Below are positions 1 to 54,223 of a stretch of DNA of 54,223 nucleotides, one piece after another (position 1 is the stretch's first letter; each line of letters opens with the position of its first letter). The notes under the pieces were generated by a model that did no database searches, was not told where the DNA came from, and saw only the letters and a program-made list of their open reading frames with translations. Made by a program: the position numbers and the translations under genes. The DNA comes from a virus. Location: the IMG/VR virus record IMGVR_UViG_3300037010_002778, positions 1 to 54,223 of that record; one strand, given 5' to 3'.

Positions 1-1
1 A

Positions 2-781
2 GTTATAGGAAATCAAGGAACTCAAGGAAATACTGGAGCTCAAGGATCTCAAGGATTCCAAGGAATTATAGGAAATCAAGGAACTCAAGGAAATACTGGA
101 GCTCAAGGTTCTCAAGGGTATCAAGGAATTATAGGAAATCAAGGAACTCAAGGAAATACTGGAGCTCAAGGTTCTCAAGGATTCCAAGGAATTATAGGAA
201 ATCAAGGAACTCAAGGAAATACTGGAGCTCAAGGTTCTCAAGGGTATCAAGGAATTATAGGAAATCAAGGAACTCAAGGAAATACTGGAGCTCAAGGTCC
301 TCAAGGATTCCAAGGAATTATAGGAAATCAAGGAGCTCAAGGAAATACTGGAACTCAAGGTCCTCAAGGATTCCAAGGAATTGTAGGAGTTCAAGGACCT
401 CAAGGAAATACTGGAGCACAAGGTCCTCAAGGATTCCAAGGAGTTATAGGAAATCAAGGAACTCAAGGAAATACTGGAATTCAAGGTCCTCAAGGGTATC
501 AAGGAGTTATAGGAAATCAAGGATTCCAAGGTAAAACTGGAGCTCAAGGATCTCAAGGGTATCAAGGAGTTATAGGAAATCAAGGAACTCAAGGAAACGC
601 TGGAGCTCAAGGATCTCAAGGATTCCAAGGAATTATAGGAAATCAAGGAACTCAAGGAAATACTGGCTCTCAAGGATCTCAAGGACCTCAAGGCACTCAA
701 GGAAATACAGGAACTCAAGGAGTTCAAGGACCTCAAGGAAATACTGGAGCTCAAGGAACTCAAGGATATACAGGAGTTTGC
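2..781 (+). repeat. 63-base tandem repeat encoding collagen-like Gly-X-Y triplets
   Basis: About twelve direct repeats of 63 bases (e.g. starts near 64, 127, 190, 253), each encoding seven Gly-X-Y triplets with the core G-N-Q-G-T-Q-G-N-T-G. Most differences between copies are single codons such as TCT/CCT or TTC/TAT, so the copies alternate F-Q and Y-Q. The array is wholly in frame. Confidence 0.9.
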
Positions 782-1921
782 GAATGTGATAAAATAATAA
801 TAGTAACAAACGATGATGATGTAAATTGTTCAAATTTATTAAGTATAGTCGATCCGTCAGGATCATCACTAACATTATGTGATTATTATAAACTTACAAA
901 TTTAACAGCAAAAAAAGTTACTATTTATGATATAAATGGATGTACAAAAGACTTTATAATTTCAAAAGATGGAAATGGTAATTGCACATGTGAAGAAAAA
1001 GAAAAATGTTGTAAAAATGGAGATTTAAGCAAAGTTGTTCCTGGTAGTGGTGGATTAACTCAAGGACAAATTTTAAATTCATTAAACGCTTATGCAAATA
1101 CATTATCTCCTCCTTTAGGTCCTTATACTTTAAATAATTTATGTATGGCTTATAATAGTGATGATAATAAAATTTTTCAACCTGATGGCATTTACTATAC
1201 GGAAAGTGACAAAGTATATAAACTTGAAGTAGAAAAAGATGACTGTGGATGTAAAATAATTTCATTTGAACTTTTTGGTTGGATACGTACATTTGCTAAT
1301 CCAGTTTTAAATACACAAAATACATCACAAATATTTAATTTAGATTCAGTTTATATAAAAGGATCAGGAGCTTATAGAATACCAATTGAAATAAAAAATT
1401 CTATAACAGCTACATCAGGAACTTTTATATCATCATATTTATATCAAGCAACAGCAACAACTGTTTTAGAATCTACACCAATATGGCAATATTATACATC
1501 AATCTATAATCCATATCCTACATTAACTGGTTTTCAAGGTTATGTATTAACAAATACTGGTACAAGTGTAACTTGGAATAATATTTCAGGATTTCAAGGA
1601 AATCAAGGATTTCAAGGATTTCAAGGTTCACAAGGAAGTGGTTTGCCAACACCAAATCAACAGACTGATATTGGAAAAATAATTACATACGCAGGACAGC
1701 CCCAAGGAGGTATTATATGGAATACAATCCATAATTTAAATATATCTGGATTTACATCAGTTGCAAACGAACCACGTACAATAACAATATTAGATGATTC
1801 AACATGGAATTATTCAGATCCTAATGTATTTTTTGCAGCTGGAAATATGCAAAGTACAGTAGCCGCAATTAAAACTTTACAAACTAATTATAATCGTCTT
1901 TTATCAAAATTAGTATTTTAA
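2..1921 (+). CDS. Collagen-like tail fibre/adhesin protein, 5' end missing
   Basis: The reading frame is already open at base 2 and runs without a stop to 1921, so the N-terminus lies outside the window. The first ~260 visible codons are Gly-X-Y triplets rich in Gln (G-N-Q, G-T-Q, G-A-Q, G-F-Q), organised in a 21-residue period. A Cys-rich segment follows (about 785-1020), then a globular part with a second short G-F-Q patch near 1590-1635. The C-terminus ends in a helical stretch (AAIKTLQTNYNRLLSKLVF). Such collagen-like triple helices are common in phage tail fibres, so a host-binding or decoration role is inferred. The Met at 1145 is internal, not the start. Confidence 0.75.
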   Translation, partial: VIGNQGTQGNTGAQGSQGFQGIIGNQGTQGNTGAQGSQGYQGIIGNQGTQGNTGAQGSQGFQGIIGNQGTQGNTGAQGSQGYQGIIGNQGTQGNTGAQGPQGFQGIIGNQGAQGNTGTQGPQGFQGIVGVQGPQGNTGAQGPQGFQGVIGNQGTQGNTGIQGPQGYQGVIGNQGFQGKTGAQGSQGYQGVIGNQGTQGNAGAQGSQGFQGIIGNQGTQGNTGSQGSQGPQGTQGNTGTQGVQGPQGNTGAQGTQGYTGVCECDKIIIVTNDDDVNCSNLLSIVDPSGSSLTLCDYYKLTNLTAKKVTIYDINGCTKDFIISKDGNGNCTCEEKEKCCKNGDLSKVVPGSGGLTQGQILNSLNAYANTLSPPLGPYTLNNLCMAYNSDDNKIFQPDGIYYTESDKVYKLEVEKDDCGCKIISFELFGWIRTFANPVLNTQNTSQIFNLDSVYIKGSGAYRIPIEIKNSITATSGTFISSYLYQATATTVLESTPIWQYYTSIYNPYPTLTGFQGYVLTNTGTSVTWNNISGFQGNQGFQGFQGSQGSGLPTPNQQTDIGKIITYAGQPQGGIIWNTIHNLNISGFTSVANEPRTITILDDSTWNYSDPNVFFAAGNMQSTVAAIKTLQTNYNRLLSKLVF

Positions 1922-1937
1922 AATTTAAATTTTTGAA

Positions 1938-1945
1938 TATATAAA
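1938..1945 (+). promoter_or_regulatory. TATATAAA late-promoter-like box
   Basis: TATATAAA lies 25 bases before the ATG at 1971, in the only gap between the fibre gene and the next gene. T4 late promoters recognised by gp55 have a TATAAATA box, and a gp55-like gene is in this window. In DNA this AT-rich the match is weak evidence by itself. Confidence 0.25.
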
Positions 1946-1970
1946 AAAATTTAAAAAAATACTCGAATCA

Positions 1971-2753
1971 ATGGATGATATTATTCAACAAAACTTACAT
2001 TCGTTCGTATACACTTTCGGTAGTATAGCGTTAATGATATTATTATATTTATTAAATAAAATAACCGGTGATTTTATTGTAAGTACAATAAAAAAAATAT
2101 TTAAAAATATATATGAATTTATTATAGGCGATAGAATAGATGTAAAATCTCAAAATATAATATATTGTATAAATAATGATTTATCTGAACTTAGAGTTTA
2201 TACCGAAGCTTCAAGAGCTTTTGTATTAGAGTTTCATAATGGCTCAGAATATTTGTCAAATTTTCCACAATGGAAATTATCTCAAAGCTACGAAAAAAAT
2301 GCTCCTGGTATTGCGTACAATGGTTATGAATTTCAAAATATACCAGCAACATTAATATGGGATGATTATTTAAAAATATTTTTTGATAAAGATATAGAAT
2401 TACCAAAAGGTATAATTAAAATTGATTCTATTAAAAAATGTCCAAATATGTGTAGTGAAAATAGACCAATTTTTTTAATTACAACTGAAAATTTAGATTA
2501 CGATGCAGGACCAGCACGAAGTCTTTTTGAAAAAAGAGGAATAAGATATAGTATACAAACTCCTATAATATCAAATTTTAATAAATCAATTATTGGAATA
2601 GCAGGTTTAGATTATATTGATGAAAATGTAGATTTAAACGAAATAAATGAGTGTTTTTTATGTAAATTTAGTTCAAATTTAGCATTTATTTGGAATGATA
2701 GTATTAAAAAACAAAAACTTTTAAAGCATCATATAAAAATTTTACAAGAATAA
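1971..2753 (+). CDS. Membrane-anchored protein with possible GAF-like domain
   Basis: 260 residues. An N-terminal hydrophobic segment (about residues 15-35, SIALMILLYLL core) predicts one membrane anchor, followed by a basic amphipathic stretch and a soluble domain. That domain contains VLEFHNGSEY (about residues 85-95), a pattern I associate with GAF-like sensory domains in phage and bacterial proteins, and ends with a conserved-looking GIAGLDYID strand. No catalytic motif is seen. A membrane-associated sensor or lysis-timing role is conceivable but speculative. Confidence 0.45.
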   Translation: MDDIIQQNLHSFVYTFGSIALMILLYLLNKITGDFIVSTIKKIFKNIYEFIIGDRIDVKSQNIIYCINNDLSELRVYTEASRAFVLEFHNGSEYLSNFPQWKLSQSYEKNAPGIAYNGYEFQNIPATLIWDDYLKIFFDKDIELPKGIIKIDSIKKCPNMCSENRPIFLITTENLDYDAGPARSLFEKRGIRYSIQTPIISNFNKSIIGIAGLDYIDENVDLNEINECFLCKFSSNLAFIWNDSIKKQKLLKHHIKILQE

Positions 2754-2782
2754 AAAAAATAAAATGTAAATTACAAAAAATT

Positions 2783-3055
2783 ATGATATTTTTCAAAACA
2801 TTTAAATATTTATATTTAGATTTTAGAGCATTTTTATATGCAGTACAACAAGGTAAAAAACTAAGAGTTACAAATGAAATAGCAAATCAACGAATAGGAA
2901 TTTGTAAAAATTGTGAAAATTTAAATCAAGAATTTAAAATTTTTAATTATAAGTTTTTAAGGTGTGGTATTTGTGGATGTATTTTACGAGCAAAAACAAA
3001 ATTGACATTTGAAAATTGTCCTGATAATCCTCCTAAATGGAAATCCTCGTTTTAG
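2783..3055 (+). CDS. Small zinc-ribbon protein
   Basis: 90 residues. The C-terminal half holds two Cys pairs and a final Cys: C-K-N-C (about 41-44), C-G-I-C-G-C (about 61-66) and N-C-P (about 79-81), followed by a Trp. This C-x2-C...C-x2-C layout is a zinc-binding ribbon common in small phage proteins of unknown function. The N-terminus is aromatic and basic. The stop codon lies inside the terminator hairpin that closes this transcription unit. Confidence 0.6.
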   Translation: MIFFKTFKYLYLDFRAFLYAVQQGKKLRVTNEIANQRIGICKNCENLNQEFKIFNYKFLRCGICGCILRAKTKLTFENCPDNPPKWKSSF

Positions 3056-3068
3056 AGGATTTTTTTTT
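3041..3068 (+). terminator. Rho-independent terminator
   Basis: Stem AATCCTC / GAGGATT with a six-base loop, followed by a run of eight T. It overlaps the stop codon of the zinc-ribbon gene and separates the fibre-side genes from the replication operon. Confidence 0.85.
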
Positions 3069-3114
3069 AAACAAAAATGAAAAATTTTAATATAAAAAAC
3101 AAAAATTATAATAA

Positions 3115-3831
3115 ATGGCTATTATTATTTCATCTACAGGTGTTGTAACTGAAGTTGCTCCTGATCCTCAAGTTGGATATTTTACAATGAAAACAATTTA
3201 TAATTTTTTAAAAGCTTTAGTTGAACCTGTTTTTATAGGCACTAAATGGATGTTTCATTGTAAAACAGGTTTATCTTTAGGATACCAAATAAATAAGCAA
3301 GCTTCGGAAATTGCAGGATTTTTAGTATATGGTGATGTTTTAATAGCCGATGATTTTGAACTTTCGTCAACTTTTTTTATTCCAGAAGATTTAAAAAATG
3401 AAATAAAAAACGAAATCATAAAATTTTATAAAAATTTTGAACAAAGTTATCAAAATGAATTATCACAAAATATAAAACAAAAAAGAAGTAAAAGGGATAT
3501 ACTTTCTTTACTTAAAGAAGATGATGAAACGATTAATGAATTTACACAATCATTAAATAGAAAAGAAACAATAACTGAAAAAATAATGTCAAGTTTATAT
3601 AAATATTTGTTTGGTAGTAAAAAAAGTTTTAAACAATTAATGAAAAATTTTATATTAAAAATAGATAATACAGAATTTGTAATTGAAGATTCGTTAGAAT
3701 ATAGGAATAAAATATTTAATGTTTTATTACAATTTTATATTAATAAAGAAGATTATGAAAAATGCGAAAAAATAAAAAAATATATAGAAAATTTAAACAA
3801 ATATTACGAGGTTAAAAATGAAAAAAATTGA
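3115..3831 (+). CDS. Unknown phage protein heading the replication operon
   Basis: 238 residues, not recognised. The N-terminal ~90 residues are hydrophobic/aromatic (GYFTMKTIYNFLKALVEPV) and may form a compact domain. The rest is charged and helical with a Lys/Arg-rich linker (residues ~120-127) and a C-terminal coiled helix. Its end overlaps the start of the sliding-clamp gene by 14 bases, so it is probably co-translated with it. It is the first gene after the terminator at 3041. Confidence 0.55.
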   Translation: MAIIISSTGVVTEVAPDPQVGYFTMKTIYNFLKALVEPVFIGTKWMFHCKTGLSLGYQINKQASEIAGFLVYGDVLIADDFELSSTFFIPEDLKNEIKNEIIKFYKNFEQSYQNELSQNIKQKRSKRDILSLLKEDDETINEFTQSLNRKETITEKIMSSLYKYLFGSKKSFKQLMKNFILKIDNTEFVIEDSLEYRNKIFNVLLQFYINKEDYEKCEKIKKYIENLNKYYEVKNEKN

Positions 3832-4573
3832 GTTAAATTTATTAAACTCAAAATTATTAATTGATTTTATTATAAAATTTAGAGTTTTAGATAAAAATAT
3901 TTTATTAGAAATTAGTAGTGACAAATTAATAGCAAAAACATTTAAAGATGAATTAAATATTATGAAGTATGGAATTATAGAATTTGATGATATATTTGCA
4001 TATTCCAAAAAAAATGATAAAATAGATGAAACTATAAAATTATGGGTTTATAATATCGATAAATTTAAAGCAGCTTTATTAGCAGTAGGAGATTGTAAAT
4101 TTATTATTTCTTATGATGAAACTGATATGTCAGCTACTCAAATCGAATTAAAAACAAAAAATATTAAAAAAATAATAAAAGTTTTAAATAATTTAGAATT
4201 TAACGAAATTGAAGGTGACAAAATTGAAAAATTATTTGATATAAAAAATTGTTTTGCTAATATTTATTTAAATAAAGAATTTTTATTTAAATTAAAACAA
4301 TTAACTGATTTAGAAGTTGAAGGCGGTTTTGTAATTAGTACTGAAGATTCAAAAATTATTTTTATAGGTTCTGAATTTGAATTAAATTTTGACGGAGAAT
4401 TTAAAATTTTAAATGATGAAATTAAAAAATTTATAGTTAATCGATCAATTTTTAAATTTATAGATAACGAAGATTATAATGTTTATTTGAAAGAAAATGC
4501 TATTTTATTCTTTGACAATAATAATTTTAAATTAGCATCAGGTTTATTGGAATCGCAGGATGAAATTAACTAA
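3818..4573 (+). CDS. 45: Probable DNA sliding clamp (gp45-like)
   Basis: 251 residues with the alternating strands and helices expected of a PCNA/gp45-type clamp: an N-terminal helix, then strands such as LLEISSDKLIAKTF, the segment YGIIEFDDIFAY and the helix IDKFKAALLAV. A second, similar half follows (LKQLTDLEVEGGFVISTEDSKIIFIG). T4 gp45 is 228 residues and forms a trimer that tethers polymerase to DNA and activates late transcription. The call rests on fold-like pattern and on context: it sits directly before a polymerase fragment with a clamp-binding-like tail, in an operon with helicase, UvsX and gp46/47. Similarity is low, so this is an inference. Confidence 0.5.
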   Translation: MKKIELNLLNSKLLIDFIIKFRVLDKNILLEISSDKLIAKTFKDELNIMKYGIIEFDDIFAYSKKNDKIDETIKLWVYNIDKFKAALLAVGDCKFIISYDETDMSATQIELKTKNIKKIIKVLNNLEFNEIEGDKIEKLFDIKNCFANIYLNKEFLFKLKQLTDLEVEGGFVISTEDSKIIFIGSEFELNFDGEFKILNDEIKKFIVNRSIFKFIDNEDYNVYLKENAILFFDNNNFKLASGLLESQDEIN

Positions 4574-5717
4574 AGAATATGAAAATATGACAAAGGAAGA
4601 ACTGGAAATTGAATTAAAAGGTTTAATTTCTAATAGGAATAATGTTTCAAATTTAGAAAAAGCTATAAAACGAATTTTAGTTTCTTCCTATGGTGTATTT
4701 GGTAATAAATATTTCAATTTTTTTAATAAAGATATAGCTGAAACAATAGCATTACAAGGACAAACGTTAATAAAATTTTCAAGTGATATTATAAATAAAT
4801 ATTTTTTAAATTATTGGCATAAAGATAAAAAATTACATAAAACATTAAATATTACTGATGTTAAACCTATAGATCGTAATTTAATTATAGCTGGTATTGT
4901 TGATTCATTGTTTGTAGATTTTAATACTGTAATTAATAGTTGTAAATTTGAATATTCAAAAATTGAATTTATTTTAAATCTTTATAATTATAGATTAAAG
5001 CAGTTTATAAAATTACAAATAGATAAATTTTCAAATAATTATAATACAAATAGTATTTATAATTTTGAATTAAAATCAGTATCTGAATATGCTGCATTTT
5101 TTTCAAAAAATCATTATATTTTATCAATTAAATGGGCAAATGATATAGTATATGAATCGTTAGAGAAATTTAAAATTGCAGGCGTTGAAATTATAAACAA
5201 AACATATCCAAAATTTGCAAGAGACAAATTAAATGAATTAATGAAATACTTTTTTAAAAATAATTTTAGTATATCAACTAATGAAATTATTGAAAAATTA
5301 AAAAATTTAAAAAAACAATTTAAACTTCAAGATATTAATGATATTTCAATGTCAATTGGTATAGGAGAATATGAAAAATATGTCACTCATAAAAAAAATG
5401 AAATTATAATTGAAAGCAAAACTCCTATACACATAAAAGCAGCAGCAAATTATAATAGTGAATTATTAAAAAATAAAAACTTTAGAAATAAGTACATGCT
5501 AATACGCAAATCATCAAGAATAAAATATTTTTATTCAAAAGGAAATTATGAAACTTTTGCTTTTATAAATGGATATTTTCCTATTGAATTTGCGCCAGAA
5601 TTTGATTACGATAAAATGTTTCATAAATTAATAGTTGAACCTATTCAAAAATTTATGAAACTTTTTAATAAAAATAATATACCAGAAAATTTAATAACAT
5701 TTAAAAAAATTTTTTAA
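4560..5717 (+). CDS. Family B DNA polymerase C-terminal fragment (gp43 palm/thumb) with altered motifs
   Basis: 385 residues that align by eye with only the C-terminal part of T4/RB69 gp43. Near the start is a motif B equivalent, K-R-I-L-V-S-S-Y-G (family K-x3-N-S-x-Y-G, so Asn is replaced by Val). Then comes a motif C equivalent, A-G-I-V-D-S-L (family Y-G-D-T-D-S), which keeps the second Asp but has lost the first. A KKRY-like K-N-H-Y follows, then the thumb with TPIHIKAAANYN and FDYDKMFHKLIVEPI. The exonuclease domain and motif A are absent. The C-terminus LITFKKIF resembles the clamp-binding tail of gp43. It may be half of a split polymerase whose N-terminal part is elsewhere, or a relic retained for clamp binding. 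It overlaps the clamp gene by 14 bases. Confidence 0.8.
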   Translation: MKLTKEYENMTKEELEIELKGLISNRNNVSNLEKAIKRILVSSYGVFGNKYFNFFNKDIAETIALQGQTLIKFSSDIINKYFLNYWHKDKKLHKTLNITDVKPIDRNLIIAGIVDSLFVDFNTVINSCKFEYSKIEFILNLYNYRLKQFIKLQIDKFSNNYNTNSIYNFELKSVSEYAAFFSKNHYILSIKWANDIVYESLEKFKIAGVEIINKTYPKFARDKLNELMKYFFKNNFSISTNEIIEKLKNLKKQFKLQDINDISMSIGIGEYEKYVTHKKNEIIIESKTPIHIKAAANYNSELLKNKNFRNKYMLIRKSSRIKYFYSKGNYETFAFINGYFPIEFAPEFDYDKMFHKLIVEPIQKFMKLFNKNNIPENLITFKKIF

Positions 5718-5718
5718 A

Positions 5719-6114
5719 ATGGCTGATAAAATAAGTATTGAAGATATAAAAAAGAAAATTGAATATTTAACAACTTCTCAAGAAGTTTGGGGTCCTTCAG
5801 ATGACAAAATAAAAGCAGATTTAAGTTTGGCGTATATGAGAAAAAAATTAAGAGAAGTTTTAGATGATATTACAAATTTTGAATTGTATATTGAAGATTA
5901 CATAAAACAAGAAATTGACAAAGTTATAAAAAATGAAATTCCAAATAAAATTGGATTAGCAACGAACAGTATAAACTTTAATATTGATTTAAAATTAACA
6001 ACAATAAAAGACAATATAAATATTTTATATAAAAATGAAACATTAATTAGTCAAAAACTTAAAGATTTACTTGGTTCTGAATTGAAAATTGAAGAAATAA
6101 AAGGAAACATTTAA
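5719..6114 (+). CDS. Unknown helical protein
   Basis: 131 residues, predominantly charged helix with probable coiled-coil character (IEDIKKKIEYL, YIEDYIKQEIDKVIKN). Not recognised. It begins one base after the polymerase fragment and its stop overlaps the next start (TAATG at 6112-6116), so it is translated as part of the replication operon. Confidence 0.5.
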   Translation: MADKISIEDIKKKIEYLTTSQEVWGPSDDKIKADLSLAYMRKKLREVLDDITNFELYIEDYIKQEIDKVIKNEIPNKIGLATNSINFNIDLKLTTIKDNINILYKNETLISQKLKDLLGSELKIEEIKGNI

Positions 6115-6392
6115 TGAAACAATTAAATCCACCTATTTTAAAACAATTTGATGTTCATAGAGCGTTGGATATAATATATGATAGTGCAAATAGTAATGTA
6201 GTTGGATATTTAAACGAAGATCCTGATGAACAAGCTTGGTTCTTTTTTATAAAAGATTATATAAGTGAATTATATTCTACAAAGGATAAAGCACTTGAAG
6301 AATTGGTAAAATTTTATATTCAAAATAGGTATGATACTTTATTTAGTAAAATGGGATTAGTAAACAATGAAAATTTTGTAAAAGGAAAATAG
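6114..6392 (+). CDS. Unknown small protein upstream of uvsX
   Basis: 92 residues, not recognised. It starts with MKQLNPPI, similar to the start of the unrelated glycosyltransferase at 47955 (MKQINPPL), and has a helical core with several Trp/Phe residues (EQAWFFFIKDYI). It is translationally coupled to the preceding gene and lies two bases before uvsX. Confidence 0.5.
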   Translation: MKQLNPPILKQFDVHRALDIIYDSANSNVVGYLNEDPDEQAWFFFIKDYISELYSTKDKALEELVKFYIQNRYDTLFSKMGLVNNENFVKGK

Positions 6393-6394
6393 AA

Positions 6395-6706
6395 ATGGCA
6401 AAAAAGAAAATAGAAGAAAGTATTGGGTCCAAATTTTCAATAAATGATTTGGCAAAAAAATTAAGTATATTAAATTTAGTCGAGGAAATTAATATTGCAG
6501 ATACGAATGAACGAGTTAAAATTAAAGATTGGATTAGTACAGGTAATTTATTATTAAATGCACAAATTTCAAGTTCTTTAGAAAAAGGTATACCTTCTGG
6601 TAGAACTGTATTATTAGCCGGAGAATCTGGATGTTTGCATCCTACTCAAAAAATAAAAGTATACATATCTCAATTTGACGAAGAAAAAGAAATCGAAACT
6701 ATATAA
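6395..6706 (+). CDS. uvsX: UvsX/RecA recombinase N-terminal part fused to a 24-residue N-intein
   Basis: 103 residues. Residues 1-79 are the N-extein of a UvsX-type recombinase: KDWISTGNLLLNAQIS, then GIPSGRTVLLAGESG, which is the first half of the Walker A loop. At Cys80 (base 6632) the sequence switches to an intein start, CLHPTQKIKVY, and stops after 24 residues. The continuation is supplied by the next gene, whose intein C-part ends in H-N immediately before TGKTF. Joined, the exteins give a perfect P-loop, GESG-TGKT. The recombinase must therefore be made by protein trans-splicing. T4 UvsX drives strand exchange and recombination-dependent replication. Confidence 0.88.
   Translation: MAKKKIEESIGSKFSINDLAKKLSILNLVEEINIADTNERVKIKDWISTGNLLLNAQISSSLEKGIPSGRTVLLAGESGCLHPTQKIKVYISQFDEEKEIETI
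6632..6703 (+). other. Atypically short N-intein of the UvsX split intein
   Basis: Codes for the 24 residues from the catalytic Cys1 (CLHPTQKIKVY...) to the stop codon. It carries only the first intein block. Its size matches the unusual class of split inteins broken close to the N-terminus (AceL-TerL type, about 25-residue N-part) rather than the usual ~100-residue N-part. Confidence 0.8.
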
Positions 6707-6751
6707 AATCACCAATAAACTTTAAGAAATTTTTTAAAAGCGAGATTTTAA

Positions 6752-7246
6752 ATGAGCATGATAGAAGAAAAATTAAATGAATTATTAAAATTTTATGGAA
6801 ATTTTTGTGAAATAGAAAAAGTTTTTAATATTAGTAAATATGATTTAGATGATAAACTAATTGAAAAAATATTTAATATTCATTGTGAAAAAAATTCAAT
6901 AGAGATTGAAGTAGAAGAATTATTTACAAAATATAAAGATAAGCGAATATATGTAAATTCGTTAGATGGCTATAATAAAATAAATAGAATTTTTAAAAAG
7001 TCAAAACGTAAAATGTATCAATTGTTAACTAAAGATTATTCAATTAAATGTTCTTATGACCATTTAATTGAAACACCCGAAGGGTTTATTAAAACTGAAA
7101 ATTTAAATATAAATTCTTTTGTAGTTGGCGAAAAAGGAAATCAAGTAATTTTAAGTAAAGAAACAATAGAAGATTCTATTGTTTATGATTTTGAAATTAA
7201 TCATATTAATCATAGATATTTATGTGGTGGGTTTTCAAATCATAAC
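6752..7246 (+). other. C-intein of the UvsX split intein
   Basis: Encodes 165 residues ending in the His-Asn pair needed for C-terminal cleavage, followed by the +1 Thr of the extein. No LAGLIDADG or HNH endonuclease motif is visible. The first ~60 residues precede any recognisable intein block and are unexplained. Confidence 0.8.
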
Positions 7247-8200
7247 ACAGGTAAAACATTTTTATGTCTTAATATAGCAAAAAATGCACAAAAAAAGGGT
7301 TATAAAATAATATGGATCGATAGTGAAAAAGCTGCTGATGATTTAATGTTTGAGCGTTTTGGAATCGATACGACATCAATGATTTATGTTGATGATATTG
7401 ATACAGTGAATAGACTTTCAACATTTCTTGTAAATTTTGTTGATATGTTACAAGAAGCAAAAGCAAAAAATGTTGAGGTTGATAAATACATAGTTATTAT
7501 AGATTCATTAGCTAATTTGTCAACTGATAAAGAAATAAAAGATGTTCAAACGGGTTCTGACAAAGCTGATATGACAAGACCTAAAGAATTAAGAAGATTA
7601 TTTAGAGTTTGTACTTCAAAATTAGGTAGAATTGATATACCAGTTATTATAACTAATCATGTTTATGCTTCTATTGATATGTTTACACATGGAAATACAA
7701 TGTCAGGTGGAGGAGGTCCTGCGTATAATGGTTCAATAATTGTAGAATTATTTAAATCACAGTTAAAAGAAACGGCTGATTCTGCAGCGACTGGAATAGT
7801 AGTTCGTTCTGTTATTAAAAAATCAAGGTTTTCAAAATCAAATATTCCAATAAAGTTTCATATTTCGTTTTATAAAGGTATGAATCAGTATGTTGGTTTA
7901 GATGATTATATTGATTGGGAAACATGTGGAATTGGTTGGGGTAAAATAGAAAAAGGTGAATTTATACCTACAACAACTGGTAGAACAATAGCAGTTAAAC
8001 ATTTAGAAAAACATATATCGCCAAAAGAATTATTTACAAATAAAGTTTTTACAAAAGAAATTATAAAAGAGCTTGATAAAAAAATTCAAAAAGTTTTTGA
8101 ACTTCCAAAATCAAATGATTTAGAAACTGAATTAGAAGATATAGCAAATATAATTGAGTTTGAAAAAAATGAAGTAGAACTAAATGAAACCGAGGGTTAA
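6752..8200 (+). CDS. uvsX: C-intein fused to UvsX/RecA recombinase C-terminal part
   Basis: 482 residues. Residues 1-165 are the C-intein: an extra N-terminal ~60 residues of unknown role, then KRIYVNSLDGYNKI, the block B-like KCSYDHLIETPEG, and the C-terminal blocks SIVYDFEIN and YLCGGFSNHN. Splicing after Asn165 joins Thr166. Residues 166-482 are the ATPase core: TGKTF completes Walker A, YIVIIDSLANL is Walker B, and VIITNHVYAS and GNTMSGGGGPAY match the DNA-binding loop region of UvsX. A 45-base gap without a clear Shine-Dalgarno site separates it from the N-part gene. Confidence 0.88.
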   Translation: MSMIEEKLNELLKFYGNFCEIEKVFNISKYDLDDKLIEKIFNIHCEKNSIEIEVEELFTKYKDKRIYVNSLDGYNKINRIFKKSKRKMYQLLTKDYSIKCSYDHLIETPEGFIKTENLNINSFVVGEKGNQVILSKETIEDSIVYDFEINHINHRYLCGGFSNHNTGKTFLCLNIAKNAQKKGYKIIWIDSEKAADDLMFERFGIDTTSMIYVDDIDTVNRLSTFLVNFVDMLQEAKAKNVEVDKYIVIIDSLANLSTDKEIKDVQTGSDKADMTRPKELRRLFRVCTSKLGRIDIPVIITNHVYASIDMFTHGNTMSGGGGPAYNGSIIVELFKSQLKETADSAATGIVVRSVIKKSRFSKSNIPIKFHISFYKGMNQYVGLDDYIDWETCGIGWGKIEKGEFIPTTTGRTIAVKHLEKHISPKELFTNKVFTKEIIKELDKKIQKVFELPKSNDLETELEDIANIIEFEKNEVELNETEG

Positions 8201-8205
8201 AAACG

Positions 8206-9597
8206 ATGACAAATTCTATTCAATTAGAAAAAATACTATATTCTTATATAAGAAGTAATCCAAGTTTATATAAAAAAGTAAAAACTAATTATTTTGAAAA
8301 TAAAGAATTAGCATTTATTTATAAAATTGAAAAAGGATTTGTTGAAAAATTTAATTCAATACCAACTTCAAAACAAATTAAAGAACTTATAAATATTGAA
8401 TTTGAAAAAAATAATGAAATTGATATTGATACATATTTTACGATAATAGATAATTTATATAAAATTGATTTAACTGAATATGACATCGAATGGTTAAAAA
8501 AGACAATTGAAGCTATAATTTATTGGAAAACTTTAGATAATTCGATGTTTGATGCTATTACTTTTATGAAGTCAAGTGATGTAAAAGTTGATAATGTTGT
8601 CGAAATAGTTGAAAAAGTAAAAGAAATAATTTTAGAACGAAATAATTTATCGTTTGGTTTTAGTCAAGGATTAGATTTTTTAAATTATGAAGCACATATA
8701 CAATCAAAAGGTGATTATTTTACGACTGGTTATCCATTTTTCGACAAATGTTTAGGTGGCGGTTATAAAAGAAAAACTTTAGTAGCATTTTTAGGTAAAC
8801 AAAAATCTGGTAAGTCGTTAATAATGACAAATTTAGCAGCTGAATTAATTAAACTTGGAAAAAATGTAGTTATTGTAACATTAGAAATGTCAGAGAAATC
8901 AGTCATTAAAAGAGTAGGTTCGAATTTATTAAAAATAAATATGAAAGATTATGATGAAATTTCAAATGATGAAAAAAAATTTAAACTTATTTTAAATAAA
9001 TTTAAAAAACGATACGAATCGCGTCTTGATGGATTAGGTAAATTGTTTATAAAAGAATTTCCAACAAGTGCTGCTGGCGTACCAGAAATAGAAAATTATA
9101 TTAAACAATTAGAAGAAGTACAAAATATAAAAATTGATACTGTTATAGTTGATTATATAAATATTATGAAAAATTGGAGAAATCCAAATTCTGAAAATAC
9201 TTATTTAAAAATAAAAACAATTGCTGAAGATTTACGAGCTATGGCGGTTAGAGGAAATTATGTTGTTATTACAGCAACACAAACTGTTAGAAAAAAAGAA
9301 TCAAGTACTGAATTAAGTGCAGAAGATGTATCCGAATCAATAGGTTTAATTTCAACAATTGATGCATTATTTGGAATAATTCAAGATGAAAGTATGAGAG
9401 CTGATGGAAAGTATATTTTAAAGGCATTGGCTTTGAGAGATAGTGAATATACACATGAAAAACAACATTTTTTAGTTAATTACGAACAAATGAGAATTAA
9501 ACAAGATATGAATACTCAAAGTTATTCAAATGACAATGTTTTTAAAAATGTTAATGAAATTAATGGAGATACCGATGAACCGACGACCTGGGGATAA
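8206..9597 (+). CDS. 41: Replicative DNA helicase, DnaB/gp41 family
   Basis: 463 residues. An N-terminal helical domain (to about 150) is followed by the RecA-like helicase domain. Walker A is G-K-Q-K-S-G-K-S (197-204), followed by VVIVTLEMSEKSVIKRV (the DnaB H1a-like segment), Walker B IDTVIVDYINIM, and the ITATQTVRK and ALRDSEY motifs. It should unwind the lagging-strand template as a hexamer at the fork. It follows uvsX by five bases. T4 gp41 is 475 residues, so this is full length. Confidence 0.88.
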   Translation: MTNSIQLEKILYSYIRSNPSLYKKVKTNYFENKELAFIYKIEKGFVEKFNSIPTSKQIKELINIEFEKNNEIDIDTYFTIIDNLYKIDLTEYDIEWLKKTIEAIIYWKTLDNSMFDAITFMKSSDVKVDNVVEIVEKVKEIILERNNLSFGFSQGLDFLNYEAHIQSKGDYFTTGYPFFDKCLGGGYKRKTLVAFLGKQKSGKSLIMTNLAAELIKLGKNVVIVTLEMSEKSVIKRVGSNLLKINMKDYDEISNDEKKFKLILNKFKKRYESRLDGLGKLFIKEFPTSAAGVPEIENYIKQLEEVQNIKIDTVIVDYINIMKNWRNPNSENTYLKIKTIAEDLRAMAVRGNYVVITATQTVRKKESSTELSAEDVSESIGLISTIDALFGIIQDESMRADGKYILKALALRDSEYTHEKQHFLVNYEQMRIKQDMNTQSYSNDNVFKNVNEINGDTDEPTTWG

Positions 9598-10009
9598 AAT
9601 ACTTGACAATTCATACAATTTAGGAACTGTTGAGTTTGAAAGTTATGAAAATTTTGTTATAGATCCTACGTTTAAAGATACAGTTGATGATTATACAAAA
9701 TATCATGATTATAAATTGTACGAAATTTTGGACAATATTATAGAAAATTCAAAATGGAAAGAATATAAAACAATAAATAAAAAAATATCAAAATTTGATA
9801 TTTCTGAATATTTTGAATATATGCGATCTAATTTTAAAGAAACAACTTATTCAGAAATTGAAATATTTATAACAATAGCAGATATTGTGAATATAAACTA
9901 TAAATTATTTTACGATATGATTCCAAATCAATATAAAACAATTTTATTAAAAGAATTGGATAAAAATTATGATATTTTTAAAGATATAAAAAGTACAAAA
10001 TTATTTTAA
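9575..10009 (+). CDS. Unknown protein coupled to the helicase
   Basis: 144 residues from the ATG at 9575, which has a GGAG site ten bases upstream and lies inside the end of the helicase gene (23-base overlap). The reading frame extends further upstream but without a better start. The protein is acidic and helical and not recognised. Its position suggests a helicase accessory role, but T4 gp59 motifs are not apparent. The C-terminus, IKSTKLF, resembles the short hydrophobic tails of the polymerases in this window. Confidence 0.5.
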   Translation: MNRRPGDKILDNSYNLGTVEFESYENFVIDPTFKDTVDDYTKYHDYKLYEILDNIIENSKWKEYKTINKKISKFDISEYFEYMRSNFKETTYSEIEIFITIADIVNINYKLFYDMIPNQYKTILLKELDKNYDIFKDIKSTKLF

Positions 10010-10020
10010 AGGAAAAATAT

Positions 10021-10278
10021 ATGGAAATGCCACCGAAAATGTTCTCTGTGAGAGCTGAAGATATTGTAGTAGGATCTATTTTTTATTCAGATGATTACGA
10101 AAATGGAAATGGTATAGTACCATTTAAATTATTGGAACCGATGATTGAAAAAAATGGGGTTATCATACTTAAAGTTTTAAATTTAAATATGAAACAAGAG
10201 CAAGATTTTTTAATAAATAAAACAATGCCAAGAGAAATTTTTTTAGATAAATTAAATACAAATTGGAGAAGAATATGA
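10021..10278 (+). CDS. Unknown small protein
   Basis: 85 residues, not recognised. A GGAAA-rich stretch precedes the ATG. The sequence looks like a small beta-rich domain (VGSIFYSDDY, VIILKVLNLNM) ending in a basic tail. The last codons overlap the next start (ATGA at 10275), showing translational coupling within the operon. Confidence 0.5.
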   Translation: MEMPPKMFSVRAEDIVVGSIFYSDDYENGNGIVPFKLLEPMIEKNGVIILKVLNLNMKQEQDFLINKTMPREIFLDKLNTNWRRI

Positions 10279-10646
10279 CAAAAATAATATTTGGAATTAA
10301 AATCCCTAAAAGGATAATTTTACAAGATAATGATTTTAAGCATTTTAAAATTTATGATATTTATGATGAAAAGTATGTAATATTTGGAATTTTTTTTAAA
10401 GAATATGATAAAATTTTTGAAATGACTGATGAAATAATGGCAACGATGAATAAGATTTCAGAATTAAACGTTGAGACTGAAGACAACGAAAATTTTGTAA
10501 ACGATGTAACTAAATTATTGTCAAATTGGTCAAAAGAATTAGATGCTATAGAACAAACTGAATATACCGAAGATATTATAAAACAACAAGAATACCTGGA
10601 TTTACCTCAAAATTTAGAATTTAACTGGTATTTTGTGAATGAGTAG
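10275..10646 (+). CDS. Unknown acidic protein between helicase and gp47 genes
   Basis: 123 residues from the ATG at 10275 (the frame also offers a TTG at 10263, but the ATGA overlap favours the ATG). An N-terminal basic strand-rich part is followed by an acidic helix with many Glu/Asp (about 60-110). Not recognised. Its end overlaps the gp47 start by eight bases. Confidence 0.5.
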   Translation: MTKIIFGIKIPKRIILQDNDFKHFKIYDIYDEKYVIFGIFFKEYDKIFEMTDEIMATMNKISELNVETEDNENFVNDVTKLLSNWSKELDAIEQTEYTEDIIKQQEYLDLPQNLEFNWYFVNE

Positions 10647-11661
10647 AATTTTTTTAATTTCAGACATACATTTTGGTGTTCATAGTAATTCAATTGAATT
10701 TTTAAAAAATCAAGAAAATTATTTTTATAATTTTTTAATACCTATTTTAATTGAACATAGCAAAGATTCTTGTTTATTTGTATTAGGCGATATTTTTGAC
10801 AATAGAACTATAACTAATAATAGAGTTTTGTATAGTGCTTTAAAAATATTTAAATATATGTCTGAAATTTTACCAATTTATATTTTAATTGGTAATCATG
10901 ATTTAAATAATTTAGAAAATTCAAATGAAAATTCAGTAACTCCAATTAAAATTTTTGAAAATATTCCAAATATTAAAATAATTTATAATAAAGAAATTTT
11001 AAATTTTAATAATAAAAAAGTATATGCATTGTCTTGGGTTGAAAACCACAATGATTTAAAAAATGAATATGAACTTGTAAAAAAATCAGATGCTGATTAC
11101 TTTTTTTGTCATACAGATTTTAATGGGGTATCTTATAATAATTTTTCAAAAATAGAAAATGGTTTAGAGTTAGATAGTGACAATAAAATAAAAATATTTA
11201 CAGGACATATTCATTTACGACAACAAATAAATAATTTATATGTAATTGGTAGTCCCTATCATATAACAAAGAATGATATTAATAATAAAAAAGGAATTTA
11301 TTGGATTGATTTAAACAATGGTGAAATTAATTTTATTGAAAATAATTATTCACCAGAGTATAAAAAAATTCAGTATAAAGACATAAAAAATATTGATTTT
11401 AAAAATGAAATTAATAATAATTTTGTAGAAATTGAAATAAATGAAGAAGATTTTAATAATGATATTATTAAAAATTTTGAAAAAGGTAATGCAAAAAAAA
11501 TAGAATTTTCAGTTATTAAAAATAAAGATGATGAATTTATCGAGGAAGTTGAAATATTTAATAATGATATATTTACATCTATAAAAAATTATATAAATTC
11601 TTTAAATTATGATGAAAATTTAAAAAATATTTTAGTAAAAAAAATAGAACAATATTTATAA
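10639..11661 (+). CDS. 47: Recombination endonuclease subunit gp47 (SbcD/Mre11 family)
   Basis: 340 residues with the metallophosphoesterase motifs in order: D-I-H (9-11), GDIFDN (50-55), GNHD (85-88), CHTD (157-160) and GHIH (189-192). These residues bind two metal ions for nuclease action. With gp46 it processes DNA ends for recombination-dependent replication and host DNA degradation. It is directly followed by gp46. T4 gp47 is 339 residues, so the length matches. Confidence 0.92.
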   Translation: MSRIFLISDIHFGVHSNSIEFLKNQENYFYNFLIPILIEHSKDSCLFVLGDIFDNRTITNNRVLYSALKIFKYMSEILPIYILIGNHDLNNLENSNENSVTPIKIFENIPNIKIIYNKEILNFNNKKVYALSWVENHNDLKNEYELVKKSDADYFFCHTDFNGVSYNNFSKIENGLELDSDNKIKIFTGHIHLRQQINNLYVIGSPYHITKNDINNKKGIYWIDLNNGEINFIENNYSPEYKKIQYKDIKNIDFKNEINNNFVEIEINEEDFNNDIIKNFEKGNAKKIEFSVIKNKDDEFIEEVEIFNNDIFTSIKNYINSLNYDENLKNILVKKIEQYL

Positions 11662-11679
11662 AACAGTTTAAAGTAAACT

Positions 11680-13344
11680 ATGAAAATTAAAAAAATTACT
11701 TTTCAAAATTTTAACGCTTATGGTAATCAACTCCAAACTTTAGAATTCAACAACGATAATTCATTTGATTTAATTTATGGTAAAAATGGTAGTGCAAAGT
11801 CTACTTTAAAAGAAATTATAGAATTTGCTATTTATGGTAAAGTGATTAATAAAAATTTAAAAGATTTACCAAATCGTATAAACAAAAATTTAAAAGTTGA
11901 AATTGATTTAGAAATAAATGGTAAAAATTTAAATATTCAAAGAGCTTTAGAACCTACTTTATTTAAAGTAGAATTAGAAGATGATGATAAATTTTCAAAT
12001 AAAGCAAATAAATCAAAACAACAAGAGCTTATAGATGAACTAATAGGTATACCACAATTATTATTTAATAATACAATAGCTGTTTCAATAAATAATTTTA
12101 AATCTTTTGTTGAGTTGTCACCCGATGATAAAAGAAAAATTATAGATAAAATTTTTGGAATTGAAATAATTAATAAAATTAATGAAGATGTTAAAAATGA
12201 AGTAAAATTAACAAATAAAAATATTGAATTATTAAATAATAAAATAGATATACTTAATAATCAAAACAGCGAATTAAAAAATAAAATTGCTTCAATTTTA
12301 AAACAATTAAAAGAAAAAATTCAAATTGATATAAATAAAATTGATGAAAAAATTAATGATTTAAATATTATAAATATTGAATTAAGTAAAAAAGAAAAAG
12401 AACTTAGTTCAAAAATTAATAAAATAGAAGCAAATATTTTAAAAATTAAAAATTTAGTTCAAAAAAATAAATATGAACAATCGTCAATAGAAGAAAAAAT
12501 TAATTTATTTAGTAAAAATCAATGTCCTGTTTGTGGTTCACCATTTAATACTGATGATTTTAAAAAATTATTAGACGAATATAAAAAAGAGTTTAATGAA
12601 AAAGAAAGTTTAATTAAAGAATATTTAGTTAAATTAAATAAACTTGATGAACAATTATTAAAATATAGACAAAAATATAATGAAATTTTAAAAGAAATAA
12701 AAAATATTGAATTTAAAATTTCGGAATTAGTTTATGAAAAAAAATCAATTTCAAATAAAGAAATAAATGATAACACAAGTGAACTAAAAAGTATTATTAA
12801 ATCAAATTTAAAAAAAATCAAAGAATTTAAAACAGATTTAATTACTTTTGAAAATGAAAAAGATATTCAAAACAAATTGATGGAAATTTTTTCTGATAAA
12901 GGTTTTAAAAAGTATTATATAAAAACACTATTACCTACAATTAATAAAAAAATACCAGAATATTTAAAAAAAATAAATGTTAATTATAATGTTAAATTTG
13001 ATGATAATTTTAATGCTAAAATAACTTCTTTAGGTGATGAGATACAGGTACACACATTATCAACAGGGGAAAAGAAAAAAATTGATATTTCAGTTTTAAT
13101 AAGTATTTTATACTTTTTAAAATTAAAAATTCCATCAATTAATTTGTTATTTTTAGATGAAGTTTTTTCAAGTTTGGATATAGAAAGTATTGATAATTTG
13201 TTACTTATTTTAAAAGATTTAAGTAAAGAATTAAATTTCCATACATTTGTCATAAATCATAGTATTATGGACGAGAATTTATTTGATAACTGTTATTTTA
13301 TAGAAAAAATTAATGGTTTTTCAAGAATCAAAAAAAATATATAA
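11680..13344 (+). CDS. 46: Recombination endonuclease subunit gp46 (SbcC/Rad50 family)
   Basis: 554 residues. An ABC-type ATPase head is split by a coiled coil. Walker A is YGKNGSAKST (about 34-43); the coiled coil is interrupted at its apex by the zinc hook CPVCGSPF (about 281-288). The C-terminal head has the signature LSTGEKKKID and Walker B INLLFLDEVFSSLD, then the VINHS switch. It partners gp47. Length is close to T4 gp46 (560). Confidence 0.93.
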   Translation: MKIKKITFQNFNAYGNQLQTLEFNNDNSFDLIYGKNGSAKSTLKEIIEFAIYGKVINKNLKDLPNRINKNLKVEIDLEINGKNLNIQRALEPTLFKVELEDDDKFSNKANKSKQQELIDELIGIPQLLFNNTIAVSINNFKSFVELSPDDKRKIIDKIFGIEIINKINEDVKNEVKLTNKNIELLNNKIDILNNQNSELKNKIASILKQLKEKIQIDINKIDEKINDLNIINIELSKKEKELSSKINKIEANILKIKNLVQKNKYEQSSIEEKINLFSKNQCPVCGSPFNTDDFKKLLDEYKKEFNEKESLIKEYLVKLNKLDEQLLKYRQKYNEILKEIKNIEFKISELVYEKKSISNKEINDNTSELKSIIKSNLKKIKEFKTDLITFENEKDIQNKLMEIFSDKGFKKYYIKTLLPTINKKIPEYLKKINVNYNVKFDDNFNAKITSLGDEIQVHTLSTGEKKKIDISVLISILYFLKLKIPSINLLFLDEVFSSLDIESIDNLLLILKDLSKELNFHTFVINHSIMDENLFDNCYFIEKINGFSRIKKNI

Positions 13345-13359
13345 AAAAATAAAATTTTA

Positions 13360-14253
13360 ATGTCTGAATATTTATACAAACAAAACTTAAACGATGATTT
13401 TGTTTTTAATTTAATAGTTGCTTTAATTCAATTTTTAAACAACAAATTAATTATTAAACAATATTTAGACAACGAAGAAACTGAATATATAATTCCGTTT
13501 TTTTATAATGCATCTGGTGATGAAAGATTTATACAAGATATTTTTCAACAAACAGCTTTTAATCAAAGTATAAGAAATAAAGTTGCTGAGGGTAGTTACG
13601 ATATTATACCAAGAGGTCACATAACTTTGTCATCTGCCTCGATTATTGCATCTTCTTTAACAAATAGATTTGTTAGAGGAGAATATCAAGTTGAAACCAT
13701 GACTGAAATTGAAACAATGTCTGCTAATATAAATATAATTCCTTTAGGTTTTCAATTTGAAGTTAAAATTAAAACAGATACTCTTTCGATGTTAATGAGA
13801 GTTTGGGAAAATATTGTAAAAATATTTTATAAATCTCATGCTTTTGAATTTATGCACGAAGGAATGCCAATTAGAGCTCATGTTGGATTTCCAGAAGATA
13901 ATACATTTGAACATAGTTATGAATTTTCATTTGGAGATTTGAATGAAAATTCATTAACTTTTAATTTAGAAATAGAAAGTTATATGTATGTTAAAGATCT
14001 AACAAGTGAATTTAAAAAATCTCAGCGAATGGAAGGATTTAATGTAACTACTCACAATTCAGATTTTAATTTTAAAAATATTGGAGACGAAATTCCAATT
14101 GGTGATTATATTGTCAGTGACAGTTTAAATACAACATCTATTGGTAATGTCAACGATATAAACTTAAATGATGACAGTGATGGTAATAAAATTTATGATG
14201 ATAAAGATCACTCAACCGGAAGAGTTTTAAATAAAAATATCGAAATGAATTAA
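13360..14253 (+). CDS. Probable tail completion/sheath stabilisation protein (gp15-like)
   Basis: 297 residues. The order of elements resembles T4 gp15: an N-terminal helix DDFVFNLIVALIQFLNNK, a strand with YIIPFFYNASGDERF, then PRGHITLSS, NIIPLGFQFEVKIKT, a helix MLMRVWENIVKIFY and the strand LTFNLEIESYMYV. In T4, gp15 caps the tail tube and sheath at the neck. Similarity is judged by pattern only. It begins 15 bases after gp46 but encodes a structural-type protein, so it may be expressed late. Confidence 0.5.
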   Translation: MSEYLYKQNLNDDFVFNLIVALIQFLNNKLIIKQYLDNEETEYIIPFFYNASGDERFIQDIFQQTAFNQSIRNKVAEGSYDIIPRGHITLSSASIIASSLTNRFVRGEYQVETMTEIETMSANINIIPLGFQFEVKIKTDTLSMLMRVWENIVKIFYKSHAFEFMHEGMPIRAHVGFPEDNTFEHSYEFSFGDLNENSLTFNLEIESYMYVKDLTSEFKKSQRMEGFNVTTHNSDFNFKNIGDEIPIGDYIVSDSLNTTSIGNVNDINLNDDSDGNKIYDDKDHSTGRVLNKNIEMN

Positions 14254-14276
14254 AAAACAAATGGAAAATTTTTTAA

Positions 14277-14284
14277 TATATAAA
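14277..14284 (+). promoter_or_regulatory. TATATAAA late-promoter-like box
   Basis: TATATAAA in the 65-base gap before the gene at 14319, 34 bases ahead of its ATG. It matches the box at 1938 and resembles the T4 late promoter core. AT-rich background makes it tentative. Confidence 0.25.
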
Positions 14285-14318
14285 AAAAGTTTGTAAACTA
14301 CAAAATAAAAATACATAA

Positions 14319-16148
14319 ATGAAAACATTTAAAGATAGACTTATTGCTTTAGAGCTGGAAACAACAGTTCAAGAAGTAAAAAATGAATGTAAGAGAATTT
14401 TAGAAATTGTTCAATTTGGCAACGAACATTTATTACGAGAATCGATTTTAGAGGCATTATCGATGTTAGAGGTATTATCAAATATTAAATTAGATAAACC
14501 TGCTAAAAAATTTTTTGAAAATGAATTAAAAATTCAGACTATAAATACAATGAAATTAGAAAAGTCATTTAATGATATATTTGAGTCTGAAGCTTTTAAA
14601 AAAAATGTTCAAATTCAGTATCCGTTAAATGGTCTTTATAAAAATTATAAAAATGGAGTCAATACAATTTATATAGCAGAATCGTTATTAGAAACAATTA
14701 AGCCTTATGATTATGATCCAAAAATTGAAAAGGTAGTTAATCAAATAGCAGAAATTTTTAAAAAATATTCAGAAGATATTGATTTAGCGAAATCAATATA
14801 CGAAATGAAAGCTTCGAAATATTCGTTAAAATTTAATAACATAATCGATTTATTAGAAGAACATTTTTATGAAAAAAAATCAAGACGTTCATTAATTGAA
14901 AAAATGAAAATATATTCTTATGATCCAAATGTTATGGAAGCAATGAAAAGAATTGCAAAATACGAAAACGATGATTCTATGTTTTTAATTAACGAAAATA
15001 AAGCATACGATATAAATAATGTATATTCGTTTATTTATATTGACTCTGAAATTTCTGAAGATATGAAATTTTATACAAGTGGAAGATATTTTAATTTTAA
15101 TGGAACTGAATTAACTCAATTAGACGAAAGTGAAAAATTAGTTTTACCAGAAACATTTAAAGTAATCAATGAATTCATTAATAATGGTTATATTAAAGTA
15201 ACTGAAAATAAAGTTTTAATTAATATTAATAATTCACAAATATTATTAGAAATTAGAGATGATTTACCTAATAGAGCATTTTTAAATAACATAGAAATTA
15301 CAAATGATGTTTATAAAAATTTAATTGAATCAAAATTATTTAATCCATTACATTATTCTGATTTGTCAAAAATTAAAAAAGTATGGGAAAATCTTGATAC
15401 GTTAATAAATATTGATATTGCTCAAGAAATTAAGTCTAAACAGGGCTTTTCAAAAGCAATAGTTTTTAAAGTTAATGAAGAATTTTATTTATTAAAGTCT
15501 GATCCTCAACGAAGAATTAGTATATTTGAAAAAAATATTAATGGTCTTCAATTGCGAAATTCCTTGTTTGAATTTATGAAGTATGATATTTCTGAAAAAT
15601 TATTTGAATATTTAAAGGGACCTGCTAAAGAAATAGGTATATTAAAAGAAAAGCAATCACAAATACAAACTAAAATTAACGAATTATATCAAAAATTAAT
15701 CCAAATTGATGAACAAGTTAAAGCTGATATTTTATTAAATGATTCAAAATCTATTGAGACAATTAATAAATTAAAAATTATTATAGAAGACGAAATTAAT
15801 AAATTAAAATCTGAGTATTTTTCATTAGAAGAATCAATTAATGAAATAAGTAATATTAGCGAAGATGACAACGCTTTAAAAGTAGGTGATACAATAAGAA
15901 TTAAAAACTCAGGTATTGTTGGAAAAATAACAGCAATAAATACAGTCACAAAAGAAATAAGTGTTTTAGATGATGAAGGTAATACTATTTCAACTAGTTT
16001 AGATGATATAGAAAAAATTGATGGTGAAATTGCACAAAATTTAACAGATATAGAAGCAAAGGCCGCTAAGGCAAATAGTTTACATTTTGCAACTGAAAAA
16101 GATGAAAGAGCGAAAAAATTATTTGGAAAACTTAAAAATTTAAATTAA
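14319..16148 (+). CDS. Large unknown protein with C-terminal KOW/SH3-like segment
   Basis: 609 residues. Mostly helical with a central beta-rich part and a coiled coil around 450-525. Near the C-terminus, ALKVGDTIRIKNSGIVGKI (about 525-545) looks like a KOW/SH3-type barrel, a fold that often binds nucleic acid or protein partners. The N-terminus MKTFKDRLIALELE resembles the short head-targeting leaders of T4-like phages. A virion or head-associated role is possible; no family is recognised. Confidence 0.5.
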   Translation: MKTFKDRLIALELETTVQEVKNECKRILEIVQFGNEHLLRESILEALSMLEVLSNIKLDKPAKKFFENELKIQTINTMKLEKSFNDIFESEAFKKNVQIQYPLNGLYKNYKNGVNTIYIAESLLETIKPYDYDPKIEKVVNQIAEIFKKYSEDIDLAKSIYEMKASKYSLKFNNIIDLLEEHFYEKKSRRSLIEKMKIYSYDPNVMEAMKRIAKYENDDSMFLINENKAYDINNVYSFIYIDSEISEDMKFYTSGRYFNFNGTELTQLDESEKLVLPETFKVINEFINNGYIKVTENKVLININNSQILLEIRDDLPNRAFLNNIEITNDVYKNLIESKLFNPLHYSDLSKIKKVWENLDTLINIDIAQEIKSKQGFSKAIVFKVNEEFYLLKSDPQRRISIFEKNINGLQLRNSLFEFMKYDISEKLFEYLKGPAKEIGILKEKQSQIQTKINELYQKLIQIDEQVKADILLNDSKSIETINKLKIIIEDEINKLKSEYFSLEESINEISNISEDDNALKVGDTIRIKNSGIVGKITAINTVTKEISVLDDEGNTISTSLDDIEKIDGEIAQNLTDIEAKAAKANSLHFATEKDERAKKLFGKLKNLN

Positions 16149-16152
16149 AAAA

Positions 16153-16470
16153 ATGAAATCAATATCTAATTTATATGAAGATATAGGAAAAACTGGAAAC
16201 AATAATATAGGTTTTGGTGTTAAAGATGATTTTAAAGTAAATAAAAATTCAAAGGATATAATAAATCCGTATACTAAAATTGTTGAAGAAGATTTAAAAG
16301 TACTCTCTGAAATATCAGAAAATCTTATAAACTATATTAATAATTTAACAGAAATGTATAATTATTTGGATAAATTTGGAAAAATAAACCCAAATCCTAT
16401 ACAAACTGTTATAAATACTTTAAAAAGTTATCAAGAAGAAATTGCTAAAGAATTAAAAAATGTGAAGTAA
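16153..16470 (+). CDS. Unknown small helical protein
   Basis: 105 residues, not recognised. A flexible Gly/Asn-rich N-terminus is followed by a predicted coiled coil (DLKVLSEISENLINYINNL). It starts four bases after the large unknown gene, so the two are probably co-expressed. Confidence 0.5.
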   Translation: MKSISNLYEDIGKTGNNNIGFGVKDDFKVNKNSKDIINPYTKIVEEDLKVLSEISENLINYINNLTEMYNYLDKFGKINPNPIQTVINTLKSYQEEIAKELKNVK

Positions 16471-16510
16471 ACAATGACAAGAATCTTGATATAAATTTTA
16501 AAAAAAGATC

Positions 16511-16870
16511 ATGGCAAATTATTTAGATAAAAAAGAATTGTTAACTGAAATTTTAAATTCTAAAAACAAAGGAGAATTAACACCAAGAGCTTTAGAACTT
16601 TTAATGTTAATGGTTATTAAATTATCAACTACTTTAAAATGGAGAAATCCAATGGACAAACAAGATTGTATTTCAGCGGCAAATATGGATTTGTTAATGT
16701 ATTGGAAATCTTTTAATGAAAATCATCCAAAGGCTAATGTTTTTGCATATTATACGCAAATTATTAAAATGGGATTTGCAAAAGGTATGCATGTTTGTCA
16801 TCCAGAAATAAGAAAAGATATAAGAATAACTAATTTTTCACAACAAAGTGAAAACATTTACAATATCTAA
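16511..16870 (+). CDS. 55: Late-transcription sigma factor, gp55-like
   Basis: 119 residues that follow the T4 gp55 pattern: YLDKKELLTEIL at the start, a helix LLMLMVIKLSTTLKWRNP, DKQDCISAANMDLLMYW and FNENHPKANVFAYYTQIIKMGFAKG, corresponding to sigma region 2 (core-binding and promoter-box recognition). It is shorter than T4 gp55 (185), mainly at the C-terminus, where gp55 has its clamp-binding tail. It would redirect host RNA polymerase to phage late promoters. Confidence 0.75.
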   Translation: MANYLDKKELLTEILNSKNKGELTPRALELLMLMVIKLSTTLKWRNPMDKQDCISAANMDLLMYWKSFNENHPKANVFAYYTQIIKMGFAKGMHVCHPEIRKDIRITNFSQQSENIYNI

Positions 16871-16883
16871 AAAAATAAAAAAA

Positions 16884-17015
16884 ATGAAAAAGATTAAAGT
16901 TAAATTAGGTTGTAAAGGTAGTAAAGGTGGTTGTTTACCAAAACGACAAAAAGAGACAAAATTATGGATAAACCAAGAAAAATGCAATGTTTTAAATTTG
17001 AACAAGAAATTATAG
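16884..17015 (+). CDS. Possible small Lys/Cys-rich protein
   Basis: A 43-codon frame from the ATG at 16884, 13 bases after the sigma gene. It encodes a basic peptide with C-K-G-S-K-G-G-C near its start. It overlaps the next gene by 52 bases in another frame. Small size and overlap make it uncertain; it may instead be a leader that couples translation of the next gene. Confidence 0.3.
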   Translation: MKKIKVKLGCKGSKGGCLPKRQKETKLWINQEKCNVLNLNKKL

Positions 17016-17161
17016 ACAAAATATATCACAATTTAACAATGAGAGCAATTGTTGATGGCAATAATATTCCTGAAAGTAAATCAGATTATATACGTAGAAT
17101 TGTTAATGAAGATTACGAAAAATGGGAAAAAATAATTGGTAAAAAAAATGAAAATCTTTAA
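16964..17161 (+). CDS. Small protein, possible ribbon-helix-helix regulator
   Basis: 65 residues from the ATG at 16964 (a TTG further upstream is in frame but has no ribosome site). A basic strand (KMQCFKFEQEII) is followed by a helix, a turn and SKSDYIRRIVNEDYEKW, which is reminiscent of ribbon-helix-helix DNA-binding proteins. The stop codon overlaps the end of the convergent gp4 gene. Function is inferred only from this pattern. Confidence 0.45.
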   Translation: MDKPRKMQCFKFEQEIIDKIYHNLTMRAIVDGNNIPESKSDYIRRIVNEDYEKWEKIIGKKNENL

Positions 17162-17643
17162 TAAATATTGTTGTTAAAAAGTTTTTTTAATTCATTTTCT
17201 GTAATTATCCAAAAATCCAAACTTTTAGAATCCGCAAACTCTTTTGCGGATTTCCATTTTGATAAATTCAACATATATTCTTTTAATTCATAACTATAAT
17301 TTTCAATTTGTTTTTGTGTATAATTATGATTTTCTTTTAGAGTAGGTTTTAATGTTTGCTTATAAGGTTTTATTTCAATAAGAATTTTTTTATCTTTTGT
17401 TTCTATCCAAAAATCAATAAAATACTTGTGTACTTTATTGTCCAAAATTGAAATATATGGAATTGCAATAGGTTCTGAACTCCATTTTAAAATATTTATA
17501 TTCATATCACAATATATCATAAATTTATATTCATAAGATGATCTATAAATTATATTATTAAGTTCTCCAATATATTTTTGAGGATTTTTAGGTTTAAATA
17601 AACCATTTTTAAATCTTTTTGTGTTTATATTTGGTTTATACAT
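17158..17643 (-). CDS. 4: Head completion protein gp4 (TnsA-like nuclease fold)
   Basis: 161 residues on the minus strand. The segments NPQKYIGELNNIIYRSSYE, ILKWSSEPIAIPY, VHKYFIDFWIE and ILIEIKPYKQT, then the Trp-containing helix NLSKWKSAKEF and WIITENEL, match the T4 gp4 head-completion family. That family has a TnsA/restriction-enzyme-like core with the E-x-K of IEIKP. gp4 acts with gp50/gp65 and gp2 in completing DNA-filled heads. It is the only minus-strand gene among its neighbours, and its start lies four bases from a divergent promoter-like sequence. Confidence 0.85.
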   Translation of the reverse strand: MYKPNINTKRFKNGLFKPKNPQKYIGELNNIIYRSSYEYKFMIYCDMNINILKWSSEPIAIPYISILDNKVHKYFIDFWIETKDKKILIEIKPYKQTLKPTLKENHNYTQKQIENYSYELKEYMLNLSKWKSAKEFADSKSLDFWIITENELKKLFNNNIY

Positions 17644-17646
17644 AAA

Positions 17647-17669
17647 AATATATATTTAAAAATAAACAA
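17647..17669. promoter_or_regulatory. Divergent intergenic promoter-like element, identical copy at 52358
   Basis: A 23-base AT-only/AAACAA-ending sequence (core TATATATTTAAAAATAAAC) fills the gap between the gp4 start (minus) and the first repeat-protein gene (plus). Exactly the same 23 bases occur at 52358-52380 between another divergent pair. A TATATA/TTTAAA core could serve both directions. That identity in an otherwise diverged context suggests function. Confidence 0.45.
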
Positions 17670-17676
17670 AATAAAT

Positions 17677-19176
17677 ATGATACTAAATTTTGAACAATTT
17701 GAACTTTTTGTTCTAATAGAATCTTTATTAAATAGTTCTTTAAATGAACAAACTATAACTTTTTCTGATGATGTTAAAGAAATTTTTAATAAAATTCAAA
17801 ATGAAAATCAAATTGCTTTATTTTTATTGGATCAATTAAGCGCCAAAGGTGAAATGGAAATCGATGGTGAAATAAAGAATGTAGAAGAAGTTTTTGTGCA
17901 TCCTAAAAAATCAGATTTTTTCGAAATTCACTACACAAAGCCAAATGGTTCAAAAGCAAAACAAGAAATGAAAGTTGGAAAATTTATAACAGCTTTGTTG
18001 GATCAAATAAAGAACAAAAAAATTCATGTCAAACCTAACGATATAGAAGCTTTTGTTAAAAAAGTTTATGCTTATAGAGAGTCTGGTGGTCAAGTTGATA
18101 CAGATTATGAATATGCATTAGTTGATGGTAAAGACATAAATAAGTATTATTTAGAGTCAAATTCGGAATGTCTTTCTGGAGGCCTTGGTGGATCTTGTAT
18201 GAGACATAAAGAAACAAATGAATTTGTAAATGTTTATGCTAATGAATTTAAGCAATTTGTTAAATTACTTGTAAAAAGAAATAAAATGACTGATAAAATA
18301 GTTGCAAGAGCATTACTTTGGAAAACAGATCAAGGAATGTATTTAGATCGTATTTATGCTTCTGATGACAAAATTATTGAAGAGATGATGGAATATGCAA
18401 AAAAAGCATATAAAATTAAAGAAGCGTATAATATGAAAGAATTTAGTAAAGATTTTACAGTTACAATTAAAATGAATTCTAAATTTAAGCCTAAATATAT
18501 GCCTTATTTAGATACTTTCAAACGTGCTGTTTATAATACAGACAAAAAAGAATTTATATTATGTACAGTTGATACGTTAAATAAAATTACTAAAAATATT
18601 GAAAAGCATATTGAATATACATTTAATAAAGTAAATGGTACGTATGAAGAAAAAATAACAAATAATTATTTTATTGAAAAATATCCTTGGCTTGGAGATG
18701 CTAAATATTCTAGAGATTCTGTTTTTGATGAAAAAGATGGTGATCTTATTTTCAAATCTGGAACTTGGATAGATGGTTATTGGTCTGAAGGTATTTGGGA
18801 AGATGGTATTTGGGAAAATGGAACTTGGCGCACTGGTATTTGGAAAAATGGAGAATGGAAAAATGGAGAATGGCAATATGGAGAATGGAGAAATGGAAAA
18901 TGGAAAAATGGTATTTGGAAAAGTGGAACTTGGGATGACGGAACTTGGGAAGATGGAACTTGGAAAAATGGAGCTTGGGAAGATGGTGTTTGGGTAAATG
19001 GAACTTGGGAAAAAGGTATGTGGAGAAATGGAGAATGGAAAAATGGAATTTGGAAAAAAGGTACTTGGCAAAAAGGAACTTGGAAAAAAGGAACTTGGGA
19101 AGATGGAAAATGGAAAGGTGGAACATGGGAAAAAGGAATTTGGAAAAACGGCGAAGGTAAACCTGAAAATGCATAA
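17677..19176 (+). CDS. W-repeat paralogue 1: conserved phage domain plus 26 G-x-W-x-x repeats
   Basis: 499 residues. Residues 1-255 are almost identical in the five tandem copies and include LSGGLGGSCMRH, the ARALLWKTDQGMYLDRIY block and a helix EEMMEYAKKAYK. I have a general impression that this GSCMR...RALLW...DRIY block recurs in phage proteins of unknown function. Residues ~260-360 are more variable. From 362 on there are about 26 five-residue units G-x-W-x-x (GIWED, GTWEN, GEWKN), likely a repetitive beta structure. The N-terminus MILNFEQFELFVLIES resembles a head-targeting leader. No catalytic residues are evident. Confidence 0.75.
   Translation: MILNFEQFELFVLIESLLNSSLNEQTITFSDDVKEIFNKIQNENQIALFLLDQLSAKGEMEIDGEIKNVEEVFVHPKKSDFFEIHYTKPNGSKAKQEMKVGKFITALLDQIKNKKIHVKPNDIEAFVKKVYAYRESGGQVDTDYEYALVDGKDINKYYLESNSECLSGGLGGSCMRHKETNEFVNVYANEFKQFVKLLVKRNKMTDKIVARALLWKTDQGMYLDRIYASDDKIIEEMMEYAKKAYKIKEAYNMKEFSKDFTVTIKMNSKFKPKYMPYLDTFKRAVYNTDKKEFILCTVDTLNKITKNIEKHIEYTFNKVNGTYEEKITNNYFIEKYPWLGDAKYSRDSVFDEKDGDLIFKSGTWIDGYWSEGIWEDGIWENGTWRTGIWKNGEWKNGEWQYGEWRNGKWKNGIWKSGTWDDGTWEDGTWKNGAWEDGVWVNGTWEKGMWRNGEWKNGIWKKGTWQKGTWKKGTWEDGKWKGGTWEKGIWKNGEGKPENA
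18760..19149 (+). repeat. 15-base repeat array, 26 units (copy 1)
   Basis: In-frame units of 15 bases of the type GGAACTTGGGAAGAT encode G-x-W-x-x. The block from about 18835 to 18912 (units GEWKN, GEWQY, GEWRN, GKWKN) is nearly identical to one in copy 5. Confidence 0.9.
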
Positions 19177-19193
19177 AAATAAATAAAATAAAT

Positions 19194-20597
19194 ATGATAT
19201 TAAATTTTGAACAATTTGAGCTTTTTGTTCTAATAGAATCTTTATTAAATAATTTTTTAAACGAACAAACTATAATTTTTTCTGATAATATTAAAGAAAT
19301 TTTTAACAAAATTCAAAATGAAAATCAAATTGCTTTATTTTTATTAGATCAATTAAGTGCCAAAGGTGAAATGGAAATCGATGGTGAAATAAAGAATGTA
19401 GAGGAAGTTTTTGTACATCCTAAAAAATCAGATTTTTTTGAAATTCACTACACGAAACCTAATGGTTCTAAAGCAAAACAAGAAATGAAAATTGGAAAGT
19501 TTATAACAGCTTTATTGGATCAAATAAAGAACAAAAAAATACATGTTAAGCCTAATGATATAGAAGTTTTTGTTAAAAAAGTTTATGCTTATAGAGAATC
19601 AGGCGGTCAAGTTGATACAAATTATGAATATGTACTTGTTGATGATAAAGATATAAATAAGTATTATTTAGAGTCAAATTCGGAATGTCTTTCTGGAGGT
19701 CTTGGCGGATCTTGTATGAGACATAAAGAAAAAAATGAATTTGTAAATGTTTATGCTAATGAATTTAAGCAATTTGTTAAATTACTTGTAAAAAGAAATA
19801 AAATAACTGATAAAATAGTTGCAAGAGCATTACTTTGGAAAACAGATCAAGGAATGTATTTAGATCGTATTTATGCTTCTGATGATAAAATTGTTGAAGA
19901 GATGATGGAATATGCAAAAAAAGCATATAAAATTAAAGAAGCATACGATATGAAAATAAGAAAAAAAGATTTTACAATTACAAGTAAAATGGATTCTGAA
20001 TTTAAACCTAAATACATGCCTTATTTAGATACTTTTAAGTATGCTATTTATAATGTAAATAAAAAAGAGTTTATATTATGCACAAATTATACATTTGATA
20101 AAATTATTGAAAATTTTGACTATTTTGTAGTATATTTCAAATATACATTTGAAAGTACAGAAGGTAACTATACAAAAAGAAAACAATTCGGTTATTTTAT
20201 TGAAAAATATCGTTGGCTTGAAGATGTTAAATATTCTAAAGATTCTGTTATTACTGAAAAAGGTGATGAACTTGTTTTCAAATCTGGAATTTGGATAGAT
20301 GGTTATTGGTCTGCAGGCATTTGGGAAGATGGTATTTGGAAAAATGGAACCTGGGAAAATGGAACTTGGAATAAAGGAACTTGGGAAGATGGTATTTGGA
20401 AAAATGGAACCTGGGAAAATGGAACTTGGAATAAAGGAACTTGGGAAGATGGAATTTGGAAAGATGGAATTTGGAAAAATGGAATTTGGGAAAATGGAAC
20501 TTGGGAAAATGGAATTTGGGAAGATGGAGAATGGAAAGGTGGAACATGGAAAAAAGGAACTTGGAAAAATGGTAAAGGTAAACCTGAAAATGCATAA
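19194..20597 (+). CDS. W-repeat paralogue 2: conserved domain plus 19 repeats
   Basis: 467 residues, same architecture as copy 1, separated from it by 17 bases of AT-rich sequence without a Shine-Dalgarno site. The N-terminal domain is nearly identical. The linker (about 295-360) is the most divergent of the five (FDYFVVYFKYTFESTEG). The repeat tail starts at residue 365 with 19 units, the shortest of the family, and ends in the shared GKGKPENA. Confidence 0.75.
   Translation: MILNFEQFELFVLIESLLNNFLNEQTIIFSDNIKEIFNKIQNENQIALFLLDQLSAKGEMEIDGEIKNVEEVFVHPKKSDFFEIHYTKPNGSKAKQEMKIGKFITALLDQIKNKKIHVKPNDIEVFVKKVYAYRESGGQVDTNYEYVLVDDKDINKYYLESNSECLSGGLGGSCMRHKEKNEFVNVYANEFKQFVKLLVKRNKITDKIVARALLWKTDQGMYLDRIYASDDKIVEEMMEYAKKAYKIKEAYDMKIRKKDFTITSKMDSEFKPKYMPYLDTFKYAIYNVNKKEFILCTNYTFDKIIENFDYFVVYFKYTFESTEGNYTKRKQFGYFIEKYRWLEDVKYSKDSVITEKGDELVFKSGIWIDGYWSAGIWEDGIWKNGTWENGTWNKGTWEDGIWKNGTWENGTWNKGTWEDGIWKDGIWKNGIWENGTWENGIWEDGEWKGGTWKKGTWKNGKGKPENA
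20286..20570 (+). repeat. 15-base repeat array, 19 units (copy 2), with exact 60-base duplication
   Basis: Between 20321 and 20452 the DNA repeats exactly with a 60-base period (four units: GIWKN, GTWEN, GTWNK, GTWED), including a silent GGAACC variant in both copies. This indicates a very recent in-frame expansion. Confidence 0.92.
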
Positions 20598-20613
20598 AAA
20601 AATAAAATAAAAT

Positions 20614-22050
20614 ATGATACTAAATTTTAAACAATTTGAACTTTTTGTTCTAATAGAATCTTTATTAAATAACTCTTTAAACGAACAAACTATAACTTTT
20701 TCTGAAGATGTTAAAGAAATTTTTAATAAAATTCAAAATGAAAATCAAATTGCTTTATTTTTATTGGATCAATTAAGCGCCAAAGGTGAAATGGAAATTG
20801 ATGGTGAAATAAAGAATGTAGAAGAAGTTTTTGTGCATCCTAAAAAATCAGATTTTTTCGAAATTCACTACACAAAGCCAAATGGTTCAAAAGCAAAACA
20901 AGAAATGAAAGTTGGAAAATTTATAACAGCTTTGTTGGATCAAATAAAGAACAAAAAAATTCATGTCAAACCTAACGATATAGAAGCTTTTGTTAAAAAA
21001 ATTTATGCTTATAGAGAGTCAGGCGGTCAAATTGATACAGATTATGAATATGCACTTGTTGATGATAAAGATATAAATAAGTATTATTTAGAGTCAAATT
21101 CGGAATGTCTTTCTGGAGGTCTTGGTGGATCTTGTATGAGACATAAAGAAAAAAATGAATTTGTAAGTGTTTATGCTAATGAATTTAAATCAGTTGTTAA
21201 ATTACTTGTAAAAAGAAATAAAATGACTGATAAAATAATTGCAAGAGCACTACTTTGGAAAACAGATCAAGGAATGTATTTAGATCGTATTTATGCTTCT
21301 GATGACAAAATTGTTGAAGAAATAATGGAATATGCAAAAAAAGCATATAAAATTAAAGATGCGTATGATATGAAAAAATTTAATAAAAATTTTACAGTTA
21401 CAATTAAAATGGATTCTAAATTTAAGCCTAAATATATGCCTTATTTAGATACTTTTGAAAGTGCTATTTATGATAAAAGTAAAAAAGAATTTATTTTATG
21501 TACAATTGATACATTAAATAAAGTTACTCAAAATATCGAAAAATATATTGAATATACATTCAATAAAACAGATGGTACATATGAAGAAAAAATAACAAAT
21601 TATTTTATTAAAAAATTTGCTTGGTTAAAAGATGCTAAATATTCTGAAGATTCTGTTTTTGATGAAAAAGACAATAATCTTATTTTTAAATCTGGGACTT
21701 GGATCGATGGTTATTGGTTTAATGGTATTTGGGAAGATGGTATTTGGGAAAACGGGACCTGGAAAAATGGAATTTGGGAAAATGGAGTTTGGAAAGATGG
21801 TATTTGGTATAAAGGAACTTGGGAATATGGTACTTGGGAAGATGGCACATGGAAAGATGGTATTTGGAAAAATGGTATTTGGAAAGATGGCTCTTGGTAT
21901 AAAGGAACTTGGGAAAAAGGAACTTGGAGAGATGGAATTTGGAATAATGGTATTTGGAAAGATGGAACTTGGAAAAACGGAGAATGGTATAATGGAACTT
22001 GGGAAAAAGGAACTTGGGAAGATGGTGAAGGTAAACCTGAAAATGCATAA
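20614..22050 (+). CDS. W-repeat paralogue 3: conserved domain plus 22 repeats
   Basis: 478 residues, same architecture. The N-terminal domain differs from copy 1 by scattered substitutions (e.g. FKSVVKLLVKRN in place of FKQFVKLLVKRN, a variant shared with copy 4). The tail starts at residue 361 and has about 22 units, with several Y-containing variants (GIWYK, GTWEY, GSWYK). It starts 16 bases after copy 2. Confidence 0.75.
   Translation: MILNFKQFELFVLIESLLNNSLNEQTITFSEDVKEIFNKIQNENQIALFLLDQLSAKGEMEIDGEIKNVEEVFVHPKKSDFFEIHYTKPNGSKAKQEMKVGKFITALLDQIKNKKIHVKPNDIEAFVKKIYAYRESGGQIDTDYEYALVDDKDINKYYLESNSECLSGGLGGSCMRHKEKNEFVSVYANEFKSVVKLLVKRNKMTDKIIARALLWKTDQGMYLDRIYASDDKIVEEIMEYAKKAYKIKDAYDMKKFNKNFTVTIKMDSKFKPKYMPYLDTFESAIYDKSKKEFILCTIDTLNKVTQNIEKYIEYTFNKTDGTYEEKITNYFIKKFAWLKDAKYSEDSVFDEKDNNLIFKSGTWIDGYWFNGIWEDGIWENGTWKNGIWENGVWKDGIWYKGTWEYGTWEDGTWKDGIWKNGIWKDGSWYKGTWEKGTWRDGIWNNGIWKDGTWKNGEWYNGTWEKGTWEDGEGKPENA
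21694..22023 (+). repeat. 15-base repeat array, 22 units (copy 3)
   Basis: In-frame G-x-W-x-x units as in the other copies. Order and composition of units differ from neighbours, although the flanks (start at AAATCTGG, end at GGTAAACCTGAAAATGCA) are the same. Confidence 0.88.
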
Positions 22051-22067
22051 AAATAAACAAAATAAAT

Positions 22068-23504
22068 ATGATACTAAATTTTGAACAATTTGAACTTTTT
22101 GTTCTAATAGAATCTTTGTTAAATAGTTCTTTAAATGAACAAATTATAACTTTTTCTGATGATGTTAAAGAAATTTTTAATAAAATTCAAAACGAAAATC
22201 AAATAGCTTTGTTTTTATTGGATCAATTAAGTGCTAAAGGTGAAATGGAGATCGATGGTGAAATAAAGAATGTAGAAGAAGTTTTTGTGCATCCTAAGAA
22301 ATCTGATTTTTTTGAAATTCATTATACAAAACCTAATGGCTCTAAAGCAAAACAAGAAATGAAAATTGGAAAATTCATAACAGCTTTGTTGGATCAAATA
22401 AAGAACAATAAAATACATATTAAACCTAATGACATAGAAGCCTTTGTTAAAAAAGTTTATGCTTATAGAGAGTCGGGTGGTCAAGTTGATACAGATTATG
22501 AATATGCACTAGTTGATGATAAAGATATAAATAAGTATTATTTAGAGTCAAATTCCGAATGCCTTTCTGGAGGTCTTGGTGGATCATGTATGAGATACGA
22601 GAAAAGAAATAAATTTGTAAGTGTTTATGCTAACGAATTTAAATCAGTTGTTAAATTACTTATAAAAAGAAATAAAACAACAGATAAAATAGTTGCAAGG
22701 GCACTACTTTGGAAAACAGATCAAGGAATGTATTTAGATCGTATTTATGCTTCTGATGACAAAATCATTGAAGAGATGATGGAGTATGCAAAAAAAGCAT
22801 ATAAAATTCAAGAAGCGTATAATATGAAAAAAATAAAAAAAGATTTTACAATTACAATCAAAATGGATTCTAAATTTAAACCAGAATATATGCCTTATTT
22901 AGATACTTTTAATCATGCTGTTTATAATATAAATAAAAAAGAATTTACATTATGTACCGATGACACAATAGATAAAGTTATTAAAAATGTTGAAAAATAT
23001 ATAGAATATACATTTAATAAAACAGATGGTACATACGAAAAAAAAATAATAAATTATTTTATTAAAAAATTTGATTGGTTAAAAGATGCTAAATATTCTA
23101 ACGATTCTGTTTTCGAAGAAAAAGACAATAAACTTGTTTTCAAATCTGGAATTTGGGAAGATGGTATTTGGGAAAATGGAATTTGGGAGAATGGAACTTT
23201 TGAAAAAGGTGTTTGGGAAGATGGTATTTGGGAAAATGGAATTTGGGAAAATGGTGTTTGGGATAAAGGAACTTGGGAAAATGGAACTTGGAAAGATGGA
23301 ACTTGGAAAAAAGGTACTTGGAATGATGGAATTTGGATAGATGGTTATTGGAAAGATGGCGTTTGGAATAAAGGAACTTGGGAAAATGGAGAATGGAAAG
23401 ATGGAATTTGGAAAGATGGAATTTGGAAAAATGGATGGTGGAGAAATGGAACTTGGGAAAAAGGAACTTGGGAAAAAGGTGAAGGTAAGCCTGAAAATGC
23501 ATAA
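22068..23504 (+). CDS. W-repeat paralogue 4: conserved domain plus 22 repeats
   Basis: 478 residues, same architecture. It has YEKRNKFVSVYANEF in the region after the GSCMR motif, unlike the HKE(T/K)NEF of copies 1-3. The tail from residue 361 has about 22 units and lacks the initial TWIDGYW found in the other copies; that unit pair appears instead in the middle of its tail, a rearrangement. One unit has Phe for Trp (GTFEK). Confidence 0.75.
   Translation: MILNFEQFELFVLIESLLNSSLNEQIITFSDDVKEIFNKIQNENQIALFLLDQLSAKGEMEIDGEIKNVEEVFVHPKKSDFFEIHYTKPNGSKAKQEMKIGKFITALLDQIKNNKIHIKPNDIEAFVKKVYAYRESGGQVDTDYEYALVDDKDINKYYLESNSECLSGGLGGSCMRYEKRNKFVSVYANEFKSVVKLLIKRNKTTDKIVARALLWKTDQGMYLDRIYASDDKIIEEMMEYAKKAYKIQEAYNMKKIKKDFTITIKMDSKFKPEYMPYLDTFNHAVYNINKKEFTLCTDDTIDKVIKNVEKYIEYTFNKTDGTYEKKIINYFIKKFDWLKDAKYSNDSVFEEKDNKLVFKSGIWEDGIWENGIWENGTFEKGVWEDGIWENGIWENGVWDKGTWENGTWKDGTWKKGTWNDGIWIDGYWKDGVWNKGTWENGEWKDGIWKDGIWKNGWWRNGTWEKGTWEKGEGKPENA
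23148..23477 (+). repeat. 15-base repeat array, 22 units (copy 4)
   Basis: In-frame G-x-W-x-x units. The WIDGYW pair lies internally (about 23332-23350) instead of at the start, consistent with shuffling of units by recombination. Confidence 0.88.
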
Positions 23505-23517
23505 AAATAAATAAAAT

Positions 23518-25098
23518 ATGATACTTAATTTCGAACAATTTGAACTTTTTATTTTAATAGAATCTTTATTAAACAATTTTTTAAACGAACAAACTATAAC
23601 TTTTTCTGAAGATGTTAAAGAAATTTTCAATAAAATTCAAAACGAAAATCAAATAGCTTTGTTTTTATTAGATCAATTAAGTGCAAAAGGTGAAATGGAG
23701 ATTGATGGTGAAATAAAAAATGTAGAAGAAGTTTTTGTGCATCCAAATAAATCAGATTTTTTTGAAATTCACTACACAAAACCTAATGGTTCTAAAGCAA
23801 AACAAGAAATGAAAATTGGAAAGTTTATAACAGCTTTATTAGATCAAATAAAAAATAAAAAAATACATGTTAAACCTAATGACATAGAAGCTTTTGTTAA
23901 AAAGATTTATGCTTATAGAGAATCAGATGGTCAAGTTGATACAGATTATGAATACGCATTAGTTGATGGTAAAGACATAAATAAGTATTATTTAGAGTCA
24001 AATTCCGAATGCCTTTCTGGAGGTCTTGGTGGATCTTGTATGAGACATAAAAAAACAAATGAATTTGTAAATGTTTATGCTAATGAATTTAAACAATTTG
24101 TTAAATTACTTGTAAAAAGAAATAAAACGACTGATAAAATAGTTGCAAGAGCACTACTTTGGAAAACAGATCAAGGAATGTATTTAGATCGTATTTACAC
24201 TACCGACAATAAAATTATTGAAGAGATGATGGAGTATGCAAAAAAAGCATATAAAATTCAAGAAGCGTATGATATGAAAAAAATAAAAAAAGATTTTACA
24301 ATTACAAGTAAAATGAATTCTAAATTTGAACCCGAATATATGCCTTATTTAGATACTTTTGATCATGCTGTTTATAATACAGACAAAAAAGAATTTATTT
24401 TATGTACAGAAGATACATTTAATAAAGTTATTAAAAACATTGATTCTAATGTAGAATATATTATATATACATTTTATAGTATAAGTGGTAAGTATACAAC
24501 AAAAAAATCTAGTTATTTTATTGAAAAATATTATTGGCTTGGAAAAGCTAAATATTCTAGAGATTCTGTTTTTGCTGAAGAAGACGATGAATTTGTTTTT
24601 AAATCTGGAACTTGGATAGATGGTTATTGGCATGAAGGTATTTGGGAAGATAGTGTTTGGGAAAATGGAATTTGGCGTAGTGGTATTTGGAAAAATGGAG
24701 AATGGAAAAACGGAGAATGGCAATATGGAGAATGGAGAAATGGAAAATGGAAAAATGGTGTTTGGAAAAATGGAACTTTTAAAAATGGAACTTGGAATGA
24801 TGGAACTTGGGAAGATGGAGAATGGAAAGGTGGAACATGGAAAAAAGGAACTTGGGAAAAAGGTTTTTGGGAAAATGGAACTTGGGAAAATGGAACTTGG
24901 AAAAGAGGAACTTGGAAAGATGGAACTTGGAAAGATGGAACTTGGAAAAATGGAATTTGGGAAAATGGAATTTGGAAAGGTGGAATGTGGGAAAATGGAA
25001 CTTGGGAAGATGGAATTTGGGAAGATGGAGAATGGAAAGGTGGAACATGGAAAAAAGGAACTTGGAAAAATGGTAAAGGCAAACCTAAAAATGCATAA
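23518..25098 (+). CDS. W-repeat paralogue 5: conserved domain plus 31 repeats
   Basis: 526 residues, the longest copy. The N-terminal domain matches the others. The linker (about 300-360) carries its own insert-like stretch (VEYIIYTFYSISGKYTT). The tail from residue 364 has about 31 units. Its early units resemble copy 1 and its last units resemble copy 2, so the tail looks mosaic. It ends in GKGKPKNA and is 14 bases before the next gene. Confidence 0.75.
   Translation: MILNFEQFELFILIESLLNNFLNEQTITFSEDVKEIFNKIQNENQIALFLLDQLSAKGEMEIDGEIKNVEEVFVHPNKSDFFEIHYTKPNGSKAKQEMKIGKFITALLDQIKNKKIHVKPNDIEAFVKKIYAYRESDGQVDTDYEYALVDGKDINKYYLESNSECLSGGLGGSCMRHKKTNEFVNVYANEFKQFVKLLVKRNKTTDKIVARALLWKTDQGMYLDRIYTTDNKIIEEMMEYAKKAYKIQEAYDMKKIKKDFTITSKMNSKFEPEYMPYLDTFDHAVYNTDKKEFILCTEDTFNKVIKNIDSNVEYIIYTFYSISGKYTTKKSSYFIEKYYWLGKAKYSRDSVFAEEDDEFVFKSGTWIDGYWHEGIWEDSVWENGIWRSGIWKNGEWKNGEWQYGEWRNGKWKNGVWKNGTFKNGTWNDGTWEDGEWKGGTWKKGTWEKGFWENGTWENGTWKRGTWKDGTWKDGTWKNGIWENGIWKGGMWENGTWEDGIWEDGEWKGGTWKKGTWKNGKGKPKNA
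24607..25071 (+). repeat. 15-base repeat array, 31 units (copy 5)
   Basis: In-frame G-x-W-x-x units. About 24679-24770 is nearly identical to the block near 18835-18912 in copy 1, and the last ~75 bases match the end of copy 2 almost base for base. Confidence 0.9.
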
Positions 25099-25112
25099 AA
25101 AATCAAATAAAC

Positions 25113-25784
25113 ATGAATTATTCTGAAATTTTATCACCTTTAACAGCTTATAAAATTATTGAACATTCTCAAGGATGGGAACGTTCTGGTATTGAATCTT
25201 ATAGATATTTTCAAAAGGAGTATTTTAGACCTAAAAAAAATCCAAAATCTGATATAGTAACAAATTTTAAATTTTTAATACCAGGGCGAATTTATACTTA
25301 TAAATATAATCCTTTATATAAAGATGAATTAGATTTTTATGATAAAAGACCAATTACATTAATAATAAAACATTATATTCATCCAAATACTGGTAATAAT
25401 TTACAATTAGGAATTAATTTAAATTTTATACCAAGAGAAATTAGAGTTTATATTTTGGAATCGATATGGAATTCATTTAAAAATGTTATAAGTCAAGATT
25501 TAGAGAGAAGACAATTAGATGATAATCCTAAATTAAGACAAACTTTATTATTTACTGATAATTTTGATTATTATGGACTTTTAGAATATTTATTAGGAAC
25601 TATCGCTAAAACAAATTGGAAATTTGCAATAAGACAATATATATGGGGTAGAATATTGAATGCAAAATTTATAGATTATACCGATTGGCATCATATAGGT
25701 TTTTTAGAGTCAAAAGATATTGTAGGAATTTCTGAAAGAGAACTTTTAAAAATCTATTGGAACAAAAAAAATAAAATAAAATAA
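25113..25784 (+). CDS. Conserved phage protein of unknown function, upstream of portal
   Basis: 223 residues. The core has LIPGRIYTYKYNPLYKDEL, FYDKRPITLII and LQLGINLNFIPREIR, a pattern (PG-x-x-Y-x-Y-x-P ... YD-x-x-P ... G-x-NL-x-x-xP) that I recognise from T4-like and other large phages without a firm function. A second helical part follows with several Trp. Its place next to the portal gene suggests a virion or assembly role. Confidence 0.5.
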   Translation: MNYSEILSPLTAYKIIEHSQGWERSGIESYRYFQKEYFRPKKNPKSDIVTNFKFLIPGRIYTYKYNPLYKDELDFYDKRPITLIIKHYIHPNTGNNLQLGINLNFIPREIRVYILESIWNSFKNVISQDLERRQLDDNPKLRQTLLFTDNFDYYGLLEYLLGTIAKTNWKFAIRQYIWGRILNAKFIDYTDWHHIGFLESKDIVGISERELLKIYWNKKNKIK

Positions 25785-25813
25785 AATAAAAAAACTTTAA
25801 AAGTGGGAGTGAA

Positions 25814-27379
25814 ATGGCAGGTTTTATAAAAAGATTAGGCAATAGTACTTTAGTTACAGGTATTTCTGATACTATAAGAAATATTTCAAATTTAGGTATG
25901 AAATATGATGATAAAGTAGTGTCAATGTCAAAAGCCGTAGGAGTAACTGAAGCACAATTTTCCGCCGAAGGTCCATTACCGCAAGATTTACTATATTCGT
26001 TAGCAATGAGCGATATAGGACCTAAAAAATATATTGCTTTTTTCGATAAAGATTATAAAAGTAGAAGAGAATTTTTAAGAAAATTCGCAATGAATGGTGA
26101 AATTGAATGGATTCTTGATACTATAACTGATGAAACTATAGTATATGATGAAAAAAACTTTTTTTGTAGACCTGATACAACAGGTATAGTTAATCATATA
26201 AAAGAAGAACTAAAAGATGAAATTTTAAATAAAATAGAGAATAATTTTAAATGGATTTATAATGCATTTCACTTTAATGATGATATTTCAGCTTGGCAAA
26301 TATTTAAGCAATTTTTAATTGATGGTTTTTTGTCATTTGAGATAATTTATAATGAAAAAGGTGATAAAATTTTAGGTTTTAAAGAATTAGATCCTACTTC
26401 TTTAAGACCAGCTGTTATAAATACTCCAAATGGTTTTAAAAGAGTTTGGATGCAATACGAGGAAATACCAAATTTAAAAAGACAATTATTAGATTCTCAA
26501 ATTATTTATATTTCTTATTCAAAAGGCTCAATTGTTTCAAGAGCTTCTTATACTGAGAGACTTGTAAGATCATTTAATTTATTAAGAATGATGGAAAATA
26601 CAAGGTTAATATGGAATTTAATGAATTCTACTTATAGAATGAAAATGGTTGTTCCAATAGGAACAAAATCAGTACAAAAAGCAAAGGAGTCGTTAAATGA
26701 ATTATTAGCTATTTATAAAGAAGATATTTATTTAGATTCAGATTCTGGTGAATTGTTAATAAATGGTAAACCTTCAATGCAATTTTATAAAAATTATTTA
26801 TTTCCAAGTAAAAATGGAGAACAACCTGACATAGAAACAATTGCATCTGATGGACCTGATTTAAATTCCACTGAATCATTACAATATTTTTTGGATAAAT
26901 TAAAACAGGATTCAGAAATTCCTTTTTCACGTTGGGATAAATCATCTGGAGCAGCTTGGGCAATAGGAGCTGATGGATTAGATAGAGAAGAAATTAGATT
27001 TGCAAAACTTATAAATAGATTTAGATCAGTATATCAAGAAATTATTGTAAAGCCTCTTTGGATACAAATGTCGTTGGATTATCCTGAATTAGCCGACGAT
27101 GAAATTTTTAAATCAAATTTAGGTATAAAATTTAATAAGGATAATGTTTTTGAGGAAATGAAAAATATTGAAATAGCTCAAAAACGTCTTGAATTTATGA
27201 CAACTATGAAAGATTATACAATGAACGATGGTAGTACACCATATTTTGATGCAGAATTTTTAGTTAAATATTTGCAGTTGTCAAAAGATGAATTAGATGA
27301 AAATGCAGCTATTAAAAAGAAAAATTTAACAACAGATGCAAAAGATGCTGATACAGCTGCAACTACAGGAAGTTGGTAA
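25814..27379 (+). CDS. 20: Portal vertex protein gp20
   Basis: 521 residues, near T4 gp20 (524). Diagnostic stretches are FDKDYKSRREFLRKFAMNGE, LGFKELDPTSLRP, YTERLVRSFNLLRMMENTR, LDSDSGELLINGKPSMQF, YKNYLFPSKNGEQPDIETI and QYFLDKLKQDSEIPFSRWD, which parallel the gp20 segments around the stem and crown. It forms the dodecameric ring through which DNA is packaged and to which the tail attaches. A good ribosome site (GTGGGAG, nine bases before the ATG) is one of the strongest in the region, fitting a highly expressed structural gene. Confidence 0.9.
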   Translation: MAGFIKRLGNSTLVTGISDTIRNISNLGMKYDDKVVSMSKAVGVTEAQFSAEGPLPQDLLYSLAMSDIGPKKYIAFFDKDYKSRREFLRKFAMNGEIEWILDTITDETIVYDEKNFFCRPDTTGIVNHIKEELKDEILNKIENNFKWIYNAFHFNDDISAWQIFKQFLIDGFLSFEIIYNEKGDKILGFKELDPTSLRPAVINTPNGFKRVWMQYEEIPNLKRQLLDSQIIYISYSKGSIVSRASYTERLVRSFNLLRMMENTRLIWNLMNSTYRMKMVVPIGTKSVQKAKESLNELLAIYKEDIYLDSDSGELLINGKPSMQFYKNYLFPSKNGEQPDIETIASDGPDLNSTESLQYFLDKLKQDSEIPFSRWDKSSGAAWAIGADGLDREEIRFAKLINRFRSVYQEIIVKPLWIQMSLDYPELADDEIFKSNLGIKFNKDNVFEEMKNIEIAQKRLEFMTTMKDYTMNDGSTPYFDAEFLVKYLQLSKDELDENAAIKKKNLTTDAKDADTAATTGSW

Positions 27380-27405
27380 AAAAAATAAAATTATAAATTT
27401 AAAAT

Positions 27406-28794
27406 ATGAAGATTAAAAATTTTTTTGAATTTTCAAATTCAATAAACGAACAGTTTTCGTTAAAAACTAGTGAAAAAGTATTAGAATTAATTTTAAAATA
27501 TTTAAATTCTAAATTAGGTACACTATATCAATTACCAGGTTTTGAAACAATTAAAAAACAATCTGGTGAAATTTTATATGGAGTTCATTATATCGATAAC
27601 GAAGGTAATAGTATAAGATTTAATTGGGATATAAAAGGAAAAGATTCAACAGAAATACATTCAATAGACTTTTTTGCACCAGAAAATATGTTTTCAGACC
27701 CAGACGTTACGTTATTTTTATTTGGTGAATCAATAGCAAAAATATTACCAGCAGTAGTAGAAATATTTAAAAAAAGAAATCAAAATATTAATATTTCAAA
27801 ATATTATATTAAAGAATCGTTTCAAGGATTTAATAAATTATTTAAAGGAAAACAAGATGACAAACCTGAATCTAATTCTGAACCTAAATCCGAACCTAAA
27901 TCTGAACCTATTGCTGAACCTATAGTTACAAAAGCTGCAAAAGAAAGAAAGAAAAAAACAAAAACCGAAGAAACTGCCGAAAAATTATTAGATAAAATTG
28001 AATATGCAGATCCAGATACAATTTTTGATGATGTAGATGCTTATGTTGATATGGTCGTAAAAAAAATACAACCCTCGCTTATAATTTGCGGTGCACCTGG
28101 TATAGGAAAAACTTATGGTATAACAAAAAAAATTAAAGATTCTGGATTAAAATCTATAGAGCCGATTCCTTTACCAGACGATGCCGCAGATATTGAAGAC
28201 AATCAAGATGCTATTCTTAATGCTGAAACTGACGGAGATTGGGTTCATATTAAAGGAGCTTCTACCGCATTTGGATTATATATGAGTCTATTTAAATACA
28301 AAAATAAATTAATTGTTTACGATGATTGTGATAGTATTTTTAAAGATAAAAATGCAGTTAATTTATTAAAAGGTGCATTAGATTCAAGTGATAAAAGAAT
28401 TATTTCTTGGGTTTCTAAAACTACTACAAGTAAAAAGGCGGAAGTACCACAAAGATTTGAATTTACAGGTAGTATTATATTTATTTCAAATTTAAATGCT
28501 AAAGATTTAGATTCGGCGGTTAGAAATAGATCATTTGTTGTAGATATTCAATTAAAATTAAGCGATGTTTTAAAAAGAATACAATCAATTTTAAAGTATA
28601 TAGGAAAAGATTTAGATGTACCATTAAGTGATGATGCTAAAAATAGAGCCTTTCGTTTTTTAGAAGAAGCTTCTAAAGATGAAAACAATAAAATGGAAAT
28701 ATCTATAAGAACATTGATCAATTTTGCAAAAATTGCACAATCAGGAGTTCCTCAATGGAAAAGACTAATGGAAATTCAAGCAAAAAATATTTAA
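27406..28794 (+). CDS. AAA+ ATPase with N-terminal extension
   Basis: 462 residues. Residues 1-150 form an unrecognised domain; 155-200 is a Pro/Glu/Lys-rich linker with a tandem S-E-P-K repeat; then comes an AAA+ core with Walker A GAPGIGKT (about 229-236), Walker B LIVYDDCDSIF (about 302-312), sensor region IIFISNLNA and a probable Arg finger near SAVRNRSF. T4-like phages often encode such an ATPase of uncertain role. The N-terminus MKIKNFFEFSNSINE resembles a head-targeting leader. A terminator follows directly. Confidence 0.7.
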   Translation: MKIKNFFEFSNSINEQFSLKTSEKVLELILKYLNSKLGTLYQLPGFETIKKQSGEILYGVHYIDNEGNSIRFNWDIKGKDSTEIHSIDFFAPENMFSDPDVTLFLFGESIAKILPAVVEIFKKRNQNINISKYYIKESFQGFNKLFKGKQDDKPESNSEPKSEPKSEPIAEPIVTKAAKERKKKTKTEETAEKLLDKIEYADPDTIFDDVDAYVDMVVKKIQPSLIICGAPGIGKTYGITKKIKDSGLKSIEPIPLPDDAADIEDNQDAILNAETDGDWVHIKGASTAFGLYMSLFKYKNKLIVYDDCDSIFKDKNAVNLLKGALDSSDKRIISWVSKTTTSKKAEVPQRFEFTGSIIFISNLNAKDLDSAVRNRSFVVDIQLKLSDVLKRIQSILKYIGKDLDVPLSDDAKNRAFRFLEEASKDENNKMEISIRTLINFAKIAQSGVPQWKRLMEIQAKNI

Positions 28795-28813
28795 AATATA
28801 TCAAATTTTTATC

Positions 28814-28838
28814 AAAAGGAGCTAAAAGCTCCTTTTTT
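28814..28838 (+). terminator. Rho-independent terminator
   Basis: Ten-base stem AAAAGGAGCT / AGCTCCTTTT with a three-base loop and a trailing T run, 20 bases after the AAA+ ATPase stop codon. Confidence 0.88.
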
Positions 28839-28894
28839 ATTTGAACAAAATTAATTAACTGGAATAAAATGATAAATTTAAAAATTAAAAAATT

Positions 28895-29842
28895 ATGAGT
28901 ATTTTAAATAATCTCTTAATCGAGCGATTAAGACCTAAAACATTAGATTCGATAATTTTATTAGATCGTATTAAAAAACAAATTTCAGAAGATATACCTC
29001 AACATTTATTATTAACGGGCGCTCCTGGAATTGGTAAAACAAGTTTGGTAAAAATTTTATCGTCAAAATACACAACAAAATTTATAAATGCGTCTTCGGA
29101 TGCTCGAATTGATATTTTAAGAGATTCGTTAGAGGAATTTTGTTCAACTAAATCGTTGAGCCAATCACCAATAAAAATTGTTGTACTTGATGAAATTGAT
29201 TATGCATCAAGTTCATTTTTTGCTGCTTTAAGACCATTTGTTGAAAAGTATAAACATATACGTTTTTTAGCGACAGCTAATTATGAAAATAAAATACCTG
29301 ATGCAATATATTCAAGGTTTTTACATATTAAATTTGAACCCTTAAATTCAGATGAAGAAAAAGAATTAATGTTAAAATATTCAAAACACATATTAAATAT
29401 ATGTAAACAAAATAATTTAAAATTTGATTCAAAAAATACATTAAAAATATTTATAGAAGCTTCGTTTCCAGATTTACGTTCTTTAATATCAAAATTACAA
29501 TCGTTTATCATTTCAAATATTAAAGAAATAAAACTGGAACACATTAAAATGGCCAATTATTCGTTTGAAAATTTGTACAAAATGGCTATATCAACTCCTA
29601 ATAGTATTGAAAATTTTAAAATTATAATGTCTGAGTATTCAAATAAAGTTAGCGATGTTTTTTATTCATTTAGTAGAGAATTTCCGGAATTTTTAGAAAG
29701 TAAAAATGTTGATCCTATTTTATTTGGACAGACTTTAGTTATAATGGCGAAATACGAATTCCAGTCACGAAATGCAATAGATCCAGTGTTACATTTACTA
29801 GCAATGATTTTTGAACTTCAAAATTTATTTTTAAAAAAATGA
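28895..29842 (+). CDS. 44: Clamp loader large subunit gp44 (RFC-small/DnaX-like AAA+)
   Basis: 315 residues (T4 gp44 has 319). ERLRPKTLDSIIL is the usual RFC start, then Walker A GAPGIGKTS (42-50), Walker B IVVLDEIDYAS, sensor 1 FLATANYENK and Arg finger S-R-F, followed by the sensor 2 segment FPDLRSLISKLQSF. It loads the sliding clamp on primer-template DNA. The partner gp62 was not recognised in the window. The next gene starts inside its stop codon. Confidence 0.9.
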   Translation: MSILNNLLIERLRPKTLDSIILLDRIKKQISEDIPQHLLLTGAPGIGKTSLVKILSSKYTTKFINASSDARIDILRDSLEEFCSTKSLSQSPIKIVVLDEIDYASSSFFAALRPFVEKYKHIRFLATANYENKIPDAIYSRFLHIKFEPLNSDEEKELMLKYSKHILNICKQNNLKFDSKNTLKIFIEASFPDLRSLISKLQSFIISNIKEIKLEHIKMANYSFENLYKMAISTPNSIENFKIIMSEYSNKVSDVFYSFSREFPEFLESKNVDPILFGQTLVIMAKYEFQSRNAIDPVLHLLAMIFELQNLFLKK

Positions 29843-30264
29843 AATTAAGAAAAATTAAAAAAGAAATTAATAGATTTTATAAGCATTGGAAAATTTTAAA
29901 AGAAGTAGATGCTCAAATTCAATTAGTATATCCTAAAAAAATACTTGACTATATTGGATTTTTTTATGTTGATGAGAATTTTAAACTTAAAATTCTTTTA
30001 AATGCTCACTATTTTTTGGTAAATGACAAAAATTTTTTATTGTATACACTAAAACATGAATTTGCACATTTACTACAATATGTAATTAATGGTGGTTTTA
30101 AGCTCAATGAAAATGGTGAAGTTATCGAACATGATGAAGAATTTCAAATTTTGTGCAAAAAAATAGGAATTAAATTTTTTGAAACTTGCGATTTTAAAGT
30201 AAATAGAAATTTTAAACATAAACCTGTTAAAGGAATCAAATTAGGACCGAATGTAATTTTTTAA
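29839..30264 (+). CDS. SprT-like zinc metalloprotease
   Basis: 141 residues. The helix LYTLKHEFAHLLQY carries the H-E-F-A-H zinc site, and a third likely ligand lies in EHDEEFQILCKKIG, as in the SprT/SPRTN family (H-E-x2-H ... H-x-xxF). Eukaryotic members degrade DNA-crosslinked proteins at forks. The start overlaps the clamp loader stop (ATGA), so the two are translationally coupled. Phage substrates are unknown. Confidence 0.65.
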   Translation: MKLRKIKKEINRFYKHWKILKEVDAQIQLVYPKKILDYIGFFYVDENFKLKILLNAHYFLVNDKNFLLYTLKHEFAHLLQYVINGGFKLNENGEVIEHDEEFQILCKKIGIKFFETCDFKVNRNFKHKPVKGIKLGPNVIF

Positions 30265-30265
30265 A

Positions 30266-30273
30266 TATATAAA
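30266..30273 (+). promoter_or_regulatory. TATATAAA late-promoter-like box
   Basis: TATATAAA just after the SprT-like stop codon and 28 bases before the GTG start at 30302. Same octamer as at 1938, 14277 and 31786, each ahead of a gene that begins a new unit. Confidence 0.3.
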
Positions 30274-30301
30274 CAAATAAATAAACAAAAAGGAGTAACA
30301 C

Positions 30302-31717
30302 GTGAAAAAATTTTTAATAGCAATAATAGCTTTTCTTGCATTTAGTACTACATTATTCGCAGATAATTGGTCAGGTATTCAAAATTTTTATTTTGAAAAA
30401 ACATACACAATTAAATATACTGATATTTTAGGACCAATACCTCACAACAAAGGTTTTATTGAAATAGTTTTAGCTGACACTATATTAAAATCACAAATAT
30501 TTACAGCTGACGAAATAGGAAATATTTATTCTCAATTGACTTTTTCTATACCAGTCACTGGTACATATAAGGCTTTTTATTTTGGTAATCCAAATACAGA
30601 CCAAGAGAGTAATTATGTAAAACTAGATAGTACAGAATTAAATTTTATTTATGCTGATGCTTTAAGCATCGAAAGTTGTCCACAATATGTAATTAAAAAT
30701 TCTCCGGATTATCAAATACAGCCATACATAAAATTTATATTTAAAGTTAAAGGTAAAGATGAACAATTACCTGATAAATTATTATTACAATACTCAACTG
30801 ATGGAAATATTTGGCAAACATTTGATATTTTACACATAAATTATTTCGATACAACTTATTCATATGATCTAAAAAATAATTATCCAACAACCAACAAATT
30901 TAAATTAAGAGTTACTTATTTAAGTGATGAATCTTATACGTTAGCAAAATCCGATTGGATTGAATTTAAAACATTTGAAAATTCATATTTTAATTTTATA
31001 AAATCAAGTGATATTTTACCTTATGATTTAAAGTGGCAAATTAGCGATGATTTAAAATTGATTATTCTTACATATACTTATGATCTAAATACTCTTTTAG
31101 ATGAAAATATCAATATGGAAAATAAAAATAATTTGCTTATAGGACATCAAACAAAAGCCGATTCTGTAGCTGTAAATGGTTTGGCGTGGAATGATTTTAT
31201 TCAAATTGAAAAAACTGTATTTTTTTATGATGAAAATTTATATGTCACCAAAATTAAAAAATTAAACGACTCTATTAATGTATTAAATAATAAAATTGTA
31301 GATTTAGATTCAACAATAGTACTTTTAAATAACAAAAACATTAAGTTAAATTTTAAAATTAATGAATTAAATTTAATAATTGATAGTTTAAATACCATTA
31401 AAAAAGACACTACTATTTACATAACAGCAATTTACAGTTGTGATTCAAATATAACATCTGTAAAAAGTTCATTAGAAACTATGCCACAAAAAATAAAAGG
31501 TTTAGAGTTATTAGATCGAAACGATATAGTAATTATTTTTAATTTACAAGGTAAAGTTCTTTGGAAATACGAAGGTCCTAATCAAATCGATATTTTTAAA
31601 GATGCACTAAACAACGATTTAACAAAAAATGAAAAATTAATTTTAGTCTATATAATTAAAAGAAATAGTCAAGGTGGAATTTTACAAAATGAAATTTATA
31701 AATTAATTTTAAATTAA
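30302..31717 (+). CDS. Exported protein with signal peptide and coiled coil
   Basis: 471 residues from a GTG start with a good AAAAGGAG site. The first ~20 residues (MKKFLIAIIAFLAFSTTLFA) form a signal peptide, with cleavage probable before D-N-W. The middle is beta-rich, perhaps with Ig-like domains. About 315-370 is a coiled coil (SINVLNNKIVDLDSTIVLL). The C-terminal ~70 residues (IFNLQGKVLWKYEGPN ... IYKLILN) faintly recall type IX secretion sorting domains of Bacteroidota. It sits alone between a promoter-like box and a terminator. Function unknown. Confidence 0.6.
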   Translation: MKKFLIAIIAFLAFSTTLFADNWSGIQNFYFEKTYTIKYTDILGPIPHNKGFIEIVLADTILKSQIFTADEIGNIYSQLTFSIPVTGTYKAFYFGNPNTDQESNYVKLDSTELNFIYADALSIESCPQYVIKNSPDYQIQPYIKFIFKVKGKDEQLPDKLLLQYSTDGNIWQTFDILHINYFDTTYSYDLKNNYPTTNKFKLRVTYLSDESYTLAKSDWIEFKTFENSYFNFIKSSDILPYDLKWQISDDLKLIILTYTYDLNTLLDENINMENKNNLLIGHQTKADSVAVNGLAWNDFIQIEKTVFFYDENLYVTKIKKLNDSINVLNNKIVDLDSTIVLLNNKNIKLNFKINELNLIIDSLNTIKKDTTIYITAIYSCDSNITSVKSSLETMPQKIKGLELLDRNDIVIIFNLQGKVLWKYEGPNQIDIFKDALNNDLTKNEKLILVYIIKRNSQGGILQNEIYKLILN

Positions 31718-31737
31718 AAAATATATAGATTTTTTTC

Positions 31738-31767
31738 AAAAGGAGACATAAGTCTCCTTTTGTTTTT
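31738..31767 (+). terminator. Rho-independent terminator
   Basis: Ten-base stem AAAAGGAGAC / GTCTCCTTTT, four-base loop, then TGTTTTT. It ends the single-gene unit of the exported protein. Confidence 0.88.
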
Positions 31768-31785
31768 AAACATTTTTTTTAAAAA

Positions 31786-31793
31786 TATATAAA
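31786..31793 (+). promoter_or_regulatory. TATATAAA late-promoter-like box
   Basis: TATATAAA right after the terminator and 14 bases before the ATG at 31808, so transcription could restart here with a very short leader. Tentative. Confidence 0.28.
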
Positions 31794-31807
31794 ATAAAAA
31801 TAAAACT

Positions 31808-32215
31808 ATGGCAAAGAAAAAACAAATAGAGCTAAACGATGAATTAGACTCAAATGAAATAACCGATGCAACTGAAATAATTAACGCAACTGAACAAAGT
31901 AATATTGAAAAAACTGAACAACCTGTTAAAATAGTTGAGAAAATTATTGAAGTTGAAAAAATAGTTGAAAAAATAATTGAAAAACCTGTTGAAAAAATAG
32001 TTGAAAAAATTGTTTATAAAACAGTTGATTCTAATTTTAAGCAATCATTCCAAATAGGTGATTATGTTTATTTGCCTAATAAATATCAAAGAATGAGATT
32101 TGAAATAAGAAAAATTACAGGTATTTCAGAAGAAATGGCATTATATCGTTTATTATGCCACGATACAGGAATTGTTGAAAATTATGTAAGAGATGATGAA
32201 ATAGTCAAAGCATAG
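31808..32215 (+). CDS. Unknown protein with V-E-K-I repeat coiled coil and SH3-like end
   Basis: 135 residues. Residues ~40-75 repeat I-V-E-K-I-(I/V)-E four to five times, giving a charged helix or coiled coil. The C-terminal ~55 residues (QIGDYVYLPNKYQRMRF ... DDEIVKA) look like a small SH3-type barrel. Not recognised. It starts a new unit after a terminator. Confidence 0.5.
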   Translation: MAKKKQIELNDELDSNEITDATEIINATEQSNIEKTEQPVKIVEKIIEVEKIVEKIIEKPVEKIVEKIVYKTVDSNFKQSFQIGDYVYLPNKYQRMRFEIRKITGISEEMALYRLLCHDTGIVENYVRDDEIVKA

Positions 32216-32225
32216 TTTAGGATTT

Positions 32226-32304
32226 GGAGGGTTTGTGTAAATGTATTATAATAATTTTAAAATTACCAGGAATTTTTATGGGAGTTCGATTCTCTCACCC
32301 TCCA
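32226..32304 (+). tRNA. tRNA-like element, atypical or degenerate
   Basis: The ends are convincing: GGAGGGT (32226-32232) pairs perfectly with ACCCTCC (32297-32303), and GGGAG-TTCGATT-CTCTC (32280-32296) is a normal T arm with a consensus loop; discriminator A at 32304 is followed by CA. The middle is not normal: no GG-containing D loop, and the anticodon arm folds only imperfectly (a stem of A/T pairs around TACCAGG with A at the usually invariant U33; a CCA/Trp reading is possible). It could be a decayed tRNA or a tRNA mimic. Confidence 0.4.
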
Positions 32305-32323
32305 CAAAAAATATACAAAATTT

Positions 32324-32575
32324 ATGAATTTTTATAGTCAAATATTTTTTTTAGTTGTAATTATTATTTTAGTAATTTTGCAATTTTTAAAAAATAAACA
32401 TTTAAGTAAAGAAATAGATCAAATAAAAGAAGCTCAATTGAATTCTTTTTACTTACTGAACGATGCGAACAAAGAAATCAATAAAATAAACAGAAAAATA
32501 CAATTTTTTGTTAAAGATAATGATTTAAAAAACGAAATCAAAAAAAATACACTTAAAAAAAGGAGTAAAATTTGA
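32324..32575 (+). CDS. Small single-span membrane protein
   Basis: 83 residues. A strong hydrophobic span at residues 5-23 (IFFLVVIIILVILQFL) is followed by a basic helical tail. N-terminal anchor with cytoplasmic or periplasmic helix, as in some holin or spanin-like proteins. It overlaps the cell-wall hydrolase gene start, so a lysis role is plausible but unproven. Confidence 0.5.
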   Translation: MNFYSQIFFLVVIIILVILQFLKNKHLSKEIDQIKEAQLNSFYLLNDANKEINKINRKIQFFVKDNDLKNEIKKNTLKKRSKI

Positions 32576-33123
32576 ATACAAAAATTTTAAAATATATTGA
32601 ACACAACGCTATAGTGATGGCATTTGTAATACTACTTTTTGGTATTATAAATAGTAGTTTTTCGTTAAATAAAGTATCTGCAAATAATTCGTTTGGAAAT
32701 AATTATTTAATAAATAAAGAACTTCAAAAAAAAGATTCAATTATAAATTTTTATGAATCTACTTTAAATTCTAATAAAAGGTTATTGCAACATTTTTACG
32801 CTGTTATATATTCTGATTCAGCAATTAGTAAAGCAAATATAATAACATTTTTAAAAATTTCGGGTTTTAAAAATGTCAACGAAGCTTTTGCAACAGCTCT
32901 TTTAGAAACAGACAATGGAAAAACGGGAATAGGACCTTTACACAATAATCATTTTGGCATGAAACAATCAACAACACGATTTAGTTGGTCAGTTGGTTTA
33001 GAAAAAAGTGGCTATGCTAAATATGAAAGTTGGACATTTTCTTATTTAGACTTTTTTGAATATATTCAAAAAGGCTATAAAAATTGGCAAAAAAGTGCAA
33101 AAAATTTAAAATTGAATTTTTAA
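32572..33123 (+). CDS. Membrane-anchored cell-wall hydrolase (glucosaminidase-like)
   Basis: 183 residues from a TTG start that overlaps the previous stop and has a strong AAAAAAGGAG site. A hydrophobic span (about 14-31, IVMAFVILLFGIINSSF) could be a signal-anchor. The C-terminal domain has FATALLETDNGKTG with a likely catalytic Glu, then NNHFGMKQS and the aromatic YAKYESW, the typical pattern of FlgJ/LytG-type N-acetylglucosaminidases. It may act as an endolysin with signal-arrest-release behaviour or a virion lysin. Confidence 0.6.
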   Translation: MNTKILKYIEHNAIVMAFVILLFGIINSSFSLNKVSANNSFGNNYLINKELQKKDSIINFYESTLNSNKRLLQHFYAVIYSDSAISKANIITFLKISGFKNVNEAFATALLETDNGKTGIGPLHNNHFGMKQSTTRFSWSVGLEKSGYAKYESWTFSYLDFFEYIQKGYKNWQKSAKNLKLNF

Positions 33124-33140
33124 ACAAAAGGAGAAATAAA

Positions 33141-34316
33141 TTGAAAGACAAGTTAGTAGTACTTTTAGTTTCACCAAATGAAATAGATTTAAAAAAATTA
33201 AAATTAAATTACCCATTTTGGATTCAAAATGAATTTGAAATATTTCATTTAAAAGATGAAAATAAAATTTTTAAAGCATTAGCTGATTATGAACCTGATG
33301 TAATTGTTACGAGACAAACTGATAATATTTCTTATTATCCCAATATGGTAAATATGAGATTTGAAGAACGTAAAAAATGGATTCATTTGAACGAATTTGA
33401 TGATAGTGAAGCAGTAATGAATTGTTTTATAAATTCTTTAAATGACAATAGACAAAAACTTTTTAGTGTAATAACACCTACTTATAACACTGAAATATAT
33501 CAAATTGAAAGAGCTTATAATTCGTTAATTAATCAAACTTATACAAACTGGGAATGGATAATTTTAAATGTAGGTGATAATGAAGAAACTTTTAAAAAAT
33601 TAAAAGAAATATCTTCAAATGATATTAGAGTTAGACTTTTTAGTGGTTATTCGAAACAATATAGCATAGGACATAATAAAAAAATGCTTAGTGGATTGAC
33701 AGTTGGTGAATATATTGTTGAAATGGATCATGACGATGAATTAACAAACGATGCTTTACAACTAATCAATGAAGCGTTTGAAAATTTTAAAAATGTAGGT
33801 TTTGTTTATTCTGATTGTTGTGAAGTTTACGATAATGGTACATTTGTAGAATATCCTGAAGGGTGGGGTTTTGGATATGGTTCTAAATATTGGCAAGAAT
33901 ATAATGATAAAAACTGGTTAGTTATGTCAACACCTGAAATAAATCCTCAAACTATTAGGCATATTACAAGTGCACCTAATCACGTTAGAGCTTGGAAAAA
34001 AGAAATTTATGATAAAATACATGGACATAACGAAAAAATGTTTGTAGCTGATGATTATGAAATAGTGGTAAGGACTTTTTTAAAAACTATAATGTTAAAA
34101 ATTCCTAAATTACTTTATATTCAACATTATAAAGATGGTAATACAGCTCAAAGAGAACGGAATAAAGAAATACAAAGATTGGTTCAATATGTTTCAAATT
34201 TTTATAACGAAGATTTTAAAAATAGATTTGAGGAATTAATGGTCAGAGATTATGTTTTTTATAATGAACCAGTACCTGAAATACAGCAAAATGTCAATAT
34301 TTTATTAAAAAATTAA
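33141..34316 (+). CDS. Family 2 glycosyltransferase
   Basis: 391 residues from a TTG at 33141 preceded by AAAAGGAG; an in-frame TTG at 33084 lies inside the hydrolase gene and is not preferred. GT-A features are FSVITPTYNTE, the helix-turn INQTYTNWEWIILN, the metal-binding EMDHDDELT and a later VADDYEIVVR. Residues 1-110 are an extra domain. Probably modifies a glycan, of the host surface, of virion proteins or of DNA; the acceptor cannot be told. Confidence 0.8.
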   Translation: MKDKLVVLLVSPNEIDLKKLKLNYPFWIQNEFEIFHLKDENKIFKALADYEPDVIVTRQTDNISYYPNMVNMRFEERKKWIHLNEFDDSEAVMNCFINSLNDNRQKLFSVITPTYNTEIYQIERAYNSLINQTYTNWEWIILNVGDNEETFKKLKEISSNDIRVRLFSGYSKQYSIGHNKKMLSGLTVGEYIVEMDHDDELTNDALQLINEAFENFKNVGFVYSDCCEVYDNGTFVEYPEGWGFGYGSKYWQEYNDKNWLVMSTPEINPQTIRHITSAPNHVRAWKKEIYDKIHGHNEKMFVADDYEIVVRTFLKTIMLKIPKLLYIQHYKDGNTAQRERNKEIQRLVQYVSNFYNEDFKNRFEELMVRDYVFYNEPVPEIQQNVNILLKN

Positions 34317-34326
34317 AAATTATAAA

Positions 34327-34857
34327 ATGAATTTTTTGCAATTTTTAAAAGAGTCAAGAGAATTTGATGCAATTTCGAAAAATGATTATTTGGTTGACTT
34401 TTTATTGAATTTAGTTGACGATAAAGATTTTGTAATGAAAAACAACAAAAAAGAAAAAGAATTAGAAATAATATTTAAATTATTTAAAAATAATACTCAT
34501 AAAGGAATTTTATATAGAGGAGTTTATAAACACGAATTACATTTTTTAAAAGAAAATGAAACTGTAAAATTCAATAAATATTTGTCATTTAGTGAAGATG
34601 TAAATATTGCAAAAAATTTCACAGATTGTAAAACTATTTTAAAAATTGAAGATCCTAAAGGTTTTTTTCCTTATTCAAATTGGTTAATTAATCACTTTAA
34701 AAAAAATAAAGAAGACTACGAAATTTTTGATGGTGAGAAAAAAACAAAAATCACTCAAAAAGAAAAAGAATGGATTGCGAATTTTGATGAATTTTTTCAT
34801 GTTGAAAAAATTTTAAAAAATAAAAATTTAACTGAAGTACATTTGATACAAAAATAA
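34327..34857 (+). CDS. Putative ADP-ribosyltransferase with head-targeting-like leader
   Basis: 176 residues. The motifs fit an Alt/ModA-type R-S-E fold: GILYRGVYK (Arg), then KYLSFSEDVNIAKNF (Ser motif strand) and a C-terminal FFHVEKILKNKNLTEVHL strand pair; the catalytic E-x-E is not obvious and may be divergent. The N-terminus MNFLQFLKESREF resembles the capsid-targeting leader of T4 internal proteins and of Alt, suggesting a protein packaged in the head and injected to modify host RNA polymerase or translation. It ends in a terminator. Confidence 0.55.
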   Translation: MNFLQFLKESREFDAISKNDYLVDFLLNLVDDKDFVMKNNKKEKELEIIFKLFKNNTHKGILYRGVYKHELHFLKENETVKFNKYLSFSEDVNIAKNFTDCKTILKIEDPKGFFPYSNWLINHFKKNKEDYEIFDGEKKTKITQKEKEWIANFDEFFHVEKILKNKNLTEVHLIQK

Positions 34858-34880
34858 TTAAAAATTTTTAAATTTAAACT

Positions 34881-34921
34881 AAATCCTATTTTAAAAATAT
34901 AAATTTAAAATAGGATTTTTT
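34881..34921 (+). terminator. Terminator hairpin abutting a GTG start
   Basis: A 15-base stem, AAATCCTATTTTAAA paired with its complement at 34904-34918, followed by a T run ending at 34921. The next gene starts with GTG at 34922, and its only Shine-Dalgarno-like bases (AGGA, 34912-34915) lie in the 3' arm, so folding would hide them. Confidence 0.8.
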
Positions 34922-35476
34922 GTGGCAAAAGTCATAAATTTTTTTGGAGCTCCAGGAGTTGGAAAATCAACGGTCGCTGCTGAAATATTTTCTCAACTAA
35001 AGAAAAAAGGACTTAATGTTGCTTTAGTTACAGAGTTCGCTAATTTTAAAATAACAGAAAAATCTTTTAAAGCCGTTCAAAATCAATACTATGTAACCTC
35101 AAAACAACTATACAATCAAGAAGTTTTTGAAGACAAATACAATATAGTAATTACTGATTCACCTATTTTATTAAGTTTTATATATTCGAATGACTCTATA
35201 GTTGACAAAAAATTTAATGAATTTATTTTAGAGAAATTTAAAGAAAAAGAAAATATTAATTTTTTGTTAAACCATGATACTGTAACTTTAAATAATTTTT
35301 CAATGAATGGTAGACGTCATAAAAAATCAAAATTAGAACAAATTCACAATAAAATTGTTGAAACATTAAAAAGTAATAATATTGAATATAAAAATGTTTT
35401 TAAAGATTATATTCAATTAAAATATTACGTTGAACAGGATTCATTAGTAGACTATATAATTAAAGGGCTCGTTTAA
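34922..35476 (+). CDS. P-loop NTPase/nucleotide kinase-like protein (AAA_28 type)
   Basis: 184 residues from a GTG start. Walker A GAPGVGKST is at 10-18; NIVITDSPILLSF is a Walker B-like segment; MNGRRHKKS may be a lid with basic residues. The layout resembles small NadR/deoxynucleotide-kinase-like ATPases found in large phages. The substrate is unknown. Upstream it abuts a terminator whose hairpin overlaps its ribosome site; downstream a hairpin overlaps its stop codon. Confidence 0.6.
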   Translation: MAKVINFFGAPGVGKSTVAAEIFSQLKKKGLNVALVTEFANFKITEKSFKAVQNQYYVTSKQLYNQEVFEDKYNIVITDSPILLSFIYSNDSIVDKKFNEFILEKFKEKENINFLLNHDTVTLNNFSMNGRRHKKSKLEQIHNKIVETLKSNNIEYKNVFKDYIQLKYYVEQDSLVDYIIKGLV

Positions 35477-35490
35477 AGAGCCCTTATTAT
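35462..35490. terminator. Bidirectional terminator between convergent genes
   Basis: Stem AAGGGCTC / GAGCCCTT (35463-35470 and 35478-35485) with the stop codon of the kinase-like gene in the loop. It lies exactly between the plus-strand gene and the end of the minus-strand PSD-like gene, so it may serve both. The T run is interrupted (TATTATTA), so strength is uncertain. Confidence 0.6.
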
Positions 35491-36275
35491 TACAAAATAT
35501 GTTCACCAAAAAAATAGTGGTTTTTCTTTTTAATTTTTATTTTTTCAAAGTCTCCTTTAAAAAGTAAAACTGTTTGCGATCCCCAATTAAAATTACCTAT
35601 TCTGTCACCAATTTTTACATTTTGGTTGGTTTTTATATTAAAATCAAAATCTTGGATCGTTGATTCGCCTACTAATAACAAAAATACATTTCCTATTTTG
35701 GTATTATATTTGACAATCCAAAGTGAATTTTTACCAAATATTCTTAAATCTTTTGAAATAGGCATTAAATCTACTATTTTCCCAGAGACAGGAGAGTGTA
35801 TATTATGGTAATAACTTACATATAATTTCATATTAACAAAATTATATGTATCATCGACACCTACTTGTTTTAAATCTTCGATTACAGTATTTGTTGGTTT
35901 TTTTAGTCTTATTATAGAAGACATATCTGAAGTTTTTCCAATCGATTCAATTACACATTCATTAGGAATTATAATTTTTGTATTTTTTGAATTTTCTTTT
36001 ATTTCATTAAGTTTAGTTTCTTTTAAATTTCTTGTGAAAAAATCCATAAAATTATCAAATTCTGTTTTCTCGTACCAATCCATAGAAACTGGAGACATTT
36101 TTATTTTCTTTTTAATGTTATTTATTGTGTCTCTATTTTGAAAACCTTCGATTAATTTTTTTAAATTTTCTTTTCCAATATTTTGCGATTTGACAAACTT
36201 TAATTTAGCAAGAACATAACGCTCATTTACTTTGTTTTCTACACGCTCCATCAATTCATAAATTATTTTCTCCAT
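35490..36275 (-). CDS. Phosphatidylserine decarboxylase-like protein
   Basis: 261 residues on the minus strand. PSD family marks: FMDFFTRNLK (compare FFTRKLK), YYHNIHSPVSGKI (the conserved H and P-x-x-G), VFLLLVGES, VKIGDRIGNFNWGSQTVLLF (compare the K-G-x-x-x-G-x-F ... LGST-V). The Gly-Ser self-cleavage site that makes the pyruvoyl group is kept as W-G-S-Q. The SP-x-DG Asp motif appears as IPNEC, i.e. Glu in place of Asp, so activity is uncertain. In cells PSD converts phosphatidylserine to phosphatidylethanolamine at the membrane. Its start lies inside the end of the DUF3326 gene (20-base overlap). Confidence 0.7.
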   Translation of the reverse strand: MEKIIYELMERVENKVNERYVLAKLKFVKSQNIGKENLKKLIEGFQNRDTINNIKKKIKMSPVSMDWYEKTEFDNFMDFFTRNLKETKLNEIKENSKNTKIIIPNECVIESIGKTSDMSSIIRLKKPTNTVIEDLKQVGVDDTYNFVNMKLYVSYYHNIHSPVSGKIVDLMPISKDLRIFGKNSLWIVKYNTKIGNVFLLLVGESTIQDFDFNIKTNQNVKIGDRIGNFNWGSQTVLLFKGDFEKIKIKKKNHYFFGEHIL

Positions 36276-37533
36276 TTAAAATAGTTGTTTTTTTAATTGG
36301 TCTTAAGACTGTATTTGGTGATATTTTATTTTTTAAAGCTATTAAAACACCTGCAGCCTCTAAATAATTATTTACCTCGATCAATTGGTTTTGTCTCCAA
36401 GGTAAATCTTTTAAATTATTTTTCATTACATTATTGTTATCTTTTACTGAAATCACTGTAATATTTTGTTCTAAAGCTGCCAATAATGGTATACCTATTG
36501 CTCTTTCTGGTGTAATTAAAACGTGGACATCTTGATTTGTTAAAATTCCTTGTTCTATAGAATAATTTACTATTTTTGGTGAATTAAAAAGCCCTTTTAT
36601 TACACAAAATAATTCAGTTTTTGATAAAGTTTCAGCACACTTTTTAGGATTAACGATTCCATATTTATATAAAAGTTGACTTTCATAGAACATTGGTGCA
36701 TGTGCGATACTAACATTTGACAAATTAGATATACTATGAGTTAACATACTTTCTATACCGCCCCAAGGATTTACATTTAAATTATCGTTAAAATAATTAT
36801 CGAATAATTCATCAGAATCTCCCTCCATTAATGTATGTAAAACTATAGAATCATAATCGTTTTTATATTTTTCAACTATTTCTATTAAATTTTCTAAATT
36901 ATTTACTTTTCCAACTGCCATATTATTTTCGTTATAATAAAAATAATATTTTGGTGGCTTTTCAATTTGAACAACATCGATGTCGGCTCCAAGAACAACT
37001 CTTGCGGCAGAAGCTGTATTTATTGTATAATTTGAAATATAATCATGTTCTGACTTATCAGAAATTAAAAGTATTCTATTACCTCTTGTTGGTGATAAAC
37101 CAATTTGCCCCGTTATAAACCTATTTAAAATAGAGCCCTCTACATATAAAGTATTTTCAGTCATTTCATTCATATCGGCAGCGTTTACTACATTTGGGTG
37201 AGTTATTAATGTATCTACTGTACTTGCAATTAATTTAGCAGCTGCATTTGCATCTCCAGAGTCTCCGCCAACATTTGCTCCAATTCCAGTAGGAACTATC
37301 ATTATGGCATTAAATTTAGAATTATTAACATTTTTTCTTGGATTAAAATTAAAAATATTTTTATAATTATAACTCTGTTCTGTTAATTCAGCGTATTCTG
37401 CTTCCATCAATTCGTTATTAAAAATAGCAAATCTTACAACTTGCTTATTTTTAAAATAATTTTTTAAATTTTCAAAATTTCCATTTTTTTCAATTTGAAA
37501 ATTTAATTTTTCGTTCATTTGAACAATGTCCAT
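36256..37533 (-). CDS. DUF3326 family protein
   Basis: 425 residues on the minus strand. The diagnostic core is IMIVPTGIGANVGGDSGDA, then DTLITHPNVVNAADM, LYVEGSILNRFITGQIGL and SPTRGNRILLISD, followed by NPWGGIESMLTHSISN and SIAHAPMF. This closely follows the DUF3326 family of cyanobacteria, plants and some bacteria, whose biochemical role is unknown. It is first in a two-gene operon with a PSD-like gene and is transcribed away from the nucleotide-metabolism cluster. Its length matches full-size members with an added N-terminal ~90 residues. Confidence 0.8.
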   Translation of the reverse strand: MDIVQMNEKLNFQIEKNGNFENLKNYFKNKQVVRFAIFNNELMEAEYAELTEQSYNYKNIFNFNPRKNVNNSKFNAIMIVPTGIGANVGGDSGDANAAAKLIASTVDTLITHPNVVNAADMNEMTENTLYVEGSILNRFITGQIGLSPTRGNRILLISDKSEHDYISNYTINTASAARVVLGADIDVVQIEKPPKYYFYYNENNMAVGKVNNLENLIEIVEKYKNDYDSIVLHTLMEGDSDELFDNYFNDNLNVNPWGGIESMLTHSISNLSNVSIAHAPMFYESQLLYKYGIVNPKKCAETLSKTELFCVIKGLFNSPKIVNYSIEQGILTNQDVHVLITPERAIGIPLLAALEQNITVISVKDNNNVMKNNLKDLPWRQNQLIEVNNYLEAAGVLIALKNKISPNTVLRPIKKTTILNGENNL

Positions 37534-37556
37534 TGCCTTTAGTATAATTTTTTTTT

Positions 37557-37574
37557 ATATATTTTAAAATAAAA
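37557..37574. promoter_or_regulatory. Divergent promoter-like region
   Basis: The 140-base gap between the DUF3326 start (minus) and the gene at 37674 (plus) contains a TATATTTTAAAATAAAA sequence similar to the identical elements at 17647 and 52358, and close to the minus-strand start. A second AT-rich inverted stretch, TTTAAATTTTAAA, lies near 37632. Promoter function is inferred. Confidence 0.3.
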
Positions 37575-37673
37575 TTTTTTTAAACAAAAAATCTATTGCA
37601 AAATGGAATTTTTTAAAAATCTTAGAATCGTTTAAATTTTAAACAAAATTTAAAATTCTTTATAAAAATAAAT

Positions 37674-38543
37674 ATGAAAAATTTAATTATATTAGGAAAT
37701 GGTTTGGCTGCATTGATTTATGCAACATATAATATTGACAAAAATGTTGTAATTGTTGGTAATAAAATAGGTGGACAAATGTCAAGTGAAATTTCACTTG
37801 GTCCACGTATAATACAAAGTGATAATTATACAAAAAATTTTATTAAAAATTTTTTATTATTAGATGACATTAAAACAAAAAAAACTTTTATAAAATATAA
37901 ATATAATGATAAATTTTTAAAAAATTCTACTCCTGAATTTAGAAACAAATACTCAATTATTACTCGTGATAAAGATGTAGCAAGTAATTATACGATGTCT
38001 CAAAATAAAAATGAAATTGAATATTTTGACATAAAGTACAATATTTTTATTAATATTTTATATCAAAAATTATTGACATATAATAACATTCAATTTATTA
38101 ATGGTGATGTTATAAAAATAACAAGTGATTATATTGAATTGAATGATTTAAGAAAAATATACACTAAAAACTCAGAAAAAGTTAATACAATACCTCTTTA
38201 CATTTTTAAAAAATTAATAAATATGGATTATTTGGAATTAAATAGTAAGCCTGTATATTTTTATCACAAAAAAAATAAAAAATTTATTAACAATTTTTAT
38301 TATGTTTATCAAATCAACGATTTTAAAGTTGTTCCACATAGAATTACATATTATGATGATAATATAATCGAGGAAAGTATTGAAAAAATAAGTGACAATT
38401 ATATTGCAATTATACCAAAAATTATAAACGAAACTCCATTCGATTTAATAGGTGATTGGAAAATGTTTGGTAGATTTGCTGAATGGGATCAGAGTATAAA
38501 AATAAATGAAATGTTAAAAAAATTGGAAAATTCAAATGATTAA
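37674..38543 (+). CDS. Probable FAD-binding Rossmann protein
   Basis: 289 residues. The N-terminus LIILGNGLAALIYATY is a G-x-G-x-x-A dinucleotide-binding loop, followed by NVVIVGNKIGGQMSS, typical of flavoproteins of the amine oxidase/mutase sort. The C-terminal DLIGDWKMFGRFAEWDQSIKINEML resembles the terminal FAD-contact segment of such proteins. Substrate unknown; its neighbours make nucleotides and sugar derivatives. It overlaps the next gene by eight bases. Confidence 0.55.
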   Translation: MKNLIILGNGLAALIYATYNIDKNVVIVGNKIGGQMSSEISLGPRIIQSDNYTKNFIKNFLLLDDIKTKKTFIKYKYNDKFLKNSTPEFRNKYSIITRDKDVASNYTMSQNKNEIEYFDIKYNIFINILYQKLLTYNNIQFINGDVIKITSDYIELNDLRKIYTKNSEKVNTIPLYIFKKLINMDYLELNSKPVYFYHKKNKKFINNFYYVYQINDFKVVPHRITYYDDNIIEESIEKISDNYIAIIPKIINETPFDLIGDWKMFGRFAEWDQSIKINEMLKKLENSND

Positions 38544-39429
38544 TTTGTGGAATTTACAATTAGAGTTTGAAAAAAAATTTTTTAAATATAAAAAATTAAA
38601 TATTGAAGAACTAAATTTAGAACAAAAACGTATTTGGACAAAAGAATTTTATATGCATATAATTGTTGAGTTGTCAGAAATGATAAACAGTTTACAATAT
38701 AAAATGCATCGTAATTATATTGATGAAATTAATGAAAATAATATTAAAGAAAATTTAATTGATGCTCAAAAATTATTAATGGGATTATCGCAACTTTGGT
38801 TTAACGATTATTATGAATTTGAAAATTTATTTATTGATAAATCAATAGTTGTTGATCTTAGATTTGAATTTGAAAAAGTACAAAATATTGCATTAACTAA
38901 TAAAAATATAGCTATTATTGATATAGACGGAGTTTTAGCCGACTTAGAGTATTCAACGATGGAATTTATTAAAGAAAAGTTTAGTGATTTTTCACACTTT
39001 AAAAATACACGTGAGATTAAAAATAAATTTCCAATTGAATACGAAAAAATTAAAGCTGAATTCCGTTTAGGTAAGTACCATAGGAATGTTAAATTAATAG
39101 ATAAAGCTGACGATTTCATAAATAAATTAGCGGAAGATTTTAAAATAATAATTATTACAGCTCGACCTTATGAAAAATATAATAATTTATGGGCTGATAC
39201 AATGTATTGGTTAAAAAATAATAATATTAAATTTGATGCTTTGTATTTTGACAATAAAAAACACGAAAAAATAATAGAAATATTTAAAAATAATTTAAAT
39301 AATATTAAATTCATTGTTGACGATTCAGCTGAAATTTGTAAACAAGTCGAAAAAATAGGTATAAAATCATTTAATATAGATCATAAAAATATAACATTTA
39401 ATACAATTTTAAACAATATAAAAAAATGA
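38536..39429 (+). CDS. Fusion of all-alpha NTP pyrophosphatase-like and HAD nucleotidase domains
   Basis: 297 residues. Residues ~1-110 are helical with EFYMHIIVELSEMINSL and ENLIDAQKLLMGLSQLWF, the E-x-x-E ... D-x-x-x layout of all-alpha dUTPase/MazG-type enzymes, though shorter and less certain. Residues ~125-297 are a HAD phosphatase: IIDIDGVLAD (nucleophile Asp motif), IIITARPY (motif II), a Lys in FDNKKHEK and IKFIVDDSAE (motif IV), as in 5'(3')-deoxyribonucleotidases. Together they could turn (d)NTP to nucleoside and shape the dNTP pool. Overlaps next gene (ATGA). Confidence 0.68.
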   Translation: MINLWNLQLEFEKKFFKYKKLNIEELNLEQKRIWTKEFYMHIIVELSEMINSLQYKMHRNYIDEINENNIKENLIDAQKLLMGLSQLWFNDYYEFENLFIDKSIVVDLRFEFEKVQNIALTNKNIAIIDIDGVLADLEYSTMEFIKEKFSDFSHFKNTREIKNKFPIEYEKIKAEFRLGKYHRNVKLIDKADDFINKLAEDFKIIIITARPYEKYNNLWADTMYWLKNNNIKFDALYFDNKKHEKIIEIFKNNLNNIKFIVDDSAEICKQVEKIGIKSFNIDHKNITFNTILNNIKK

Positions 39430-39860
39430 AAGAAACAATTGTAATTTTAGATGGTGTCGATAAAACCGGTAAAGATACACTTCAAAAAGAATTAATAAAA
39501 ATTGCAAATGGTAAAATTATGCCAATAAACAGAGGTTTTGTATCGCAAATTGCATATAGTCGAATTTATAATAGAGGTATTGACGAAGATTATTTTTTTA
39601 AAAAAGCTAATGCTTTTTATAAATTAGGAGTTAAACTTATTATACTTACAGCATCAGAGAATGAATTAATAAAAAGATTTGATATTCATGGTGAAAAAGA
39701 CTTATTAAAATCTGATATAAAAAAACATTTGAATGTGTTTGACTCGGTTGTTAATGATTTAATTACAAAAGCAGCTGTTGAGGTATTATTAATTGACACG
39801 ACAAAAAAAGATATAAACGAAACAGTAACTGAAATTTTAAATTTTATAGGGGAAAAATAA
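39426..39860 (+). CDS. Thymidylate kinase-like P-loop kinase
   Basis: 144 residues. The P-loop is LDGVDKTGKDTL, the dTMP kinase-type G-x-D-x-x-G-K-x-T with Asp in place of Ser/Thr. A compact alpha/beta domain follows with LGVKLIILTASENELIKRF (DR-type lid region) and VLLIDTTKK. It is shorter than host thymidylate kinases (~200), so it may be a trimmed phage version or act on another deoxynucleotide. Coupled to both neighbours by overlapping start/stop. Confidence 0.65.
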   Translation: MKETIVILDGVDKTGKDTLQKELIKIANGKIMPINRGFVSQIAYSRIYNRGIDEDYFFKKANAFYKLGVKLIILTASENELIKRFDIHGEKDLLKSDIKKHLNVFDSVVNDLITKAAVEVLLIDTTKKDINETVTEILNFIGEK

Positions 39861-40909
39861 TGAATATATTTATTACAGGTGAATCGGGTGCTATTCCAAA
39901 AGCTATGCAAAATGACGAATTACTTAAAACATTCGATTTTAAAATTACAAATCACCAACAACATGATCCTTTTAAAATTAAAATTCTAAAAGCACATCAA
40001 TCTTTTAAAGTTAGAGAACCAGAAATAGATTTTTTAAATAAAGAGCTTCTTTTTTCAAAAAAAATGGAAAAAGTTTGGGAAAATACCGATGTAATTATAC
40101 ACTCAGGAGCTTTTGTAGGTACAGATTATTGCAATGCCAATACTAATTTGGCTATAAGAACAAATATTGAAGGAACTCAAAATATTGTTGAAATTGCAAA
40201 TAAATTTAATATAAAATTAGTATATCTTTCAACAACAATTATTTTTGATACCGATGATTATGGTGAATATAAATTAATAACTGAACAAACAAAAACAAAT
40301 CCTAAAACTTTATATGGTATAACAAAATATGCAGGTGAACAAATAGTTGAAAAAACATGCAAAACAGATAAAGTTATAGTTAGACCTGTATTTGGTTATT
40401 CTAATTACCCTGATGATTTACATAGTGCATTAACAAAATTTATATATGTAAAATTATATAATTTAATAAAAAATCCTATTACGCCTTTAAAATTAAATAT
40501 TTTGTTAAATAAAAATATTGAAAAAACGTATACTCATGCTGAAAATTTAGCTTATTTAATTTTTAAAATTTTAAAATCAAACTATTGGAACGATGCTTTT
40601 AATATTGGTGATAAAGCTGAAAATTCAGCTAATTGGTATCAATTAAATTCAATAATAAATAATTTAATTTATAATAAATTAAATATAAAATTGTTAGACG
40701 ATGATTTTAATGATGTAAATTTTATTGAAAATGAAGATTATTTACATTGGCATAATATTTCAACTATAAAATTACAAAGAATGGGATTATTTAATAATTT
40801 TAATAAAAATTATATTTCATTAGAAAATGGAATAGAACAAGTAATAGATTCAGTTGTAAAAAATATTGATCAATTACCTTATTGGACACTAAGCGATAAA
40901 ATTATATGA
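39860..40909 (+). CDS. NAD-dependent epimerase/dehydratase (extended SDR)
   Basis: 349 residues. The Rossmann start is NIFITGESGAIPKAM (G-x-x-G-x-x-x), VIIHSGAFVG corresponds to the D/N-A-A motif, LVYLSTTIIFD to the central strand, and YGITKYAGE is the Y-x3-K catalytic pair, followed by VIVRPVFGYS. These fit nucleotide-sugar epimerases or dehydratases. It probably supplies a sugar for the glycosyltransferases in this window. Overlaps the kinase stop by one base. Confidence 0.78.
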   Translation: MNIFITGESGAIPKAMQNDELLKTFDFKITNHQQHDPFKIKILKAHQSFKVREPEIDFLNKELLFSKKMEKVWENTDVIIHSGAFVGTDYCNANTNLAIRTNIEGTQNIVEIANKFNIKLVYLSTTIIFDTDDYGEYKLITEQTKTNPKTLYGITKYAGEQIVEKTCKTDKVIVRPVFGYSNYPDDLHSALTKFIYVKLYNLIKNPITPLKLNILLNKNIEKTYTHAENLAYLIFKILKSNYWNDAFNIGDKAENSANWYQLNSIINNLIYNKLNIKLLDDDFNDVNFIENEDYLHWHNISTIKLQRMGLFNNFNKNYISLENGIEQVIDSVVKNIDQLPYWTLSDKII

Positions 40910-40932
40910 AAAATATTTAAACAAATTAAAAA

Positions 40933-43900
40933 ATGAGAAAATTTAAAAACTATATACCTTTACATTTACATTCTACATATTCAATTGGTGATGGTGTTTC
41001 AAAAATAGAGGACATTATAAAACGTGCAAAAGAAATTGGATCTAATTCTATTGCTATTAGTGAACATGGTACAATGGCATCATTTTATAAATTTTATTTA
41101 ACTGCAAAAAGTAATAATATTAATCCAATTATTGGATGTGAATTTTATGTAAATGATTTATATTTTAGTGATAATGAAAAATTTTTAAAAATAAAAAGGA
41201 CAAAAAGTAGTTCAAGCGATGATTTAGAGGGTGACGAGGACAATTATGACAAAACTGATGCTGCTAATTCTCATTTAATCGTATATGCTAAAAACTTTGA
41301 AGGGTTACAAAATATTATTCATTTAAATAATATAGCAGCTCAAAATTTTTATCGTAAACCTTTAATTTCAACTGATCATGTATTTAATATTTTAGATGAA
41401 AATAATATTGTAACAACTGCATGTTTAGCATCAAAATTTAATAAATTAATTTTAAAAAATGAACTTAACGAAGCAGTTGATTTGTTAAAAAAATATAAAA
41501 ATAAATTTAAAGATGATTTTTATATTGAATATCATATTAACGATTTAAAGGAACAACTTAAAGTTAATAAATTTTATGAAGTAGTATCAAAAAAATTAAA
41601 AATACCTCTTGTTTTAGGTATTGATGCTCATTACGTTTATAAAGAAGATTGGAAAATACAATATTTATTATATGTAATTAAAACTCGTAATACAGTTAAT
41701 ACAATGCCTGAAAGCAAATGGTTTTATACCGTTAGAGATTTGTATATTAAAACAGTTGATGATATTTACGATAAAGCTGAATTATTAAATTATAATATCG
41801 ATGCTGTTAATGAAGCAATTGCATCGACATTTGATATTGCCAATAAAGTAAATATTGAAATTCCTAAATATCGTAATAATTTTCCTAAATTTTTTGAAAA
41901 CTATGAAGATTCTGTTGATACTTTTAATAAAAAATTAGAAATAAAATGGGATGAAAAAGTAAAAAATGGTTTAATCCCAAATGACAAAATTGAACAATAC
42001 CGTGAACGTTTAGAACAAGAACGAAAATTAATGATCGACAAGGGGTATATTGACTATTTTTTAATATTAGATGATTTATTAAACAATTTTGTTTATAAAA
42101 CTGGAGGCTCTTCTGGAGCAGGACGTGGATCAGCCTCTGGTTCTTTAATACTTTTTATTTTAGGTGTTACAAAAATAGATCCATTAAAATACGATTTAAT
42201 ATTTGAACGATTTATAAACGAAGCTAGAACTGATCCACCTGATGTGGACTGTGATATAGATCATATTACGCAAAAAAAGGTTGAAAATTATTTAATAGAG
42301 CGTTGGGGACATGACAAAGTTTGTCATGTTGGTAGTTTTGGTAAATTTGGTACTAAAACTCTTATAAAGGATATTTGTCGAGTTTATGAATTAGATTTTA
42401 ATTTGTCGAATCAGTTGACAGCGTTATTTAGTACTACAAAAAGTGATTCCGATATAAGAATTGAATTGGAAAATGCTTATAATATTGCTCAAAAAACAAA
42501 TAATTATAATTTAATTGACTTTATCGACAAAAACAAATCACTGTTTATTGAACTATGCGACAAAATGACAGGAATGATACGACAACAAAATAGACATGCA
42601 TCCGGGGTACTTATTAGTGACAAAACATTTGAAAATAGTGATCTTCCAATTGCATATACAAAAGGTAGTTTAATAACAAATGTACAGGAGGGTGGTGAGG
42701 ATCGTGAGGTTTCGGAGTTAGGGTATCTAAAATTGGATATTTTAGGTTTAATTACAGCTACAATTAATGGTGAGACGATAAAATTAGTAGAAAAAAATTA
42801 TAATATTAAAAATTTAGAAAATCAATTATTATTGTCAAATTTTGATGACGTTAATGTATATAAAGAATTTGGAATTGGTAACTCAAAAGATATTTTTCAA
42901 TTTGGTTCTGATTCGATGATTGAGTTAATGAAGCGAATAAAGCCAAATAGTATACAAGAACTTACAACTATAAATGCATTGTTTAGACCTGCCCTCGTTC
43001 AAAATGGTTCTATTAATGAATATATTAAAAATCGTGAAAATCCAAATAAAGCTAAAAAAGAATACGATAAAATAAGTAAAGATATTTGGCCTTTATTTAA
43101 AGAAACATTTGGTATTCCTTTATACCAAGAATCAATTATGCTTATTTTACAAAAAATAGGTGGTTTTACATTGGCTGAAGCTGACAAAGTAAGAAAAACT
43201 TTAAAACTTTTTTATAAAAAATATCAAGACAAATCAGAAACTTTTTTAAATGTAATCGATAAATTTAAAACACAAGCTATAAATAATGGTCTTTCAGAGG
43301 AAGGAACCGAAGTATTGTTACAAAAATTAGCTACTTATACAGAATATTCGTTTAACAAATGTCTTTCTGGTAATACTTATGTTCAAACTATTAATGGTAT
43401 AAAACAAATTTCTGATTTTTTAGGTGGTGAAATTGTTATATCAGTTGATCCTGTTACAAAAAAAGTATATCAAACTAAAGTTAAAAAATTACATAAAAAT
43501 GGTATAAAAAAATTATATTCAATTAAAACTGAAACAGACGAAATTATTGAATGTACGTTAGATCATAAATTTATGATAAAGTCTGGAAAAATGAAGACGT
43601 TAAAACAAATTATTGAAAATAACTATAAAATTTGTATTGTTGGTAATAAAAATGTAATTTTAAATAAAGACTCTTTAAAAGAAATAGGTTTTGAAGAAAC
43701 ATTTGATTTGGAAATTGATGATAAAAATCATAATTTTGTATTGTCAAATGGTATAGTAACATCAAATTCTCATGCCGTTGCTTATGCGATGAATGCTTAT
43801 ATTTCACAATGGCTTAAAATTCATTATCCCAAAGAATATTATGCAACGTTATTAAATTACACAAATATAGATGAAATTTCAATTTTTATTAAACAAGCTA

Positions 43901-44736
43901 CTTTACAAAATGTTAAAATAGGTAGTTGTACTTATGGTAATTCGGACAACAAATTTACAGTTGATTATAAAAATAATATAATTAGATTTGGTCTTAATTT
44001 AGTCAAAGGATTAAGAACAAATGACATTGAAAAAATAAATAATAATTCTAAAATAAAAGACAAAGTAATGTTAATTAAATTTATAATTGACTCTAAACTT
44101 AACAAAAAAACAGTTGAAGTATTATCACGTTTAGGTTATTTTTCAAATATAATAAGTAACAATAATTTATTTACTGAAAAATTATTATTAAAATTAAAAA
44201 ATTCTAAAAATTTTGATTTGGAATTAAATGCTTATTTAAAGTATGAGCCAAAATTTGCAAATTATCAAAAATACGAAACGTTACAATTTGAAAAGGAATA
44301 TTTAGGATTTTATTTAAGTGAACACCCGTTTGGAGAGTTTTACAATAAATTATTACAAAAAAATATTGCAAAAAATTATATAAGACCTAAAGACTTAAAT
44401 GAAATTTCAAATAAAAAACAAGGTATAAATTTAGTTGCATTATTAGGTGATATTATTTTGTTAAAGTCAAAAAAGACAGGTAAAGAATATTACAGGTTGG
44501 TACTTGAAGATGATGAAACACAAATAAATGTTACAATTTTTGACGCTGAATTGATTAAAAATTTAAACAAAGGTGATTTTATAAATATAATTATAAATAA
44601 AGATATTTTTGGTTATTCAGCTATTAAAAACAAACAAATAAAAATATTTAATAATGATAACGAAATTGATTTTAAAAATAAAATTATTGATTTTGAAACA
44701 ATTAATGTGCAACAAAGAACAAAAAGGTTATTTTAA
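40933..44736 (+). CDS. dnaE: DNA polymerase III alpha subunit (family C, DnaE type) with a mini-intein
   Basis: 1267 residues, 1131 after intein removal. The PHP domain starts YIPLHLHSTYSIGDG, with ISEHGTM. The palm has GGSSGAGRGSASGSL and the catalytic PPDVDCDID (Asp-x-Asp). RQQNRHASGVLIS and the helix-hairpin region follow; near the end LVALLGDIILLKSKKTG is the OB fold. The intein occupies residues 810-945, between FNK and SHAVAYA. The C-terminus QQRTKRLF may bind a clamp. This is a complete-looking replicative polymerase, unusual beside a T4-type replication set and the PolB fragment at 4560. Confidence 0.92.
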   Translation: MRKFKNYIPLHLHSTYSIGDGVSKIEDIIKRAKEIGSNSIAISEHGTMASFYKFYLTAKSNNINPIIGCEFYVNDLYFSDNEKFLKIKRTKSSSSDDLEGDEDNYDKTDAANSHLIVYAKNFEGLQNIIHLNNIAAQNFYRKPLISTDHVFNILDENNIVTTACLASKFNKLILKNELNEAVDLLKKYKNKFKDDFYIEYHINDLKEQLKVNKFYEVVSKKLKIPLVLGIDAHYVYKEDWKIQYLLYVIKTRNTVNTMPESKWFYTVRDLYIKTVDDIYDKAELLNYNIDAVNEAIASTFDIANKVNIEIPKYRNNFPKFFENYEDSVDTFNKKLEIKWDEKVKNGLIPNDKIEQYRERLEQERKLMIDKGYIDYFLILDDLLNNFVYKTGGSSGAGRGSASGSLILFILGVTKIDPLKYDLIFERFINEARTDPPDVDCDIDHITQKKVENYLIERWGHDKVCHVGSFGKFGTKTLIKDICRVYELDFNLSNQLTALFSTTKSDSDIRIELENAYNIAQKTNNYNLIDFIDKNKSLFIELCDKMTGMIRQQNRHASGVLISDKTFENSDLPIAYTKGSLITNVQEGGEDREVSELGYLKLDILGLITATINGETIKLVEKNYNIKNLENQLLLSNFDDVNVYKEFGIGNSKDIFQFGSDSMIELMKRIKPNSIQELTTINALFRPALVQNGSINEYIKNRENPNKAKKEYDKISKDIWPLFKETFGIPLYQESIMLILQKIGGFTLAEADKVRKTLKLFYKKYQDKSETFLNVIDKFKTQAINNGLSEEGTEVLLQKLATYTEYSFNKCLSGNTYVQTINGIKQISDFLGGEIVISVDPVTKKVYQTKVKKLHKNGIKKLYSIKTETDEIIECTLDHKFMIKSGKMKTLKQIIENNYKICIVGNKNVILNKDSLKEIGFEETFDLEIDDKNHNFVLSNGIVTSNSHAVAYAMNAYISQWLKIHYPKEYYATLLNYTNIDEISIFIKQATLQNVKIGSCTYGNSDNKFTVDYKNNIIRFGLNLVKGLRTNDIEKINNNSKIKDKVMLIKFIIDSKLNKKTVEVLSRLGYFSNIISNNNLFTEKLLLKLKNSKNFDLELNAYLKYEPKFANYQKYETLQFEKEYLGFYLSEHPFGEFYNKLLQKNIAKNYIRPKDLNEISNKKQGINLVALLGDIILLKSKKTGKEYYRLVLEDDETQINVTIFDAELIKNLNKGDFINIIINKDIFGYSAIKNKQIKIFNNDNEIDFKNKIIDFETINVQQRTKRLF
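43360..43767 (+). other. Contiguous mini-intein in DnaE
   Basis: 136 residues in frame from Cys (CLSGNTYVQT) to IVTSN, with +1 Ser of SHAVAYA. Block B is ECTLDHKF (T-x-x-H), and the C-terminal blocks are FDLEIDDKNHNFVLSNGI. No endonuclease domain fits in this length. The insertion site, K|S in FNKSHA, is three residues downstream of the well-known cyanobacterial DnaE split-intein site (before CFN). Confidence 0.9.
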
Positions 44737-45503
44737 TGAATGTATTAAGTTATGAATATATTGAAAATTTAAGAGTAGTTGCAGGCACATTACCTTCAGA
44801 GACTCCTAAAAAAAATACAAAGTTAATTAAAATTAATGATTCTATTGAAGTTGAGATGGTTGATCATAATTTAAATCCTTATAAAGCAATGTTTTTAACA
44901 GCAACTGCAACTTGGGGAAACAATGAATATGCGAATAAATGGAACAAAACTTTTAAAGAAGGTAAATTTGAAGTTATAAAAGCAGTTTTGTCTCATAATA
45001 CATTACCTCAAGCACGTGAAGTTGTTAATTTTATTTTTAGAGTTAAAGGTGTTCCTCGTTGGCTTTTTGACGAACATACACAGGTTAAATTTATGACAAT
45101 TATGAGTATAGGTTGTAGAGATAATAATAAATTGGATGCCGATATTATTACAGAATCAACATCAAATGTTTTTTTAAAATTAAAGGATTTATACGAAGAA
45201 ACTTTAAATAAAAACGGTGGATCTTGGCAAGTTGCTCGAGCGTTTTTGTCTCAATCGTATTCGCATTCATATTTTTTTGCTCAAAATTTATTAGCTATTT
45301 CAAATGCAATTAACTTTAATTCAAATATTAAAAATTTATATTTAAATTATATTGTACCTGAGATTGAAAATAATTTCCCTTTATTAGGTGATTATTTAAA
45401 TTCAATTTGGGATAAAAATTTAAAAAATAAATTTTTTGAAAAATTAAAAAATATGAAGTATAATGAATTGTCTGAATTAGACAAAAAATATTTTGGAGTA
45501 TAA
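44736..45503 (+). CDS. ThyX-like protein, member 1 of a pair
   Basis: 255 residues, overlapping the polymerase stop (TAATG). The middle part resembles flavin-dependent thymidylate synthases: AVLSHNTLPQAREVVNFIFRV followed by GVPRWLFDEHTQVKF, corresponding to the H-x-S-x-x-E and R-x-x-x-Q-x-x-R-H-R regions, but the RHR-x7-S motif is not intact. The family call is therefore tentative. It sits between polymerase and dUTPase genes, where dTMP synthesis would fit. Confidence 0.45.
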   Translation: MNVLSYEYIENLRVVAGTLPSETPKKNTKLIKINDSIEVEMVDHNLNPYKAMFLTATATWGNNEYANKWNKTFKEGKFEVIKAVLSHNTLPQAREVVNFIFRVKGVPRWLFDEHTQVKFMTIMSIGCRDNNKLDADIITESTSNVFLKLKDLYEETLNKNGGSWQVARAFLSQSYSHSYFFAQNLLAISNAINFNSNIKNLYLNYIVPEIENNFPLLGDYLNSIWDKNLKNKFFEKLKNMKYNELSELDKKYFGV

Positions 45504-45504
45504 A

Positions 45505-46176
45505 ATGATTGAATATAAAAATTTAAAAATTTTTAAAGGCGTTGAAGATTTAAAAATTGACATAATTTCATTAAATGAAGATTCTGTTGAATATACAGTC
45601 AGTAATACTCCTATTTGTCAATGGGATCAGCATTCACGAGCTCGTATAGGTATTAAATTTTTGGATTATAAAGTTAGTGACATTCCTGAATATGTAATGT
45701 ATACATTTGTTTACAACGAAATGGTAAAAAATGAAAATTATAAAAATAAAGTATTGACAGCATTATTAGAATTAGAGGAAGAACGTAATAAATCAGATTT
45801 TAAAACAGACTTTAATTTAATGACACGTAATTGTTCATATAGAGTTATACAAACTTTTGAATCATTAGAAGGTCAAATGGCAAGACGTCTTAAATTATGT
45901 GAAGAAGAATTTATTGTTGGAACTCATGTACTTTTACGTGACAAATTAATTAAATTAGGACTTGAAAAAGCAAAAAAATATAAACCTGGTTGTGATTTTA
46001 TTCAAAAATGCGATTATTCATCAGCTGACTATTTGTCAAATATGTTTGGTTGTTTATTTGCTGGATGTGGTAGATGGTCTTCTGGTACAAATTTTGCAAC
46101 ATTTAATTTTTCATGTACAACAGTTGAAGAAATTGAACAACAATTAATGATTGAATACCCAAAAAAAGAAATTTAA
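45505..46176 (+). CDS. ThyX-like protein, member 2 of a pair
   Basis: 223 residues from the ATG at 45505, preceded by TTGGAG (a TTG at 45493 is in frame but lies on that site). NTPICQWDQHSRARIGIKF and MARRLKLCEEEFIVGTH recall the FAD/dUMP-binding parts of ThyX. The C-terminus is Cys-rich (KPGCDFIQKCDYSSADY, FGCLFAGCGRW), possibly metal-binding. Together with the previous gene it may form a two-subunit thymidylate synthase. Not certain. Confidence 0.4.
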   Translation: MIEYKNLKIFKGVEDLKIDIISLNEDSVEYTVSNTPICQWDQHSRARIGIKFLDYKVSDIPEYVMYTFVYNEMVKNENYKNKVLTALLELEEERNKSDFKTDFNLMTRNCSYRVIQTFESLEGQMARRLKLCEEEFIVGTHVLLRDKLIKLGLEKAKKYKPGCDFIQKCDYSSADYLSNMFGCLFAGCGRWSSGTNFATFNFSCTTVEEIEQQLMIEYPKKEI

Positions 46177-46191
46177 GGAGAAATTGAAAAT

Positions 46192-46743
46192 ATGTTTAAT
46201 GATTTTTATTTAAATATAAAATTAGAAGAAAATGGAATTATGCCAACTCGAGCACATGATTCTGACGCTGGGTTGGACTTTTATTCACCTGGTAATTATG
46301 AAATTAAACCTAATGGTGATATTTTAATACCATTACAAGTTAGAACTGAATTTCCAAAAGGCTATGCTTTAATTTTTAAAGAAAAATCAGGAATAGCCAC
46401 TAAAAAACATCTATCGCTTGGAGCATGTGTATCGAGTAGTACTTATGTTAAAACTAATAAAGGAACTTTTTCGGTTTTGAATTTAAACAGTGAATTTATA
46501 AAAAATAATGAAATTCAAATTTTATCTTACAATAGAGATTTAAACAAATTTGAATATAAAAATTTTGATGGATTTCGACCAACAGGAGAGAAAAAAGTTT
46601 ATAAAATAACCTTTGAAGATGATTCGTTTATTGAAGTAAGTGAAGACCATAAATTTTTAACAGAAGATAATCTATATGTATCAATTGAACAATATTTAAA
46701 CGAAGAAGAAAATATAAATTTTGATTTTAAAATTTTAAAATAA
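46192..46743 (+). CDS. dut: dUTPase N-terminal part fused to N-intein
   Basis: 183 residues. Residues 1-78 are the first part of a trimeric dUTPase: motif 1 AHDSDAGLDFYSP and motif 2 EKSGIATKK, ending in LSLGA. At Cys79 (base 46426) an intein begins: CVSSSTYVKTNKGTF, with block B FIEVSEDHKFL. The frame stops at 46743 after 105 intein residues. The complement is in the next gene. Active dUTPase, which removes dUTP, requires trans-splicing. Confidence 0.9.
   Translation: MFNDFYLNIKLEENGIMPTRAHDSDAGLDFYSPGNYEIKPNGDILIPLQVRTEFPKGYALIFKEKSGIATKKHLSLGACVSSSTYVKTNKGTFSVLNLNSEFIKNNEIQILSYNRDLNKFEYKNFDGFRPTGEKKVYKITFEDDSFIEVSEDHKFLTEDNLYVSIEQYLNEEENINFDFKILK
46426..46740 (+). other. N-intein of the dUTPase split intein
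   Basis: 105 residues with Cys1 and the block B His, the size of classical split inteins (Npu DnaE N-part is about 102). Confidence 0.85.
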
Positions 46744-46783
46744 TAAAAAGTTTTATTTGAAACAACAAAGGAGTTAATTTTAA

Positions 46784-46888
46784 ATGAAAATAAAAAAAAT
46801 AGATTTCATTGGAATTCAAAAAGTATACAATACCAACGTCGATGACAATGGTAATTATGTATCAGAAAATGGAATTGTACATAAAAAT
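46784..46888 (+). other. C-intein of the dUTPase split intein
   Basis: 35 residues starting at the gene's own Met and ending K-N before the +1 Cys, the same size as the ~36-residue C-part of the Npu DnaE split intein. Confidence 0.85.
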
Positions 46889-47092
46889 TGTGTAGTGGAC
46901 AGTGAATATCGTGGTATTTTAAAATTACATTTATTTAATCACTCTAATATGTATGTACCAATTAAAAAAGGTGAAAAAATAGTCCAAGCTATTGTTATGC
47001 CTATATGGACAGGTCAACCTATTTTAGTTGATGAACTTGATTTAAACTCAAAAAGAGGTGAAGGTGGATTCGGATCAACTGATAAAAATTAA
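46784..47092 (+). CDS. dut: C-intein fused to dUTPase C-terminal part
   Basis: 102 residues. Residues 1-35 are a C-intein: MKIKKIDFIGIQKVYNTNVD then NGIVHKN. Splicing after Asn35 joins Cys36, restoring LGA-CVVDSEYRGIL, i.e. dUTPase motif 3. Motif 4 (KGEKIVQAIVMP) and motif 5 (RGEGGFGSTD) follow. A strong AAAGGAG site lies 12 bases before the start, giving this half independent translation, 40 bases after the N-part gene. Confidence 0.9.
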   Translation: MKIKKIDFIGIQKVYNTNVDDNGNYVSENGIVHKNCVVDSEYRGILKLHLFNHSNMYVPIKKGEKIVQAIVMPIWTGQPILVDELDLNSKRGEGGFGSTDKN

Positions 47093-47672
47093 AACAAATA
47101 TTGTCGAACTTAATAAATTATTCCAAATACCTTGTCAAGAATGGTACAGTAAATTTATTGATGGTAAAATTGATGCCCATCGAGCTTTTAATGAATATGG
47201 TGAACAATATAATTGGTTATATAAAAATTCCAATTATGATTTGATCGGATGGCAAATCGAAAATTATTGTTTTAATTGGGAAACAAGTAGTCATCATATT
47301 GTTCAAAATTGTCCAGAATATTTTGATACAAAAAAATATAATTGGAAAGAATATAGTTGGGCAATTGTTCGATACTCTCCACAATTTTTTGATACAGAGA
47401 AATATAATTGGGAAAAAGATAGTTGGGCAATTGCTACATTTTGTCCACAACTTTTTGATACAGAAAAGTATAATTGGGAAAAAGATAGTGCAGCGATAAT
47501 AAAATTTTGTCCTCAACATTTTAATGCAGAAAAATACAATTGGAAAAAAGACAGTGCAATAGTTGCTATATTCCATCCACAACTTTTAGATGCAGAAAAG
47601 TATAATTGGGAAAAAGACAGTGGGGCGGTAAAAAAATATTGTCCAAAAAAATTAAAATTAAAACAAATTTAA
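47064..47672 (+). CDS. Repeat protein with 22-residue Y-N-W units
   Basis: About 202 residues, starting at a GTG inside the end of the dUTPase gene (47064, with GAGG just upstream; 47058 is an alternative GTG). After ~50 residues it has about five units of the type YNWEKDSWAIATFCPQLFDT plus two degenerate ones, each about 22 residues (66 bases), with conserved Tyr-Asn-Trp and Cys-Pro-Gln. Likely a helical solenoid for protein contact. Family not recognised. Confidence 0.6.
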   Translation: MDSDQLIKIKTNIVELNKLFQIPCQEWYSKFIDGKIDAHRAFNEYGEQYNWLYKNSNYDLIGWQIENYCFNWETSSHHIVQNCPEYFDTKKYNWKEYSWAIVRYSPQFFDTEKYNWEKDSWAIATFCPQLFDTEKYNWEKDSAAIIKFCPQHFNAEKYNWKKDSAIVAIFHPQLLDAEKYNWEKDSGAVKKYCPKKLKLKQI

Positions 47673-47715
47673 AAAAATTTTTACAAATTTAATTTAAACT
47701 TTAAAAGAGAACAAT

Positions 47716-47958
47716 ATGAATTCAAGTCAACCGACAAAAATTAATAATTTACAAAACGAATATGTAAATTCAATTTTACAAAATATAAAATCTTGTGAAA
47801 TTAATTTATTTAAAAATTTTGATGATGATAATAAAATTTACAAATACGAATTTGATTTCATATCGAACGACGATAAAGTTCATAAATACGAAATTGTTTT
47901 TAAAATAAATAAAGAATATAATTTTTCACTTTCATCAGAATTTAAAAACAAATCATGA
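47716..47958 (+). CDS. Unknown small protein
   Basis: 80 residues preceded by AAAAGAG. Helix followed by two or three strands (YKYEFDFISN, HKYEIVFKINK). Not recognised. The end overlaps the next start (ATGA at 47955). Confidence 0.45.
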   Translation: MNSSQPTKINNLQNEYVNSILQNIKSCEINLFKNFDDDNKIYKYEFDFISNDDKVHKYEIVFKINKEYNFSLSSEFKNKS

Positions 47959-49355
47959 AGCAAATCAATCCTCCATTAGACCAAAAATATTTGACTTTTG
48001 GCGATTTTGTTGATTTAGTTTATGTTTTTGGGTATAAAAACAAACATTACATTAAAGAAAATTTAAGAAAATTAGGAATTTACAATCCAATTTTTACATT
48101 AAATGATTTTAATAGTACTTTTTTTAAAAATTTAAAATATTTTTTGAATGATGATAAAAACACAAAACGTATTTTATTTTTAAAAGACAATGTTCATTTT
48201 CATTCAAAAATTGTTGATTATTGTTGGTTAACAAATAATAACGTTCCTTCAAATTTTGACGTTTTTTTAGTGGGTTATGAAGGTAAAATTAGTTTAGGTG
48301 AAAAAATAAATTATTTTACCTTTAATTTACCTAATCCTGACAATATAGAGTTAAAATTAATTAAAAATTATAACGAAATAAATGACATTTATGGTTTAGT
48401 TTTAAATAAAGATTTTATTTTAAACTTAAATAATGAAGTAAATTCAATTGAAGATATATTAAAAAATACTAATTCTAATCATATAATTTTAGCACCTACT
48501 ATAAAATATTTTGAGACTGATATAAATGACTCTAACTATGTTCCAATAGTACAAAAAGATTTAAATATTTTTAAATTTAGACAACTTAATGAACATTTTG
48601 GAGACTCAATTTGGTATATAACATTTTTTAATAAATTACTTAAAAAATATTCAGAAATATCAATTTATTATTATGTTCGCGGCCACTACTTATATGAACT
48701 AAATAAATTAAAAACTTCAAATCGTCTTCAACTTTTTGATATAAAAGACTTAAATGAAGACATACCATTTATTCATTTTGGACAAGATGATAGTGTTTTG
48801 GAAACAGCTCAAAAGTTTTCGTTTCAATTTTCAAAAATAAAGCAATATTATTTTAATGATTTTTTAAAAAAGCATTTTAATATCAACAATTTTGAGTTTA
48901 GTGAAGATGAAACATTTTATGAGAATGATGATATAAAAAATAATTATAATTTTGAATTTTTAATTGTTAACTCAAATTCAATGGCTTTAAATTTTGCCAC
49001 TGAAACTGAAAAATTAAATGAATTATTTGAAATTTTAGCCGACAAATTAAATGAACTTAATGTAAAATTTATAACAACTGAAAAAATAAAGGATTATCCT
49101 TGTACTCGTGAATTAGCACCCAATTTTATAGATATTTTTAATTTATCACAAAATTTAAACTATATTGTAGGTATGGACACTGGTCCTGTAAATGTAGCTG
49201 TTAATAAAAATAACTTATATAAACTTAAAAAATTTATAATTTTAAACACAAATGGATGGAATTATAATAACTATAAAAATTCAATGGCAATTTTTAGTAC
49301 AAAAGATTTTGAAAATTTAATAAACAATTTAGGTGATTTTTTAAATGGAAATTAA
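47955..49355 (+). CDS. Two-domain glycosyltransferase-like protein, paralogue A
   Basis: 466 residues. The first half (FVDLVYVFGYKNKHYIKENLRKLGI ... ILFLKDNVHFHSKI) looks like a GT25-type LPS glycosyltransferase or a relative. The second half, including HFGDSIWYITFFNKLLKKY and NYIVGMDTGPVNVA, resembles the GT9 heptosyltransferase fold. It shares the stretch FITTEKIKDYPCTREL with paralogue B at 50442. Two methyltransferase-like genes lie between the copies. Acceptor unknown; a surface glycan is likely. Confidence 0.55.
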   Translation: MKQINPPLDQKYLTFGDFVDLVYVFGYKNKHYIKENLRKLGIYNPIFTLNDFNSTFFKNLKYFLNDDKNTKRILFLKDNVHFHSKIVDYCWLTNNNVPSNFDVFLVGYEGKISLGEKINYFTFNLPNPDNIELKLIKNYNEINDIYGLVLNKDFILNLNNEVNSIEDILKNTNSNHIILAPTIKYFETDINDSNYVPIVQKDLNIFKFRQLNEHFGDSIWYITFFNKLLKKYSEISIYYYVRGHYLYELNKLKTSNRLQLFDIKDLNEDIPFIHFGQDDSVLETAQKFSFQFSKIKQYYFNDFLKKHFNINNFEFSEDETFYENDDIKNNYNFEFLIVNSNSMALNFATETEKLNELFEILADKLNELNVKFITTEKIKDYPCTRELAPNFIDIFNLSQNLNYIVGMDTGPVNVAVNKNNLYKLKKFIILNTNGWNYNNYKNSMAIFSTKDFENLINNLGDFLNGN

Positions 49356-49854
49356 AGTTTACAAAGACAAAATATACCCTCATTTTCAAACAGAAGGTTT
49401 CGCTGCTCAATATGTATTTCCTTTTGCTCAAAAAGTATGTGAAGGAGTTGGTTGTGATATAGGTCCAAACAAACTCGAGTGGGCTTTTCCAGGTTCTATA
49501 CCAGTGGATATTGTTTTTAATGACAAATTTCACGCTTTAAATTTACCTAAAACTAAAAAATTATACGATTACATTTTCTCATCTCATTGTTTAGAGCATA
49601 TAAAAGAAAATTGGACTGACGTTTTGGACTATTGGATGTCCAAAATTAAAGGTGGCGGTATTTTATTTTTGTACTTACCTGATTATTCACAAGAATATTG
49701 GAGACCTTGGAACAATAAAAAACATATTCATATTTTTACGCCTCAAATAATGCAGGATTACTTTAATGACAGAAATGATGTAAAACATTTTTTTGTCTCA
49801 GGTATTGACCTCTATAATTCTTTTTCGGTTGTTGTTGAAAAAGCAGGTTTTTAA
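49345..49854 (+). CDS. SAM-dependent methyltransferase (class I)
   Basis: 169 residues overlapping paralogue A by 11 bases. GVGCDIGPNKLEW is motif I (SAM-binding), YDYIFSSHCLEHI is the motif III/IV region of type 11 methyltransferases, and GGGILFLYLPD is the following strand. It may methylate a sugar made or transferred by the flanking enzymes. Confidence 0.75.
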   Translation: MEIKVYKDKIYPHFQTEGFAAQYVFPFAQKVCEGVGCDIGPNKLEWAFPGSIPVDIVFNDKFHALNLPKTKKLYDYIFSSHCLEHIKENWTDVLDYWMSKIKGGGILFLYLPDYSQEYWRPWNNKKHIHIFTPQIMQDYFNDRNDVKHFFVSGIDLYNSFSVVVEKAGF

Positions 49855-49855
49855 A

Positions 49856-50440
49856 ATGGGTTATATTTGGGATCACGATGTAAAATTTTTAAAAAATAAG
49901 TATAGTTTAAGAAATTTTGTTGAGACAGGTACTTATAAAGGTGATGCAATTTTATATGTGTCTCAATTTAATTTTGAAAAATACTACACTGTTGAACTCA
50001 ACGATATTTTTATACAAATTGCTCTTGAAAAATTTAATGGTATTAAAAATTTTAAAATTTTTAAAGGTAGTTCGTCTTATTGCCTAAAGACTATTTTGCG
50101 TGAATTAAATGGATGCCCTACACTTTTTTGGCTTGATGCTCATTTACCCGACATATACCCAGAAACAAATGACGAAATTTTAGAGGAAGACTTAAGGTTT
50201 CCACTTATAAATGAATTAAATACAATTTTAAAAAATAGAAATATTTCAAACGACTGTTTTATAATTGACGATTTGAGACTTTACGAGGATTTAAATTATG
50301 AAAAAGGCAATATTGATGATGCACGTAAACCTAAAAACCAAGATTTAAGTAAAGTTATAGAGAAATTTGAACATACTCACAACATTATAAAGTCTTTAAA
50401 TAGCGAAGGCTTTTTAATTTTTGAGCCTAAAGGAGATTGA
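49856..50440 (+). CDS. Methyltransferase-like protein (Rossmann fold)
   Basis: 194 residues from the ATG at 49856, one base after the previous stop. NFVETGTYKGDAILYVSQF resembles motif I, YYTVELNDIFIQIALEKF the Glu-bearing second strand, and TLFWLDAHLPD the acidic segment of the class I methyltransferase fold. It probably acts on the same glycan pathway. An extension of the frame upstream lies within the previous gene and is ignored. Confidence 0.62.
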   Translation: MGYIWDHDVKFLKNKYSLRNFVETGTYKGDAILYVSQFNFEKYYTVELNDIFIQIALEKFNGIKNFKIFKGSSSYCLKTILRELNGCPTLFWLDAHLPDIYPETNDEILEEDLRFPLINELNTILKNRNISNDCFIIDDLRLYEDLNYEKGNIDDARKPKNQDLSKVIEKFEHTHNIIKSLNSEGFLIFEPKGD

Positions 50441-50441
50441 A

Positions 50442-51806
50442 ATGGATGTTTTATTTAGAGCACCTTTGAAACTTACTGATTTTGTTGATCAAATTTTTAT
50501 TTTAGGATCAAAAAATTTTTTAAGTATAAAAAGAAGTCTTACGAATTTGGACTTTACAACTAATATTAATTTTTTTGTGCAAAATAATGAAAATTTTATA
50601 CAACAACTTAAAAATTTTGACTTTAAAAAAAATATTTTAATTTTAAATTCAGACTATTTTGTAGACGATGAGCTTATTTATAAAAATTTAAATTTTGTAG
50701 TTGCACCAAATATTAATAAATTTGACATTATTTTTTGGAGTGGAGAATATGAAAATTTAAAATTAATTGAGGGCTTAGGTTCATATTGGGATAAACTAAA
50801 TACTTTTAAAAATAATATAAACGACATAAATATTTATAAATTAAATGAAGATGTTATTATAAAAAATTGGCATGCTGTTGTAATTTCAAATGAATTTTTA
50901 AAAAATTTACCAAACAATATTAAAAGTATAGAAGAACTTTTATTTTTGTCAAAAAATAATTATATAGTCCAACCTAATTTATTAAAAAAAAACTTAATCA
51001 AAATTACTAAAAGTCCTAATTTCTCAGTTGTTTTAAATTTTAAACAGGGTGATCATTTAGGTGACAATTTATTCACTTTAATATATCTAAATAAATTAGT
51101 AGAGAAATTTAATCATATTTATATTAATTTTTATATAAATTCAAGTAATATTTCACAAATTAATAAATTAAAAACAAATAATAATATTCAAATTTTTGAC
51201 ATAAATGAAAGCTCAGAGGATATTCCTTATTTAGGACTCGGTTTTGACTTAAAACTTTTTGAGGATGCCAATTATGTTGACAAGGATCTTTTATATTTTA
51301 GGTTATTAAATTACGAAAAATTCTCAAAATTTTTAAATGTACCTAAATTATTTTATAATATTGATGATGTACTTTATAGTAACAAAAATATAAAATTTGA
51401 CGAATCAGCTAATTATACTCATATTTTAATAAACTCAAGATCGATGTCTTATACATTTTCAAATTCTTATAATTTAATAAACGAACAATTTATTAAAATA
51501 GCTGATTTTCTTTATAATAAAGGAATTAAATTTATAACAACAGAAAAAATAAAAGACTACCCTTGTACTCGTGAATTATATCCAAATTTAATTGACATTT
51601 ATAAAATAACTCCAAATTTAAAAGTTATAGTTGCTATTGACACAGCTCCTTTAAACATAGTTATAACAAAAGAAAACTATAAAAATTTAAAGCAATTCTT
51701 ACACTTAAATCAAAATATTTTTAATTATAAAAGGTCTATACCAATAAGTCAAAATATAAGACAAATTAAAGAATTCGAACAAATTAATTTAAATTCTTTA
51801 GTATAA
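50442..51806 (+). CDS. Two-domain glycosyltransferase-like protein, paralogue B
   Basis: 454 residues from the ATG at 50442 with AAAGGAG upstream. Same two-part architecture as paralogue A: DFVDQIFILGSKNFLSIKRSL in the first half, then FKQGDHLGDNLFTLIYLNKL and the shared FITTEKIKDYPCTREL, then VIVAIDTAPLNIVI. Overall the copies are diverged, so the duplication is old. Its end overlaps the convergent endolysin gene by nine bases. Confidence 0.55.
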   Translation: MDVLFRAPLKLTDFVDQIFILGSKNFLSIKRSLTNLDFTTNINFFVQNNENFIQQLKNFDFKKNILILNSDYFVDDELIYKNLNFVVAPNINKFDIIFWSGEYENLKLIEGLGSYWDKLNTFKNNINDINIYKLNEDVIIKNWHAVVISNEFLKNLPNNIKSIEELLFLSKNNYIVQPNLLKKNLIKITKSPNFSVVLNFKQGDHLGDNLFTLIYLNKLVEKFNHIYINFYINSSNISQINKLKTNNNIQIFDINESSEDIPYLGLGFDLKLFEDANYVDKDLLYFRLLNYEKFSKFLNVPKLFYNIDDVLYSNKNIKFDESANYTHILINSRSMSYTFSNSYNLINEQFIKIADFLYNKGIKFITTEKIKDYPCTRELYPNLIDIYKITPNLKVIVAIDTAPLNIVITKENYKNLKQFLHLNQNIFNYKRSIPISQNIRQIKEFEQINLNSLV

Positions 51807-52352
51807 AGTTGATATTATAATTTTTAGTTTTTTGTCTCTATTAATCCAACCTTTGAGGAATTTCTTTTTAGAATGGTTATGCTTTACAATCAAATACCTA
51901 AATTTTATTCTTTTATCGCAATATTGAAGAGCTCTTAAAGAATCATTTAACGTTGAATCAGTTTCGTTTAAAAGTTTTTGAGCACCTGTGAGTCCAAAAT
52001 TAACTGCTGTGTCAAAATGTACCAAACACATTCTTATTGGCATTTCTGAGGCTCTAGACTTAAAGTAATACATATTATAATAGATTTCATATACTTCATT
52101 TTTCGTGATGTTTATAACGTCGTTTCTTTTTAAATGATGGGTATTTCTATATTTATTATAAGTTCCTTGTGTTATTCCGAAATTTGTATGTTCTTCTTTA
52201 AAGTAGCCACCTTCAAATTTTAAAACAATTTCAATTGTTTTTACAAATTTTTGGTCTTCGGCTGTGATGTTTTGAGCGATTTTGGTATTTGCATTTAAAC
52301 TTATTTTGTAAAAACTTAAAAAAAACAATAATATGTAAACAATTTTTCTCAT
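51798..52352 (-). CDS. Endolysin, glycoside hydrolase family 108 type, with signal peptide
   Basis: 184 residues on the minus strand. The first ~22 residues (MRKIVYILLFFLSFYKISLNA) form a signal peptide or anchor. EGGYF near residue 47 holds the catalytic Glu, followed by TNFGITQGTYNKY, ITKNEVYEIYYNMYY and HFDTAVNFG, the classic GH108/ZliS lysozyme arrangement, with the C-terminal RIKFRYLIV. It cleaves peptidoglycan. It is convergent with paralogue B and divergent from the next small gene via the shared 23-base element. Confidence 0.8.
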   Translation of the reverse strand: MRKIVYILLFFLSFYKISLNANTKIAQNITAEDQKFVKTIEIVLKFEGGYFKEEHTNFGITQGTYNKYRNTHHLKRNDVINITKNEVYEIYYNMYYFKSRASEMPIRMCLVHFDTAVNFGLTGAQKLLNETDSTLNDSLRALQYCDKRIKFRYLIVKHNHSKKKFLKGWINRDKKLKIIISTLY

Positions 52353-52357
52353 TTCTT

Positions 52358-52380
52358 AATATATATTTAAAAATAAACAA
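52358..52380. promoter_or_regulatory. Divergent intergenic promoter-like element, identical copy at 17647
   Basis: The same 23 bases as 17647-17669 (core TATATATTTAAAAATAAAC), placed six bases from the endolysin start (minus) and ten from the ATG at 52390 (plus). Confidence 0.45.
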
Positions 52381-52389
52381 CTTAAAAAA

Positions 52390-52647
52390 ATGACAAATTC
52401 TCAATACTTTAAAAATATTATTTTGACCGCTTTTAGCATAAATTACGATCAATCTTTATTAATTTTTAAGCAGTATATAAAAATTGAAGAGGTGCATCCT
52501 TCTTTAAAGACGATTAATATGAAATTTAATTCTTACTTAAAGGAAAGTCCTGATTTGGCATTCCAGTTAATTCAACATTTACACCAAGAGGTTATGAACA
52601 ATTCTGCTCAAATGAGACAAAGAAACTCAGCAGGCATAACATATTAA
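52390..52647 (+). CDS. Unknown small protein
   Basis: 85 residues, helical, with a Gln/Met-rich C-terminus (MNNSAQMRQRNSAGITY). Not recognised. First gene of a small plus-strand group after the divergent element. Confidence 0.45.
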   Translation: MTNSQYFKNIILTAFSINYDQSLLIFKQYIKIEEVHPSLKTINMKFNSYLKESPDLAFQLIQHLHQEVMNNSAQMRQRNSAGITY

Positions 52648-52660
52648 AAAAATAAATAAA

Positions 52661-53137
52661 ATGTTTTGCGAAAAAATACAAATTTTAGATGATTACAATT
52701 TGTTAATTGATGAATTTTTTGTTTTTTCAGCCAAATATTGTCCAAATTCTTTAATTACTTGGAATAAACAAACATTTACTTTAAAGTTAAAAACTCCATT
52801 TTTTGAAAATTTTACATTTAAAGACTATATTGAAAAAAATGAATTAAAGTTCATACAATTACTTACAACATTTAATAGTAATTTAATTTTTGGAAATTGG
52901 ACAAATAATGAATTTTTTGTGACTGATATACTTAATATAAACAAAAAATATATAAACTATGAAATTTACAATACTTATTTAGATGAAACGAATATTAAAT
53001 ATTTACATACTTTAGGTAAATTTACTAAAAGCTCATTTTTAGAGAATTTAAAAAATAAAATATTTAAAAATGAAAATTTTATTGTAAAAAAATACGATTC
53101 TCAAAATTTTTATAAAATAAATTTAAACAAAACCTAA
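52661..53137 (+). CDS. Unknown protein
   Basis: 158 residues, rich in Phe, Asn and Lys, with alternating strands and helices (SLITWNKQTFTLKLK, NLIFGNWTNNEFFV). Not recognised; no motif or membrane segment. It starts 14 bases after the preceding gene. Confidence 0.45.
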   Translation: MFCEKIQILDDYNLLIDEFFVFSAKYCPNSLITWNKQTFTLKLKTPFFENFTFKDYIEKNELKFIQLLTTFNSNLIFGNWTNNEFFVTDILNINKKYINYEIYNTYLDETNIKYLHTLGKFTKSSFLENLKNKIFKNENFIVKKYDSQNFYKINLNKT

Positions 53138-53180
53138 ATTAAATTATAAAAATTTTAAATTAAATTGTAATGGACTAAAA

Positions 53181-53513
53181 ATGATAACTTACGAGAACTT
53201 TGCATTTTTAATGAACTCTATAAAAAGGCAACTAGAATCAGATAAAGAAATTTCACATAAAATAATGGAGATGTTTCACAATTCTTATTTTGTAAAAGAT
53301 ACTGTTTTAATTGATGATGCAATAACTTTTTTAAAGACTGAGTTTAATGACACAGAAGATTGGATTAGTTATTTTATATTTGAACTTGAGTTTGGTGAGC
53401 TTGCTACACCAGAGTCAGTTTTAGTTGATAATAAATGTGTTCCAATTGCAAATTTAAATGATCTCTATTTAAATTTTTTAGTTCCAAACTACATAAAAAA
53501 AATAAGGAGTTAA
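53181..53513 (+). CDS. Unknown acidic protein
   Basis: 110 residues: an N-terminal helix pair, then DTEDWISYFIFELEFGE and a Leu-rich end. I have a vague memory of similar DWI-xY-x-FELEFG proteins in large phages, all uncharacterised. It begins 44 bases after the previous gene. Confidence 0.45.
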   Translation: MITYENFAFLMNSIKRQLESDKEISHKIMEMFHNSYFVKDTVLIDDAITFLKTEFNDTEDWISYFIFELEFGELATPESVLVDNKCVPIANLNDLYLNFLVPNYIKKIRS

Positions 53514-53520
53514 ACACAAA

Positions 53521-53817
53521 ATGAAAAAATTGCTAATTTTAACATTTTTTTTGATTGCAACCGGTTTATTTGCTCAAGTTGCAACAAATCAAGGTAAAGG
53601 AATTCTTGTTCAGCCAACGCCTGTAACAAAACCTATTACACAACCTATAACAAAACATGAAGCAAAACACATAAAATATGAAGCAAAGCACATAAAACAT
53701 GAAGCAAAGCATATAAAACATATTACTAAACATAACACAAAACACAATTTTAAACCTGTAACTAAACCTATAGTAAATCCTGTAACAAAACCTGTAACTA
53801 AACCTAATTTATTTTAA
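53521..53817 (+). CDS. Small exported His/Lys-rich repeat protein
   Basis: 98 residues with a strong AAGGAG site. MKKLLILTFFLIATGLFAQ is a signal peptide with a typical flavobacterial FAQ end. The mature part is built of short repeats: T-K-P-I blocks, four units of (Y/H)-E-A-K-H-I-K, and then TKPV blocks. The basic, His-rich peptide could bind metal, lipids or the cell wall in the periplasm. A terminator follows. Confidence 0.6.
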   Translation: MKKLLILTFFLIATGLFAQVATNQGKGILVQPTPVTKPITQPITKHEAKHIKYEAKHIKHEAKHIKHITKHNTKHNFKPVTKPIVNPVTKPVTKPNLF

Positions 53818-53837
53818 ATTTTTTAAAAAATAAATTC

Positions 53838-53884
53838 AAAAGAAAAAGGACTTATTTTATTCAAAAGAGGTCCTTTTTCTTTTA
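53838..53884 (+). terminator. Rho-independent terminator with 14-base stem
   Basis: AAAAGAAAAAGGAC (53838-53851) pairs with GTCCTTTTTCTTTT (53870-53883), with an 18-base loop. The T-rich 3' arm serves as the uridine tract. Confidence 0.75.
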
Positions 53885-53904
53885 AAGTAAAAGGAGAGGT
53901 AAAG

Positions 53905-54078
53905 ATGGATGAATTTGATGATATTTTTGACGAATACGATCCCGCTAATGATTGGGTCTTGCATGGTAATAAGGCTATTGAATCTGAAAATGATGTATAT
54001 TGGAAAAAGCAACCTGAAAAATTTAATGACGACAATTATGATACTTGGAAAACACGAAGTAAACAATATAAAAAATGA
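53905..54078 (+). CDS. Small acidic protein
   Basis: 57 residues from the ATG at 53905, with an AAAGGAGAGG site. Acidic start (MDEFDDIFDEYDP) and several Trp/Tyr, ending in a basic tail (TWKTRSKQYKK). Not recognised. It is too short for most ORF filters but the ribosome site and clean stop support it. The mobile-element end begins directly after. Confidence 0.55.
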   Translation: MDEFDDIFDEYDPANDWVLHGNKAIESENDVYWKKQPEKFNDDNYDTWKTRSKQYKK

Positions 54079-54101
54079 GAAATAAAACAATTAATGGTGA
54101 A

Positions 54102-54223
54102 CTAACACAACTCTAAAGAGTTGTATCTTCCTGCTTCATAGTTCACACTTACAATAGATTTTAAATAATTTATTGCAGAGGAGTTAAACTCCACAGGCTT
54201 AAAATTCCTACGTTCCATAGGTA
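54102..54223 (-). CDS. tnpB: TnpB-like (IS200/IS605) protein, C-terminal end only
   Basis: Minus strand, running off the window: 39 codons and a TAG stop (54102-54104). The visible end includes NFKPVEF and VNYEAGRYNS, the P-V-E ... E-A-G pattern that often closes TnpB/OrfB proteins of IS605-type elements. TnpB is an RNA-guided nuclease related to Cas12. The catalytic domain is outside the window, so whether the gene is intact is unknown. Confidence 0.55.
   Translation of the reverse strand, partial: PMERRNFKPVEFNSSAINYLKSIVSVNYEAGRYNSLELC
54105..54122. mobile_element. Right-end hairpin of an IS605-like element
   Basis: ACAACTC-TAAA-GAGTTGT is a perfect seven-base-stem palindrome overlapping the last codons of the TnpB-like gene. 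IS200/IS605 ends carry such subterminal hairpins recognised by the transposase, and the omega-RNA of TnpB ends nearby. The exact element boundary was not determined. Confidence 0.45.

Follow-up and report, generated by a model that had tools for sequence, protein, structure and literature searches.

Why a phage should carry a protein of the DUF3326 family side by side with a homologue of phosphatidylserine decarboxylase (PSD), a lipid enzyme, is the question raised by one locus of an IMG/VR virus record of 54,223 bases (hereafter "the window", meaning the whole stretch of DNA analysed). The window carries T4-like replication genes, including those for UvsX, a DnaB-like helicase, an SbcC-like subunit and a DNA polymerase, which confirms its phage origin. 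Open reading frames and Pfam matches bear out the original prediction of two overlapping minus-strand genes for a DUF3326 and a PSD-like protein (Table 1), and the pair is flanked by plus-strand genes. The decarboxylase-family gene lies adjacent to the DUF3326 gene on the same strand, and their overlap is likely to reflect translational coupling; near-zero spacing also characterizes most homologous phage loci. DUF3326 proteins extend from cyanobacteria to phages without a known function, and a near-constant decarboxylase neighbour offers a direct route to their substrate. Our best reading is that the window pair is the phage version of a widespread, apparently undescribed two-gene module, composed of DUF3326 and a dedicated amino-acid decarboxylase, of which we found no description in a literature search. 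This module context makes the function of both proteins testable.

Table 1. Features of the DUF3326 and PSD-like gene pair (positions refer to the window)
Feature	Position	Strand	Details
DUF3326 protein	36256..37533	-	425 aa; PF11805 E 1.1e-74; AF2 pLDDT 94.6
PSD-fold pyruvoyl-type decarboxylase homologue	35490..36275	-	261 aa; PF02666 E 6.4e-19; AF2 pLDDT 88; VIA Z 13.8
Overlap of DUF3326 3' end and PSD-like start, 20 nt	36256..36275	-	ORF coordinates
Gly232-Ser233 codons (W-G-S-Q-T), predicted self-cleavage/pyruvoyl site	35577..35582	-	aligned with E. coli G253-S254; invariant in phage homologues
His157 codon, equivalent of catalytic E. coli His144	35805..35807	-	alignment; role from PMC7952604
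Glu106 codon, position of E. coli Asp90	35958..35960	-	alignment; Glu in 10/10 phage-type PSDs
Perfect inverted repeat GGGCTC-N7-GAGCCC	35465..35483	.	convergent end of pair and 34922-35476(+)

The PSD-like protein matches the Pfam profile PF02666 (PS_Dcarbxylase) with 68.8 bits (cut-off 22), and its AF2 model, the best of five (pLDDT 88; 67-76 for the other four), adopts the PSD fold, a test set in advance (best Foldseek E value 1.7e-6; VIA Z 13.8 to E. coli PSD, with an rmsd of 3.5 over 191 residues). The predicted motifs, H-x-P-x-x-G and Gly-Ser with Glu for the usual Asp, are likewise all in place (H157-N-I-H160-S-P162-V-S-G165, W231-G232-S233 and Glu106), and Glu106, His157, Gly232 and Ser233 are invariant in the alignment of eight phage homologues. 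Along with the fold, the protein retains the equivalents of E. coli H144 (the catalytic His), H147, G253 and S254, whereas it differs by D90->E, D142->Y/F, Y137->K, L252->W and T255->Q (E. coli numbering) and by deletion of the Ser166 loop, although this residue matching comes from a sequence alignment at low identity and is somewhat doubtful outside the motifs. Lys at 137 and the deletion at Ser166 are found in 10/10 phage-type PSDs; the canonical PSD of Ilyobacter has Arg at 137. The Asp of the Asp-His-Ser set is not kept at either E. coli position (D90 or D142), but the Glu at position 90 may serve in its place. In E. coli PSD, D90 and D142 can stand in for one another during self-cleavage, and the Asp to Glu change is no evidence against activity, since mutants altered only at D90 still mature and remain active as decarboxylases (PMC7952604). 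The PSD-like protein is probably a pyruvoyl enzyme.

Whether it acts on a phospholipid is another matter. In E. coli PSD, Tyr137, His144 and Ser166 contact the phosphate and carboxyl groups (PMC7952604), so that retention of the catalytic His and Gly-Ser together with loss of Tyr137 and Ser166 implies that the chemistry has been kept and the headgroup contacts have not. The protein scores at best 48 bits against the NCBIfam equivalog models for true phosphatidylserine decarboxylase, far from their cut-off of 307. Checked for the hydrophobic, membrane-binding N-terminus of true PSDs, the hydropathy of its first 60 residues (GRAVY -0.74) differs from that of E. coli (-0.04), but the canonical Ilyobacter PSD has a comparable value (-0.82). 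That the pair makes phosphatidylethanolamine or otherwise alters host phospholipids, as the fold, the Pfam family and the conserved His and Gly-Ser might suggest, appears highly improbable to us given these lost contacts, the presence of a SpeD-like or NspC-like gene rather than a PSD at this place in related phages and bacteria (see below), and the fact that no phosphatidylserine synthase occurs among the neighbouring genes scanned.

The pairing is not peculiar to the window; neither of the outcomes named in advance as refuting the prediction, absence of a PSD fold or of the pair elsewhere, was observed. A two-motif DNA pattern retrieved 23 viral contigs with DUF3326, and alignment-based scans retrieved 64 viral and 80 bacterial DUF3326 loci. 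In seven further IMG/VR phage contigs (L114-L120), a phage-type PSD adjoins DUF3326, with a T4-type portal gene next to the pair in three of them (L118-L120), and on another phage contig with a portal gene (L123) a member of a different PSD subfamily lies directly upstream of DUF3326. Counting against a fixed module, phage-type PSDs also occur without DUF3326 on a 482-kb phage contig and in a further phage represented by short contigs (L182/L183). Searches of INPHARED yielded no DUF3326 match, either with the window protein (phages and plasmids) or with a short-type protein (phages), and a PHROG search gave no convincing match for either protein of the window. The sole PSD match among the INPHARED "phages" is an Acinetobacter contig that carries chromosomal genes and had been filed as a phage; the record of "Acinetobacter phage MD-2021a" (L004, CAKLQH020000008.1), with bacterial pncB, serB, phoR and phoB in the stretch, is apparently mislabelled. 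Another candidate, L005, resembled a capsid-like protein only through a fortuitous coiled-coil match and was discarded.

An indication of function comes from the gene beside DUF3326. Among 140 viral and bacterial loci, 121 have a decarboxylase gene within 150 nt of DUF3326 (SpeD-like in 84, NspC-like in 30 and phage PSD-like in 7), an association that is no effect of selection because the loci were chosen by DUF3326 alone; conversely, 121 of the 129 strong decarboxylase matches in all these loci fall within that distance. Clustering of neighbours identified the gene directly upstream of bacterial DUF3326 as either SpeD-like (PF02675) or an NspC-like PLP decarboxylase (PF02784/PF00278; TIGR01047 match with 332 bits), and profile searches placed such a gene directly upstream, on the same strand and at ≤400 nt, in 72 of 78 bacterial loci spanning 18 named phyla (42 SpeD-like and 30 PLP-type). 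SpeD-like genes also precede nearly all short-type and several long-type DUF3326 genes of viruses, and no other neighbour of DUF3326 in phages is nearly as common as the decarboxylase. Also on the opposing side, no decarboxylase was in reach at four viral (L130, L145, L169 and L175) and six bacterial DUF3326 loci, some of them near contig ends. In a DUF3326 tree of 120 rows, the PSD-linked ones form one clade (SH-aLRT 100), L123, with its second PSD subfamily, is nested in a SpeD-linked clade (support 98), and the type of decarboxylase changes at least 14 times, a count that is approximate, with SH-aLRT support derived from a quick search. The phage pair also appears to be an instance of SpeD giving way, on two occasions, to a lipid-enzyme fold at one and the same genetic position. 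We take the repeated swapping of unrelated decarboxylases in a single slot as the chief reason to assign to the PSD-like protein the role that SpeD-like and NspC-like enzymes play elsewhere. Co-localization and swapping also support the predicted membership of DUF3326 and the PSD-like protein in one pathway, but not the suggestion that this pathway remodels membrane phospholipids: with most DUF3326 partners being SpeD-like or NspC-like, and Tyr137 (Lys here) and the Ser166 contact lost, it is probably not a phospholipid pathway.

We consider it reasonably probable, with some room for doubt, that SpeD has given way to the PSD-like protein as pyruvoyl amino-acid decarboxylase in a two-gene DUF3326 amine pathway. 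Most phages and many bacteria would fill the decarboxylase position of the module with a pyruvoyl-type enzyme of the SpeD family, and other bacteria with an NspC-like PLP enzyme; in this phage clade the slot would have been taken by a PSD-fold pyruvoyl-type enzyme. In the scheme that we infer, the PSD-like proenzyme would cleave itself at Gly232/Ser233 to form the pyruvoyl group. A polar amino acid, probably a cationic one resembling ornithine or arginine, would then be bound to this group through its alpha-amine as a Schiff base; loss of CO2 would leave an amine to be processed further by DUF3326, a putative alpha/beta enzyme in which numerous Asp, Glu, His and Asn residues are conserved. There are precedents, with solved structures, for the PSD fold acting on a free amino acid, namely the arginine decarboxylase of A. 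oryzae (9jer, 9jf5) and the L-tryptophan decarboxylase PsiD (8x4q, 8zia), which match the window model with Z values of 11.1 to 11.7 (11.4 for 9jer and 11.7 for PsiD), although both are fungal and only about 17-18% identical to it. We know of no DUF3326 partner for these fungal PSD-fold decarboxylases. The original prediction had offered, as a second possibility, a pyruvoyl-enzyme reaction on another serine-derived substrate; a substrate other than the phospholipid comes close to our reading, but a cationic amino acid (ornithine, arginine) or an amino-acid conjugate is more likely than a serine derivative. DNA hypermodification involving a decarboxylated serine-type base modification was also considered, and nothing among the genes scanned speaks in its favour.

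Additional hints about the substrate come from the SpeD partners. SpeDC and SpeDA are phage- and bacteria-encoded pyruvoyl ornithine/arginine decarboxylases derived from SpeD (PMC9992855, PMC10407285); the window enzyme is likewise phage-borne and predicted to be of pyruvoyl type, but has the PSD instead of the SpeD fold. Li and colleagues assayed phage SpeD homologues and found them to decarboxylate free ornithine or arginine (PMC9992855); in a bacterial follow-up, which names no DUF neighbour in its main text, the same authors give four residues, Gln, Thr, Phe and Tyr, that mark the ornithine decarboxylase (ODC) group (PMC10407285). By our own matching of residue positions, the DUF3326-linked SpeDs share three of these four residues with SpeDC (Gln, Thr and Tyr) and have Thr in place of Phe, and the absence of the fourth means that they may act on something else. 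Three kinds of SpeD can be distinguished in module genomes, AdoMetDC (ISESHLAIHTWPE), ODC-like (VQLIETSSITGHF...Y), which adjoins SpeE in some genomes, and DUF3326-linked (VQFILTSNITIHT...Y), and they correspond to three tree groups (support 99, 91 and 87, from few alignment columns), with the DUF3326-linked SpeDs set apart from AdoMetDC (support 99). Several genomes possess spermidine genes with the DUF3326 module elsewhere, so the module is not simply a housekeeping route. Among other genes of amine metabolism, an agmatinase-like gene (L118) and an ornithine-cyclodeaminase-like gene (L122) were each seen only once at DUF3326 loci, and only one of 19 phage records searched contains an arginase-family gene.

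The order of the two steps might also be reversed, with DUF3326 first attaching an amino-acid group (3-amino-3-carboxypropyl, ornithine-like) to a larger molecule and the decarboxylase then leaving an aminoalkyl group. Each of the three partner families includes known enzymes whose substrate is a larger molecule decarboxylated at its amino-acid end (AdoMet for SpeD, carboxynorspermidine for NspC and phosphatidylserine for PSD), and the DUF3326-linked SpeD group is separate from the ODC-like group of the same genomes. By contrast, the PDB fold search revealed no match of DUF3326 to a known AdoMet-dependent or other transferase fold, and the phage SpeD homologues assayed so far, which may or may not be close to the DUF3326-linked group, act on free ornithine or arginine. 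Altogether, we regard this reversed order as unlikely.

For its part, the window DUF3326 protein matches PF11805 with 251.9 bits (cut-off 25) over profile positions 1-335 of 337 and protein residues 75-408. It belongs, with an N-terminal extension, to the long type (about 420-480 aa), also seen in some phages and in the bacterial loci fetched, whereas most phages have a short type of about 330 aa. For cyanobacterial DUF3326, of the same Pfam family, all that has been remarked is a position beside fed3 and DUF650 (PMC4284462), in contrast with the long (about 420 aa), decarboxylase-linked protein of the window, and our literature search found DUF3326 mentioned in just two papers, neither of which deals with its function. 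Across an alignment of 95 homologues, 30 polar residues are conserved at about 90% or more, including D94, H112, D120, E123, E132, E261, H278, E301, Y390 and E392; the window protein has Ala in place of the near-invariant Cys345 and keeps the other near-invariant polar residues. Its AF2 model (pLDDT 94.6) has no clear match in the PDB, only weak, partial, flavodoxin-like ones mostly covering residues 121-324, so the reaction is not predictable from structure; a middling flavodoxin-like match to lumazine synthase (Z 8.8 over 132 residues) names no function. From these features, DUF3326 looks like an alpha/beta enzyme with an acid-rich pocket that would suit a cationic amine. A homospermidine synthase role was rejected, as the fold lends it no support and SpeD/SpeE pathways are already present in several genomes. 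The tight one-to-one coupling, with overlapping or nearly contiguous genes, would also be expected if DUF3326 were a maturation or regulatory partner of the decarboxylase and not a pathway enzyme. We give very little credence to this explanation, since DUF3326 also accompanies a PLP enzyme that needs no self-cleavage as well as pyruvoyl-type enzymes of two unrelated folds, and the 30 polar residues that are near-invariant in it have the appearance of an active site.

In bacteria, the decarboxylase-DUF3326 pair occurs in larger gene arrays. PtuAB-like genes lie directly upstream of it in 13 to 15 of the 78 bacterial loci, with the PtuA-like ATPase and PtuB-like HNH genes on the same strand and mostly small gaps (among them L037, L038, L046, L057, L067, L068, L074, L082, L089, L094, L104 and L108); two representatives gave PADLOC E values of 4e-62 and 5e-55. 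Such genes, related to the Septu (PtuA/PtuB) defence system, adjoin bacterial pairs, whereas none was seen by the phage pair, and a literature search found no paper linking PtuAB with a decarboxylase. In nine other loci (L048, L077, L087, L091, L095, L098, L109, L111 and L112), the pair follows GSP-synthase ATP-grasp genes and apparent YgiB, DUF350 or PspA genes, an arrangement resembling the envelope-stress type operon described in PMC11237479. The PtuAB linkage may connect the decarboxylase-DUF3326 pathway with phage defence. It is conceivable, if rather doubtful, that a widely transferred phage and bacterial decarboxylase-DUF3326 amine pathway has been wired in bacteria into Septu-like PtuAB and GSP-synthase/YgiB/DUF350/PspA operons, and that phages supply the amine or blunt the dependence on it, possibly as counter-defence.

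A promoter scan showed no clear excess over shuffled sequences. The inverted repeat at the convergent end of the window pair, absent from the terminator scan listing and with 0 expected in shuffles, is likely a terminator common to the pair and the convergent plus-strand gene. Among other genes, the one at 37674-38543 (+) begins like an FAD/NAD(P)-binding oxidoreductase (GNGLAALIYA...GGQM) but reaches the cut-off of no family, and the product of 34327-34857 (+) resembles a phage RNA-polymerase ADP-ribosylase (phrog_832, E 2e-12). The window also encodes a DNA polymerase III alpha subunit (DnaE/PHP; 40933-44736, +) with an intein splicing domain at residues 822-901, alongside part of a T4-type DNA polymerase (4560-5717).
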